A stretch of DNA of 64,000 bases. Source: Gonapodya prolifera JEL478. Lineage: Eukaryota; Monoblepharomycota; Monoblepharidomycetes; Monoblepharidales; Gonapodyaceae. Below, piece after piece: positions 1 to 64,000 of the stretch (its first letter is position 1; each line of letters begins with the position of its first letter). The notes beneath the pieces are model-generated. The model saw only the letters and a list, made by a program, of their open reading frames with translations. It did not search any database and was not told the DNA's origin. The stretch lies in NCBI GenBank assembly GCA_001574975.1, contig KQ965788.1:222943-286942 (forward strand), given 5' to 3'. A program made the translations under genes and the position numbers.

Positions 1-3000
1 CACGTCCGCCGAGAGCCCATTCTCGTCAAGAAGGACGTAGTAGTGCGCCGGGCTACACACGCTCCATTCAGTTCACGTCCATCAGCCTCACAGAAACGGA
101 AAAATCCTCACCGACTCGTTCCCTGGATACCAGCGTGACTCATAAGGAAGAAATCGAACTCATACGGGTGCGTAATCGTCGTGTCCACCACGGTTCCTGG
201 CATGGCGTTTCCAGACCTGTCCGTGTTGTTTGGACCGGGATTGTCCACAAAGATCTTGGTCTTGTGGCGTTTCGTCATCACCGTCTGAGCGATAACGGGC
301 GAACGTCAGCAAAGGTTGAAAACAACATCGCATCGCATCTCAAACATACAAAGGTGATCTTGGGGTTGTACCCTTGCTCCAAGCTTTGACACGCTCTCTT
401 GACGGCCTTGATCTCTGAGTCGAAGACCGTCTGGAACTGGCCCTAGAAGATGACAAAATAATGACTTATTACTGAGAGACCAATGAAGAGGACGTAGAGT
501 GCACACCTCGGATACTCCATCGCGGTAGAAAAGAATCCTCTGCGGCTTTCGCGATTGGTTGGCGCGGTAATACGCGATGAGGGTATCTTTCATCTGTATT
601 GTGAGTAACAGAGAGATTTCGTGGCGGATTCTTTCTTGGAAAGAAAAGTGTCTCGTACTCACAATGCCTTGCATGTCTTCGATTACTTCGGTTTTGTTCG
701 ACTATATCAATTCAAATGCGACCATTAGACTATGTTCTTGGAACAGCAGTATTAGGTGCCGTGACAAACCTGAAGTCGGACAGTGGGGAAGTACTTGGTG
801 AGTGGTGGGTCAATCGTTGATACCTGGGGATCAAAGATGAGTGGTTCACTCCACCAACATTCGCGCTTGCGAAAGATACTCACCACGGCCGCAATACTTG
901 GCATATCGTCAGACCTTGTGAAGTGAGTGACGTCCGCTCCGACCACGAAAGTGTCAAGGCCCTTCACGAACTCGGCGGGTGGCTCTGATGGAATTCAAAT
1001 AATTTCGTTTGTGAAAATGATGCATATTTGTAGACACTCCGCGATACTCACCGAGGAGTCTCTGGTTAATTCCGCCGAGCTTTGTGTTCACTTTGAGGGA
1101 CACATTCGCCAAGTACTGTTGGAGACGGCTGCGATTGGGGCTCTTGCAGTTTCGGGCTTGCATTACTTGGCTAAAGAGGGAATGGCAAAGGTAAGGTTTA
1201 CGGTCTCCGAAACGTTACTCAAATGAACAACGTACCTTGGCATTCCAACTTCCCGATCCATCACAGTCTTGGTGAGCTCATACTACACGGGCGAAAATGG
1301 AAGAGCGTCAATACACAGACGACGTCGCGTTTTGTGGCTCAATTCTCACCGTGTGCCTGACGTTGACAATGAACATGATTACAACCGGGGGCTTTCCTTG
1401 AAAAACTTGGGTGCAGCGTTGCTGTACATTATGCACTGCCGACAGCAAGCTTTGCCTATTAACTTCACGTCCCATTCTGACGTAAGCAACCTCTTCGGCT
1501 ACACAAAAACAAGGCAAACCCTGTAAGATCATTGAAAATTGCAATGTGACAAAATGTGCAAACCATTGCCGATCTGCATTCCAGTTTCACTCCATATCCC
1601 TCGGAGCTCCGTGTCAAAGTTCCACAAAGCACCCTCGTCCATGTCTCGCTCTCCACACATAAGCACATATCCGTAGCTTGGCATCGCAGCAGGGGCAAAG
1701 TATGCCGTTCGAATCAAGTTCCACGCTCCACCTCTTGGGTCTACTTGCTTTCCACGACCATACGCCAGCATCGGCTGTGACAGAACACGAGCATCAACGC
1801 GAACCATTCTGTTGTCGACGTCAACGTCAAGTGCTTTCAGGTGTGGGTTGTTTTTTAGGTCCAGTGAAACCATTGCCTTTTCGATGGCTTGCTTCTTGTC
1901 TTGGGGTCGCTGCGTAGAGGCTTTTATCATCCCTGAGCGATCGTTCCCTGACATTTCGCCTAGATGAAGTTGTGAGAGTAAGTTTCAAGCTAGCAGTATT
2001 GACATCATGTATGTCGTTCTTCAATGAATTCTTACCAGTGTATCTGTTACCCTCTGTGATACGACAAACTTCCATTGGGAAGAACGTGTCGCCTTGTGGC
2101 CCAGAAGAACGGAGCAGGTTGATGTTGGGGAACCGAAGCCTCATGTTGTACGTCTTCATGAAATAGTCCGCCACAGATATAGTCGTTCCATTGTGGTCGA
2201 ACCTTTTGGAATGGTGAATATTCAGCGGGGTTGATCACGATGACGAAAAGAAAATTTACGAACTTCAGCTCCGCCGCGCTCTTGTCACTGACACCTCGGA
2301 TGACTTTCTTCACGTAGTCATTTCCATTCGAACCGACTTTCCTGTGCAGCAGCTCAACCTTGGCACTGCGTAACCTCATTTCAAGTGTTCGACGTTCACC
2401 CGCGTTGAGTTTTCGGTCCGGAGTAGATTGCGGAATCACCTCTCGCATGAATGCAAGTACGTCTTGAGCTTTGAAGACAGAAGTGAAGGAAACTGGCGAA
2501 AGACCGAGCAATGCTTTAGAATTTCGTTCCTTTGAGGAGACCGCAGGCACTCACTGTCCACATTTATCATCAGAAGGCCGTTCTTTTTCGCCTTTGCTCC
2601 AGAAGTGGGATATACTCCCGAGCCTTCGGTCAACCTAGCACTCTGAAAGACGCCGCGCCATATCTCAAGTCCTCCTCCGATGGAAACCGCGTTCGCAGGT
2701 GTAAAGAGGGAGCGGCCAATGAGATGGGTCGTTGCGGACCTCAAGGCATTCTGCCTCAAGAAGAGGTCCAAGATCGTGAGCGACAGAAGTGGGACTTCTC
2801 GAGACGCCGCTGGTATATCTGGCGAAAGGTACGTCGCAAATTGGGACAGCGACACGGTTGGAGGGTCCGTCGGCTGAAGAACTAGGGATCAAGAAAAATC
2901 ATTGTATTCAAAGAGGAGACAACAACAAAATATACTAGATTCTCGATGTTTTGACTTCCTTTGTAACTCACTGACGGTGTACTCTCCGGCCGAATCACCC

Positions 3001-3927
3001 TTCTCAACAGTAACGGGCCGGCTGTATTCTCTTGCTCCACCAGGGAATCTCAATTGACCTGTAGTGTAAAGATTCTTCCTTCCATCGTATGCATAGAGGA
3101 CATCTTGAGCGACTACGCCACGGTTCTTGTTGAAGAGCTCCTCGATGATGCCTCTGTCCGAAGCAGTTCCAAATTCAGCACGAAAACGTCATTGAGACCG
3201 AAGTAAGACCGACAAATACCTGTTACGTCGCATAATCTCAATTTCTCGACCATTCTTGTCGTTCACGGTGACATCGTACTGTTCAAGACAACAATGAGGA
3301 AATCTGCCCGGATATTCAGAGGCAATCGAAAATGTACTACTTACGTGAAATACCTCCATCGAAGGGGCGTTGCGAATCTGAGGGAGTTCATGCGAGCCAG
3401 AAGTTGGCATGGGAGTGGCGCAAAAGAACTTGAAAAGGGATTTCGGATCAAATCACAATCACAATCAAACTTACCGCAAAGTAGTTTGAGGAAAGCTGAG
3501 CTTTTGTTCCCAGACTTCCATAGGTAGGTCTTAGTGCGAACACCCGACCGGTAGCTTGCTGAAACCCAGGGCCCTGCTGGCGAATAGCGACTGTCGACTC
3601 CCGAGAACGTGCCGGAGTTGGGAAGGTTGCCTCTTTAGTCTCAACTGCCGACGGTCCTGCTTCACCACGAGGGGTGTGAGGCAGAGAGCTTCTTGGTGAT
3701 GCGATCGGAGTCGGACCAGCTGGGCCCGCTCCTGCTGATGCCTCAAATGCATGCTCTTGACGCTCTTCGCCGTAGCCTTCGCGTGCTGCCCCTCTGCCCC
3801 TCGGCGCACCCCCACGACCTCCAGCAGAGTATCCCTTTCCACCCACTGCGGATCCTCCACCTCCTCGCTGACCCTCTCCTTGGGGTCCTCCGTAGCCACG
3901 GCCGCGCCCTCGACCCTGGTCGCTCAT
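1..3927 (-). CDS. Argonaute (RNA interference slicer), 3' end cut by window edge
   Basis: Argonaute binds small guide RNAs and cleaves or silences matching transcripts. Conserved blocks are read through several introns on the minus strand. The start at 3927 opens a Gly/Arg-rich tail (RGRGRGYGG and similar, about 3750-3925). The N domain follows (SSNYFAV, YDVTVNDKNGREIEI, about 3200-3490), then the linker block GGGLEIWRG near 2670. The PAZ end (YNMRLRFPNINLL, FFPMEVCRI) lies near 2050-2150 and the L2 linker near 1750-1950. In PIWI, ANVSLKVNTKLGGIN lies near 1100, GADVTHF with the first catalytic Asp near 920, and LFYRDGVSE with the second near 520. YEFDFFLMSHAG lies near 150, and PAHYYVLLDENG with the catalytic His is at the window edge, so slicer residues appear kept. 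The last few dozen residues lie outside. An upstream in-frame ATG exists, but Met at 3927 best fits the Gly/Arg-rich start. Exon ends are approximate. Confidence 0.93.
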
Positions 3928-4462
3928 GTTTTCGATGTCACCTTTGTTTCGGTGGATTGACGAACGGCCGCTGTATGAGAGTGGTGGAGCGTAAGGGACT
4001 GAGTTATTCAAACAAGAAAGAGTTCATGATGGCATGCGCCATTTAGCGCGTCGTAATCACCTCTGGTTGTGGCGGTTTGAATGTTTGAGTTTTGGTGACA
4101 CAAAACGCGCTTACCCTCGGCTCAGCACATTTACTTGAATGAAAAAAAGATTAAAATTTCACAATATACTGCTGTATTTAACTCTTTTCATAATAACCGC
4201 ATAATTAGCAGAATGCTTGAAAATTTATTGTCGAAGGATTTGATATCACGTACCCTTTCCACTCCGAAGGCAGTCGAGTCGTCTACTCGCCTTTCACGTT
4301 CCGCAGAACAAGCGAACGCCATAGAAAGCGAACATTTGGCTTCCCTTAAAAAGGACTGTCACCCTGCAGGTTTGAGTTCGAATCCTCGGACATTTATATT
4401 TGCTACCCCGTCTCAAATGACTATCCTATACTGTAAAAATGTCAGTCAAACACCAACAATCG
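3928..4462. other. Spacer upstream of Argonaute, no gene seen
   Basis: About 535 bases lie between the 3' end of the CTR9 gene and the Argonaute start, both on the minus strand. The part near 4130-4220 is A/T-rich. No ORF with a recognisable domain was found on either strand. It presumably holds the Argonaute promoter and 5' leader and the CTR9 3' end. A B-box-like stretch near 4375 was examined for a tRNA and rejected. Confidence 0.5.
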
Positions 4463-7400
4463 TTAATCTTCGTCCATTTTGTCGAGGGTAGCGTCGTCTG
4501 CATCCTGCGGATCCGATTCCAAATCACCCGTGAACGATGTCTCCCGTGAATTCCTCACAGAGTCGCTCCCCAATGGCCCAGATTCCATTTTTCCTATCGT
4601 AGAGTACTCATCCATTTGGCCTCCAAGGTCATCCTCACTGTCAGATCCGAAGAGATCCTTTTGTTCGGCATCCATCTTCAAATCATCTCCCGAAAGGGGT
4701 GCTACTTTGAGGTCTTGATCGTCTTCGTCTTCAGTATCCGCTTTCCTCTTCAGCCTTCTTCGTGAAGGTGCCTTTGCTTCTGTACCGCCTCCATCTTCAT
4801 CTTGGTCGTCCTCCACAATTCGCTCATCCGACAGACCACTCTTCTTGCCGGACTTGACCTTGGTCTTCTTTTTCTTGCCCTCCTTTCGTCCGGAACTGGT
4901 AGGCTCGACTTCTGGCTCACTCTTCGGCTCACGTTCTGCCTCTTCTTCTTCGTCCGCAATAAATCCGTCATCCTTTTTCTGCATCCACACTAATGTGAGA
5001 AGAGTGCTTTTATGGTGAATTTGAGAGAGACTATTCACCTTGCGCTTCTTGGTCTCCCTCGCAGCAGCCTCTTTTCGGCGCTCGCGTTCTTGACGCTCCT
5101 TTTCATCTCTCGCACGCATATCCTCTTTTAAGCATAAAGCGTAAAAAATCAAGACAAAGAAAATGCGGCGTGTCCAAACTAGAAAGTAGACAGGTAGAGC
5201 AACCGAAGAATCTCACCTCGAAGTTTCTCTTGCTTTTTGGCAGCCTCCTCCATCATGGTACGGCGATGAGCTTCGGCCTTCGAACGCTCTACCTCATCGA
5301 CTTCCTTCTGTTTCTTAAGTTCGGCCTCTTTGGCAGCTGCAGCTTCTCTGAATCGCTTCTCTCGTTCGTATTCATGCCGCTCCTGACTCTTGATCTCCCT
5401 GTCCAGAGCTTCTCCAAGCTTATCACAGTCTTTCTTGCTCGCCTCGAGCTTGTCTTTGGAAGGAAGCTGGGATAGAATGGCTGGAGGCGCCATTGACTTG
5501 TTGGAGGGGTCCTTCCTTGCTGCGTCATAGGACTTCTTGGCGGCATCAACCGCTTTCTCCAGCCAGCTGAAGCGAGATCGTGCAAAAGCAGTCCAAGATC
5601 GTGCTTGTTGTAGCTGCGGTCGTGTGCGGGTATCTTTTGAAGAAGTCACGACGATCCGAGCATGATGTTGCATGACTACGGCAAGGTCGTACAGCAAGAT
5701 TTTGTCCGTTGGAGAGAATCGCAACGCCTTTCACCCGATGAAATATTGGGGTCAAATCGTATGAAACGAGCATTATAATTGATCCCACTCACCTTCTGAA
5801 TGTTGCGCAAAGCAAGAACCATGTACTCGGCCTTCTTCTCCTTCTCCGCATGAATGAAATGGGCTCTTGCCAGAGCTTGGTAAAAGTACGCATCACGCAA
5901 ATGAGGGTGTCGCTTGCCAAACATTTCAAACTGCATTAAGGAGGGTTTCAAATACATTAGATCTTGACTTTATGAGCGATCTGACGTGCATTGACTTACA
6001 AGAGATACGGCCACCTCATACTGCTTCAACTCGATACACACGAGACCCAAGTTCATCAGAACCCAAGGAACGTCTGGCGCAAGTTCTCGAACAGATTCGA
6101 AAATCTCCTTCGCCTCGGCGTACTTTCCGTCCTCGGCCAAAGCAATGCCAAGACCCATAGCGGCATAAGCATTCTTGGAGTCCACTTTCAGGGCACCAGA
6201 AAATTGACGGACGGCACGAAGGAGGTCTTGGGTTTTCTGTTGGCGCAAAAAGACCTTAGAAGACGTTCACCTGACGAGCAACTGTGGAAGATAAACGGGG
6301 TACCTTCTCCTTGTTTGACTCATTCCTCACTGTCGCAAGCCATTCGTTTCCAAGTTGAACCATCGCATACGGATCGTTTACTTTATTGTCCACCACAATC
6401 TTCTCGAACGTGCGTCTGCTGATCTTGTACTGGTTCGTCTGACGCTGAAGCTCTCCTAGCATGAGCCACGCCTCGACGTGAGACGGATCGTTTGAGAAGA
6501 CGTCCTTAAAGTGATCTTCAGCTTCGGGTGCGTGGTTTTGTGAGAGTTCAATGGCACCGAGCCTGAGTGATGCTGTGAACAAATGAGGTATGTTTTTGTC
6601 GAAGGAACTGATCACCTCATGAAACGATCGCAGCTCACCATCGAAGTACAGCGGATGTTGATCCAAAATCTGCTTGTATCGTTCCTTCGCCCGGTCCACC
6701 TCACCCCTCGCCTCATTCAACCTCGCGATATTGTACCGAATCGTCGTGATAGAATCCCTGGTTGCGACATCCGTAATCCCCGCCGACGCTGCATGCGACA
6801 AACCTCTCGAATAATACGCCTCGGCCCTGTCCAAGTTTCCCGGTGTGCTGGTATCCAGATGTGCCAGTACAGCGAGGTTGTTGAACAGCGGGAGAGGTAT
6901 CCGCGCGCCCGGTGTCTCCTCCAGGATTATCAAAGCCCGCTCGCTTGCGGCAAAGGCATGTTTGACGTCGCCTTGTTTTTGCCACACTTCAGCAAGCTCG
7001 AGGCACAGCTCAGCGTCGTCCAGAAGATCAAGATCCATCCCCTTGAAAGTCGAAGCAGAGCGAGACTCGTACTTCTTGACGAGAACGCGGCTCAGCACTT
7101 CCCATTTGTCGAGGGCCTTGGTAGAGTCGGAGCATTGAGTGTACGTGGAGATGGCCAGCTGCAACAAGCAAAATTGTGAAGGTGGAACACATCCTGTCAT
7201 GAACGAAGGATTGCTCACCTTGAGCACGTCGATATCCTCGGGTTTCGCCTCCAGGACCAACTCTAGCTCCGCGGCGGCCAGCGTCGGCTCCCCTCTTTGC
7301 AATAGCACTCTCGCCATCGCGAAGCGTGCTTTGACCATCCTCTGATCCTTCGCCAAGGCAGCTCTGTACAAGTTCTCTGCCTCACTCCACCGCCCAGCAC

Positions 7401-8708
7401 GGTGTTCCAGCTTCGCCCTCTGGAACTGCGCTTCCGCCTGAAGGGCGGTCACTTCGGAAGTGTCGTGTGCCGCTCGCAAGTGCGTCCGAGCCCGGTCCAG
7501 ATCGTCCTTCGCTGACGCCACCACCCCACTAAACAACGCGACAAGGGCGTTGGCAGAAACTGTGGGGTCGCCCCGCTCGGCTGCAGCGAGAGATGCAAGG
7601 TGGCGCACCGCCCTATCCAGCGCGGGTTTCCCCTTGGCGTGTCCCTCCGCCGCGCTGACCCGCTTGTACTCGTTCATGTCCATTTGCATCAACAGGGAGC
7701 GTGCGGCGAGCGAGGGAGGGTTCAGCTCCAGGGACCGATCAAAGGCCTTGCGGGCCAGGTCGACGTGGCCGAGACGAAGGAAGCACATCCCGATCCCGAG
7801 GCGTGGGTCTGGCGTGGTAAGGCTCGGATCGATTTGGAGCGCGCGTTGAAATAGGGGGAGTGCGGATTTGAAGTCGGCACGGTAGAAGAAGATGCAGGCC
7901 TAGTTCCGACGGGAGGTGGCAAGATGTTAGCTTCAAGGACAGAAGACCACCGAAAGTTCGTCCGCTCCTCAAGTCCATTAACCCCGTCTCTCCCATCGTC
8001 CAACGCACCTGTCCAATCATCGCCGGCAAGCATTCCGGGAACCTATTCAACACACTGGCCATTTCCGACAGGGCCCTGTTGACCGCCTCGTCCCACGGCT
8101 TCCGCTCTCCCAGCAGCACGACCTGATTGAGCGACTTGACCATCTGCGTCACCAAGTTCCTGCTCTCGATGGCCTCGGCCGCGTTCACGGCCTGCGCGAA
8201 TGCCTGTGCCGACCCCGGTGCCCGCGCCTCGAACCGCGTGTGGTGGTGCGCCAGGGCGTCTTGCAGCAGCATGGTGGCGGGGCCGGGGATGTTGCGGGCT
8301 GAGATGATATGGAGGGAGTGTGGAAGATTGGTATGGTCTGAACTAGAGAGGGGAGGAAAGGAGGGACTGGCTAACTCACCAATAGCTTCGCTGACGCCCC
8401 TCTGAATAAAGGTCAGCGCCTTTGACACATGGTTCCTCTTGTAGCATTCAAGCTTTGCCGGGAAATTGTTGTGGAAGAGCGGTATGAATGGCGTTTGGGT
8501 TCAATCGAAAGAACATTGTGGGGACGGGACAAATGAACTCAACACCCACAGCGAATTGGAGGTAGAAGTTGAGCGGCGACGCCTCGTTTGTGAGCACATG
8601 GAGAACCTCGTCTTCGAACCCGTCGGAAATGTCATTGAGCGGGACTTCCAGAACCTCGTCGTTGTTGAGCGGGATTTCAATGGACTCGACGGGTGGAATC
8701 ACGCTCAT
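4463..8708 (-). CDS. CTR9: CTR9, TPR subunit of the RNA polymerase II Paf1 complex
   Basis: CTR9 is the TPR scaffold of the Paf1 elongation complex, which promotes histone H2B ubiquitination and transcription through chromatin in the nucleus. The N-terminus (SVIPPVESIEIPL, then NNDEVLEVPL) matches the conserved CTR9 start, which fixes the Met at 8708. A long helical-repeat region follows (about 8430-5180, with one 510-codon uninterrupted stretch at 6256-7788). It has many TPR-type units such as ALAKDQRMVKARFAMARVLL and YNIARLNEARGEVDRAKERY. The C-terminal part is a charged coiled coil rich in Lys/Glu/Arg (5730-5040), then an acidic tail with SDSEDD ending DKMDED and the stop at 4463. This order and the roughly 1,000-residue length are typical of CTR9. 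Several short introns interrupt it. No lesion was noticed. Confidence 0.93.
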
Positions 8709-9141
8709 TGTTGCCGACAGTCGATGAGAGCAAGCGAAGAGAAGGTGGAGGCGATCCTCGATCCCGCCGGTGCAGATAAAACGATTGTGGGCGGTGACTT
8801 CCCGACTTTTTGTGCACGTTCTGTCGAAGTCCCAGCGAGTCAATTCACCCTTCGACGACACACAACAGAGCTGCCTTGCACTAAGACGAGAAATGGCATG
8901 TATTTCACTTCATACAAAGTCGAACACAAAGTCGAAGCGAAGGTGGACAAACCTTCACCGGAAAGGGACCATATGGGACAAAAAGACGAAATGCACACAA
9001 AGAAAAGGATTCGCGGGTTTGACCCTTCTTTGGGCCGCTTGCTCTCATCTCGCGAGCGTTCCCGTCAGCTGTGGTCACACTTTCCCCCCCGTCCAGACTT
9101 CTTGCTTCCTTCTCTCCAACCTCTGCTGAGCCTGAATCACA

Positions 9142-10060
9142 ATGCAAGATCTTCCAGTCGAATCTCTGCAAGCCATCTTGCGTTATCTTAGGCCGAACGA
9201 TTTCTACAGAAGACAATCGTGTCTGCCGGGCGTTCCGTGAAACAGCTCGGAACGCTATTCCAGGTTGCCCCGATGGAAGAGTCGGAGTGTGCTGCAGTGT
9301 CCTTCTACGTGATAAACGACCTGACGAATCCGCACATCGGTCTCACTGGTTCAGGCCCCGCTACACAGCAGTACAGTACGGTGGAAGAGTGGTTTGGACC
9401 TGTCTTGCTGGGGACAGTGAATGGATAGACTTTCTTGCGATTAGGGTGGTGGAAGGTCGTGATGTGGCAAGAGGAGTTGACAACATACTCTTGAACAACT
9501 TCGAGTACTGCCTTCGAACCAACATTTCCTTGGCGGTGGACCAACTGCGCCTATCTTGGGACGATAAAGCAACAGCAATCAATGGATTGGCTGTAATGCG
9601 TTAAGCGGCTGAATGGATGGATGCCCGCGGTGTGAAGGAAGTCAGGATACCTGTAATGTTCTGTTGGAATTTGTCAAATCAGCCTCCGCGACTAACTCAG
9701 TGAATTCAATTGAATTGCTTGCATTATGTGATGAAAGCGATGCCAAATGCAGACACGTTGGTACCTTACGAGGTCCCTATCATGACCAACGAGGATGTTT
9801 CTACTCTTATCAACAATTATCACGGAGGTTGCTCACTGCAAGATTTGGTGTTTCCTATTCAGAAGAGCCTTGGCAGAACCAGAAGATCTAAAATGCAGAT
9901 TGCTGCTCTCCCTTCTGAAGATCTTTCCCAATCTTTGTACCATCAAACCACTGCCTATTGAAGCAGCTTTTGAACCATCTTATGATGAAATTACCAGCAC
10001 AAGGAATGTTCAAAAATCTGCTACAAGTGTCCGGGAGATTGGCTTTGTAATAAATCTCCA
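9142..10060 (+). pseudogene. Decayed F-box protein gene
   Basis: F-box proteins link substrates to SCF ubiquitin ligases through SKP1. The ATG at 9142 opens LPVESLQAILRYLRPNDFYR, a good F-box first half. The frame stops after about 32 codons. The second half, RVCRAFRETARNA, continues in another frame from about 9220, which indicates a frameshift. Further downstream, short ORFs in two frames contain stretches such as LLSLLKIFPNLCTIKPL (about 9900), the kind of leucine-rich text seen after an F-box in fungal proteins, but no single frame spans them. It runs up to a P450 relic on the opposite strand. A tiny intron could rescue the first frame change, but not the later ones. Confidence 0.5.
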
Positions 10061-10084
10061 GAATACGGGGAAGGAACTTCCGCT

Positions 10085-11040
10085 AGTGCAAGAACAGTTT
10101 CTCCCATGCGTTGCTCAGGGTATCTTTGAACGTTGGAGTGACTTGAGCAAGTGGAGTTCCACGTCCTCCGAGAACTTTTTACTGCTCGTCAAGGACGCGT
10201 TTAGCGAGAACAGGGTCTGCCCCGACTCGGAGAAGAAGCCATGCCATGTTCGCTTGGGTGTTGACCTTTACTCGAACAATGTCGTTGCAGATCAGGTGTG
10301 CGTGATCATGAGAAAACCAAATTCACTCTCACCTGTGCAGCGATGATCAATCCCCACACCTTGCGCACAATATCATAATAATCGACGTTGACATTTGCAT
10401 CCGCTGCAAATTCGGCAGCACGAATCAACATATCCAGTCCCGTTTGACCATTGGCAGTCCTCTTCGCTTTACGGTCTTTGACAGTCGCCTCGAAAAGAGC
10501 CTCCCACTCCTTGTAGTGCTGTTGCGTTTCCGCAACAGCCCTGCCTTATTGTACCACATTCGCGGGCTCTGTATGACCTGCTCGGGGTCCAGTAAGGGGG
10601 AAAAGTTTGATGAGTTGTCGCTGTTGGGGGCAAGATTTGTCGATTCCGATGAATTCTTGAAAGCCAAGCTCGAGAGCGAGACCTCAGGCGTCCGCAAAGA
10701 GGTCCGGGACAACTTGTGGCAGGGTCACAAGTTAGAGCTACTGCTCACGCTGGACCGAGATCATTTGTACCCACATCCTTCCGACCACGGTTTTTTTGCA
10801 AGTCATTTCAAAATCACGCTCTCGACATCCGCGAATGCATTTATTGGAGCAAAAGGTCCGAGAACAACCTCAGTGCCTTTCAGCAGGTCCAGTTGCTTTG
10901 ACGTATGATAAGCACTGGTCTTTCCGGGACCCATAATGACATAGGCTTTTCCAATATATGGCACCTGAGAATCAAGAGTTCGATAGCACCGCCGACATAC
11001 GATTCAATCAGTCAACCGACATCCGGGATGCCAAAGCTTC
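10085..11040 (-). pseudogene. Cytochrome P450 relic, copy 1 of a tandem array
   Basis: Scattered segments in shifting frames match the better-preserved P450 copy at 12115-13983. VPYIGKAYVIMGPGKTSAYH (near 10930) corresponds to the segment before helix B. LDPEQVIQSPRMWYNKAGLL (near 10550) is almost the same as the neighbour's LVDPEQVMQSPRMWYSKKGL. Blocks near 10370-10250 match its helix-I region (DYYDIVRKVWGL), and KVLGGRGTPLAQVTPTF (near 10140) matches its VLGGRGVPLAEVTPTM. Stop codons interrupt, one of them just before KVLGG. The K-helix and haem loop were not found, so the copy is also truncated at its 3' end. It cannot encode a working monooxygenase. Confidence 0.75.
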
Positions 11041-12114
11041 GGTACGTGTCATTGATTTTGCTCCCAAGTCCTTTTGACCGGAAAACCATGAGGGACAGCC
11101 AATACAATCGTCCTTTTGAAGAAGAAGTCTCGCCCCGAAGTATCACCGTTATGACGACTCCGTAAATCATTGCGGGATTGTGGATATCGCAAGTGGTGTC
11201 GTGTTGGCGAGGATAGGTATATCCAGGTATCGATCTGGTGAATCGGATCGCCAACAGCCTGCGTTTGTTTCCAAAAAAATGAAATAACGATTTTACGTGT
11301 AATTCATGCATATCGTCATGAACAGGAGATACTGCAAGGCACCCGTGGTTGGCCCTGGTTGGTCTCAACAGCAAATTAGGGCTGCGTCAACCATGGATCT
11401 TCGCACCCGTCACTCTCATGCCAAGGGTGAGGCTGGCGAGAGATCGTGGGCAGTGGACAAGGCTCGCCAGATCCAAGTACAGGCGGTGACGAAGAGTGGG
11501 TCGGAACTGCGGTGGAAGAGGTGTCGGGTTGTTGAGGCCCAGCTGAGGTGTGAACTGTGCGGTATAGACAAAGTAGCAACTGGAATCGAAAGCAACTCAT
11601 TTTTTCTTGGGTATGCGCAGTGCACAGATAACTGGTGCGAGGGGTTGTTGTTTGTAGAATATTGAAAGCTGAACGGCAAATGCTCGCAACCCCTTGGCCA
11701 CCGTGTGGGTTTTTTAATCATGCAACAGTAAGGTCGCGTGGTGTGAATGCGCGAATTCTTTTGGATGTGATCTCGCCGGTTGTAATTCACGTGGGAGGTG
11801 ACATCCCTTGTGCTGACGTCATAAGCAGCTGCTATTGTTGCACCACCACGAGCGTCTAACACGCGTTTGGCGGTGTGCAATGATTGGGAATCTTTCCAGA
11901 GTTCTTTTTGGGGGGGAGGGGGCGGGGGGGGGGGGGCAATAGTCGATCAACATCAAGGTTACGGTCTTGATTTACTTTTGGGGCATCTCTTTCGAGGGGG
12001 AGCCAAGACTCTCATTGATGCTGATGACGTCAGATCAAAAACAGATTCCTTCTATTTCCTTCTGTAGCAGACAAGTACACACCAAAGCTCGCGTCCATTT
12101 ACCCCAGCCACATC
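11041..12114. other. Gene-poor spacer with a long G tract
   Basis: No supported gene was found in this stretch of about 1.07 kb between two P450 copies. Open frames of up to about 154 codons exist on both strands (for example minus 11416-11880), but show no recognisable domain, lack plausible continuation and look random. The stretch holds a 27-base G-rich run at 11910-11936. It presumably includes the 3' flank of P450 copy 2. Confidence 0.5.
11910..11936 (+). repeat. Guanine homopolymer-like tract
   Basis: Twenty-five of 27 bases are G, broken only by one A and one C. Runs of this kind can form G-quadruplexes and are also prone to sequencing-length error. It lies in non-coding DNA between P450 copies 1 and 2. 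Confidence 0.8.
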
Positions 12115-13983
12115 TCAATAAACCCTCGACTTTAACCGCAGCTGGACCTTATTATAGGGTTTTGACGTGCCAAGCTATTTATTTGTCGGGCATATCAAAC
12201 CGTCAGCTCATGCGTCCAACATATTCGAGTGAGAGATAAGACTCACCGAAAAACGCGGCACTTGAGGCCACGTGCCTTTGACAAGTGTCAGATCGCAGCG
12301 TCGCACGATTGTACTGATAAACATCTTAATCACAGCAGTGGCAAAGCGATTGCCAACGCACTTGATCCGCGGAAGGAAACGTTCTGTCAGCTCGGCAAGA
12401 ACTTTGAATCATACCAACTCACCGGATGCTTCCCAAGCCCCCACACGGCAACGTTGTAGTTTGAATGCGGCCCACCTTGTCCCAGTTTCACCCGCATGTG
12501 CTCCTTCGCGTCCGTCTCGATTCCGCCGGCGAACTCCACTGTGCGATCAGGGTCGTACGTCCATGGGTCTGAGTGGAGTTGCTCGTTGATGTTCAAGGTG
12601 GCGTGGGGGAAGATGCAGAACGATGAGGCGGGGATGGTATATGGGCCGATGGTGACGTCTTCGAGGGAAGTGCTGGTGGTAGCAAAGAGGGGTATGGTTG
12701 CCAATGGATGACGAAATGAAATGATGGAAGTTCGCTCACCGGAAGGAAGTAAAACTCAGGCCTACAAGTCTCAAGTTCTCCGCCAGCATACGATCAATAA
12801 ATTCCATCTCGGCAAGATCGTGCATCGTAGGTGTGACCTCCGCAAGTGGGACGCCGCGTCCTCCCAAAACCCTCTCCTGCTCCGCCATCACACGAGCACA
12901 TAGATCCGGTTCGGCCGCGATACGAAGTAAAAGCCATGCCATGTTTGCCTGTGTGTTGACCTGTGCCGCCAGAATCAGACCCCAGAAGTTGGCCATGAGT
13001 TCATAGTAGTCGACCGTCCCAGTCTCGTCAGTGACTTCCTCTGCAACCCTCAGAAGCAGGTCCGCACCAGAGTTGCTCTCGGCACCAGCGGGCGTCCTTT
13101 TGTCCCCCGTAACGACTCGCTTTGCCTTGACATTTTCGACGGCGCTTTTGAACAGGTCAGCCCACTTCTGATAATTTCGCTGCGTTTCCTCCACGAGTCC
13201 CTTCTTGCTATACCACATCCGAGGGCTCTGCATAACTTGTTCGGGGTCCACGAGGTAGAACATATCCTTGAGCTTTTGCAGCTGAGGGAAACTGCTGTCG
13301 ATACCAACAAAGTGGCGGAAGCCGAGGTCAAGCATTAGGTCCCAGGTCTCGGCGAAAAGATCAGCAACGACTGAAGTTAGCGAGAAGATTCATGCAGGTA
13401 AACGATGCGGTGTCGTGAGGCCATTGAGGTTCTGAGACTCACATCCGCCAGACCAATTTGGCTTCGCCAGCATCTCCACAATAGAAGCTTCAACCTCTTT
13501 GGTAAACGTAGGCGATGCCAACGGCCTAGCCGCCGCCTCTTGTGCGAACCTCCTTCCTTCTTTCCTTCCCTCCCGATGTTCCGTGACTGCGGGGTAGAAA
13601 TTTCCCAAAAGGTAATGTGCGCCTTTCCCGAGGTCCAGGTCCTTGGACGCGAGGAAGGGTCGGCTGTTTTCGGGACCCATTATGATGTACGTCTTTCCGA
13701 AAAGGGGGACCTGGTGTTCACGTGGGCAGGTGGGAGTTCAGTTTCATTCTGTGTATGTGATTCGACGGTCGGGTTCAAGTGAGTCCGCACGTACGCTGAG
13801 CACCCCGATGCTGCCATAGGATTCATATATCTTCATCCAAATGTTTTTCGGGTCGAATGCGAGGAGAAAAAGCCAGTGCAGGAGGGAGATGCGGGGAGGG
13901 TCGGTGGGAGACGACAGTTGGCGGGCGCTGGGGAGGAGCGGGACGGCGAGAACCAGCAGCCATGCGATAATTGTGAAGACCAT
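12115..13983 (-). CDS. Cytochrome P450 monooxygenase, copy 2, apparently intact
   Basis: Haem-thiolate monooxygenase, probably anchored in the ER membrane; the substrate cannot be told from sequence. The ATG at 13983 begins a hydrophobic anchor (VFTIIAWLLVLAVPLL). IIMGPENSRPFLASKDLDLG (near 13670), FRHFVGIDSSFPQLQKL (near 13300) and the helix-I region DYYELMANFWGLILAAQVNT (near 12960) follow. The K-helix ExxR is in LAENLRL (near 12770). The haem loop WGLGKHP / CVGNRFA is split by an intron (donor at about 12423, acceptor before the Cys codon near 12371) and gives the expected FxxGxxxCxG-type site. The last exon ends KPYNKVQLRL...VY with TGA at 12115-12117. No stop or frameshift was found in the exons read. 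Family-level naming was not attempted. It is flanked by two broken copies. Confidence 0.85.
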
Positions 13984-14179
13984 GGTAACGCTCAGCGAAG
14001 GTTCTGCGGTGGATGTGTATATCCACGATGCTGTGTCTGCGGCCGGAGGCACTGTTTTCGGCCCTGAAAAGGAACAAGGCATACAACATACGAGCTCTTT
14101 TTTGAAGCTGCTTGCCATTCATCTGAATCAATTTTGATGTGTCAGTTTATACTATACAGCATAGCGCCCGCCATTCCAC

Positions 14180-15498
14180 TTAATACCCTCTCTTCTTCAA
14201 CTGGATCTGTACCTTATTGTAAGGCTTCGACGTGCCCAACTTCATCCAAGCATTCACCAAACAGCCAGTTCGCTCGTTAACTGGAGTTCAAAAGCGAATA
14301 CTCACCGAGATCCGGGGTACTTGCGGCCACGTGCCCTCGACGAGTTCAAGATCGCACTGCCGCACCACCATGCTGATAAACATCTTGATGACGGCTGTGG
14401 CGTGTTCCGACCCACTTGGTTTGTGAAAGGAGGGGTTGCGATAAGGTCAGCGATGAGACCAACAACGGCAACACTGCCACCTCGTCCACCGAGAACCGTT
14501 TTCTGCTCCACCATCACACGAGCGCACAAGTTGGGATCCGCCGCGATACGAAGAAGAAGCCACGCCATACTGGCTTGCGTGTTGACCTGTGCCGCCAGAA
14601 TCAGGCCCCCGAAGTTGGCCATGATCTCGTAGTAGTCAACTACCCCGTTCTCGTCAGTGGCGTCCTCTGCAACACTCAGGGGCAGGTCAGCTCCTGAATT
14701 GTTCTCTGCACCAGTTGGCGCTCTCCTGTCACCCGCAGTAGCTCGCTTAGCCTTCACGTCCTCCACTGCTGCTTGGAACAGATCTGCCCACATCCGATAA
14801 TTCCTCTGCGTTTCCTCCACGAGTCCCTTCTTATCATACCACATCCGCGGGCTCTTCATCACGTGCTCGGGGTCAACGAGGTAGAAGGTATCCTTGAGTT
14901 GCTGTAGTTGGGGAATGTGCTGTCGATCCCGATGAAATGGTGGAAACCGAGGTCCAATGCCATGTCCCAGGTTTCGGCGAAGAGGTCGGGCACGACTGGG
15001 GCGGGGGAGGAGCATTGGTCACCAGTAATATCAAGAATCGAAATCTACGTCGCTCCGTGGTAAGGATCCGCCTCGTCCGGCAAACAGCCTCGGTCAGCGC
15101 TTTCACGCTCATTAGGCCTTGGAGTCCTCCCCCTGTGGGGTAGAAGTCACCGAGAACAATTGCGGTGCCCTTGTTGAGGTCCATGTTCTTTGAGGCGTGG
15201 TAGGGTCTGCTGTTTTCGGGGCCCATCACGACGTCAGTCTTTCCGAGAATCGGAACCTGGAATAATTAGCGGGGTTCGATACGTGTGTATTCTCAACGCA
15301 CGTTGTCAATGGGCACACGCACCTCAGGCACACCGACGCTACCGCCGCGTTCGTACACTCTGACCCATATGTTCACGGAGTCTGTTGCGAGGAAATAGAA
15401 CTAGTAAAGGAGTGAAATGCTGGGCTGGCCGTTGGGCGGTGATTGGCGGCGGGTGCTGAGAAGAGGAGCAGAACCCATGCAATGATTGGTATGGCCAT
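14180..15498 (-). pseudogene. Cytochrome P450 pseudogene, copy 3
   Basis: Closely related to copy 2 over most of its length: LVDPEHVMKSPRMWYDKKGL, NYRMWADLFQAAVEDVKAKR and DYYEIMANFGGLILAAQVNT differ at few sites. The last exon LGTSKPYNKVQIQLKKRGY with TAA at 14180-14182 also matches. Several lesions disable it. In the N-terminal exon the frame shifts after MAIPIIAWVLLL, and an in-frame TAG (15401-15403) stands where copy 2 has Trp. After VLGGRG the exons for the K-helix ExxR and the haem-loop lead-in are missing. The sequence runs almost directly into ATAVIKMFISMVV, with the haem Cys codon replaced by TGG and a small deletion. No functional haem enzyme could be made. Confidence 0.85.
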
Positions 15499-16115
15499 CT
15501 CAGCAGCAACAGCACTTGGTGAATCGAAATTGCGAGGTCGCTCCAGTCTCTCGTGGTGGAAGGGGACCTGTTTAAAGGTTGAGAGCGCTCGAGGTCACTG
15601 GTAAAGGCTAATCAATATCTTCCGTGCTCCACAACATGCGTAAAAGTTATGTTCATCCTTCTACTACAAATAAATGCACACTTTGATAGCCTGGTTGTGT
15701 TCTCCCGCGTATTCCGCTACTTTGCTGGTTCACGGGCGTTTGATTACCCGTCGTTGCGAGCGTTCTTCATGCTAACGTGGAAGGCTTGCGTTCGCAGCTG
15801 TTGTTTCATAGTTATTAGACTTTCCGTCGCACTTTTTTGTGAACACAGATGTCCAGAGATTGTCTTTGTACCTGGCATTATGTCACTAATTGACACACGC
15901 TTGCATCATGTTGCGCCCTGAGCAGCCGGTCCGCGAGCGCCCGTCAAAGTCGTTTCATCGCATTTGCTACTGCCCAAGGAATGCAGCACAGCGTTTTCTG
16001 TGCTTCATCGCCCGCAGTGGCGGTTGACCACAACCAACTTTTTGTGGCGCAGATCCGTGGTCGCTCCACCCACGTCGCGATTACGTCGCTTCCTGTCCGG
16101 AACAAAACATCACAG
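15499..16115. other. Spacer between P450 copy 3 and PSS, no gene seen
   Basis: About 617 bases. A 90-codon ORF at 15649-15921 (+) shows hydrophobic, Cys-rich text but no family resemblance, and was not accepted. The region must hold the promoter of the phosphatidylserine synthase gene to its right. An in-frame upstream ATG at 15981 would extend that protein by 45 residues. Confidence 0.5.
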
Positions 16116-17278
16116 ATGGCCCCTTCGCCTCCTCCCTCGAAGCCCAAGACGGCTTCCACTGAAAACAGTTCCTCCTCTCCGCCGAAAAAGAAGCAGCCCC
16201 ACTTCTCCATGGTTCGAGAATTCGCTCTCGCCGACTTCATCACGCTCTGCAACGGCGTGTGCGGAACTGTCAGCATCTTCTGCTCGGCGTCGTTTCTCAA
16301 GACAAATGACACGTCTTTCCTCTGGACTGCCGTTGGTGCCCTACCCCTCGGATTTCTTTTCGACGCGCTTGATGGAAACGTCGCGCGGTGGCGTAAGCAG
16401 GAGAGCTTGCTCGGTACGTCTAGCCAGGAGCTCTACTGCTTTAAGTTTTTCATTCTTGCGCCCCTTTCCCTTCGATTCCTCGCCCGAAACTTTCTTCTAA
16501 TGTCCAGGTCAAGAACTCGACTCGCTCGCGGACCTCGTGTCGTTCTCGGTCGCGCCGGCCATGCTCGCCTTTGCAGCCGGAATGGACTCGGCAGCAGACT
16601 GTGCGATCCTCACCTACTTTATTTGCTGTGGGATCGCGCGGTGAGTTTGACAGACTTGGCGGGGACACAACAGGCCGGGAGAGATAGACAGGGAACTTAT
16701 GCATGGGCCCAATTATGTTTGGCGAAGACGTTATGATGGAGCTTGGGACGCCACCAAATGAAAACACCTAGAAAGATTGCCCAGAACAGCACCTTAGGTT
16801 CAGCGTTTCAGAACCGCAACATCATCTACCCATCCTTCGCACCACTACTTACCAACATTTCGTCCCATCCCCCACCCCTTCCCCTCCCTTATCTCGAATC
16901 ACCACCACCGCAGCCTCGCCCGGTACAACGCCACCGTCGAGCTCATCAAAAAGCAAACCGGCAAGGCCAAAATCACCCACTTCGAGGGCACGCCCGTGCC
17001 CACAACGTTGCTCCTCGACGTTATTGTCGCGTGGTTCCTTTCGAAAGGGTGGATCGCTGACGCGTTGCCGTATGGTGTCGTTGAGTTGGGAGCGTGGCCG
17101 GGTGTTGGCGGTGTCATGTGAGTTTTCGGGCACACTGTTCTCGTTTTGTGGATTTATCAATTATGGATTCAACCGAATCGTGGCCGTCTCAAGAATCCAT
17201 CCCATCGTGCTCATGTACGGCCTCTCCGGTACGCTTCAGATATCCAAATCGCTCAGAGTGCCCAAACCGTTCTCGTGA
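16116..17278 (+). CDS. CHO1: CDP-diacylglycerol-serine O-phosphatidyltransferase (phosphatidylserine synthase)
   Basis: Makes phosphatidylserine from CDP-diacylglycerol and L-serine in the ER membrane, the entry to the fungal PS-PE route. Exon 1 holds LADFITLCNGVCGTVSIF and the start of the CDP-alcohol phosphotransferase signature. Across the first intron the signature reads DG-NV-AR-x8-G-x3-D-x3-D (LDGNVARW ... QELDSLADLVSF), with all key residues present. Best exons are 16116-16413, 16508-16640, 16914-17117 and 17194-17278; together they keep frame and give 239 residues. The C-terminus HPIVLMYGLSGTLQISKSL is the usual membrane end of fungal PS synthases. The Met at 16116 was chosen because the 45 upstream residues look non-conserved. 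The intron before exon 3 is unusually long for this window (about 273 bases). Confidence 0.93.
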
Positions 17279-17464
17279 CCTGTCCTCATCACGAGGCAGA
17301 CCGAGTGCCGGTGTGCCCCATCCTGGAATTTCGCAACGCGGGGGCGGCACCATGTTGGAGAAAGCAGCTTCTACGCCTCGTAGAATAAAATTGTACAGAA
17401 CATTCCTCATGTCGATTAAATCTCCCCCTCTCGAACTATCTTCTCGACCCGGCGGATGTCGCGT

Positions 17465-20400
17465 TCACCCCACCAAAACCGCCTTCGCCCCCACTTTTGC
17501 CACACCACCACCGACACCCAACCCCGCCATCCCTACATTCAGGGCCACAACTGGTGCCCACTCGTCGAGCCAGTCCGCTCGGACAACCTTACTCATCCGC
17601 CCGAACTCGTCGAGGGCACTCCATGCCGCACGCAACTGCGGCGGGCGGTCTTTGTCGGCGCACGTGAGGGAGAGCTTGTGTAGGCGGAGGAGAAGAGTCG
17701 TGGAGATCTGGACGTGGAAGGATGCGGGGTTGCTTGTTTGGGTCTCGTGTCCTGAGGCCGTCCACGTACCTTCCAAAACTCATCCTCCCATGCACCAACG
17801 CCCTCGTCACCCATTCCCAAACACGCCGCTACGGCCCCCGAAATCACGGAGAATGCCTTCACGAGACACCCTGCATTTCCGGCCAGTACCCCCACCGAAT
17901 TGTCCCAACCTGCACCCGCCGCGGCTGTGTCTGGAAGGTACGCCAGGCGGTGCAAGGCGACGGCAAATAGTGGTGGTAAAAGGGACCAAGAGGGGAGGGT
18001 AGAGTCAGTGGTGGGATTGGCTGTGTCAGGGAGCCCACGGAAATCAGTGAGGGAGGGAAGTCTGGTGATGAGAATAACTTACCGTGCACGGTAATAGCCG
18101 CTTGGAGTGCGATGTCTTTTTGGTCCACCTAGTTTCAAATTCAATCACAACTCAGGACATTACTCCCGCGGGCTAATCTTCCACGCACCACATCAACACC
18201 GAAAGCGTCTACAAGCATGCTTCTCCTTTCTGTTCGCACGGGTACCTCGGGCCGACCACCTTGAAATTCGACCATAGCGCTTGCTGAGATATCATTGCGC
18301 ACGGAGAGACAAAGGCCGAGGGATGTTGCCTTGTCGAGGAAGTCGGGCATATCTGAGAGAAATGCATGAAGGAAGAGATTGTTAAATTGTTGGGGGGGGG
18401 GGGGGGGGGGTTCAATACTGGGATTGTTGGAGAAGAAAATAAAGAGAGACAATTACATTTGATGTGATTTATAGCTTCGGCAGTCTTGGCTTCGTCGAGA
18501 ATGTTTTCTTTGAGAGATTGTAGCGAGTTCACGTTCTGGACGGCCATTTCCTGAGGTTTCAGTGGATTAAGCCGGGCGTTCGATCCATCTTCCATCCCCT
18601 TGCGAAGTCCAAGGATATCATCTCACCTTAACATACCCCACGAGAATAGTAACGTACTTCAGCAATTGGTCGTCCAAGTACCGGAACCCACTTGCCCCGA
18701 CAAGTCTTGCCAGTGCCCCATATTCTGCAATAGCGGTGTTTTGAAAATCTTGTCGGGGTTTCAACACCTTGCGTCCGCCTAGTCATACCTGTTGGGTTGA
18801 AATAGGCTTCGAAGCGTACTGTGTTCATCTCAGTCATGGAGTAGACTGTCTGTCGTCCAGGCGAGTAGACCATAGCACCCGTTGACGCTTTTGTGGCGAG
18901 AGCGTCGAGATACCTGTTTGTGAACAATGATTATGATGCCTGGCAGTGCAGCTACAACATTCATCCCATGCCCGAGTTCAACATACCAACTTGCATACGC
19001 GAGCAAAAAGTGCTGAGAGGGATCTGCCTTGGGGAAAACGCGTTTAGTACGTTCCTTCGTTGTGCGGGAGGGGTTGTAAAGGAAGTCCACATCGATAATA
19101 GGGAGGACACCAGTTGCTTTGATGCTGAAGCACGAAATCGGTGGAGTGGTCACCACGGCATTTATACTTTGTTAATCACTACTCACTGATCAGCACCGAC
19201 TGGTGGTCGCAACACTTCTCCCACCACGCGAGCAATCGGAACGCCAGCTGCAATGAGCAACGACTTTAAAGCTTCATAATTGGCTCACGAAGCAATCTCA
19301 AAAGTACTTTTCATCTGCAAATGTTCCAAGATAAGCATTATGCCATGAATATTTTCTGCGAGAACGGCGGGTCGTACAACGTCGAATGGAATCTTCAAAG
19401 TACAGTCTTCTCAGGATATTTGCACCTCCCACGAGCAAGCAAACCTACCATTAGGTCGATATCCTTGAGATGTGCATCCTTTCGGTCCCCTGAAACCAAT
19501 CCTACTGGTGACGAGGTCTTGTAGACTGATCCATTCACAAAGCTTAGGCGCGTGACCCCGTTTCTCAGCTTCTTGATCACTTGCGAGTGGAAAACACAAC
19601 AAACCTAGTGACACGAGCAACGATCGCTTGTACCAAGAAGTTGGCCGGACGATACAAGATATCGTGTATCCTGAGCTCAGTTTCATTCGGCGTCATTGAC
19701 ACTGTGAGGGAGTGCAGCGCAAATCGCAGTGTCCAAAGACTGTGAAGGTGAAGTTTTTGGAACGATATTTGTCATGACTCGTGATGTCAGTCGCGGCAAC
19801 TCCGGTGTTTCGCCTGCGAACCTTCGTTGATCGGCAGTTGAGACGACTGATGTTGACGTGTTGGCTTGGTTTTTCTTTTTCTTGGTTTTCTTTCCACCTG
19901 CAGGCTTATCGGTGTTGGGAGGATTTGCGGCCTTTGGAACCGCAGTGAACGTTCAGAATGGGGGAAAATGTATAGATGCATCACTCACGAGACTGGAAAC
20001 CCTCTTGACTTCATGGAACAGCTCCAAAACAAGATCGCCTGCCCGAGAGCTAATAGCTCCGAGGATTCCATCAATCTGCAAGTTGGCAACAGATTTGAAA
20101 CTGTCAAACTTTCGGAAAAGATTCCATTCATCAGCGTATGGTTATAAAGATCACCGTATCGAACATACTTCTGCCGGAAACGCCGGCGCTGCGCAAAAGG
20201 GTGCGCTTGTGAGTGCAAAAGCGAATCCGACGATGTAATTATAAGGTGTCATCGCCGATTGATTTCCCAGTGCTTCCAGAGCATGTTCATTCACGATATC
20301 GGTGAAAAATACTAGGTCCTTGAGGGAGTGATTTTCCTCCATGAACGCCTCAAAATCGATTATGGGTCTTTTGAGTCGATGTAAGTGAGCCAAGGATTGG

Positions 20401-22561
20401 ATTGTCTGAAGTCGGGAGGGCACGAACCGGCAAATGAATAGTAATTGCTCCATCTTATCGGCAAATTCTGCGAAAACATTCGCCTTTGATATTGCCGCCC
20501 CGTGCGATGAGGCGAGAATCTGCACTTTCAGCCAAGCGAGTTCTATGGCCTGCAGGAGCTTTTACCCGTTAACACTACCAAGTCTTCCTATGAGCTGCAA
20601 AAGCACAAACTTTTAGAGAGCTGGTCTCAGAAGATCCGTCAGCCACAGCTTTGAGAGATTGATCCAGTTCATTCACAATTTGCAAAGCGGCCTTTCCACT
20701 GGCGAACGAATCTTCGACGAAGGATTTCATACTGAGCTGACTGATATGTGATTTAAACTTCTCGAAACGACTATGAAGAATTTCTGTCAATGTGCAAGAC
20801 GTTTGGCGAGTCAATTTGAAGTGTGAATGATGTGAGCCATTCATCAAAAGTGGTACGAACCTTTTTTCTGCTTCTTCAGATCATGGTCAATCTTCCAGAC
20901 ATGCCAAATCATTTCGATTATGTTGAGATCACTATTAGTTCTCGCTTTCGAAGCCTTTTTGGACGAAACACGGTCGCAGTTTGAAAGATACCAAAAGATT
21001 TCATCCTTCGCTGTTGCAAGCACTGCGATGTAGAGCTGCCAACACCCGTGTTGAGTGTCGAATGTGAGCGAGTGGATGATTCAAGTAGAGCACCCACGTC
21101 GAACAATGAGTCCCGATACTCAGGACAGTTGCACAGTGATGTGAGTTGTTTGAGTTGGAGACGCAAGTATTCGCGCCGATCCTGGTGAAATTTTTGCTGC
21201 TCGATCACTGTTGTCTCCCTGTTTCAGCATCAAACCGTATTCGAAGTTCAAGCCTGCCACGAAAGAGGATTGTTCTTACATACGTAATTTTGGGAATAGT
21301 CTTGATTTTGAGCTTGGTAATCTCTTCGTGGATATTGATGAGCTAGACATCGTTGAATGATCATAAGATTCGACAACTCTGTTCACGGAATGACAGCATC
21401 ACGGACTTACGTGGTTTCGACTGACCTTCAGAAACGACGTATACTCGCACACTGTCGTCAGGTCGTCCACATCCTTGGAAGCCTCTTGAGGAAAGAGGAG
21501 ATATGGAGTCACCAAATACGAAAGGTTTCGACTTGAAATAGCGAATCCGGTGAAGTTCTTGACGGTAGTCAACGATGTACCTCGTGAGTGTAAACCCTCC
21601 TCGGGCAAAGAAATGGTACCTTACAAGCAGCTCCATCTCCTTCGGAACAGACGCTTGCGTCGCAATGACCTTGAGACTCTCTGGGTTTATTCTGGAGGCC
21701 CTGGAGACACCTGGGCTGTGAAACGTGTCGAGTATTTCGCAAAGCTTGAATAGTTGGGCGTGGGCTTCAGGTAAGGAGAGCTTTCCGTCATACGACTGAA
21801 TGCGCTTTGAAATACTGGTTCGGTGGACGAAATGTCGTGTCGTAGTTTGTTGCTCTTGGCGTATGAATCGAACCTCACATTTTACACCTGTCTCGAACGT
21901 CCGAGCCCGACGAAATGTGCGGAAGAAGTACAACCACAACCTTTCGTGTGTCCCCGCACTCTTCGAACAAAAAGTTGATGTGACATAACGTCACCATAAG
22001 CTCGGAAATCACCGTAGCGAGACTCGTCGTCACCGGAAACTAATCGCAACCAACATTATCTCAAAGAGTTCCATCTGCCTTTGTCCTGGCGCAGGCGATA
22101 AACTCACGTCAACCCCAACGAGTCGCGAGCTTGACTTGAACGCTTCGAGGACGTGACCCGTCCACTCACACACTTGGGACATGATCTGAAAAACAGGTTG
22201 AAGCTGCTCCAGGTGGAGAGATCTGCCCTGAACGAATGTCTGAAGCTGCTTCTCCTTGACAACTGCGTCGGGGTCGGGGAAGCGCTTCACCGCGGCTTTC
22301 ACGAGATTCTGAAGACCCGGGTCTTCCAGCAGTGCGAGCTTCAGGCACAGGCTTTTCTGGTTAAGCTGGCTCTGCAGCGCGGCAAGCGATGGGAGAAGCT
22401 GTTGGCGTCCATGGAGTAGTAGTGTCTGCAGAAGGAAAGAGATGATTGCTACCAAAGGTTTGAGGTGCTCTGAGGGGAAATCTTACCAGAAGCTTCTCCG
22501 CCAACGCGTCCAGCGATTCCATTGAACGAACGATGGATTTCCTTGTGACCACGGCAATCAT
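17465..22561 (-). CDS. Hem/NCKAP1 homologue (Nap1 subunit of the WAVE regulatory complex)
   Basis: NCKAP1/Hem proteins pair with CYFIP/Sra1 to hold SCAR/WAVE inactive until Rac activates Arp2/3 actin nucleation. Exons read in order align with the animal family. RFPDPDAVVKEKQLQTF and FQIMSQVCEWTGHVLEAF (near 22280-22150) match the KFP...VQKEKSEIL...VMEFKDHVCELL region. SLATVISELMVTLCHINFLF (near 22000) matches the next helices. EYGALARLVGASGFRYLDDQ (near 18700) matches the LSELLGPYGMKFL block. FLDKATSLGLCLSVRNDISA and WDNSVGVLAGNAGCLVKAFS (near 18300 and 17880) match the C-terminal helices. The stop is at 17465. About 15 or more introns occur, one with a 19-C tract on the coding strand. The start is either 22561 or 22522. 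Identity rests on remembered family sequence without a search; cellular role is inference. Confidence 0.72.
18392..18410 (+). repeat. 19-base G homopolymer inside an intron
   Basis: An uninterrupted run of 19 G on the plus strand, which is C on the coding strand of the Hem/NCKAP1-like gene. It lies within an intron between the exon ending near LDEAKTAEAINHIK and the one beginning MPDFLDKATS. Its length is likely variable between isolates or mis-sized in the assembly. Confidence 0.8.
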
Positions 22562-22605
22562 CCGAAATCCACCATTCCCTTCTGTTTCAGCGCACATTTG
22601 TTCCA

Positions 22606-23515
22606 ATGGCAACAGAATGGGAAGATGTCTTGCGCGACAAGGTGACTGCTCAATCGCCTGCGTCTCCTCCACTTCAATCGTTGAGCATCCCCTACAGGGC
22701 ATTCTCCCCGAGGTCACAGAATCGCAAATCATCGACATGATGGAAGAAACGATTGCATCTAAAACCGCAGGCAAGAGTTATGAAGATAAGACGCTGGACG
22801 AGCTCGACGACGAATTGGACGACGTTGGGGACGAGGATGAGGAACGAATTCTGCAGGTGATGAGACAGAAACGCATGGAGGAAGTACGGGCCGCCCAAGC
22901 GAAGGAGAAGTATGGAGATGTGTATCCTATTTCTAAGCCGGAGTTCGTGCGAGAGGTGACGGAAGCCAGTCAAGGTACTGTACAACTGTGGATTGGTTGG
23001 GTGCTAGGAAAATTGACCAACGAACTGCCGGGGTTTCAGAGTGTGCAGTCGTTTGCTTACTTTATAATGTGAGTCCCATTGAAGTGGTGAAAGATGCGTG
23101 CGTGCTAAATTGTTGCCTTTATAAGGACGTGGTTCCCGAATCGAAGCTAGTTTCTTCTCTTCTCGTCACCATCGCTCGGCGGTACCGGGCCGTCAAGTTT
23201 GTCAAAATTGTCGCAGCGCAGGCTGTGCCCAATTTTCCGGACCGCAATGTCCCGACGCTATTGATTTATCAGTCGGGTGATTTGCTCACGCAGCTTGTCA
23301 CACTGAGAACTCTTGGGGGGATGAGCACGTCTTCCAAGGATCTGGAGCGATACCTGGAAAAGCTTGGAATCATCAAGATTGCACCGTCGAATAGCAAGGA
23401 CACGGGGGGCGAGAGCGACGATGAGGAAAATGAACATCGCAGGCGAAAACTCCGAGTTGGATATATTGCTAGAACTGCAAATGCAGATGGCTATGACGAT
23501 GATGATATCAATTAA
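22606..23515 (+). CDS. PLP2: Phosducin-like protein of the Plp2/PDCL3 (VIAF) type
   Basis: Thioredoxin-fold co-chaperone that works with the CCT/TRiC chaperonin in folding actin, tubulin and related clients; cytosolic. Exons 22606-22641, 22698-22974, 23040-23068 and 23126-23515 keep frame and give 243 residues, normal for the family. The start MATEWEDVLRDK / GILPE is the conserved Plp2 opening, split by an intron at the usual K/G junction. An acidic helix region (LDELDDELDDVGDEDEERIL) and YGDVYPISKPEFVREVTEAS follow. The thioredoxin-like core is ECAVVCLLYN / DVVPESKLVSSLL, with FVKIVAAQAVPNFPDRNVPT and LLIYQSGDLL. It ends in an Arg/Lys stretch and an acidic tail, DDDDIN. It is transcribed away from the Hem/NCKAP1-like gene, with only about 44 bases between the start codons. 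A degenerate copy of its 3' end lies near 25900. Confidence 0.93.
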
Positions 23516-24321
23516 TTATGGTGCGAAGCTCTACTACGGTCGTTCAATGATCGAAAAAGATTGGTTTTAGAAATCCTATTATTGTAGTCCACTTTCATCT
23601 TCCATTAGTGAATGCGGGCATGCCCAATGTATGGAAGGAAAGTAAGCTGACGGATAACGAGTCGGAGAACCAAACGGTTGTGTGCTTGAAGTAGTCTCCA
23701 TTGGTCTTCTTTTCGGTGTATCCGTTTTTTAAAAGGGTGCTCTGGGACCCTTCAAACGGAGTCGTCTCGGCGCACGTCGTAAGTTTTGGCCTGATGTCAT
23801 ATCAGAGGGCTCACAACTGACTTAGTTTAATGATGCATTGGTGATCGCCCCGGTGCGCTTTCGCTTTCCCAGCACTTCGAATCGGATACTCTCCCTTACA
23901 CGATGAACTACACCCACACTGGGTACTGGTCCTTCGATGACAGCACAGGAACAAATCAACTCGATCGGTGAGTCTTCGGTGCTGTGCACTTGAATCTTGC
24001 CCTAACAACTCGCCTCTTATATCCAGACGTAAACTTCATAAATCTCGGGCTCGCTCTCAATCCCAAAACTAAGAGTACGTTGTCCGCCCTCCGTCTTGAT
24101 AAGCAACGAAACCTCCGATTGAGGTGCGTTTCGTAACCTTTACAGTCGAAATTGATGGGTGCGCACAGCTCGCATGCACCATCACAACAATGGGACTATG
24201 GCCCCAATCTGCTGCCCCGACGGGAACATGCGTGGTGAGCGGCGTCCTGTCGGTCGCTATTCTTCTGTTGTCTGTCATTTACAACATTGCGCAACGCACG
24301 TCGCACGTTCCGTTGTGCACC
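23516..24321. other. Unassigned stretch with coding-like fragments
   Basis: No gene could be assigned. On the plus strand, fragments read like exons: VYPFFKRVLWDPSNGVVSAH (near 23725-23780) followed, after a plausible GTAAGT...TTAG intron, by FNDALVIAPVRFRF (from 23826). DVNFINLGLALNPKT (near 24028) then follows a GTGAGT...CAG intron. No start, complete frame or family could be identified. It may be another decayed gene, as its neighbours to the right are. The Plp2 3' flank occupies the left end. Confidence 0.35.
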
Positions 24322-25295
24322 TCACTCCGGCACCATGGCCTTGATCTTGGCATGGCGGGCCAGAAACGCCGGAAACTCATTGTCCTTCACTTCGAACTCG
24401 CGCGTGTCACGCAAGTCCCCGCCCGTACCGCTGTTCTTGCCCTCGAGTGTGAGCACGCGGAACTATTTCCACCGCACGGGGGCGATGGCGCGGATGTGCG
24501 CCCGCATGTCTTCACGCCAGTTGAACTTGTTCACGATGGTGTTGAGCTTTATGGGCACGCGGGCCTCGCGCAGCAAGCGCACGACATTGGACACGGACTG
24601 CACGTGGTGGCCCGCCCCGCGCGCGGTTGGTGGGGTCGTCAAATGAGTCCACGGACAGCCCGAACATGCTCAGATGGTGCCCGTGCCGCGCGATCCAGTC
24701 GCGCTTTGACCAGGGAGCCGTTGGAGATGACGGTGACGATCTCGCCAAGGTACTCCGGGTGCACGAACGGCTCCCCACCGGCGTAGTTGAGTTTGCACAT
24801 CCCGGCGTCTGCGAGCATCCGCAGCGCGCGCTTGAGGTCCGCGATGGGTGTGAGGGAGCACGTTTTGGCGGTGTGGAAGCAGAATCCGAACGTGTAGTTG
24901 CGTTTTTGCGACGGAAAAATATTGACAGAAATGGATTCGCGCACGTCGCGTGTCTCGGGTGCTCAGTGGGTGGGTGGTGTTGGTTGGAAGCTAAGCAAGG
25001 TGGCCAGCCCAAGTCCGAAAGAAGCTGCGAGGAGTTCACAAGCGTTAGCCTGCCGCGTCACTGTGGCCAATACAGACGACGACACGTGGTTTGCATTGCA
25101 ATGCGACGCAGTGAGCGACAGCGGCGGAATGACGAGTGTGTCCCCGGGACGGAGCTCGGCTTTGAAGGCGCCCTCCACGGCAGCCAGAAGCGGCAACAGG
25201 TCAGCGCCAGTGAAATTCGTGTGCCAAATGCCGCTCCTCGCAGAGTGTAGGCGGCGTCCGGAGGCAGCAGCCAGAACAGGTGGACGGTCCGCCAT
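24322..25295 (-). pseudogene. Viperin-type radical SAM protein relic
   Basis: Viperin-family enzymes use a 4Fe-4S cluster and S-adenosylmethionine to make chain-terminating ddh-nucleotides and are antiviral; fungal members are known. Read on the minus strand, ISVNIFPSQKRNYTFGFCFH is followed by TAKT, LKRALRMLADAGMCKLNYAG and GEPF. Then come ISNGSLV, LSMFGLSVDSFDDPTN, VPIKLNTIVNKFNW, IRAIAPVRWK and LEGKNSG, all co-linear with viperin. It is dead. Two of the three cluster cysteines are gone (Arg at 24900-24902, Phe at 24888-24890, only the Cys at 24879-24881 remains). The frame changes near 24700 and again near 24615, an in-frame TAG sits at 24463-24465, and the reading ends at MVPE-stop before the family's last segment. 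The upstream frame to 25295 includes LLAASFGLGLATLLSF, a plausible membrane helix. The locus looks strikingly GC-rich. Confidence 0.8.
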
Positions 25296-25682
25296 GAGGA
25301 CACGGATGTCAAAGGAGTCACTGCGAGTGGACCTCCGCCGATCTCGAGCGTCGCAGATGCGCCGACGCCTAGGTCCTGTGGTGCGGGGATGACAACCACG
25401 CGCGGTGGTGGTTGCTGCAGAACTATAGATTTTTTTTGATTTCAGGGTTTCCTAGCTAGAGGCGAGTTCCGGTAAGACGCCGCGAAGAAGTGATGGAGTG
25501 CCGGGAGGGTTCTCGCCCGGTTGCAGGACGGCGGGGGCGAAACATGCGCGAGAGTCCGTAGGGGTGGGTTTGGGAAAGGAGACACCGATGCGAGCAGCGA
25601 GCGCCCAGAGTAAGCGAGACGCGGGTTCCGCGAGCGGAAAGAGAAGAAGGAGTGCGATTTATGACCAGAACACGATCATTGT

Positions 25683-25975
25683 GTGGGGGTTATGGAGATC
25701 GAGGCTGTTTTGAGGGTACCCATTCATTCTTTTTTTTTAGTGGGTCTTTGGCCCACATATTCCCAACGAGACCCCAACCAGTTTCGCAGGAGCTGCCGCG
25801 GGCTTCACTACGATGCCCTGATGCTTGTGATTGAGAAGAAAAACTCGTATTCCAGTATCAAAACAGTCCGGCTCGGACCAGACAACAGGAAAACGATCAT
25901 CGTATGTGGGTCGAAACTTCGATTCAGAGATATAACTAGAACTGCTAAAGCAGATGGCTGAAGATGATGAATAAT
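25683..25975 (+). pseudogene. Degenerate copy of the phosducin-like gene's 3' end
   Basis: The frame ending SKLRFRDITRTAKADG-stop (25683-25961) resembles the end of the phosducin-like protein, RRKLRVGYIARTANADGYDD. At DNA level, 25913-25975 and 23449-23511 share CTAGAACTGC, AAGCAGATGGCT versus AATGCAGATGGCT, and a following GATGATGA. Upstream text (25683-25880) is less clearly related. No start or thioredoxin-like core is present, so this is a relic fragment, probably of a local duplication that now brackets the viperin relic. Confidence 0.55.
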
Positions 25976-26229
25976 ACAGGCGGTAGCTGCGGTTAGTCGC
26001 CTTGGCTGGAAAAGGCATGGAGACCCACGACGTGAACACATGCGACCATTGTGCCGGAACTCCAGAACACGGGCTTTGTGACTGCATCACAAAGTTGGGC
26101 GCCTTGAGAGGCCGGCTGAGCCGAGCAATCACCCATTGGACTCCAGTCAGTCTCGCGATGGAAGTCGCTCACGTCTTCTGCTGCACCAACTACTGCCGTA
26201 TTGCCCTAATGGATCTTTTGCGCCAAATT

Positions 26230-27107
26230 TTTTACCTGTAGACCCTTCATCGTCAATGGGGAGCCGTTGCCCGACGATCGATTCCCTCCACAGGACATCA
26301 ATTTCTGCATTCACGCACCAGGGTTTCTCGCATCGACCCCCCTCGTTGGAATTTTTGCAAAATGCTTCAAGTTTGGAGCGAAAATGGCACCAAACCTGGA
26401 TTTGGACAGTGTTCCGACAGAACAAATCGCTGTCATGGAGCACTATGGCATCATCCAATTCTTTCTGGGGACATTCTTCCACTCCAGCATTCTTCTGGGC
26501 CTTCTCATCGAGTCAAACTCCTCTGTCGTTCCACAGATCCTCCAGAGTGAATCACAATTCATACCTTCAATGTTGAACATCTTCGCTCACCAATTGACGC
26601 ATGTTCCACAACGCGACCTGTCTGCGGACGTCACTCTCCTTTCAGTCCAACTGCTATCAACCATTTGCTCGAGTGTTGACGCTGCCACTCTCACCGCAGT
26701 AAACGCCCAATGAAAGGGAACAGGAAATTCTACCGCTTACTGACGGATCCATCACGAGTCCATCAGCAACACGTTACGATTTGGCGCAGGGTTGCACGGA
26801 CATTTTCCGCCGGAATGTCGTCACCGGAATGTCGTCAACCCAATAAAAATCCAAACGCTCCACAATCCGCCAAACTTGCGGATACTTTTCGTGCAATGCT
26901 GGGGTGGCGGTGACGGCATCGAAAAGTTTGCTCAAGGACGGCGCGTCAAAAGCTCCAAAGCTCTTTTGGTGCTTCCAGTGCCGAAGGATCAAGTATTGCT
27001 CGAAAGAGTGTCAAAAGGCGGACTGGAAATGCCACAAAATTGTTTTATGGGGCACAGAGCATGACGCTGCTGGAAGACGTGGGATTGGGGAGTCTATGGA
27101 CGTCTGA
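26230..27107 (+). pseudogene. MYND zinc-finger protein gene with frameshifts
   Basis: MYND fingers bind proline-rich peptides. The frame from about 26250 (NGEPLPDDRFPPQDINF through QLLSTICSSVDAATLTAVNA) is helical-repeat-like and uninterrupted for about 150 codons. After VNA the sense continues one frame over as NEREQEILPLLTDGS, which implies an extra C in the CCC at 26706-26708. YDLAQGCTDIFRRNV then meets a 14-base tandem duplication (26811-26824 and 26825-26838) that shifts frame again. The finger itself (near 26870-27050) reads CGYFSC, then CFQCRRIKYCSKECQKADWK and CHK, lacking the usual last Cys. It ends at TGA 27105-27107. The 5' limit is uncertain; an ORF from 26002 (NTCDHCAGTPEHGLCDC) could be an upstream exon. 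Confidence 0.6.
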
Positions 27108-27250
27108 GACTTGTCAGCTGGCAGGTGGCAATGGGAAGCAAGTCGAAGGTGTTGACGTTGATGGACTTGACAAGCGTATGAAGCATTATTCAAACCAATT
27201 CTCCATAAATAATTAGATATGATTTATTGTGAATATGTTGCAATTATGGA

Positions 27251-28521
27251 CTATTCGAGACATTGAGCCCTTTCTGCACTTTGACCCCCGTCACGTGCCT
27301 TCTCAAGCCGAATCCTCACCACGTCCTCTCGTAACCTATTCTCTCTCCGCAACACCTGCAGCCTTTTTTCAAGTCTCGCTTTGCGATCAACCAGCGATTG
27401 GGTCATGGCGGCAGCGGACCGAAGCTCTTGTTCGAGGTGAGAGTTTTCCAATTCTATGTGGTTCGTATGCTGCTGCAAGAACGTGGCGGCCTCGGCGTGG
27501 GCTTGCGCCTCGAGGTTTTGGAGCTTCGCGTCCGCTTCACGCTGCAACTTTATGCGGGTCTCAAGGAGCCTCCGCTCGAGCTCTTCAAGTCGCGTTTTAT
27601 GCTGCGCCTCCTAATGAAATAGAAGTGGGACTGCGTAAACGGCGATTCCAAAGATCGATCGAACGATCGACACGTCGTCTCACCATGTCTGACATCTCCT
27701 TTTTGAGCTTCACTATTTCGGCTTCATGTTTTGCACGTTTTGACTGTTCAAATGTGAAGAAGATTGATAGAATTCGAACGTGCGGGCGTCTGACGTTAAC
27801 CCACCATGACGTCGCTGAGAGCCATGACTTCCTGATTCTTCGTTTCGAGTTTAACGTCCAGGTCTGCGATTTGCTCCTTGAGTCTGTCCGCCGTCTCGCG
27901 GAGTGCGTTTTCAGCCTCGCGCCGTTTCTGATCCATTACATCAGATGCTTCTTTGCGTCTTGCTGCAAGCTTGTCAATTGCAGCTTGCTTCGTTGACTGG
28001 TTTGCCTCCAGGTACGCGATATACTCTGCCTAGGTTCATTGTGATAATTGAAGTGGTTTCGTGAGAAGCTACGATCGGAAATTAGAGTACTCACGGTGTC
28101 AGTTTGACAGTTGTCGATTTCTCTTCGATACCACGAGTTCTCCGCTCGACTTATCATAGAACACACCTCATTAAGGTTTTGCTCACGCTGATTGGGTCCG
28201 TAGACTCACAGTCGCTCATGCTTCTCGCGAAGGGAAGATAAAGACTTGTCAAGTCCAGCAAGCCTGCAATGAAACCAATTGTGGCCTCTGCGTCGACTGC
28301 ACGCTTTCCACACGAACGCACTTTGCTCGCAACACGTCTTCATTCAAGTCTTCAAGCTTAATCTCCCCAATCACGCTTGGAGGAAGCAGCTTGTAGAATG
28401 CTTCAAGTTCACTGCGACCCTTGTCTGAATGCCGGGCGTGATCGCTCGAAGCAGACCTAGGTAATGCTTTGCCTTTGCTCTTCTTCTTCTTGCTGCCTCC
28501 GGATTTGGCTGATCCTTCCAT
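27251..28521 (-). CDS. Coiled-coil protein, possibly DUF4515/BBOF1-like
   Basis: Function unknown. The Met at 28521 opens a Lys/Ser-rich basic start (SGGSKKKKSKGKALPRSASS). After it, nearly the whole protein is predicted coiled coil by eye: LAGLDKSLSSLREKHERL, AEYIAYLEANQSTKQAAIDK, ALRETADRLKEQIADLDVKL, SKRAKHEAEIVKLKKEMSDM, and a long last exon of heptads (EELERRLLETRIKLQREADA, LENSHLEQELRSAAA). It ends in LRREN...RIRLEKARDGG with TAG at 27251-27253. Introns occur near 27610-27685, 27745-27805 and 28030-28095. The SWYRREID motif and heptad layout recall DUF4515 proteins such as basal body-orientation factor, which is surprising in a fungus without cilia; that link is only a suggestion. A longer start at Met 28595 is possible. 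It diverges from TFIIE-alpha with 89 bases between starts. Confidence 0.7.
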
Positions 28522-28610
28522 CGGGGTTGAGGGAATCGGGCGTGCCCTTGCGCCCAACCCCCAAAGTGCTGCGAAACTTGTACGAAGACTTCCCATGTTC
28601 TGAACTTCCA

Positions 28611-30282
28611 ATGGCAAACAGCGACCAAGACCAGGCAGTTCTGGTGGAGCTTGTCCGGCGTGTCACCCGCGCGTTCTACACGCATCCCCACATTCTCATC
28701 ATGGACTTGATTGCTGCAAAAGGCGAACTGCGAGACGAAGAGCTCGTGGCCGCGACAAAGATCCCATCAAAGGAGCTGGCGAGGTTCTGTCAGAAACTCA
28801 AGGAGGATCGACTTCTTTCCTCGTTGGTAGATTCCTGTCAAGCGTGATTCCTTGGTGCTCTTCACAAAAACCGCTCCTGTCAAAACTTGCAGGGAATCGA
28901 AAGAGACCAACATCAACCAAAAAATCCTGCAAAGAAATACGTGAGATATTCTTTCTCGGTTCTCCGTCTAAGCTCTACGCTGGACTACTTTGCTGGGCCG
29001 GATTTGTAGATACTATATCGATTTCATCGAATTCATCAATGCGGTGAGATTGCGAATCGCCCTCGTGAACCGAAGAATTCAACGAGATATCAATGCGGTG
29101 AGTGTTCTGGTTGTTGTACCAGGAGTCCGTTGATGCTACATCCAATCCACGGGAAGGCTGAAGAACGACAATCCTTCCGGTGCCCAATCTGCAGACGCAC
29201 ATACGACCTCACAGACGCGCAGCGACTCTTGGACTATGCTACCGGTGAAATTCGCTGCGAAGATGACAAAGAGATATTGGCAATCGAGGGGGACAAAGCT
29301 CTTAGCAAGATGACACACGAAACATATCAGAAGTTCGCTAGGCAGACCGAAAAGCTTGTCGAGCTTTTGAGCAAGACGGACTCCATGAAAATTGAGGCGT
29401 GAGTTGGGCGGATGTTTCTACCCAGTCGAAATTTGCTCATCTTTGGGTGGATGGATCGCGATCTTTTAACATGTGGGGCCAGTCACAAACGGGCCGAGAA
29501 ACTCACAAAAGGTACGTTTTAATGCGATCTGAGACTCTATTTGTGACTTAAAATTGGTTGCTTCGCCTCTAGAGCAAAAGCAACTTCTCCGAGCCGACAA
29601 ACCTCTTGTACCGGAACGTAAAATCGCGGTGCTTCTTCGGGATCCAGCAAATTCCTCACTAGGAAGTGATGGAAAAATCAAAAGCGAAGCGGGTCCTGCG
29701 TAAGTCCCACGATATGACTATCTTAAGAACTGGTTGGTTGATAAAATCCTTCCAGCAAAGTTCAGGAGCTACCAATCTGGCATCAATTCAGTACTGTGAC
29801 TGGAGAGCGCATTGTGAATCCGAAATCTACAAACCCGACAGGCGGAGTATCTGGATCTTCGACGCACGTGCCCCCCGATGCAGAGACCGACGAGAAGCAA
29901 AAGCATGGTGGGTCTCTTTTTTTTTTTTTAGTCGTGCTGGAATCGAGCAGAGTTCTACACCTGCATTTTCCCCGACAAATGCTGCACAGACCTGGCCGCA
30001 TATCTCGCAAACTACCAGGGCAATGCGGCGTCATCGGACGCTGAGTCAGATGAAGAGGATTTTTCTGACGTCGGGTCCACGATTGCTGCGACACCAGCTG
30101 ATACCGCAAGCCCCAGCTACGCAGGAACCCCAGCCTATTCTGGGCCGGCCGGGATGGCTCCGGGGGGATACGGCAACGGAAATCATGAATCGGGAGATGA
30201 GGAACGGCAGGTTAAGAAGGCGAAAGTGGAAGACAACACTGTCGCAGATGAAGACGACGACGATGACTTTGAAGATGTCTAA
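28611..30282 (+). CDS. TFA1: Transcription initiation factor TFIIE, alpha subunit
   Basis: TFIIE-alpha recruits and stimulates TFIIH at RNA polymerase II promoters. The N-terminal winged helix is clear: LVELVRRVTRAFYTHPHILI, LRDEELVAATKIPSKELARF and CQKLKEDRLLS. YYIDFIEFINAV continues it across two introns. The zinc-ribbon exon (29130-29402) reads FRCPICRRTYDLTDAQRLLD, then TGEIRCEDDKEIL: the first three cysteines are present, but the position of the fourth is Asp. After more exons (VQELPIWHQFSTVTGERIVN) the last exon has AYLANYQGNAASSDAESDEE and an acidic end DEDDDDDFEDV with TAA at 30280-30282, typical of the family. The start at 28611 is fixed by MANSDQDQAVLVEL. It is divergent with the coiled-coil gene. 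About seven introns; one contains a poly-T tract. Confidence 0.92.
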
Positions 30283-30532
30283 AGAGCATTGGTTGGGCTT
30301 TCCCGATTGGAGCTCAAGTAGCATTCGAAAAATATGGTACATCGTCTGGTCACGAATTACCCACTTCTGTGCATGTACATATATTAGAACATATTATCTG
30401 TGGGGTATAGTGAGAGTAGATCTCATGTTGAATAAATGATGACTGTTGGCACGCTCCGGTGCTCGTCCAGTTCGAACTTCGAGATCATGCGCATGCCCAC
30501 ACTCGTCCCCATTTGTGTGCACTGGGTTAGCG

Positions 30533-32293
30533 TCACAGCCCGTGAGCCTCAAGTGTCAGTTCATCATCGTCCTCGTCATTTCCAGCCTCCTTGGCCAATC
30601 TTTGAAACGTCCATGAAGGATCCAATCGTTCACCGTCCAGCAGTAAATGGACACGTGGCACAGCGTCCTCAGCGACATTAAGCGCCTTGCAGTATCGTTC
30701 CACGAATCTGCCAACTGTCGCGGTCTTGGTTCGTAGTGATAAAAAAAGTTAGTTGGCGACCATTTCGGAACCAGCATTTTCAACCGATATTGCAACACTC
30801 ACCGTGAGGACTTTGGCTTGCCAACCATGCACGTCTTCCCGTCCTTTGACTGTAACCCTCAGCGTTTCGCCTTGAGACTCTTCCACATCTGGCTCTGGCG
30901 TCAAATCTCGCGAAATTGAACCACTTAGCAGCCTCGCAGTCCTCGCAGCGTCGAGAGACTGAAACTCCATATACTGTGTTTGAGTAAAGGCCGCTACGGC
31001 AATACGGGTTGTTTGAGTCGTTGTAAAGATCTATCAATATGCCATGACACAGAACTCACTCAAGTACACGGATGCTTGACTCTTTTCGAGCAAACTGCCC
31101 ATTGTCAACGAGCCCAAGGCCTTCACTCCGCTCCTTGTGGCGAGAACAATGTCGGCGGGATCCAACCCTTTGGCGTGAGCGAATTGTTGGGCGAGAAGAT
31201 CAACCCGTTGGGACTGATGTTGTGAATAGCGAGTTAGATAAAACTGCTACCAGTCAGAGGCATGAGCACTCACTACTTTGATCTTGAATTTGCTATCCTT
31301 GGTTTTCCGACCAGTCCCACTTGTAGCTGGTCCCGCCGGCACGGTTTCCTTCTCCCATGGTTTCACAACCACCAACACGACCTTCTCACCATCAGCGGTG
31401 CTGTTCGTACCCGCAGCTGTCATGACTCGCTGCTTGGCCCTCTGCGCCGCCTCGCGCAGAGCGGGGTCGAGTGTTTCATCATCATCGTCGGAGACAGAAA
31501 ATGAGGAGTCGTAGGTGAGGTCGACATTAGGTTCGATGGGGACATTGGTTGGCTTCATGGATCTTCGAGGAGAATGATGAACGTTATTCGATATCAATTT
31601 CACCCTCGCGATGTTCGTCTGCAGCCAATCTCGCCCCTCACATATCCTTGGCGAGATCTTCAAGAATCTGCTTGCTAGGCATGTCTGAGACTGTAACTTC
31701 CTCGTCACTATCTGAAATAGCGAACGGTTCCGTTCCAGTGGCTTTTCGAGCGAGTGACCGGGGTTGCTTGCCGTCGTCCATATCGGACTCGGACCCATCT
31801 GACGAAGAATCATCGATATCACGGATCTTAAAACTATTTCTTTTTTCGAGGAAGGCGTTGTTGGACGAGTTGGGGATTCCTCGTCCCCGACCACCAAAGT
31901 CGTGATCGAGTCGTTCGCGAGGAGCCCCGGCTGGGCTTTCCTCGGCATCGGAGTCCGATATACGTCTCTTTTTGTGAGCGGCGAGCATCAATTTGCTGGA
32001 TGCGGCGTCTTTCTTCTTCGCTGCAGAGGAAACGATTTAGCGTACACTCTCCCATGCGAAACTAGGAGCTAAAGAGACTCACGCAGTCGCTTTGATCGGT
32101 CAAAAAAATCCAAATCGTCCCCGCTCGAGTCTGAATCGTTTCCTCGGTCGTCCAGTTCCGGCGTTGCCGGTCTCACGGGTTTCGGTGGTGAAGAGGGTGG
32201 ATGGGACGCAGACGAGGATTCGATCCGCATGGCCACTGAGCGCCGAGCTCCGCGTACTGCGGGGGCTCCTCTTCGCGAGGCTCGAGGTGGCAT
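30533..32293 (-). CDS. Rad60/Esc2/NIP45-like protein with SUMO-like domains
   Basis: Proteins of this family act in genome stability through SUMO-like domains that contact the SUMO machinery and the Smc5/6 pathway. The N-terminal half is low-complexity, acidic and basic, with SUMO-interacting-type text (FAISDSDEEVTVSDM, DDLDFFDRSKRL, IRDIDDSSSDGSESDMDD). A first ubiquitin-like segment reads DSKFKIKV, then SQRVDLLAQQFAHAKGLDPA (about 31290-31140). A second at the C-terminus reads LRVTVKGREDVHGWQAKVLT and TVGRFVERYCKALNVAEDAV (about 30870-30650), with LLLDGERLDP and DDELTLEAHGL, stop TGA at 30533. Two tandem SLDs after a long disordered start is the Rad60/NIP45 layout. Start Met at 32293 opens PPRASRRGAPAVRGARRS. 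Fungal sequences are very divergent, so subfamily is left open. Confidence 0.78.
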
Positions 32294-32381
32294 GATTGGG
32301 CGACTGTCAAATATTGTGCATGAACTATCAAGTTAGTCATTCTGCTCGCTTTGCAACATAAGCATAAATAATTTCTCTGCT

Positions 32382-33848
32382 CTAAATTGAAAACAGATCC
32401 TCTGCAATAATGCTCATGGAATACATATCCCCCCACTTCAGAGCGCCAAACTGTTTGCCCCAACGCTTGCAGCTATTCCTAACCGCATCGAACAGAATCG
32501 CCATATTCGGCGCCGGGCACCTTCCCGCATACGACCCGACCCACACAATCTTCTTCGCTGGAACCACTCTAACAAAGTGGTCCCACGTGCGTTCGAGCTC
32601 CTGTAATGTCTCGGGCGGAAGTATCTCGTAGAGCCTAAGAGGCTGAACCATGATGACACGAAGGTTAGGCATGTAGCGCGCGATTCCTTCCACGACGTGC
32701 TCCATGAGTGCTGGGGAGGAGATGAAAGATCGAGCGAGGGCGGGCCGGAAGGAGACGCAGCACCAAAATGTATGTAGACGAGCAAGACCTGCAAGTGGGT
32801 CGATACCGTTGAAGGGAGTGTTTGCCGCCTGGTTTGATATCTTTCGCCACATTTCGGGGAAGAGGAGTGGGCGGCCAAAGTCTGTAACGCCCGAACAAAG
32901 AGACGGTATGAAAAAGATGTGTGCGGAAAGGTTGGGGTTCTCAGCCTGCGCCTCTCGGTACCAGTATTGAATAGAGGTGAGGCGAGTCATTTCGGGGCAG
33001 GTTCGAAGATCAGCCGGGAGGTGAAAGAAAAGTCGAAATCCATAATATGAGAGACGTGTCAGGTTGGGGAATGTGTTGAAGATGTTGGTGAGGGCGGCAT
33101 CAAACGCTGGGCCGCTTGGGGTATCGTTGTATGTTATCGAGGTGATTGATGGGAACTGTTGGTTTGCGTGGGAGAGTTGCTTGTGCTCCAGTAGCGTCCC
33201 ATCAACGTTCACCGAGAATGGCCCACTATGGCGCATGAAGTCCAGAAATTTTTGTACCACGTCAATACTCGTCACAGCACTCTCCTCGTCGGGTATCTCG
33301 TATTCGTCGAGGTGGGCGCCACTGAGGACCAGTTTGACCCTGTCCGTCGTCAATCTCTGCACAACGGCCTTTCTTATCGCTATCTCCACGTCGGCCGGTT
33401 CACTCGTGGCCAAAAACTCCAGCGAAAGCTCCAAGAAGACCACCCCGGCCACCAAAACCCTAGCATTGCCACCAACTCTTCTCCATTCGTCCCACAGCAT
33501 GAGTTCAATCTGCCCTTCGCGGGAGTTTCGAACTCTGCATGGCTCCTGGAGTGGTTTCCCTAGAACTGGGGAGCGGATGTTGAGTTCCAAGGGGATTCTG
33601 CCGTTTCGGTCGGCAGAGTAGTCGGCAGCCTGCTTCCAGGATCGGCAGACCAGGGGTAGTGTCCAGAACAGGAAACGCGGAGGGAGTAAAAGGAAGATGC
33701 GAGATAGAATCTCGAAGGGGAGAGCAGGACTCGGCATCGGATCGGCAGTCAACATCCAGATTGGTTGGGTTGGGGCTGTGGCCGTTTCTCCTCCACCCTT
33801 CCTCTCGGATTCTCCCGGCAATGGCGTATTGAATTTGTGAAGCGACAT
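32382..33848 (-). CDS. F-box protein with leucine-rich text, intronless
   Basis: Likely substrate adaptor of an SCF ubiquitin ligase. A single uninterrupted frame of 488 codons from the ATG at 33848; upstream in-frame text begins with non-ATG codons only. The F-box lies at residues about 40-85: LPFEILSRIFLLLPPRFLFW, then TLPLVCRSWKQAADY. The remainder is 400 residues with irregular leucine-rich stretches (FPNLTRLSYYGFRLFF, LRTCPEMTRLTSIQYW, ARYMPNLRVIMVQPL), as in the very large lineage-specific F-box families of mushrooms. The lack of introns is unusual for this window. It lies head-to-tail behind the Rad60-like gene with 88 bases between. Target unknown. Confidence 0.85.
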   Translation of the reverse strand: MSLHKFNTPLPGESERKGGGETATAPTQPIWMLTADPMPSPALPFEILSRIFLLLPPRFLFWTLPLVCRSWKQAADYSADRNGRIPLELNIRSPVLGKPLQEPCRVRNSREGQIELMLWDEWRRVGGNARVLVAGVVFLELSLEFLATSEPADVEIAIRKAVVQRLTTDRVKLVLSGAHLDEYEIPDEESAVTSIDVVQKFLDFMRHSGPFSVNVDGTLLEHKQLSHANQQFPSITSITYNDTPSGPAFDAALTNIFNTFPNLTRLSYYGFRLFFHLPADLRTCPEMTRLTSIQYWYREAQAENPNLSAHIFFIPSLCSGVTDFGRPLLFPEMWRKISNQAANTPFNGIDPLAGLARLHTFWCCVSFRPALARSFISSPALMEHVVEGIARYMPNLRVIMVQPLRLYEILPPETLQELERTWDHFVRVVPAKKIVWVGSYAGRCPAPNMAILFDAVRNSCKRWGKQFGALKWGDMYSMSIIAEDLFSI

Positions 33849-34079
33849 GGTAAGAGTCGTGTGCAATGGTCTAATTGATCTGGACTGCTGCGCCTGCTTA
33901 AGATGATGCCGCCGTTTATTGTGTTGGTAGTGTTACATAGTCGTGAGGTTATTCAAAGAAAGAAAAGATATTTGCAGCAATTAAAAGTCTCCCTAAGGTT
34001 TGCATTCTTTCAGTCCATTTTCACACTCCTCGGACTCAAACATCCCTGCATCTCCCCTTCACACTCCACCTTCGCTCAT

Positions 34080-35381
34080 TCAATCCTTCCACGGGGTAGG
34101 CTCTTGGGCACGGCCTTTCCCCTTTCGCTGGACAGGGGGCTCCTGCTCCTGGGGCTCCCGGTCTGCCTCCGGGTCCTCGGTGGACTCATTTGGCACATAC
34201 CTGACAGGCGCCGAGTGATCATGCGGCCCTGAATCTGAATCTCGCTCGGCACTCGCTGGAATTTCTGGAGTGGCGAGGTTCGTCCTCGTGCCGGTCGGTA
34301 AGATGGACGTGTGTCCCAACATGGCATGAATGACAGCGATTTGCTGGTCACTCGGCGTACCTTGAGGAGGAGAAGTGAACAAGTTAAGAAATGCTCTGAA
34401 GCGGTAGAGTTTGGTATGAAAGATACCTGAGTGCTGTGGGATCCTGCCTGGGTACGAGTGACAACCTCGGGGATTGAGCGGCTGATGTTGGATCTCTTGG
34501 TTTGGGTCCAGAGACACTTGACCTCTCTCGGCTTCTTGAGTACCTCGATTGGATGGACGGAGAATTCCTCCACCAACTCCACTTGCTGAGCTGCTTGCAG
34601 TACTGTTCTCGCTCAGTGGCAAGTTTCTTGTCTCCTTGCCCAAAGCCAGGTTCAGAGCGACCAAATAACCCTCGTTCTTTTCAATCGCCCTGTGTATAGT
34701 GAATGCGTAAACAAAGCATCAGCAGATTGGATTCGGATCAATTGTTCTCAAACATACCACTTGAGAATCTTTTCAATGATTTCGTTCTTGAATCTCCTCC
34801 TCATATTGATCACATAGACAGAATCCGTTGGCGTCAGAACAGCAATTGGCACAGGTCTTCTGTCATAGTCCTTCCCTCTGTCATATTTTGGCAAGGTTCG
34901 GAGTCAGGCCGACCGCTTTGTACCAATGGGACAGCATCGAGGAAACTTACTCATAAGTAAACCTCACTTGCACTGACTCGCAGAAATGAACACTTCGCCT
35001 CCTCCTCCCGTCGCTCCTCTGTGGGGTGGACGCTCCGTTAATTCTTGGCGGGGCAGACCGAGCGCGAACCGGTGGAGAACGCGTCGAACAGAGGCTCTCT
35101 GGCTGATCCTTGTCTGATTTGTCTTCGTTCTTGGCAGTATGGTCGGGCTTGTCTGCGCGGGTGGTTCGACGCTCGCCCGTGTCTGTTTGGAGTGAACGGT
35201 GCGGCCGGTAAGAAGCGTCCTCGGGATGATCCCGCAACCATGTTGACCTTTTTTCGTTGTCATTTCCGTATCTTGCGGTCCCCTGGGAAGCCGTGGTGCG
35301 GGTTTGCGGGAAGATTTCGGCCCCAGGTTCGGAAGAATTTCCGGCTGTTTCGACACAAACCAAGTCTCGAAATTCCGGCAT
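34080..35381 (-). CDS. Putative PP1-docking (RVxF-type) fungal protein
   Basis: No enzyme domain is seen. The first exon (ATG at 35381) is polar and disordered, then turns basic before RRRRSVHFCESVQVRFTYE. This meets an intron at 34950 and continues GKDYDRRPVPIAVLTPTDSV, YVINMRRRFKNEIIEKILKW and AIEKNEGYLVALNLALGKE. The combination of an RVxF-like docking site (RSVHF), an aromatic/acidic spacer and a YDRR.P....LT block followed by a helix is the pattern I associate with fungal type-1 phosphatase targeting proteins such as Bni4. That is inference from memory. The C-terminus (34664-34080) is disordered and ends KGKGRAQEPTPWKD. A role as a PP1 regulatory subunit is plausible but unproven. Confidence 0.55.
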
Positions 35382-35654
35382 TATAACTTCATTACTTTTC
35401 GAGTTGTCCTAAACGTCCGGTAACAAACTTCCTAAGATGATAGCTCCATGTGCTTATGTCCGCCATTCGAGACAACTCTAAAAAGCTCAATAATTCACAA
35501 TAATTGTGTTGGTATTACAGAGAGAAGACATATATTTTAGTTCTCGGTGACACTCGACAATCGTTATTTCTGGAGCGCCGGGTAAACGAGTGCAGTCTTT
35601 CGGACCATTCACCCGAAGCCAGCCCACCAAACCCTCAAACACGGGACACGCACC

Positions 35655-37754
35655 ATGGCCCCACTTGACACCTTCGACACCGCACGTGAATCCATTACCC
35701 TCGACGGGACGCCAATTCCCCGTCTTTCGCTGCTCTTCCCCAGGATCAACTCGTTCCAGAACCTCCACACCCTCTCGCTCAACAACTGTGGAATGGTCGC
35801 ACTCGACAGGGCATTCCCACCACTCTCGAAACTGCACAGCCTGAGTCTGGCCGGAAATGGAATTGCGGGGGGACTGGGCGCCCTGGGGTCGTTGAAGCAT
35901 CTCAAGGTTTTGGATCTCTCGAACAAGTAAGTTCCTGGGTCAGACGGGCAGCGTCCCGACAGCGGAGAATGGAATCCATCGGTGTGGACGTAATCGTGAC
36001 GACGGAGTTCGGGCAGTAATGACTGTGTGCGGATGCAGGGCCTGAGCGCACTTGCGGATTGTTCAGGAGCCGGCAGCGCTCTATCGACAGTCGAAGCTCT
36101 GGAGCACTGACAACCCACAACTTGTGGATACCAGGGTCGCAAGACTGGTGAATATTGAACCACCAAAGCGGAGGAGGATAGGGAAAGCGACTCTCTTTGT
36201 CATAGATTTCCGACATAAGCAATTCGGAGTTCGAAAGCCGATGATCCACCATTTTAAGTGGAACCTAAATGATTCTCGTTTTAGCCCGTCTCTCTCCGAC
36301 ATTGGCGAACTTAACCACATTCCTGGCGATGTTGAAACCTTAAACTTACACGGCACCGGTATCGCGAACGCAGACCCGGACGGATACCGAGACAGAGTGT
36401 TTGAAGACTATTTGAACATTCAGCAAATTGACGGAGTGACTCAAGACGACGAGGAAGATGAAGACGGTGAAGGTGGGGGTGGTGGTGATGAAGAAACGGA
36501 ACAGGGTGACGACGGCGCTACCGACGAGGACGAGGATGACGATGGGGACGAGCTGGAAGATTCTCAGACGTGGGCGTCGGGAAAGGGAGCACAAAGAGGA
36601 AGAGGAAAAGGGCCGTCGTCGGTTGCAGGGAAAGGTCCTGGTCGAGGTGTGGCCGGAAAGGGCCCCGGGAGGAACATGGCCGGCAAAGGACCTGGAAGGA
36701 ACACGGCAGGGAAAGGACCTGGAAGAAATACAGCAGGGAAAGGGCCGGGACTGGGAGGGATTAGCGGAAAGGGGCCAGGAAGAGGCGTCGCGGGGAAAGG
36801 GCCAGGCAGGTTCGGGACCGTGGCTGGGAAGGGGAGACCGAGAGACGAAGAGCAGGAGGCGTCGGATGGCGAGGACGAAGAAGAGGATGAATTTGCGGAA
36901 GACGATCAACGAGGGGACTATCGGCCGGTGGATCAGGGTTGGAATGGGACAGAGGTGGAGGAGTTTGACGAGGTGGGCCGGCTCCCTCACCCTTCTTGGT
37001 TCCGTTTGACTGAACTCTTTTTTGGCCTCAGGTCAGTGACTCTGACTTTGATGAAGAAGACACGAATTCCCGCCAAAACGGAGATCGGAAAGCATCAGAT
37101 CTTCTCGGCGGCGACACTTCGGGGTCGTTCGAGGACGAACAGGAGGATTCGTACCAGGAGGAGAATGGGCAGGAGGAGGAGGAAGAGGAAGAGGAAGAAG
37201 AGGAAGAGGAAGATTTGTTGGACGGTGTTGAACAGGTGGGCGATGTGCACTGTTCCAATTAGATGAGATAGCGATCCAACTACCCGCGCTCCGAATGCCC
37301 ACTCCCTCCGCGCTTCTTTTATGCTTACAGTTCGACCCATACTACACCATGCAGTCGGCTCCTCGAGTATCCGGCAATAGCGTTGGCACCAACGACGATG
37401 GGTTCGGCGTGACTGGGTTTGACACTCCCGAAGACGGTCTTCTGGACGCCGTTGGACCGTTCAGTGACGGGCCGGTCGGGCTTTGGGGTAACAACGACCA
37501 ACAGGGACTCTTGAGTGGCGCTGGGGTGCAGGTGCAGGGAATCAACCACAAACGAGGAAGGGAGGTGGATGATGGAGACGGCGGGGAGGTTGACGATTTG
37601 GCGGGGTTCTCGGCGGATATTGGTGAGTCTTACGTGAAAAGGTCACTTGGCGGGAGGTGAATACTGAGGAATTATGGTTTCTGCAGATAATGAATTTCTC
37701 GATTTCGGCGATTCTGGTATCGGGCTGCATACGAAGCGGCAGAGGCGAAATTGA
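35655..37754 (+). CDS. ANP32-like acidic leucine-rich nuclear protein with repeat insert
   Basis: ANP32 proteins are LRR plus acidic-tail nuclear factors that chaperone histones and inhibit PP2A. Exon 1 has LRRs (LHTLSLNNCGMVALDRAF, LHSLSLAGNGIAGGL, LKHLKVLDLSN). After an intron come LSALADC and STVEALEH, matching the family's L..L..C..L...NLS..VEALE step. Then VETLNLHGTGIANADPDGYR and DRVFEDYLNIQQIDGVTQDD match the LRR-cap ending at LDG. Downstream is an acidic run, an unusual GKGPGR repeat region (36580-36840) and more acidic text with 14 consecutive Glu. The last exons end GLHTKRQRRN, a possible nuclear localisation signal, with TGA at 37752-37754. Predicted length is well above the usual 250-residue ANP32. 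A minus-strand ORF of 214 codons overlaps but is a shadow. Confidence 0.82.
36580..36840 (+). repeat. In-frame GKGPGR tandem repeat array
   Basis: About eight to ten degenerate units of 24-30 bases encode AGKGPGRN/G-type hexa- to decapeptides (GKGPGRGVA, GKGPGRNMA, GKGPGRNTA twice, GKGPGLGGIS and so on). The units at about 36690-36737 are nearly identical at DNA level. The array is strongly basic and lies between two acidic segments of the ANP32-like protein. Array length probably varies between strains. Confidence 0.85.
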
Positions 37755-37882
37755 AGATTATGTAGGAGTTTGGATTACGCCATTGTAAATGAATTGAATT
37801 GAACGTTCACCTTCCACTTATCCTGATTCGTGCACGCAACCAAAGCAACATCTTCGAGACAACTGTTGCAGAAGCCGATGCG

Positions 37883-38504
37883 ATGTGTGCCTCAAAGGTT
37901 CGGTTTCTTCTCTGTGTTACCCGTTGCTAGTCAATCTAGCTCAAGATTAGCCCGTTGGATCCACCTTTTCCGTTTCTGTGAATCCTTTAATTGGTCCATC
38001 GACTCCAGACTCCCGCTGAATTTCTGACAAACGTCATCTCCCGACCCGTTGTCGTCAAACTGAACAATGGAATTGAGTTCAGAGGTACGAGAGTTGTTGC
38101 GTTCCACGTGCTGGTTCGTTGTCGAGAAATAATCGATCTTCAACTTCGCTTGTTCACCGTACGCTGTCCCTTTCTCCAAATTCTGGAACGACTTGCGGAT
38201 ACTCTTTATGTTAAAAGGAACTCTGGCCTGCTTGGACGGTTACATGAATAGTGAGTCGAATCCTTTGAATAAGTCGAACTCTTCCAACGGGACTGACTCC
38301 AATGACCTGTCAGTTGCACTGGAGAACTGCGCTGAATTCGTGAGTGTTTCTCTTCATGTCAATTGTCGCGCCGACTCTCGCCAACCCACTTCAACATATC
38401 ATTCGACATTAACCATTCCTCAGGTGGGCGGACAGCAACGAGCGTCCTATGGCGACGCCTTTATACGTGGGAATAATGTGCTGTACATTAGTCCGGCGAA
38501 GTGA
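37883..38504 (+). CDS. LSM6: LSm6, U6 snRNA-associated Sm-like protein
   Basis: Subunit of the LSm2-8 ring that binds the U6 snRNA 3' end and of LSm1-7 in mRNA decapping. Exons 37883-37897, 38009-38084, 38218-38250, 38314-38339 and 38424-38504 sum to 231 bases and give 76 residues in one frame. They read MCASKTPAEFLTNVISRPVV, then VKLNNGIEFRG, TLACLDGYMN, IALENCAEF and VGGQQRASYGDAFIRGNNVL plus YISPAK. These are Sm1 (VVVKLNNG..F.G.L...D.YMN) and Sm2 (FIRGNNVLYI). The first exon of five codons was chosen because it gives the conserved K-TP-FL opening. Four introns in a 76-codon gene is a high density. Confidence 0.92.
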
Positions 38505-38852
38505 AGAGACTGTTATGTTTCTTCGGGGTTTTCAATCACCCGGATGCCTTGGTGAAGAAGGGCCGGTTACTCGGTAACTTGATTTCGCAAGCAATTCAAA
38601 GTTTCCATAAACGTGAATAATAATCGAGGAAAATCGTTCTTCGCACAGGATTGATGGACATTCCATCCTGCACCGATGGTCACTGACCAGCGCATTACGG
38701 CATGGCTCCTGGGAGACACTATCAAATGAACGTAAAGTTGCAAAACAATCAAGAACCCTGTGATCATATGACTCAGGGAACATGATTGGATTGTGGCGCG
38801 GTGTTGTCCGAAGCCAACCGCCTTCTTGAGAAGCCCAACTGCGCAATCAACC
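38505..38852. other. Spacer between LSM6 and the kinase gene
   Basis: About 350 bases. Minus-strand ORFs here (38532-39034) are antisense to the kinase start and show no family resemblance. It probably carries the LSM6 3' end and the promoter of the kinase gene. Nothing else was recognised. Confidence 0.45.
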
Positions 38853-40339
38853 ATGTCATATCTCTTGCGAAAAGCTGCGGCGGTTCCCGCCACCATCAAC
38901 CCATCCGCCCAAACACCGTCTCGCACATCACCCTTACGAACCTCCACCCGCAGGCCATCCCTTCCTGCACCGCCGGCTACCACCTCCACTGTTGCTACAT
39001 CGATTCCAAACGGGTCCACATGGCGCCGGGACAAACCCCCCGTCGAAGACTCGGACTCACCAGAGGACTTGGGCCTTCAAATGAAGCGTCTGTCGATTCA
39101 CGTTGACGAGGAGGAGGAAGAAGACGTTCATAGGACAGATTCTGGAGTTGGTGAAGTTTCATATGAGGAATCCCACGCCATCCACACTGGCAGGAAGCGT
39201 TATCGTATAGATACTACGATTCCAGAGGTTCAGGTACGCTCGTCGTCCTTCGCTGAGCTCGAGAGTCTGGGAGATGTGCTGAGGGCCGCCACCAATCTTC
39301 ACCCTTGCAACCAATCCTCCCTTCCCCGGAATCGCAGACGGACCTCTCTACGGTGCAGTTTGCCATGGACCGGGCTCATGATGATCGGCCTGTCGTCCTG
39401 AAGAAAGCCAAGGATCGGACCTTCAGCGAAGTGGAGCTCTCCATCCTCCGCACCATTTCTGCCAAAGGGATTAAGGGATGCGTTGAGCTTGTGGATTGTT
39501 TCGATGAAGGGGACACATTCGTTATGGTGTTTCCATTTTACAAGAAGCTGAAAACGAAAGGCTCCGATTTGCTGGATATTCGCAGGAAGGCAAAATTCAT
39601 TATGGCGGTGATTATTCCGAGATTGTGATCCCGTTCTATGGTCTTCCCTTGCTCATGTGCTTTGTAATCATCCAGACTCTGGCGGAGCTGCACTCGATCG
39701 GTATCGTTCACCTCGACCTTTGCACCAACAATATCCTTGAGGATCTCGAAGGAACGCCTGTGCTCATAGATTTTGGCCTCGCAAGACTTTGTGGGAAGGA
39801 GCCGCATCCTGTTGGGCGAGGAACACCTGGTGAGAACTGGAAACTCGAAAACACTTCGTTTCTGCTGTTGAAGTACACCCATCACCACAGGCTTTGTCGC
39901 ACCTGAAATACTCTCTTCCACTCGCGCTGTCTATGGCACCGAACCTGACGTTTACAGCTTTGGTGTGGTTCTCGGATCACTCTTGGAGCCCTTCTTCCCC
40001 ACCCAAGCTTGTTTACACTACCTTGGCGGGAAGCTCATTCGTCCTTCGACCACCGAAATGATCCAATCCAAGCTCCGCGAATTCCTCGACGAGAAACCCG
40101 ACCCCAGTCTTCCAAAGGTGGTCTATGATGCCGCGGATCTCCTCATCGGCATGCTGGAATCCGACCCGCAGAACCGCGTCACAGCTGACATGGCACTGCG
40201 ACATCCTTTCCTCACGATCGAAGAGGGGGCCTTTTTGGGTACGGAGATACGGAGCTTCAGCAGGTCGCCGTCGTTGACGAGCTTGGGGAGCAGTGGCAGG
40301 AGGGCGGCGTTGAGGGTGATTGAGCGTGATCACAGCTGA
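38853..40339 (+). CDS. Cdc7-like protein kinase with atypical catalytic loop
   Basis: The N-terminus (ATG at 38853) is disordered and Ser/Thr/Pro-rich. The kinase core begins near 39350: PVVLKKAKDRTFSEVELSIL gives the VxxK lysine and alpha-C Glu. Then come FVMVFPFYKKL at the hinge, LAELHSIGIVHLDLCTNNIL as catalytic loop, VLIDFGLARLCG as the DFG segment, GFVAPEIL, and PDVYSFGVVLGSLLEP. AADLLIGMLESDPQNRVTAD and MALRHPFL match the Cdc7/CMGC end. The catalytic loop is HLD-L-C-T-N-N: Arg of HRD is Leu, and the usual K of HRDLKxxN is absent, though the catalytic Asp and metal-binding Asn remain. No clear glycine-rich loop was seen. It may be Cdc7 (origin firing), a diverged relative or a pseudokinase. 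Introns lie at about 39234-39343, 39588-39675, 39830-39891 and 39960-40010, positions approximate. Confidence 0.68.
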
Positions 40340-40585
40340 GATTATGATCCTCTGTGATTTTTCGCCGGGCGCAGGCGCCAGCGGTTCGCGAGAGCTATTT
40401 CCAATCAGTTGTTTAGCATGTGATGGTTATTGATTGTGATGTTCTACTGTTCTTCGGTGATTTGCAACAAAGTTTAGACAGTTATAATTTTGGGGAAGAT
40501 ACTCTCGTCTTCGCATCACGACAATTGAGCAACGGCCCCACGATGGTGTTCCCTCTGTTCGGAGAAAGTGGTCTCATCAAAGTAA

Positions 40586-42585
40586 ATGAATCTCTCTGGC
40601 TTGTGTCGGGCCTCCATCGCGAGGCGTGCCACCAACAGAATCGACTTTTGTGTCTCGAATCCTATCCTGCCCCAGGCCCACGTTACAGACATCTTGGAAA
40701 CATTCTCAAAGGCTCATTTTGCCGCTCTTTATGCCCATCCTGCTTCTTGTCTCGCCGTGTTTCGGTACGTGTCCGATATCCATCGATTTCTTCACAAAAG
40801 TGGCCTGGTTTACCGAGTAGCCTCCAGACTCCTACCAGAACTGGGGCGTGTGATCGTCATGCGGCTGCTGTATCTTCCAGCTGGATTTCCTGCAGCTGGT
40901 GTCAGGATGTGGGTTGGGGAGGCGGTGAAGTCGTGAGTTGGACTTGATATCGCTGCGTTCCATCTGTTTCGTCCTCATTGATTGTTCTTAGCGAGCTTGA
41001 GGATACGCTAGAGAGACTGAGGACATTGCAAGTGACGAGGACGGATGATTCGGATAGGTTGAGTCTGAACAAAATATTCCAGACATACCTGCTGAAAGCG
41101 TTGACGATGGGGTAAGTTTGGTCGCCTCTTCCTACATATGAAAACGTCTTTTACTCTTCACTGATCAACTTGAATGAACCAGAACTGTCCCCAGTACCGA
41201 TAAAAATGCTACCATGATTAATTCATCCTTTGGCCAGATCGCGGATCGAAACGAAGAACACCGATCGATCGACGTAACAACGTTAGACGCGTACGCCAAG
41301 GAACAGTGGGAATCGGTGCTGTTCTTCCTCGTCAATCCTGTGACGACGAAGCCGCCAAGCAGGTCAGTTCAAGAACTGCTGCAGAAATCGGGATTGATGG
41401 GAAAGGACGATGCCGGTGAACTTAAAATAACAAGCAAAGGGTTCCAGTTCCTGCTTCAGGATGTTAACACGCAAGTGTACGTGTTCTGCATTGGAGCTGC
41501 ACTTCTCCCGACGAAGCGCTGAAAACGCAATATTGCTTTCTGACACGACTTTCACTCCAATCAGATGGTCCTTTCTCTTAGTATACCTGGATATGACTCC
41601 GGTGAGGTCTCTTTCGTGGAGAACGTCCAAGCCTCCCCTTGAACGCCGGTCCATTGAACTCCGACATCTGCTCTTAGCGTCTTCAAATCGATACAGTGGA
41701 GGCATTACAACTTCTGTTCACTCTTGGTTTCCTTGAACTTGGGCAAGATTATGCTATCGAGCCACTCACACCGTCGCAAAGAGCGGTCCTCAGTGATCTC
41801 AAGCACTTAGGTATTGTCTACCACAAAAAGAACAGTGCAAGGTTTTTCCCAACGAAGTGAGCCGTGTGATGCTGCCTTCTTTTGCTCAATTTAGCCTTAT
41901 CCACACCATCTTTTCGGACGCATAGAATCGCAGTATCTCTCACCACAGACACGTCCGTTGCGACGACAGACGAAAATCGCGGATATATAGTACTCGAGAC
42001 CAATTACAAGATGTATGCCTTTACGGAAAGTCCTCTCCATCTCTCGGTACTTGCGGTATTCGCGGAGTTGAAAAGTCGCTTTCGAGGCCTCACCACGGCC
42101 GCAATAACGAGGGACAGTGTCCGAAGTGCACTGGAATGTGGTATTACAGCTTCTCAGGTCTGTGTATTCGACGCATGTTCGAAGACTTTAATCCAGGGGC
42201 TGAAACCATTTTTGCAGATAATCGCGTACCTACAGGCTCACGCACATCCTATGATGAAGAAAAATAACCCAGTGATGCCACCCGTAATTGCGGACCAGCT
42301 CAGAATTTGGGAAAATGAGCGCAACAGGCTTTCCTTCGAGAATGGTATTTTGTTTTCGCTTGTTATGTGAGAGTCATTTGACACTCACGGTTTCCACGTA
42401 CAGGGTATCTTTACTCTGGGTTCGGGAATGCCGACGACTATGCCGCTTGTGTTCAGTATGCGCGAGACATAAACGCGCTACTGTTAGAAGTTGCGGAAAT
42501 GAAAAAGTTCATTGTTGCAGAAGGAGCCAACGGTCAAGTTGCGGCATTTGTGAAAAGGCGTCTCCAATCTGGCAGTAGTGCCTGA
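40586..42585 (+). CDS. TFB2: TFIIH core subunit TFB2/p52
   Basis: p52/TFB2 anchors and stimulates the XPB/Ssl2 helicase within TFIIH for promoter opening and nucleotide excision repair. AALYAHPASCLAVF / RLLPELGRVIVMRLLYL (40720-40875, split by an intron) is the family's opening block. ALTMGTVPSTDKNATMINSS, YAKEQWESVLFFLVNP, LQKSGLMGKDDAGELKITSK and GFQFLLQDVNTQV follow. The second half has GYIVLETNYKMYAFTESPLH, then LSVLAVFAELKSRF, ITRDSVRSALECGITASQ, IIAYLQAHAHPMMKKNNPVM and PPVIADQLRIWENERNRLSF, closely matching human GTF2H4. The C-terminal p8-binding domain ends FVKRRLQSGSSA with TGA at 42583-42585. The start is uncertain: ATG at 40586 fits in frame, perhaps with a small intron removing about 80 bases. 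Confidence 0.92.
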
Positions 42586-42702
42586 GAGCAATCGCACCCG
42601 CTCTCGTATCCCCAGAGGGGACTTAGCATTTCTCGAAAGTCCATATTGCAATTAATACGTGTAGCTAATCAAAATGTACATTATGCACTATTGTCGTCTT
42701 GG

Positions 42703-43840
42703 CTATTTCTTCGGCCTGTCATCTTCCTCTTCTGAAGAATCATCGCTGCCATTTCCTCGTCGCTCCCGCGAGTGCTCGGCAACGGTTTCCGACCTTTTCG
42801 GAACAGGCAGCTCGGCAACAGTTCCGGGAAGCCCAAAACTGTATTCGCTGCACTGTCCTTTCAACTTTTCGTTGTTAGAGCTTGATGTACCCTCTTAAAA
42901 GCCGAGCGTCCTTCGGTGTGTGTATCCAGGATACCAACTGGGTTGCAAAGCCCAACTGCGCAAGCATTGGAGCCCTGCCACTTTCGCAATCTTCTTGATG
43001 TTCCATGATAAGTAGGGCTCTTTATCTTTCAGTACGACGAGGATTTGTCCGTTTTGGCTCAGAAGACTTGAACAGGATGTGAAAACGCCTGCACTGGCCG
43101 GCATTTGAGATCAGAAATGGTCAAACACGGAAGCTGATATCCCAATCCCACCTCGCAACATATATTGGTTCGCAATTATATTCCGTTCTTGATCTATGAT
43201 ACCAGCCCCTGCACCCAGAAAGTTTCATCAATTGTTTGTTCCTGCCTCCAGGCGCGCCGCACGATCTAACCCTCCAACTTGTGGAAAGAGAAAGCCTATG
43301 CAATCAAATTTGCTATCTTTCAGAGCCTTCGCCTTTCTCAATTGAGTCGCGTCGATGTCATGGAGAACTGACGCAACAGTTCCTTTAGGGACTGAATGTG
43401 ATCTAAAGCATCGGGGTACTTTGTATGCACAACTTCCTCGGAGTCCAGAGATGTCGCAAATATTTGCGAATTGTCTGCTGCCCCGTTCTCTTTGAGATAC
43501 CTCGCCAAAGCGTCCGCAAAAGAAAAGTTTCCTTTAGAATCGAGGGGAGCTTGACGTCATATGGCGAGGTCAACAGTAAAAGGAATTCTTCGCCTCACCC
43601 TCTCCAATCAGCAGGATATTGTGCTCTGCTCCGTACGGAATCATTGGGCGATTCACAAGGCTGGTTGCGTTCCGTCGCTTGGAGCCGCGATTGGCAGCGT
43701 CCTCGATTGCAATCTGCTTTTTTCTCGCTTTGATGACCTGCTCCTCTTGGGACAGCACAACCTTGAGTTGATCGCGGAGCTTTTCGCCTTCTTCATTGCT
43801 GTTGCTGTGGACGGCAGAATCTCGGATCAACTTCAGCAAC
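42703..43840 (-). pseudogene. BMT5-like 25S rRNA uridine methyltransferase gene with two lesions
   Basis: BMT5-type enzymes methylate uridine N3 in large-subunit rRNA in the nucleolus. Minus-strand exons read RPMIPYGAEHNILLIGEG / NFSFADALARYLKENG; the family signature GEGNFSFA is restored over an intron near 43600-43530. IFATSLDSEEVVHTKYPDAL, VLHDIDATQLRKAKAL, FDCIGFLFPQVG, GAGIIDQERNIIANQYMLR, GVFTSCSSLLSQNGQILVVL and YPGYTHRRTLGF follow. Two lesions: between DHIQSLK and GTVASVLHD the frame shifts by one base (about 43382-43390, consistent with a lost A). After RRTLGF an in-frame TAA (42895-42897) interrupts. The same frame then continues EGTSSSNNEKLKGQCSEYSF to a basic/acidic end DDRPKK with a natural TAG at 42703. 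The start could not be fixed. Either pseudogene or assembly error. Confidence 0.72.
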
Positions 43841-43962
43841 CACTATTGGGATTACGGTGCATGAGAAGAGGAACGGACCATTCAAGCCAAAGCGGGAACG
43901 GTGCGGGCAACTAATGTCATAAGTGTTGATGAATTGTCATGATAAAAGTATAAAATCTTGCA

Positions 43963-45242
43963 TTATTGTTCGACATCGAGAATATCCTTCTCCTCTATCT
44001 CGGAAGCTGCGAGCAGAGCCTCCTTTGCTACGCCGAACTTCCTGCTCGCGAATGAAAGAACGGTGTGTATGTTATCGGTCCACCGAATGGCCGAGGATTT
44101 CGCTATTGCAGTGAGTTTCACTTCCAGTGGAAACAAAGTAAGGTTTGATGAATACACTCGAGGAAGAAAGGCCGCGAAAAAAAAAAAAAAAAAAAAAACG
44201 AAAGGCTGAAGCTGACCTTTCTTTGCCAGTACTTCGGGATCGTTGTCTTTGTAGAGTCGAAGCTCCACAAGTAGGGAGTTGCTTTCAGACTGCGCTTCTG
44301 TAAGCATACGAAGAGCTTCCTTGCGTTCCTCCTGCAGCAAAAAAGTTCACCGTGGCAGCCAACTACACCAAACTCGAACACTCACCGTATCCTCTCGTCC
44401 GACTTGTGCGGCTTCGATAGAGGCTTCGAGCTCTTTGAGTCTCTTTTCGTGAGTGCCGAGCTCCGATTCGAAGTCATCAATCTTTGGTGTGGCAATTGCA
44501 TAATGAGTCGGAAGCGCTACCAGATGCCAGATGTTCAGTCGCTTACAACCTTTCGCTTTCGAGTGGCCAACACTTGTGAAGGAAATGACCAAAAATAGTT
44601 GGAGGCTCCGATCTTGTTTGTCATATGAATATTGTGTTTGGTAAAGGTCGCAGCTGGCGTCAGTGCATCTTCCCTCCCCGTTCACCTTTTCCATTGTAAC
44701 CAGCTGATCGGCAACAAGGCTACGAAGAGTTGATAGTTTCAGAGTATAAAAAACCTTTCTTGAAGTCACTTCGTTTAGGTGTTCTCCCCGAAACTCACTG
44801 ATCCAACACTTCTTTCGTCGATTGCGAGACTGCAGGAATCGAGTAATGCTTCTGCTGCATTCAACAAAAGCGACGGTGTAAATCACTCACTGACACCTTT
44901 CTTGGCACCCATCTGATATTCGAAAGTGACGACAATGTCGTTTCTTCATGCTCAGAACTGCATCGAGGGGACCATTACCTTTTCGAGCTCCTTCCTGAAC
45001 AACAAACATCATTCGAAGGAAAGATGGGCCATGAAAACGACTTTCCGTTTGCCATCTCACTGTTCGCACACTCACAACGTCCAGAAATCCTTCGTTTCCA
45101 TGAAAATCTCGAGCATTTTCTTTTTTTTGTCTTCGAAGGATAGACCTCTCTGTTTTTTGGACGCCTGGTGGACGCAGAAAGTTGTCGATTGATGTCGTGA
45201 ACATTCCGGGGAGGTTTTGGTCAGCATGAGCGTAATCACCAT
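43963..45242 (-). CDS. MND1: MND1, meiotic recombination (Hop2-Mnd1) subunit
   Basis: MND1 with HOP2 helps Dmc1/Rad51 pair homologous chromosomes in meiosis. Splicing gives an excellent N-terminal winged helix: M / ASKKQRGLSFEDKKKKMLEI / FMETKDFWTL / KELEK / MGAKKGVISQSTKEVLDQ / SLVADQLVTMEKV. IGASNYFWSFPSQ follows (near 44600). The coiled coil is IDDFESELGTHEKRLKELEA, SIEAAQVGREDT, then EERKEALRMLTEAQSESNSL and LYKDNDPEVLAKK. The C-terminus SAIRWTDNIHTVLSFASRKF, then GVAKEALL, ends DVEQ with TAA at 43963. The first coding exon appears to be only the ATG codon (45240-45242), followed by an intron to 45165. Other early exons: 45076-45164, 44979-44994, 44891-44912, 44799-44829. One intron has a 22-A run (44177-44198; T on the coding strand). 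Confidence 0.93.
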
Positions 45243-45446
45243 TCCGATGTTCCAGGGGCACTACAATCGTGTCAGGTGGTGTTGCTTGCCAATCGAGCGA
45301 CGGTCTTTGGTTGGTGGAGATGTGACTGGTGGTGAAAAGAAAAGAACTGAAAATTTTGTCTACACTGGACATGTCTTCGCAACTCAAAACTTTGGAAGCA
45401 ATTCGTCTTAAAATATATAAGTACAATCAATACCGGATCTTTTTCA

Positions 45447-48400
45447 TCATTTACCTACTTTTGAGGTCGACCGTGGTGGATTCGATGGTGACGAAGCCTC
45501 CGAGAGAGTCATGAAGAAGGACAGCTTGGAATAATATTCACGTCTCGCGTGTGTGGCAAGTTCGACAGCAGTCTGAAAACGCTCCTATTTATGCAATGCA
45601 GGTTTATGCATCATTGATAGATTGAGGAATCGAAGTCGCCTCTTTCTCACCGAGTGGGTAAGGAACTTGGGAGCACTCATTGATGCAATTTTTCGAGTCC
45701 ATGCTTCCAGTGAATTGTTGTCCAAGTATTCTCGAATGTATGCTACGAAGGTATCTCTGGATTTCTGTAAGAACTTCTCGACGCGCCGAAGTTCAGAGAG
45801 GAGCGGTTCCGATGGTTTTAGGGCTGCCGAAGTGGATTGGAGTGTTTCGATTGTTCTTCGGGTGTACGTTATTGTCTGCGTTGATGTGCTGGAATTCAAA
45901 AGTGTGAACAGTACGTGCGCCGAGGAGCCGACCTACCTCCACCAGTGCAAAAAAATCGTTCCATGTCGAGGCAGGAATCCAAGCTCCAGTTTGAATTTTG
46001 TCGCAGTTTGCTTCACAGCGGATGAAATGTAAGTAGTGGGTCGGCGCTCGTGCATCAACGGCGGTGCATCATATCCACCTCTTTCCGCTATTTTGGGTAG
46101 CAGCAGTCGAATTTTCTCGTGGATATCCTCAAAAGACTTTTCAGGGTCCTCTATGAGATGCCACAATTTTGGCAAAAGTCGAAAATAGTTCCAGAGATTG
46201 GCGCTCTCCAACAGTCATATTCGGTTGAACGCTTTTGGCATCATCTCTGAGCACGGCATCCAGTCCCTTAAGTTGCTCCTTCCAACTAGGTATCGTCTTC
46301 GTGTCACCTAGCAACTTGAAAACACGTTGGCAATATGAAAAGGCACTGGCCCATCGTACCTAATGGTAAAGAATGACACCTCTTAGTGTGTGCTCCGGAA
46401 TTTGGTAAGCCGGTGCACTCACTGATTGTCGCGGAAGAGGCTGTGTGATAGCTTCGACGGTATTGCTGTCCCTCGACCATGTAGAGAAAGTTGAGAAATC
46501 CCGATTGTCGGATACGTTATTATTTATCGTGAGACTGGTCGTTTTGATATTGGATAGAGCTTGGCTCAAACTCGAGTCCAAGATGCTACCTTGACCAAGG
46601 AGTCGCTGTCGTTGCACGCGGTGCAACTCTCGCTGCAATGAAAGGTGGAGCCTCGCGTCAAAGGTCATAACTCTTGTATCTGCGTTGCAATAGTATTAAC
46701 ATGGTATGAACTTCGACGCACGCGGCAGTTAAGGGACCTCACTTTTGAGTAGGAGCCATGCATATACGCTTTCACGATGCTTTCCATCGCCTAAAGGGGT
46801 TAAAGAACCATTAATTGTGCGTCAGGTCAAGCAAAATCTGACAATAACATCTTGCTTTCCAACGCGGTAAAAGCGCGACAACTTTTTGACAAATGGAAAG
46901 AAACGCTGTAGATTGTGAAAACCAGTCGCATCAATCCATTCAGTTAAAACATAACCTTGATTTCATAAGGGAAGAAATGGAGTTTGAACCTTACGCAGAT
47001 TGCCCACGACCACGTGCTCAGAGGATCGAACTGAATGTTTCGGATAGAGAGACTCTCAAAAACTTCAAATGCAAGGTTAGATACGCCTGCGCAGAGCAGT
47101 ATTACATCAGCGTCAAGCACGGTTTTAAATCGACGAAGATAATTCGTTTCTCACTCACCAAGAATAACGTAAAAACGTATCTGCAGCAGCTTCAACTGAA
47201 AATTTGATTTGCTGTGGCTCACAGCATACTGAAGAAGAGCAGCGGAGAAAAAGATGTAATTGAGGTCGCCTGGTTTCCGAAATCATGTCTAAGGATCAAT
47301 GAAATCGATCAGGACCTTTCGGTAAAGTCACCTGTTTCCCCGTAATTGTCAACAAGAAGATGAACGGCAAGCAAAGCAAAGTCGTCTCCGTATTTTTGCT
47401 CCGTTTCCTTGAGTTCAGTATCTTCCCGCATTGGGCGTAAAGGCCAGTCGGGCTTCGTGGAGTCAAAGAACAAGCTCTCACCGAAAGGTAGCGATTTTTC
47501 GTACAAAGATACAAGGAAGTTGACGTCTTCAATCCGCATTTCCGGTGTCAGCTTTTGGGGGTAGCCCACAGTTCGTCGCAGCTTCTCAAAGTTCACTGGT
47601 TATTGAATGCTCTTGGAGCGTCGAAGGCCGGGGCAAAATAAGCGAGATCTGTAAGTTCGAAGAAGGAGATACGGCTATCCGAATCCCGCAGATATTGCAC
47701 CGTAGCTGACTGAAACTCGTCAGAGTGGAGCTCTCTGGTCTCATCAAGGAAACGCAACCCCGATTCGTGGGTCATCGCCAAGATATGTTTCCTGAGATCC
47801 TCGTAGCAAGAGTACTTGGAAGAAAATCCTGCATAATGAGATTTGAGTGTCGACCTGAAGGCAATTATGGAGTACACGCTACTATCTTCGTGACTGATCA
47901 CAGATAGCACGTTTCCCAGCCACTCACCAGCCTCCACTCCGTGTGTTCTACTGTCTAGCTCTAGTTGGACCAGAAATGGTCCTCTTTGTGGCCGAGCAGA
48001 CGAAATCTCGGTATCTTGCAAAATGGGAATGATTTTGGCTGTGCTCTCAAGATAGGCCCTGGCAAAACCTGGGTGAGCAACGAAATCTCGAAAAGGCAGA
48101 CCTTATCTGTAACATTGAGACTCATTCCTTTTGGCCGTCTGAGGACTTGTCGATGGCTCGAAAAATACTCTCGTAGGCGTTCCAAAGGTCCCCCCGGCTA
48201 GCAACAAGGTGAGCTCACATCATTTTTGGACTGAATGGTATCATTGAAATCATTGTGCACACAGTTCACTTTGAATCACCGATTGAGCAAGTTCCACAAC
48301 TTCGTTCCACCGTTCTAGTTTCTCCAGAAGCTCGAGCATCCAAGTTGGTGTTCGATTTCCCGCTTTATACATTTGTTCCCCAGCGGGCCTGAAACGATCA

Positions 48401-49349
48401 TGTACGCTTCGGCGGTTTTGCCTTGATCTAGAAGTATGGAAACGTAGACAAAGAGCTAATACGCAATGTGTTTCCAAAGGTCCATGATGTTTCTTCAGGC
48501 CTGTGTTATAAAAGTGGAACACCCACCTCATCATACGTTTCCAATTTTCCATCAGCAGCAGCTTTAGCAATCATTCGCTTCGCGAGTGGATAGAAAATGT
48601 TTGTTTTGTCGTCGTGATTCTCCCGTGCCTGTTGACAATGACCCAAATTTTAGGTCGCGGTTTAACATAAAGAAGTTTTGTCGGGTGCAATCACATACCT
48701 GAAGCAGCAGCGACATGACAATCCACATGAAATATCGATTCTGAGTGAATCGCTTGCTCATTTTCATTGCCACCCCACGAAAGAGTGCAATTGTGAAACA
48801 CAGTTAGACAACAAAAGGCAGACCGGAGACCACGAAACATACCTGCTGCTGCAGTTTAAGGTCTCGGTTTGCGACGACGGATCCAAAGTACCCTTTTGCG
48901 CGGTCTTCGTCCCGAGGTGCCGTGTTGTATGCGACTTCGTGGACAGAAATCAAAGCTCTGGCTACCACAAGGAACTTTTCTCAGGCATCAAGAGGCCTGA
49001 GTGCCGTCCAGGTACGACTTACTGTCATCTAGTTCACGATACATCAAAGTCAGGGCGTGTAAAGTATCGTTGTCGCCCGCTGCTCCAGGGATTCGAAGGA
49101 CTGTGTCCGCCTCCTCTTTAGCCTCTTCATTCTTGCCCAGCTTTACGAGCACCAGGGCCCTAAGAGCGTGAAAGATTGAAGTCTGACTTCTTCAGGTGCT
49201 TGTTGACGGTTTGCAATGCATGCTTGTAATTCTTTGACTCGAGAGCCTCTGTTTGGTGAGATGGAAGGTGAGAAAGCGCACCAGAGTCCCACTGCACCGC
49301 AAATCCCACCATAGACCGCCCTGATGCGGTGCTCGTTCGGGTCTGGCAT
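45447..49349 (-). CDS. MDM20: NAA25/MDM20, auxiliary subunit of N-terminal acetyltransferase B
   Basis: NAA25 is the TPR scaffold that anchors catalytic NAA20 to ribosomes for acetylation of Met-Asp/Glu/Asn N-termini, including actin and tropomyosin. The start MPDPNEHRIRA at 49349 leads to ESKNYKHALQTVNKHLKK. ALRALVLVKLGKNEEAKEEA follows in a shifted frame: one extra A near 49177-49183 would explain it. Later exons: MAMKMSKRFTQNRYFMWIVM (near 48740), NIFYPLAKRMIAKAAADGKL, PTWMLELLEKLERWNEVVEL, YGDDFALLAVHLLVDN, LQYAVSHSKSNFQLKLLQIR (near 47230), GCVSNLAFEVFESLSIRNIQ, DGKHRESVYAWLLLKS, WASAFSYCQRVFKLLGDT, RTIETLQSTSAALKPSEPLL, and ERFQTAVELATHARREYYSK near the end. The stop is TGA 45447-45449. 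It is head-to-head with the UBX gene, 79 bases between starts. Confidence 0.88.
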
Positions 49350-49428
49350 TCTCTCGGGAAAGGTGAAGAAGTGTGCTGCGGCCGACCACGGCTCGCTGTT
49401 TGATTCGCAAGTCGTTGAACCGAACACG

Positions 49429-51693
49429 ATGGCAGACGACGATGTGTCCTCAGAAGACATTCTGCAGTTCTGTGAGCTTGCGTGCTCCCTCTTCCGCACA
49501 GTGCAATGTCGACCTTTCCATTTGTGGTCATGCACCTTCCACACTCCTGAATGAAGGCGAAATGGCAGGATGCGATCCGGAAATTGCCGCGAGCTACTTG
49601 AAGGTATGCTGCCTGTGCCCTGGGGTCATCAACTGCCGGTTTGCCTCTCAATGCTGGATTCTACAAAGGTTTCGAACAATGACCTTGAACGCGCACTTGG
49701 TCTCTTCTTCGAGACAGGAGGTGCCCCGCTCGATGTGCCCCCAAGCTCCTCGTCTCGCGCTCCTGACTTGCCGGGCCTTGAAGACGACAATCCATACTCT
49801 GCGCTTCCCGAACCGGACTCGGGAGCTCGCTCTCGAAGAAACGACGGCGAGGGTGTTAGAGCGCCCATTGCGCGAACCATGGATACTTTGGTGGGAGGTG
49901 GTGGACCATACGGGATGACAATGCCGCCCGTGTACGGAATGGGCCGTGGTACTGGCAGTGAGTGTGTGCAAGTTGAACCAGTGATGTTTCACTTATCTCC
50001 TGATAGGCGGGAGCTCATATCCGACTATAGGCAACGCTGTGCCCGAAGCTTTTAGAGATTTTGAGCGGGAGGCTGGTGGAAGAAGTGAGTGACAGGTAAC
50101 GGGATCACCTGGTCCCCACGAGGCCGACAATCTTAACTTGGTTTCACACAACCAGGCTCGGGCGCGGGAGAAGACAACAGACGAGACCGGCTCGCCGATC
50201 TTTTCAAGCCGCCGACGGATATCATGTTCCCAGGAGAGTTCGACGCTGTGAGTGGGGTAGACACAGAAGGACCGGCATTCAAGTGTGCCAACTCAACCCA
50301 CCCTACCAACCTTCCAGGGCAGGCTCGTCGCGCAGCAGAAGGCCAAGTGGATCCTCGTCAATATTCAAGATCCCACAGAGTTTCAATGCCAAGTGCTTAA
50401 TCGAGGTCCGTGACTTGTTCAGGGACTTTGTCACCCTGTCGGACATGCATGACTCACTCCCGGCCTGAAAATGTTTTGCAGATATCTGGAGCAGCCCAGG
50501 TGAGATCGATGTTGAGTCAATCCAGCTCTCATATGCATCTGGCCATGAACATGCCGCAATCACTACAGTCGTGAAAGAAGCCATCAAGGAGAACTTCATC
50601 TTCATGCAATTTGGTAGCGCGAGTCAAGAGGGACAGAAGTACACCCATTTCTACAAGGCTTACCGGTTTCCACATGTGGCCATTATCGACCCTCGGACAG
50701 GTGGGGCAAATGGTGCTGTTGACGCTTGAAGAAAGTTGTTTACGTGCGTGTTTTTGGCATTCACAGGCGAGAAGGTGGTGGAGTTGAAAAGGCTACAGGA
50801 AGCGACGGATTTCGTGTTGGAGCGTGAGTTGGGCACGTGATTTTCTTCTTCTCAACGCTCATGGATGAAAATCAAAGTGTACGAATTTACCGACAATCAC
50901 TCACTCATGGACTTCAAGAGGAAGCCAGCCACTCCAGACCAAGGCGCCAAGGACAAGAAGGTAATCAAGGTACGTCGATACTGGTCAGTTAAATAGAGCC
51001 CTAAGAGCACTTGAAATTATAGAAGAAGCTCGTTTCGGAAATGAGCGAGGAGGAGCAACTGTTGGCAGCTATGCAAGCCTCCCTCGGGAACGGAGATTCG
51101 GGCCAGGAGAGCGTATCGGATGTGATTGATGTTGATGTGGGCATGGATGAAGTGGTGCCTGAACCGCGTGAGTGCATCATGCGTAGCATCGTGGAAGGAA
51201 ATTGTGGCGTATCGCTAAACTGGTTGTCGCAGCATCTCTGTCCGTGTTCGCACGCATAGCGAGTGTCGAACACCCAGACCCGCCTGACGGCAAGGACACC
51301 ACAAGAGTGCAGATTCGATTACCTGGTGAGAACATACCCGAGTCGACTGTCTCATGCCACACATAATTTCTGACCTGGCGCCTCTGGGCACGCTTTAGAT
51401 GGCAGGCGAGTTGTGAAGAGAGTACGGAAGGCGGACCCAGTTCGGTATCTGTTCGAGCACGCCAAGGCGACAATTGCAGGGGCGAACGACAAGGAGTTCG
51501 AGGTGGGTCGTTCGAGTTGGCCGCCTGGTTGCACAAATACAGTGACTTTACCGAACCTTTCCTCGGACTTGGTGATAACGTTCTGCTTAAGCTCGTTTCT
51601 CCAACACGGCTGTCGCTGATTGATTTCCTAGACTCGACGATAACGGAGGCCAAGTTGGAGGGTGCTGCAATAATGCTGACTTTTACATCATGA
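49429..51693 (+). CDS. UBA-UAS-UBX protein, p97/Cdc48 adaptor (UBXN7/Ubx5-like)
   Basis: Adaptors of this type bring ubiquitinated substrates to the Cdc48/p97 segregase. Three domains are seen in order. A UBA-like start reads DVSSEDILQFC / EMAGCDPEIAASYLK / NDLERALGLFFETGG, assembled over introns at about 49464-49555 and 49604-49672. A UAS thioredoxin-like domain (about 50480-50830) contains DIWSSPGEIDVESIQ, KEAIKENFIFMQFG, FYKAYRFPHVAIIDPRTG and EKVVELKRLQEATDF. A UIM-like MSEEEQLLAAMQASL occurs near 51045. The C-terminal UBX reads RVQIRLPDGRRVVKRVRKAD, then VRYLFEHAKATIAG, EFE / LVSPTRLSLIDFLDSTITEA and KLEGAAIM, stop TGA at 51691. The usual FPP turn in the UBX is SPT here. The spacer between UBA and UAS is rich in Ser, Pro and Gly. 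No lesion was found. Confidence 0.9.
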
Positions 51694-51977
51694 ATGTCTA
51701 TCAATACAGTGTGAGAGTTTCTCTAGAAAGGTGGTACGGGCTGCCGCGGCAAAGGCGTTCAATTAGATTCATGATGTGTCGTGCGAAGGTCGAGAGAGAA
51801 TCGGAGGCAACGTCGCGTCTCGGAAGCAAGCAGATTGTACCGCCAGGAAATAAGTGACAGAGTATTTATTGGGCATGGGTGAGCTCTCCATAATGTTCTC
51901 CATTTTCGTGATGTGATTTGAGGGGAGGAGGCCTCCTTGGCATCAACCGATCAACTGTACTCTCTAACAAGATTCCG

Positions 51978-54754
51978 ATGGCCGGCGTGGACCCGGAAGA
52001 AATCTATGTCAAGCAGGAGCGAATTGGCAAAGGCATGTGATCGTTACCCGCCTTCCCCGCATCTTCGTCTCCACCAACAACAAACCGTCACCTACACCAT
52101 TCAACTTCTGGGTTTGTGATGCCGCTTACAATCATCGCAATCCCACTATCGCTGGTCATTCTGGGATCACTCCGTTCTACTCGACCTATGCGCATGGCGT
52201 TCCCCCTTCTCATGGCGCCACATTGAAATCGGACTATCTCCGCATCTCGCTTTCATCCAAAGGATCCTTTGGGGAAGTGTTCAAAGGATACGACAAACGG
52301 ACCAAACAGTCTGTCGCCATAAAGACCATCGATTTGGAAGCGGCGGAGGACGAGATTGACGACATTCAACAGGTAAATTCATTGCGATGACCCTGGAAGC
52401 TGCTCGTGCGGTATGTCTATGTCCACTCGAGGACGGTGGACGGTAGGAACACAGTATAGAAGTTGTGTTGCGACATCAACCAATCGACAAGACTTCTGAT
52501 AACAACATCGCGCCATATGAAGGAAATTTCGATCCTCCAACAACTAGATTCACCTACCATAACCCGCTACTACGGCTCCTACATTAAAGGCAATGCTCTT
52601 TGGATCGTAATGGAATATGTGAGTCTGTCATTTTGCACTTCGGCACCAAGATTTGTCATTTCGTCCAACTATGATCATTGTACGTTCATTGCACACCCTT
52701 TGTGTTCTCGTGGTTAGTGCTCCGGAGGATCGTGTTTAGACCTGGTGAGACCGCTGCTTGCAGTGTTGAGTGTTCTGATTTGGCACTGAACGCTGTCCAT
52801 TCCTTCATCGAAACCTACGACGTGCATCTTAGATGCGGCCGACGGGATGCTTCGAGGAACTTTTTGTCGCTATAATACTTCGCGAGATCTTGCGTGGTCT
52901 GGAATACCTGCATGCACAGAGAAAGCTGCATCGGGACATCAAAGCTGCAAATAGTGAGCTCGCAGTCGGGATGTACCATGTCTTCGTCTTTGTCTGAGAT
53001 ATGCCTCAGTCCTTCTCACGGGATCGGGGGACGTCAGATTGGCTGACTTTGGGGTCAGCGGCCAGCTTACAGCAACCATGACCAAGAAGAACACATTCGT
53101 TGGAACTCCTTACTGGATGGCTCCAGAGGTTATCAAACAGTCTGGCTATGACGCGAAAGCTGATATATGGTCTCTGGGTATTACGGCTATTGAGATGGCC
53201 AAGGGGGAGCCCCCGTATGCGGACACTCAGTGGGTGGCCGTGCTGTTTTCCTTGCTTTTCTGTGACCCTTCACACCACTTGCTGTTAGTCCAATGCGAGT
53301 TCTGTTTTTGATTCCAAAGAGTGAGCCTCCGACGCTCGAGGGGAATTTCTCGAAGGCGTTTAAGGAGTTTGTGTCCTTGTGTCTTCAAAAGGATCCCGCC
53401 CAGGTATGAGTGCAGTCTACTCTGAATTTGGTGCGTACTGTCCTGAATTGAAGGCTCTCTCTTCAGCGACCGTCTGCCTCTGACCTCTTAAAGCACCGAT
53501 TCATCAAAACCGCTAAAAAGACTTCATACCTTGCAGAACTGATAGACCGTCATGAAGCATGGCTCAGTGAGCAAGATCGGGACGAAGAAGACGAGGACAG
53601 TGAAGACGGGAGGTGAGTGGTTTACTGTTGAGGGGGGCTAATTCTTTTAATAATTCCGATTTGCGAAAGTCATGAATCCGAGGATGGCAGCGATGCTTCT
53701 TGGGACTTTGGAACGATTAAAGGAGGAGGAGGAGGAGGAGGGGCTACTGTTCGCGCAGAGTCTCAAAAGCCATTAAAGCCGTCCCCGAAGCGGGATCAGG
53801 GTTCGACTACTGGAACCATAAAACAACCTTCAGAACCAGCCAAGTCCTCTCAACCACTCGCATCAATGAAAGCAGGGGACTCGCCTACGCGTGCGGATAC
53901 TGCTACGGAAGTGGGAACAGTGAAGCATCCCCCGAATGAACCTGCACCACCTGTCGTGGTGCCGTTTGTGAGAGCGGAGACTTCATCTTCGGAGAAGGGC
54001 AAAATAGAGGTCGGAACCGTGCGAGGTGCCCCACTACAACCTGCGCGACCAAGCACAGCCCAGTCCCCGAAAACGGAAATGACGACTCAGGTGGACTCTG
54101 TGGCGAAAGTTACTACGTTTGTGTCGCCTCAACCAGCCCGGACCCAGAACCAAGCTTCCATCCCACGAGTGGAACCGGAAAGTCGATTGTCAACAAATGA
54201 GGTCCCCAAAGTGGGTACAATGAAGGCGCCATCTGTGAATGCACCCGTAGTCCCCGAGAGCCCGCAAGTACCAGAAAGGCAAGCCCCGGTGCAAGGAGGC
54301 TCACATCCCTCCACATCCACGACACGAAATGTTGAGGACTCTGTAAGGCCCAAATCTTTTGTGTCCGAGGATCCCTTTTCGAAAGTGGATACGGACGTTG
54401 GAAAGAAGAGCTCTGCTCCTTCTTCTCGACGACCCACGCAAGTGCATGCTCCTTCTTCAACTATCAGTGCCGAAGTTCGAGGGGCATCTAGTCCGCCTCC
54501 TCTCCCCGTCACTTACATTGACGCGGTCTTTCGACCATCTTTGCAAGGGGTGAGCCCAATTATCTTTGCGACGTTCGGGAACATGCGACTATCCTCTCGA
54601 ATTGATTCAACAGTTGGTCGCGAAAGGACCCGTGCCGGCGTCGAGTGACGCCGTTCGAGAAGTTCTGGGGGGTCTCGAAAAACTCGAAATAGCTCAACCG
54701 GGGTTCTCGAAACGGCTACTCGATGAACTAACATTAAGATATAAGACCGTATAG
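51978..54754 (+). CDS. Ste20-family GCK-III protein kinase (Sps1/Kic1/MST3-like)
   Basis: Germinal-centre kinases III work with Mob/Mo25-type partners in polarity, septation and sporulation signalling. The N-terminus [19 protein letters not shown] / [20 protein letters not shown] has the glycine loop split by an intron and the catalytic Lys. [27 protein letters not shown] / [26 protein letters not shown] / [23 protein letters not shown] and [20 protein letters not shown] follow, then [20 protein letters not shown]-type text and DPAQ / [14 protein letters not shown]. All catalytic residues are present. After it, an acidic linker, a run of Gly and about 300 disordered residues with repeated GTV/GTI-type text lead to a short conserved C-terminus ([35 protein letters not shown]) ending YKTV with the stop at 54752. 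ATG 51978 is the family start. Only 65 bases separate it from ECO1. Confidence 0.92.
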
Positions 54755-54819
54755 GTTTCTTTTTATGTTATGTACATTTGGGCGGCGAGCTGTGCTTCAG
54801 CTTTACATGTTTTCGCTGA

Positions 54820-56275
54820 ATGACCACTCAAGACCACGACTTGGAAAATTTGGAGCCACCCCTGAAGAAGTAAGCTCGCTAGCGTACTTGCCTTATTTCG
54901 ATCGACTGAATCGTTGGCCCGTGACAGACATCGGACGACGGTCACCTATTCCGCACGACAAAGTCCCCGCCAATCCATTTCATCGCAACATGGGTCAGAT
55001 CCTCAAACCTCTGTGTCATCGCGGTCCAATGACCGAGATCTATGTGGCACCTTTGCGGAGGATCGTTCGAATCAAACTGTCGAGTTGAATGGTGCACCAA
55101 CGACCACAATGGCGTCGATGCCAGCTGCAACACATCGGGTTAGGGAAATCGAAGGCGCAAGTGGTCTGGAGTTGCCAAGAGCCACCTTAAACGCAGGCTC
55201 GCAGGCTCAACGGCCTTTGAAACAGAGTCGCCTAACGTTCGGTCAAAGTTCTGTTCGCAAGTGTTCAGTATGCGGCATGGAATTTTCAAGGATTCATGAA
55301 GAGGATAGTAAAATCCACAAAAAGTATCACGCGTCGGTGACGGACGGTGTTGAGTTCCAGGTGCGCTCACCACGGCAAGTTCTGAGGATGTTGGATCCCG
55401 ATCATCTATCTGTCATCCCCACGCCGAAAGTTGTCCAAAAATTGTCGGAAAATTACCTCCTTCTCAGATGGGCACATCGTTATGGTCACATCCGATTCCA
55501 CCGTTCAGGAGAGATTGAAGGTGGGATATGTTGCAATGACAAACCCGGACTGGAGTATCTGATCGGGCACTACAACGACAAACCAAAATTGGGGCTCTGA
55601 TTATGTGAACGAAAGGCTGATGAAGCTCTCCGCGTCGCAAACCGAGAACTTGGATCTATTGATACAGGATGTCTCACGCCTGAACAAAAGGTGCGAGCTG
55701 ACGAATCCTCAAGTACTGCGTTGATGGCCCAGCACAGTACTTACAGCTATGATGAAGGTTTTTCTCTATGTCAATAATCGGAACCATATAGCTGGAGTAG
55801 TGCTCGCAGAGGCACTTTCCAAGGCCTACGAGGTCGTACCATCATCGCTGGTTGACGACGAAGCGTCTTTCTCGGTTGTGTCTGTAAATGGGTCGGAAAG
55901 GTCGGACCAACTCGTTTGTAGGTGAGCTCCCCCAAAATATCTCTTGATTGTAATGTACTGTATCGTGATCCCAACTCTTCTTTCAGAAAGGCCCCAGTTG
56001 ACTGTAACTGTGGTATTAGTCGTATCTGGGTTCACCACAAAGCAAGACGAAAGGGGATTGCGATGAAGTTGCTGGAAGCAGTTTGGTAAGTCAAAAACAC
56101 GAAAATTTGGCATACGAATTCACTCAATTTCACTTGCCATGCAAGTTGTCACTTCGCATTTGGTGTCGTGATCAATTCTACGCGAATCGCCTTCTCCCAA
56201 CCGACGACCAGTGGTCGACAGTTGGCGGAGCGCTTTACAGGCCGCAGGAACTTTCTGGTTTACCTGGACATTTGA
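54820..56275 (+). CDS. ECO1: ECO1/ESCO cohesin acetyltransferase
   Basis: Acetylates SMC3 in S phase to establish sister-chromatid cohesion. MTTQDHDLENLEPPLKK at the ATG 54820 ends at an intron; the next exon is disordered. KQSRLTFGQ, a possible PCNA-contact motif, precedes the C2H2 finger RKCSVCGMEFSRIHEEDSKI then HKKYH (55255-55330). The acetyltransferase part is split by introns: EALRVANRELGSIDTGCLTP (near 55625), IAGVVLAEALSKAYEVVPSS-type text (near 55795), and CNCGISRIWVHHKARRKGIA (near 56005) with the acetyl-CoA loop RRKGIA. MKLLEAVW follows, then a last exon FGVVINSTRIAFSQPTTSGR and FLVYLDI, stop TGA at 56273-56275. Finger plus GNAT with the CGISRIWV...AFSQPT blocks is diagnostic. It sits at the edge of the transposon-rich end. 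Confidence 0.93.
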
Positions 56276-56812
56276 TTGACGTCTCACTGCTCATGTTGAA
56301 ATGTATAAGTATGCCAGAATGTTATGCTGTTTTATGTTTGCAATCAAGTAATTCATCTGTGACACCAAACTGATTTTTCGTCGGGAACTGGATTGAACTG
56401 CACCCCGTAACTACTTTCTGCAACAAGATTGTACAGAAAAAAAGCCGAAGCAGGCGGGAAGCCGGGGGGTTGCAGAACTGTTTTTTAGAGCCATCGGCAA
56501 AACTACCGGCAAAACTGGAGTTCCAAACTCTTTTTCTAACGACGTTTGAGTAATCGCACACGCTTGTTTTTTTCAACAGAGAAGAGCAGATGAGCCCATC
56601 ATAATGCATGCACTGCTCTATTCAACAACTGGAAGGATCACTTCCCTGTTTGAGGTCCCTGTTTTTCAACCCAACGACAAAAGCCATCTGGACCCCATGT
56701 TTGAGACTCATCTGAAAAATGGTAAGCTCGTGTGTCGGTGGTGTGTTTTTAGGGTCTTTCATATGCCGTTTGCAGGGCTGTGCCAAAATGGCCTCCAGTC
56801 TGTATACAGTGC
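56276..56812. other. ECO1 3' flank and unidentified sequence before the hAT element
   Basis: No gene is supported. An ORF at 56604-56843 (+) runs up to the transposon border but shows no known domain. Near 56497-56530, two direct copies of a CGGCAAAACT-type motif resemble the GCCGGCTAAACT motif near 63850. The sequence style (long A/T words, fewer CpG) changes here compared with the gene-rich part. Confidence 0.45.
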
Positions 56813-56820
56813 GCAACAGC

Positions 56821-59661
56821 TAGGGTTACAAGGGAGTGAGTAACTTGCTTGAAACAGTCCAACTTGCAACTCACTCCCTTGGTTATTGGTCAACTCCTGA
56901 ACTCGCTCCGTCAACAATTCTCAAACTCTGAACTCGCTCCCTCAGATGGGAGTCAACTCCAAACTCTGCAAGTTGACTTGGTTGCAACTCGCAGGTTAAA
57001 TAGCAGCCTAAATTTAAAAAAATATATATATTGGAGTTACAATATTACAAATGTAAAGTCCCAACTTAATAAATTATTGCTTCATGCACATTAATTCAGG
57101 ATATTACTGCTTCCACTTCTTTAATAACATTAAGTTTCTAACCACTACAGGTCCAAGACAGGACCTCTGGTCCCCAATAACATTCCTCCCTGTGGAAAAC
57201 ATCTGCTCCAATTCTGCGCTGGTCCCTGGAATCCCCAGGTAGTCTTGCACCATCTGCTGGAGTCCTGGAAGGTCTCCCCTTCCCTTCTAGTACTCCAGCA
57301 AATCCATCCTCTGTGGCTTCCTGGTCTCCATCTAGTACTGGTCCAATTCCCCTTGCCTATCCTTGTCCTCATCAAAAATACTCATTGCTCCTGCATCCTC
57401 TGTGGCTGAAGTCCAATGCCCAAGGCCACCACCCATTGCAACACTTGTGTACCTGTTGTCAAATGTTGCTTGGATGGTGGCCTCCACCTTGTCCATGTAC
57501 TTTGTTTCCCATCCTTGTTCCTGCAAACACAATAGCTTGTATGCCAGGTGCAGCACTGTTATAAAATTAGTCAAGGTGTCACCAATGTAAAACCGCAATG
57601 GGGTAACTCACCTAATGCAATCCAATAGAGCCTTGTGCTATCCGTCTTTGCATAGTACTGCTAAAGCACTTCTATGATTGCTTACCAAACTGTTGAAAGG
57701 ACCAGCAGCAACTCAATGTCTGCATCCTCAAGCTTGTCCATTACAATGTTGAAGATGGGGACAACCATCACAAGGGTTTGGTACACTGCACTCTCCACCA
57801 AGGAGAGTGCTTGTGCTAGTGGCTGTATGAAATAGACAGGAGAGGGTTAGGTGAGACCAGATTGCAATTCACATTTGCGCCCACCTCAAGGAGACATTGA
57901 ACCTTCTCCAGATAGTTCCAGTCCTTGTCCGTCAGTTTCCACTCCTGTAGTCCCATGTCCAAAGCAAAGAGCTTCTCCACCTCCGCACTGTCCTGCATGG
58001 CATGGGTAATGGCATTGAAATCCGATTTCCATTGGGTTCCAACTGGATCCACCAACTTGCAGGCTGTGCATCATTCTACAAACTGCTTTTCATCCAGTTT
58101 GCAGAGTCTTGGAGGGCATAGAACTTTGTAAATGAGCTCATAGAGCTCCAGAACAACAAGTTGCCAAAGATGCAGCCACATGACAAAAGACAAAACAGCC
58201 ACTCACCTTCTTTACAGGTCCATTGTTGCCTCCAACAATGTCCTTGTCATCAACAGTGGGAAGTCGCAACTTCTTGAGTCCTGCCCAGACAGCCAAGTGG
58301 AGGATATGTGCAAAACAGCAAATGCGTGAGTTGACCTTGCTGAAGTCCACTGCCATCATGCCAGAGTTTGCAATTGCTTGCATCATGTTGTTGTTGTTGA
58401 TGTGTTGTCCATTGTGAAGGAGATGACTTGTTTTCATGTTTAGAGAAGTGTGAAAGTGCCAGCACCTGACCAACAAAAATATATTGCAACTCACCTTTTT
58501 TGTAACCCTGTATTTCCAAGTGCTTCTAGCACAATCCTAACAAGATTCTCTCCTGTATGGGGGCCATTCACCTGTACAAAGTCCAGTAGGACCTTGTTCA
58601 TGCACCTGTCTGTCCCCTCCCAATGTCCTGTCACAGCTGCAAAGCTGTACCACTGGTCCTGTGTGGTCCATACGTCTGTTGTGCATGTGATGTGCATGCA
58701 ATCAACCTGTAGAGTGGGCTTAATGGTTGTTGTAACAATAAATTTCCAATGACACTCATCCAAAGGGTTGTGAATCCTCCCTTGTAAAAGCACTCCACCT
58801 CCTGTGGAATATCTGCCTTAATCATATCTCCTGATATCTGGGGGATTTTGGGGTTTGCTGTGTGAACCATCCATAGGAACCACCAGTTTGTTGGTTTGGT
58901 GAGAGGTTGGTTGGCCGCAACAATCCAATTGAGCATAAATGCTTGATAGGTCTCTTCATTGAACGCCTGTAAATGGTGGTTGAAACTTGTTTGGTGAAAC
59001 AATTCCAGGCATAATCACTCACCTGGACCAGATCTCACTTCCGTTTCCCAGATGCCATGTCCTTGAGGGTAAGCTGATTCCTGGTGGGGATTCTCTGCTG
59101 CTCCAGTTTCTTCCTTATGTTGGGGTCCCTGATGGTGTCCGCGTGGTACTTCAAGACATGGGTCTGGAGGGCTGATGTTGAGTGGTGTTGGGTCATATTG
59201 TAACTAATGGAAAAATGGAAGCAATGAAGCAGAAAATATTAACAAATCGTACCATACTCATGGTTTTGCACTGCATCCATTCTGTCCAAAATGACAGCAG
59301 ATTGCCCTCCTCTCCACACACTTCTCCTGCTTTTCAAAGTGTCCATTGTGAAACACCCATGACTCTTCCCACTTGGAAGTGACAAATCACTTTGCAGCAA
59401 TCTATCCATTGCCTCCTGGTGTACTTGGTCCACCTGCGCTCATATCATTTATTTTTCAGAGGGGTTCCAAGGAGTTGACTTGGAGTTGGCTAAATTCAAC
59501 TTGCTACTTGCTCCCTCAACCCTTTACAAACTCCCAACTCACTCCCTCATAATCAAGCCAACTCCCAAACTAACTCCCTTGCAAAAACCCCAACTCCACT
59601 TGCATTTGCAAGTTACAAGGGAGCAAGTTGGTGTGTTTCAATTTGCTCCTTTGTATCCCTA
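56821..59661. mobile_element. hAT-family DNA transposon with TIRs and 8-bp target duplication
   Basis: The left end reads TAGGGTTACAAGGGAG and the right end CTCCTTTGTATCCCTA, imperfect terminal inverted repeats of about 16 bases (two mismatches). Immediately outside both ends is the perfect 8-base direct repeat GCAACAGC (56813-56820 and 59662-59669), the target-site duplication size of hAT elements. Just inside each end lie arrays of CAAGTTG/CAACTTGC and GAGTGAG/CTCACTCC words (56836-57000 and 59470-59640), typical of hAT subterminal transposase-binding repeats. The 2,841-base element carries one minus-strand transposase-like gene. Boundaries are seen directly in sequence. Confidence 0.92.
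57104..59196 (-). pseudogene. hAT transposase, probably inactivated
   Basis: Transposase text on the minus strand inside the hAT element. SALQTHVLKYH (near 59160) looks like the end of a BED zinc finger. IKPTLQVDCMHITCTTDVWT (near 58690) with QDQWYSFAAVTGHW and LLDFVQVNGPHTGENLVRIV (near 58570) is the RNase-H-like core around the first catalytic Asp (TTDVWT). ICCFAHILHLAVWAGLKKL (near 58290) matches the conserved CxxHxxNL-type region. LQQMVQDYLGIPGTSAELEQ and MFSTGRNVIGDQR (near 57200) are the hATC dimerisation domain, stop TAA at 57104. It seems broken: the first exon has an in-frame TGA (59035-59037), and no complete BED exon with a start was found upstream. Several introns are needed to join the pieces. 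Type is certain, integrity doubtful. Confidence 0.75.
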
Positions 59662-60394
59662 GCAACAGCAATCACCCACCAAAACTTCAGACTCCCCCTC
59701 CTCCCCCAAAACAGTCAGAAACCAGAAAATAGAGTTTGTGATATAAAGATACAATAAATTAGGGCATTTCCACGTGATTCCGGCTAAATTATGAACTTTT
59801 TAGCCGGTATGGTCTCTACCTGTTTTCTGGGTTGTAGACATGTCTTGGTATTTGTTTCAGATGTGTGGACAAAGTTTGGGAAGGCAAAGAGGTTGAGTGG
59901 TTGTCCAGGTTTGGCAAACTCAGCACTGAATTCAACACCCCCACGGACACACTCCTGATGTCCACCATTCTTGTTGTAGGACTTAGCCAGAGTGATAATG
60001 GATGGCAATGCAGACTGAACCACATGGTCGGCTGTGGTGAATTTCTTAGGAGTGGTGACAAAGTTGTCTTCTGTTGCCTTATGGAGACCAGTAACATTCA
60101 AGGTAAGAACACACATGGTTTTAATACGCTGCAAGCTGGCTGAGGAAGACAACCTTCCTCATAGATCCAGCAATTCATTACCCTGCAGTGAAGGTTTTCA
60201 AAACAAACTCAAACGGGTCTGTGAGTGAAACTGCTTTCACTTGCCACCTTGTCGCCTGTGCCTGATGGATAAATTTCATTGCAAAACAAGCAAGGATTTT
60301 GTATGGGTCTTGTAGCTGCGGAGTTCATATTGATTGTGGAAGGAATGTGAGGATTGGTGGATTTGATCAATGTGGAATTCGTAAAGCTATGAGT

Positions 60395-60515
60395 GAGTGA
60401 GTGAAAAGTTGCCAACTTGGTGAGTTAAGTTTAGATAAACTGAGCAAGTAGCAAGTTGTAATTTGTAAAACTTGCAAGGTCACTTGCTCACTCCCCAGTT
60501 GCCCATCCCTCAGTG
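60395..60515. repeat. hAT-subterminal-like repeat block 1
   Basis: Dense words GAGTGAG, AAGTTGCCAACTTG, GAGCAAGTAGCAAGTTG, ACTTGCAAGG and CACTTGCTCACTCCCC, the same vocabulary as the subterminal arrays of the hAT element at 56821-59661. No matching TIR or target duplication was found, so it may be the remnant end of a related element. Confidence 0.5.
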
Positions 60516-61132
60516 CACCATGCACATTTATCACAGATTTTTTGGATTGGGGCATCTTGGGGGCAACTGCATTGTTTTAACGTTGTGGTTAAACCCCACA
60601 ACCACAAAAATCTGCTCTCAACCTGAAACTCGAGCTTCTTTTGCAGGAAAGACTAGTTGTACAAATTAGAAGCCTCAAGTACATATAGCGCATGCGCATT
60701 TATGATGGATTTGGGTGTTGAAAGCAGTCCCAACTTGAGCTTTGGTCAAAACCTGCAAGCAACCGACAATGTGGTTTGTTCACAACACTGACCTGATTGC
60801 AACATGGGAAGGGCTATTTGAGTGTGTTGATTGCTCAAAATGAGCAGCTGGTGGGCTTGTTCAGTTAGAAGTATTTTGAAGGGCAACTTGTGAGTCACCT
60901 CATGAGTGCTACACAACCTAGGTGAGCTGCATGAGCCTGTAAACTGCAGGAACGTGTATATATGATCAGATGTACATAGCAAGACGTAATGTGCATAGAA
61001 CTCACCTGCAGGAACGTGATGCCAAACTTAGGGCACGTCCTGCAGGTGTGCACATCTAAACCCGCGGCCACAGTAGTGGCACAGCAGCTAATACCCAACA
61101 CTCATACTACACTATATACTCCACGTTAGTGG

Positions 61133-61262
61133 ATGTCAGTGTGACAATGAGTTGGGAAAAAATGAGTGAGTTAGTTACAAGTTGAACTAAAAATATATCT
61201 GAGTGAGCAAGTGACAAGTTGCTGAAAGTTTAGCAAGTAACTTGCTTGCTCAGAGCTTTAGG
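61133..61262. repeat. hAT-subterminal-like repeat block 2
   Basis: Contains GAGTGAGTTAGTTACAAGTTG, GAGTGAGCAAGTGACAAGTTG (each split here by one or two changes) and AGTAACTTGCTTGCTCAGAG. Similar in composition to block 1 and to the hAT ends. Blocks 1 and 2 are about 620 bases apart and could be the two ends of a short non-autonomous element, but no flanking duplication was identified. Confidence 0.45.
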
Positions 61263-61553
61263 AATCAGAAAACAAGGAGACACGCCACCATGGTGTGAGT
61301 ACTGTTTTTGAATTTGAAGTATGTTTCCTGTTTCATTGATGCATCTTGCATGTTTGCCCAATGCCTCAGTACGTTCTCAATAGCTCTGCAAAAGTTAAAC
61401 TTATCTGATTGGTTAGATATGAGACACACTGTCAGACATAATCTATTACAGTTTGGAGACATTCAAATCATTCAAATATGCCTTGAAGTCCACTCCACAG
61501 TGACATTTGTACTTCTTCACAGCCACATGTGCACGTCTTCCATCAAGCCTAAT

Positions 61554-63663
61554 CTAGTATGCATCTCTACACCTGTCCATATGCAAAAAGTATTGCCTAA
61601 CCTTAGATATCCTTCCCAGAAGCTCATCTTCAGCTTCCTTCACCAAGTGTTGCAAAGTGGTGTACTTTCCATCATTGAAATCCTGAATCTGCCTTTTCAG
61701 CCATCTCCAACACATTTCAACAGGGTCATTCAATTCTGGGTGAAATTTGGGGCTGAAGATGCAGAAATGACCTGCTGCTTTGACTACTTTCTCTATCCAG
61801 GACTTCTGGTGAAGGAAGTCTACTTGACTCCCAAGCAGCCACAGAAGACAGAAGGGATTTCCCACATCACTTTTGCAACTGCCACCCTTGCAGTCTCCAA
61901 TTAGGGGCTCCATCACTCCCCATGTTGGAGCCCACTGAGGACTAAGTACCTGAATGGCAGCTTCATGCCAAGGACCACCAAGCTGAGGGTGAATCCATGC
62001 ATGTCCCCTGTCATCAATTACTTTTTGCTCTTCCAGTATTCTTCTTACTCCTTTCATTCCATTTACCAGGCTGAAATTTTGCCTAAAATTCTTGAACAAA
62101 CTGAACACTGTCTTTGTTGTGGATTGCAGAATGTCTCATGCAAACACCATGTCCATCAGGACTATCCAATGTGAAGTCCTTACCACCTGCACCAATGTTC
62201 ATCCTGTATGGATGCAATGAATTGGGTGGGAAGCATTCATGCCCAGAAGAGTGGCCAAACTGGACCAGCACCCAATGGTTATCTCTTCCATTAGTAATGT
62301 TTTGCAACTCATAGAGTGGATCACCCTGTCAGGGATCTAAGAAATTCACAGGTTTGTTCCTGTTAACTGCTGCCTCCAGCAACTTCAGAATTGAGTTTAC
62401 CACCCACCCAGGCAACATTCATCTCTCCTGTTTAGTACCTACCATGATTGGTTCCATACTCAAAGGTGACACATGTGTAAGGTCTTTCCCAAAGCACAGG
62501 GGTCAGTATAGTTTGCACACTTTTGTCTGGGTGCCAATCAATTGCAGCAATCTTGTTGCTGGCCAGAACAATGTCATAGCCATACAGTTCACTGATGCAG
62601 GTTGATATCATGAAACCTTGCCCCTGTCCTTTAGGTTTCCTGTCCCATCAGACTCTCTCACCCATTCCAATGTTGCATATTCTCCAGCATGGAAAATTGA
62701 CTTGTCCTGGCAAACCAAGTCATACACAACAGTCCCCTGTGGTGGGACTTCTTGGGTGAGACGTCCATTATCTTCTTCAACTTCCCACTTTGACATTTTT
62801 GCCCTCCAACTTCCCATCTTTTTGCAATATTCCATACAATTGGCAACCACATCTGGCCTCTCATGGCCATCACAATAGCCTTTCCACAAGCAACTATAGC
62901 AGAAACCAAGCTCATTGAGCCACTGTTGTGCTGTGTGGAGCTCAATTTGGCCAAGATGAGCCAATTGCGTGGAAGGGAAGAACTGTTGCACTGATGTTGT
63001 GCTAATTGTGTGAGCAACAAATAGGTACAGAGGAAGGTGAACACAGGATGGAGCCAATGCCCACCTTGAATGTGTGAGCAGAAATCCTATCTTATGCACA
63101 AAGCCAAGGTTCAATAACACAGCAAATACTTTTGTTTTCAATAAGCGTCTTTGTTGATTTGTTGCCCACCTCTGTACCCTCTGTTCTGCATACTTATGGC
63201 CATGAAAGAGATCAACCATCTTTGCTAGCACCTCCCCCTTTGTACAAAAGCTCTCCTGTGAGCAAGAACCTGGTGTTATCATCTCAAGATAACATAAAAC
63301 CACTTGGAATCTCCAGAGGTTTTTTCCACATTTCTTGCAGCTGCAACTTCCAATTTTTTTTCCATAGGGCAATGATCTTGGGAGTAGTGCCAGGATGCCC
63401 TGCCTTGTGGGTTGGTGGTACACTGGTTTCTGATGTTGCAGCTTTTGGAAAGGACAGAGCAGTGCTTGGGGATGAAGGGGATGCACTCTCCAAGGAAGAA
63501 AAGGCCAATGGTGAGGAGGGGGAGGTGGGGGGTCAGCTGAGGATGAGTGACTTGTGTCAACCATCAGGGGAGGCACCATGCGTGGGTTGGCACTGGAACA
63601 ACATGTGGCGTGAGGTATGGGGTTGGGGGATGGTGTGCATCCTTGATGAGACTCTGGCAACAC
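61554..63663 (-). pseudogene. Degenerate DDE transposase of a fungal family
   Basis: The 5' part is a 351-codon frame (63663-62608). It has a Pro-rich start, then a helical DNA-binding part, TAQQWLNELGFCYSCLWKGY then CDGHERPDVVANCMEYCKKM, and VCQDKSIFHAGEYATLEW with the first catalytic Asp. The 3' part (62300-61554) reads VLVQFGHSSGHECFPPNSL, where the family has an Asp before the SS.H motif; here it is Gly. FCIFSPKFHPELNDPVEMCW follows with the catalytic Glu, then RWLKRQIQDF and YFLHMDRCRDAY. The frame between the two parts contains several stops (around 62600-62340). Loss of the second catalytic Asp plus the stops means it is inactive. The protein resembles the abundant agaricomycete transposase with the PKFHCELNPIE signature; superfamily left open. 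Confidence 0.75.
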
Positions 63664-63847
63664 TGGAGGAGCAACGGGCTGGAAGTTGAACTTGTCTCAA
63701 ACCCTTCTGGAGCTATTGTGAATCAATTTTTAAGCCAGCCGAAGATCAATTGAGGCAGAATCAGTGCTCAGTTTGAAGGTTGTGTTGAAAAGTTGAAGTT
63801 TACCCCTTATTGAGAGAGATGGTCGTTTATTGCGCTGGACGTACGCA

Positions 63848-63874
63848 ACTGCCGGCTAAACTACCGGCTAAGAC
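63848..63874 (+). repeat. GCCGGCTAAACTACCGGCTAAG motif near the right edge
   Basis: Two direct GCCGGCTAA-type words in about 25 bases. Related pairs occur at 56497-56530 (CGGCAAAACTACCGGCAAAA) and, as an inverted pair, at 59782-59808 (CCGGCTAAAT ... TTTTAGCCGG). They may mark ends of an element that carries the DDE gene, but no target duplication was found. An undetermined base (N) lies just beyond at 63894. Confidence 0.4.
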
Positions 63875-64000
63875 TTGTACAATCTGTCTCTACNATACCA
63901 CAACACATAATCCTAAATTACTCCTCAACCAATAACAATAGAAACATGCCGTCACTTGCATTCCAATAGTACTCTTCAAGACGCTTCCAGTGATACTAAT

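What the first reader, a model, noticed from the sequence alone, without database searches (positions are those of the whole stretch)
24322..25295. Dead viperin-type radical SAM gene with cluster cysteines lost
The viperin order of motifs is preserved (SVN, FGFCFHTAKT, GGEPF, SNGSL, SVDSFDD, KLNTIVNKFNW, APVRWK). Two of three cluster-binding cysteines are replaced (Arg and Phe), two frame changes and a stop occur, and the C-terminus is missing. Viperins are antiviral nucleotide-analogue makers known in animals and some fungi; a clear relic in a basidiomycete suggests a recently lost antiviral enzyme. The locus looks GC-rich and the changes are not the C-to-T pattern of repeat-induced mutation (TGC to CGC is T to C).
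Basis: partly seen in the sequence, partly recalled or inferred. Interest (0 to 1): 0.72.

Follow-up and report, generated by a model that had tools for sequence, protein, structure and literature searches.

The report
Broken relic of a viperin gene
This stretch of a fungal-looking genome is the decayed remains of a single viperin gene (an antiviral enzyme that makes chain-terminating nucleotides), damaged in at least six ways and with no working copy found elsewhere in the assembly, so it is a fossil of a lost antiviral enzyme rather than a new system.

Summary
On the minus strand, 24325-24932, lies a pseudogene of eukaryotic viperin/RSAD2 (radical-SAM nucleotide dehydratase). Read through, it matches the viperin model TIGR04278 (E 6.7e-54) and solved viperins (E about 1e-50), and it groups with animal and ascomycete viperins (support 100/99), apart from bacterial ones. 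Cysteines 1 and 2 of CxxxCxxC are Arg and Phe; cysteine 3 remains. There are two frame changes, and an in-frame TAG after VRWK. I add an in-frame gap of about 12 codons before SNGSL and an explanation for the missing C-terminus: the facing plus-strand gene (paralogues on four other contigs) is also cut short, so one rearrangement between 24235 and 24324 probably removed the 3' ends of both genes. No other viperin sequence was found in the 47.6-Mb assembly. Only 65% of otherwise invariant residues are kept, against 88-92% in working viperins. Sequencing error cannot explain this. The gene is dead as an enzyme. Not supported or untested: 'recently' lost (no close relative to date it), 'basidiomycete' (host not identified), and the N-terminus to 25295. 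Patchy viperin loss in eukaryotes is already published, so this is a new example of a known kind. Interest is modest.

The parts
24705..24932 (-). Viperin relic, piece 1: ISVN...FGFCFHTAKT...GGEPF...EYLGEI | VTVISNGSLVK; Cys1 to Arg (24902-24900), Cys2 to Phe (24890-24888), Cys3 kept (24881-24879)
   Evidence: TIGR04278 E 2.5e-20; PDB 9dfn E 1.4e-19; tblastn of Trichoderma virens and mouse viperins
24737..24738 (-). Junction of an in-frame gap of about 12 codons (36 bases) relative to all viperins compared, between GEI and VTVISNGSL
   Evidence: alignments
24705..24707 (-). First frame change (one base more than the frame allows, in AAA)
   Evidence: frames; KRDW resumes at 24706; GC3 phase changes here
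24626..24706 (-). Viperin relic, piece 2: KRDWIARHGHHLSMFGLSVDSFDDPTN
   Evidence: tblastn piece of T. virens viperin
24622..24626 (-). Second frame change, best read as a net loss of about 8 bases at the NxxIGRG loop
   Evidence: alignment A1
24325..24621 (-). Viperin relic, piece 3: RGAGHH...KLNTIVNKFNW...APVRWK*FRVLTLEGKNSG...KAMVPE, with TAG at 24465-24463
   Evidence: TIGR04278 E 7.6e-11 and 4.2e-7; tblastn
24322..24324 (-). TGA directly after MVPE; the last ~65 residues of viperin (SYLILDEYMRF...KSILDVGV...RGG.Y.W) are absent here and in the whole assembly
   Evidence: C-terminal profile search of the window; whole-genome search with TIGR04278
24235..24324 (.). Inferred rearrangement joint: the facing plus-strand gene loses its 3' exons here and viperin loses its 3' end
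   Evidence: paralogue tblastn stops at 24234; 3' exons of that family not found on C58
23885..24234 (+). 5' exons of a truncated member of a small gene family (paralogues on contigs C70, C81, C11, C94)
24963..25451 (-). Upstream open frame in phase with piece 1, ending in TGA 24965-24963; no known domain, single copy; not shown to belong to the viperin gene

Best explanation
The locus is a unitary pseudogene: the only copy of a eukaryotic viperin (RSAD2/SAND-type radical-SAM nucleotide dehydratase) in this assembly, no longer able to make an enzyme. The ancestor most likely used a [4Fe-4S] cluster held by CxxxCxxC to split SAM and convert CTP (or UTP) into the chain-terminating ddh-nucleotide, limiting RNA virus replication (inferred from the family, not tested). 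Lesions then accumulated: loss of two of the three cluster cysteines, an in-frame gap, two frame changes, a nonsense codon, and a rearrangement or deletion that removed the 3' end of viperin together with the 3' exons of the convergent gene. The order of events is unknown. As it stands no translation product could bind the cluster or form the C-terminal part.
For: Family: profiles and solved viperins; eukaryotic viperin clade 100/99, apart from 16 bacterial viperin-like proteins and 4 other radical-SAM proteins. Death: lesions; 58 of 89 otherwise invariant positions kept (65%), against 88-92% when each working viperin is left out in turn; terminal branch 0.84 against 0.02-0.34 for the other eukaryotes. 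Only copy; the other radical-SAM hits fetched in this genome include MoaA-like, lipoyl-synthase-like and Elp3-like proteins (identified by eye) and none was called by the viperin model. Once coding: GC3 0.84 with phase shifts at the frame changes. Joint.
Against: No intact orthologue from a related species was available, so which differences are decay and which are lineage divergence cannot be separated. Runs of N or withheld stretches in the assembly could hide another copy. No expression data.
Confidence: 0.85

Rival explanations
1. A working viperin gene that only looks broken because of assembly or base-calling errors.
For: The two frame changes lie in an AAA run and a CG-rich run, where indel errors are commoner.
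Against: Cysteine substitutions, an in-frame gap of about 12 codons, a nonsense codon and a missing C-terminus are not indel errors; the residue changes are spread over the whole protein; the C-terminal part is absent from the whole assembly.
Confidence: 0.03
2. A decayed extra copy (duplicate or retrocopy) rather than the species' own last viperin: an intact viperin exists in the organism but is missing or masked in this assembly.
For: The ~600-base relic shows no intron; the assembly is in 207 contigs with gaps or withheld stretches; a 46-base copy of the neighbouring phosducin-like gene's end suggests that the area has been rearranged.
Against: Profile, protein and DNA searches of 47.6 Mb found only this copy. 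A retrocopy would more often lose its 5' end, whereas here the 3' end is lost.
Confidence: 0.12
3. A horizontally acquired viperin fragment that was never functional in this host.
For: GC3 0.84 exceeds all 23 cytochrome P450 stretches measured in this genome (mean 0.68, sd 0.066, max 0.83); weak support places it outside animal plus ascomycete viperins (82/77).
Against: The GC3 excess is only 2.4 sd; long branches of decayed sequences are drawn outwards; nothing else examined at the locus looks foreign.
Confidence: 0.12
4. A pseudoenzyme kept for a non-catalytic role, with the loss of cysteines tolerated and the frames joined by recoding.
For: Non-enzymatic roles of animal viperin are reported (PMC11218377, abstract); Cys1 and Cys2 are lost while other motifs persist.
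Against: Two frame changes plus a stop would all have to be bypassed; the C-terminus is absent; conserved positions are lost throughout.
Confidence: 0.02

Closest known systems
Eukaryotic viperin / RSAD2 / SAND (animals; ascomycetes such as Trichoderma virens 6B4C/7N7I and Thielavia terrestris)
   Same: Same order of motifs, 43-45% identity over the part kept, same clade at 100/99
   Different: Two of three cluster cysteines, about 12 codons, part of the IGRG loop and the C-terminal ~65 residues are lost; frame changes and a stop break it
Prokaryotic viperins (NF038283)
   Same: Same radical-SAM family; E 1e-38
   Different: Weaker match than to the eukaryotic model; falls outside the bacterial groups
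MoaA / GTP 3',8-cyclase
   Same: Distant radical-SAM relative (E 2.8e-5)
   Different: Not the family: viperin scores about 160 bits higher

Membership tests
Eukaryotic viperin (RSAD2), as a gene lineage | Best profile and solved-structure matches are viperins | tested here: met
   TIGR04278 6.7e-54, PDB viperins about 1e-50
Eukaryotic viperin (RSAD2), as a gene lineage | Groups with eukaryotic viperins in a tree | tested here: met
   100/99 support
Eukaryotic viperin (RSAD2), as a working enzyme | CxxxCxxC binding the [4Fe-4S] cluster | tested here: not met
   RxxxFxxC: Arg 24902-24900, Phe 24890-24888, Cys 24881-24879
Eukaryotic viperin (RSAD2), as a working enzyme | GGEPF, SNGSL and KLNT motifs of the radical-SAM barrel | tested here: met
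   present
Eukaryotic viperin (RSAD2), as a working enzyme | Conserved C-terminal part (SYLILDEYMRF ... KSILDVGV ... W) | tested here: not met
   absent from window and assembly
Eukaryotic viperin (RSAD2), as a working enzyme | One uninterrupted open frame | tested here: not met
   two frame changes, TAG 24465-24463
Eukaryotic viperin (RSAD2), as a working enzyme | N-terminal membrane-binding helix | tested here: inconclusive
   a hydrophobic stretch LLAASFGLGLATLLSF lies upstream in phase (about 24985-25035) beyond an in-frame TGA; no homology detected
Eukaryotic viperin (RSAD2), as a working enzyme | Converts CTP/UTP to the ddh form | not testable with these tools
   no biochemistry possible; predicted negative
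Unitary pseudogene | No intact paralogue in the genome | tested here: met
   with the caveat of gaps and withheld stretches
Unitary pseudogene | Intact orthologue at the same place in a related species | not testable with these tools
   no related eukaryotic genomes are held

The most novel reading that the evidence does not exclude
A fungal lineage outside the ascomycetes carried its own antiviral viperin until fairly lately and then lost it through a single small rearrangement plus point decay, so the patchy spread of viperin in fungi is being caught in the act of loss.
Probability: 0.45. Interest if true: 0.45.

Novelty: new member of a known kind. Interest (0 to 1): 0.33.

Why it matters
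Viperin is thought to go back to the last common ancestor of eukaryotes but is absent from most species surveyed (PMC10732462). A datable relic is direct evidence that this patchiness comes at least partly from loss, not only from scattered gain, and marks a clade in which the cost or lost usefulness of the enzyme against fungal RNA viruses could be tested by comparing sister species with and without it. It is one example, and gene loss in this family is already accepted, so the weight is modest.

Tried and rejected
Scans of prokaryotic and viral collections with the relic itself found no relatives; with a viperin alignment they gave bacterial viperins and other radical-SAM proteins used for the tree, and one weak viral-contig match (22% identity) not pursued. 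A splicing explanation for the frame changes was rejected: an intron cannot supply missing codons or restore cysteines. Repeat-induced mutation was rejected. A hidden C-terminal exon was rejected. Identification of the host by 5.8S rRNA, hydrophobin, DUF6534 and KDZ transposase failed; the last three searches had no working control. The upstream frame 24966-25451 matched nothing in Pfam, and only a chance-level PDB hit. I did not fold any piece: single-sequence models of a decayed protein would not be interpretable. No papers on viperin in basidiomycetes were found in the library.

Full report
What was checked. The finding describes a dead viperin gene at 24322-25295. The pieces are separate open frames: 24639-24962, 24463-24669 and 24322-24462, plus a short stretch read in the third frame between the first two.

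Is it viperin? Yes. Piece by piece, the NCBIfam model TIGR04278 (viperin) matches with E 2.5e-20, 7.6e-11 and 4.2e-7. Read through, with X at the breaks, the model matches with E 6.7e-54 and 183 bits, against 133 bits for the broader viperin model and 23 for MoaA. Solved viperins match at 1e-49 to 1e-50. A maximum-likelihood tree with 16 bacterial viperin-like proteins and 4 other radical-SAM proteins puts the relic with animal and ascomycete viperins at 100/99. Its own branch is long (0.84, against 0.02-0.34 in the other eukaryotes), and its place outside animals plus ascomycetes has weak support (82/77).

Is it dead? Yes, on several independent counts. Cysteines 1 and 2 of CxxxCxxC are Arg (24902-24900) and Phe (24890-24888); cysteine 3 (24881-24879) remains. 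One frame change lies in the AAA at 24707-24705. The other, at 24626-24622, is best read as a net loss of about eight bases at the conserved NxxIGRG loop. TAG follows VRWK at 24465-24463. The last ~65 residues are missing: a profile of that part found nothing in the window, and the full viperin model found only this locus in the 47.6-Mb assembly. The third-position GC of 0.8-0.9 changes phase at the frame breaks, which shows that one reading frame was once selected across all the pieces. Of 89 positions identical in four working viperins the relic keeps 58 (65%); each working viperin, left out in turn, keeps 88-92%. Some of that deficit may be true divergence of an unsampled lineage.

Why the C-terminus is missing. 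Facing the relic on the plus strand lies a fragment (23885-24234) of a small gene family with members on contigs C70, C81, C11 and C94. The paralogues on C70 and C81 continue with further exons, but here the match stops at 24234 and the 3' exons are not found on this contig. Viperin homology stops at 24325 coming from the other side. Two convergent genes both losing their 3' ends within about 90 bases is most simply one deletion or rearrangement. This is inference: without an intact relative the missing piece cannot be measured.

Is it the only copy? DNA, protein and profile searches of the assembly found no second viperin. Of the other radical-SAM hits, the six fetched include recognisable MoaA-like, lipoyl-synthase-like and Elp3-like proteins (identified by eye from the translations), and none was called by the viperin model. 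Gaps and withheld stretches leave a small doubt.

What is not supported. 'Recent' is not shown: no close relative is available for a date; the retained GC3 argues against great age, and the lost invariant positions argue against very recent death. 'Basidiomycete' is not shown: short introns, F-box, MYND and many P450 genes fit a fungus, but marker searches were empty and without a working control. The N-terminal part up to 25295 is not shown to be viperin: the frame 24966-25451 ends in TGA, has no known domain and occurs once. It does contain a hydrophobic stretch that could be a membrane anchor.

Was it foreign? GC3 is 0.84, above 23 P450 stretches of the same genome (mean 0.68, sd 0.066, max 0.83). 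That is suggestive at most.

Known context. Viperin is regarded as ancestral to eukaryotes, with a sparse present-day spread (PMC10732462). Fungal enzymes of this kind have been isolated and make ddh-nucleotides (PMC9642334). The relic is therefore a new example of an accepted process; its worth lies in being a physical trace of loss with a visible breakpoint.

Noticed in passing
window 23885-24234 (+): 5' exons of a truncated member of a small family without a Pfam match (paralogues C70:165.9-166.7 kb, C81:38.2-38.9 kb, C11, C94); its 3' exons are missing here.
   Followed up: yes
window 23447-23492 and 25914-25959: A 46-base stretch from the 3' end of the phosducin-like gene recurs at 80% identity on the other side of the viperin relic, a sign of local duplication.
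   Followed up: partly
window 24966-25451 (-): Open frame in phase with viperin piece 1, with a hydrophobic stretch and no known domain; single copy in the assembly. Could be an anchor, an upstream gene or chance.
   Followed up: partly
window 24103-24783 (+): Long antisense open frame joining the truncated plus-strand gene to the antisense of the relic; probably a by-product of high GC.
   Followed up: no
window 12739-13389 and 14305-15018 (-): Two neighbouring cytochrome P450 fragments that share a motif, probably tandem copies.
   Followed up: no
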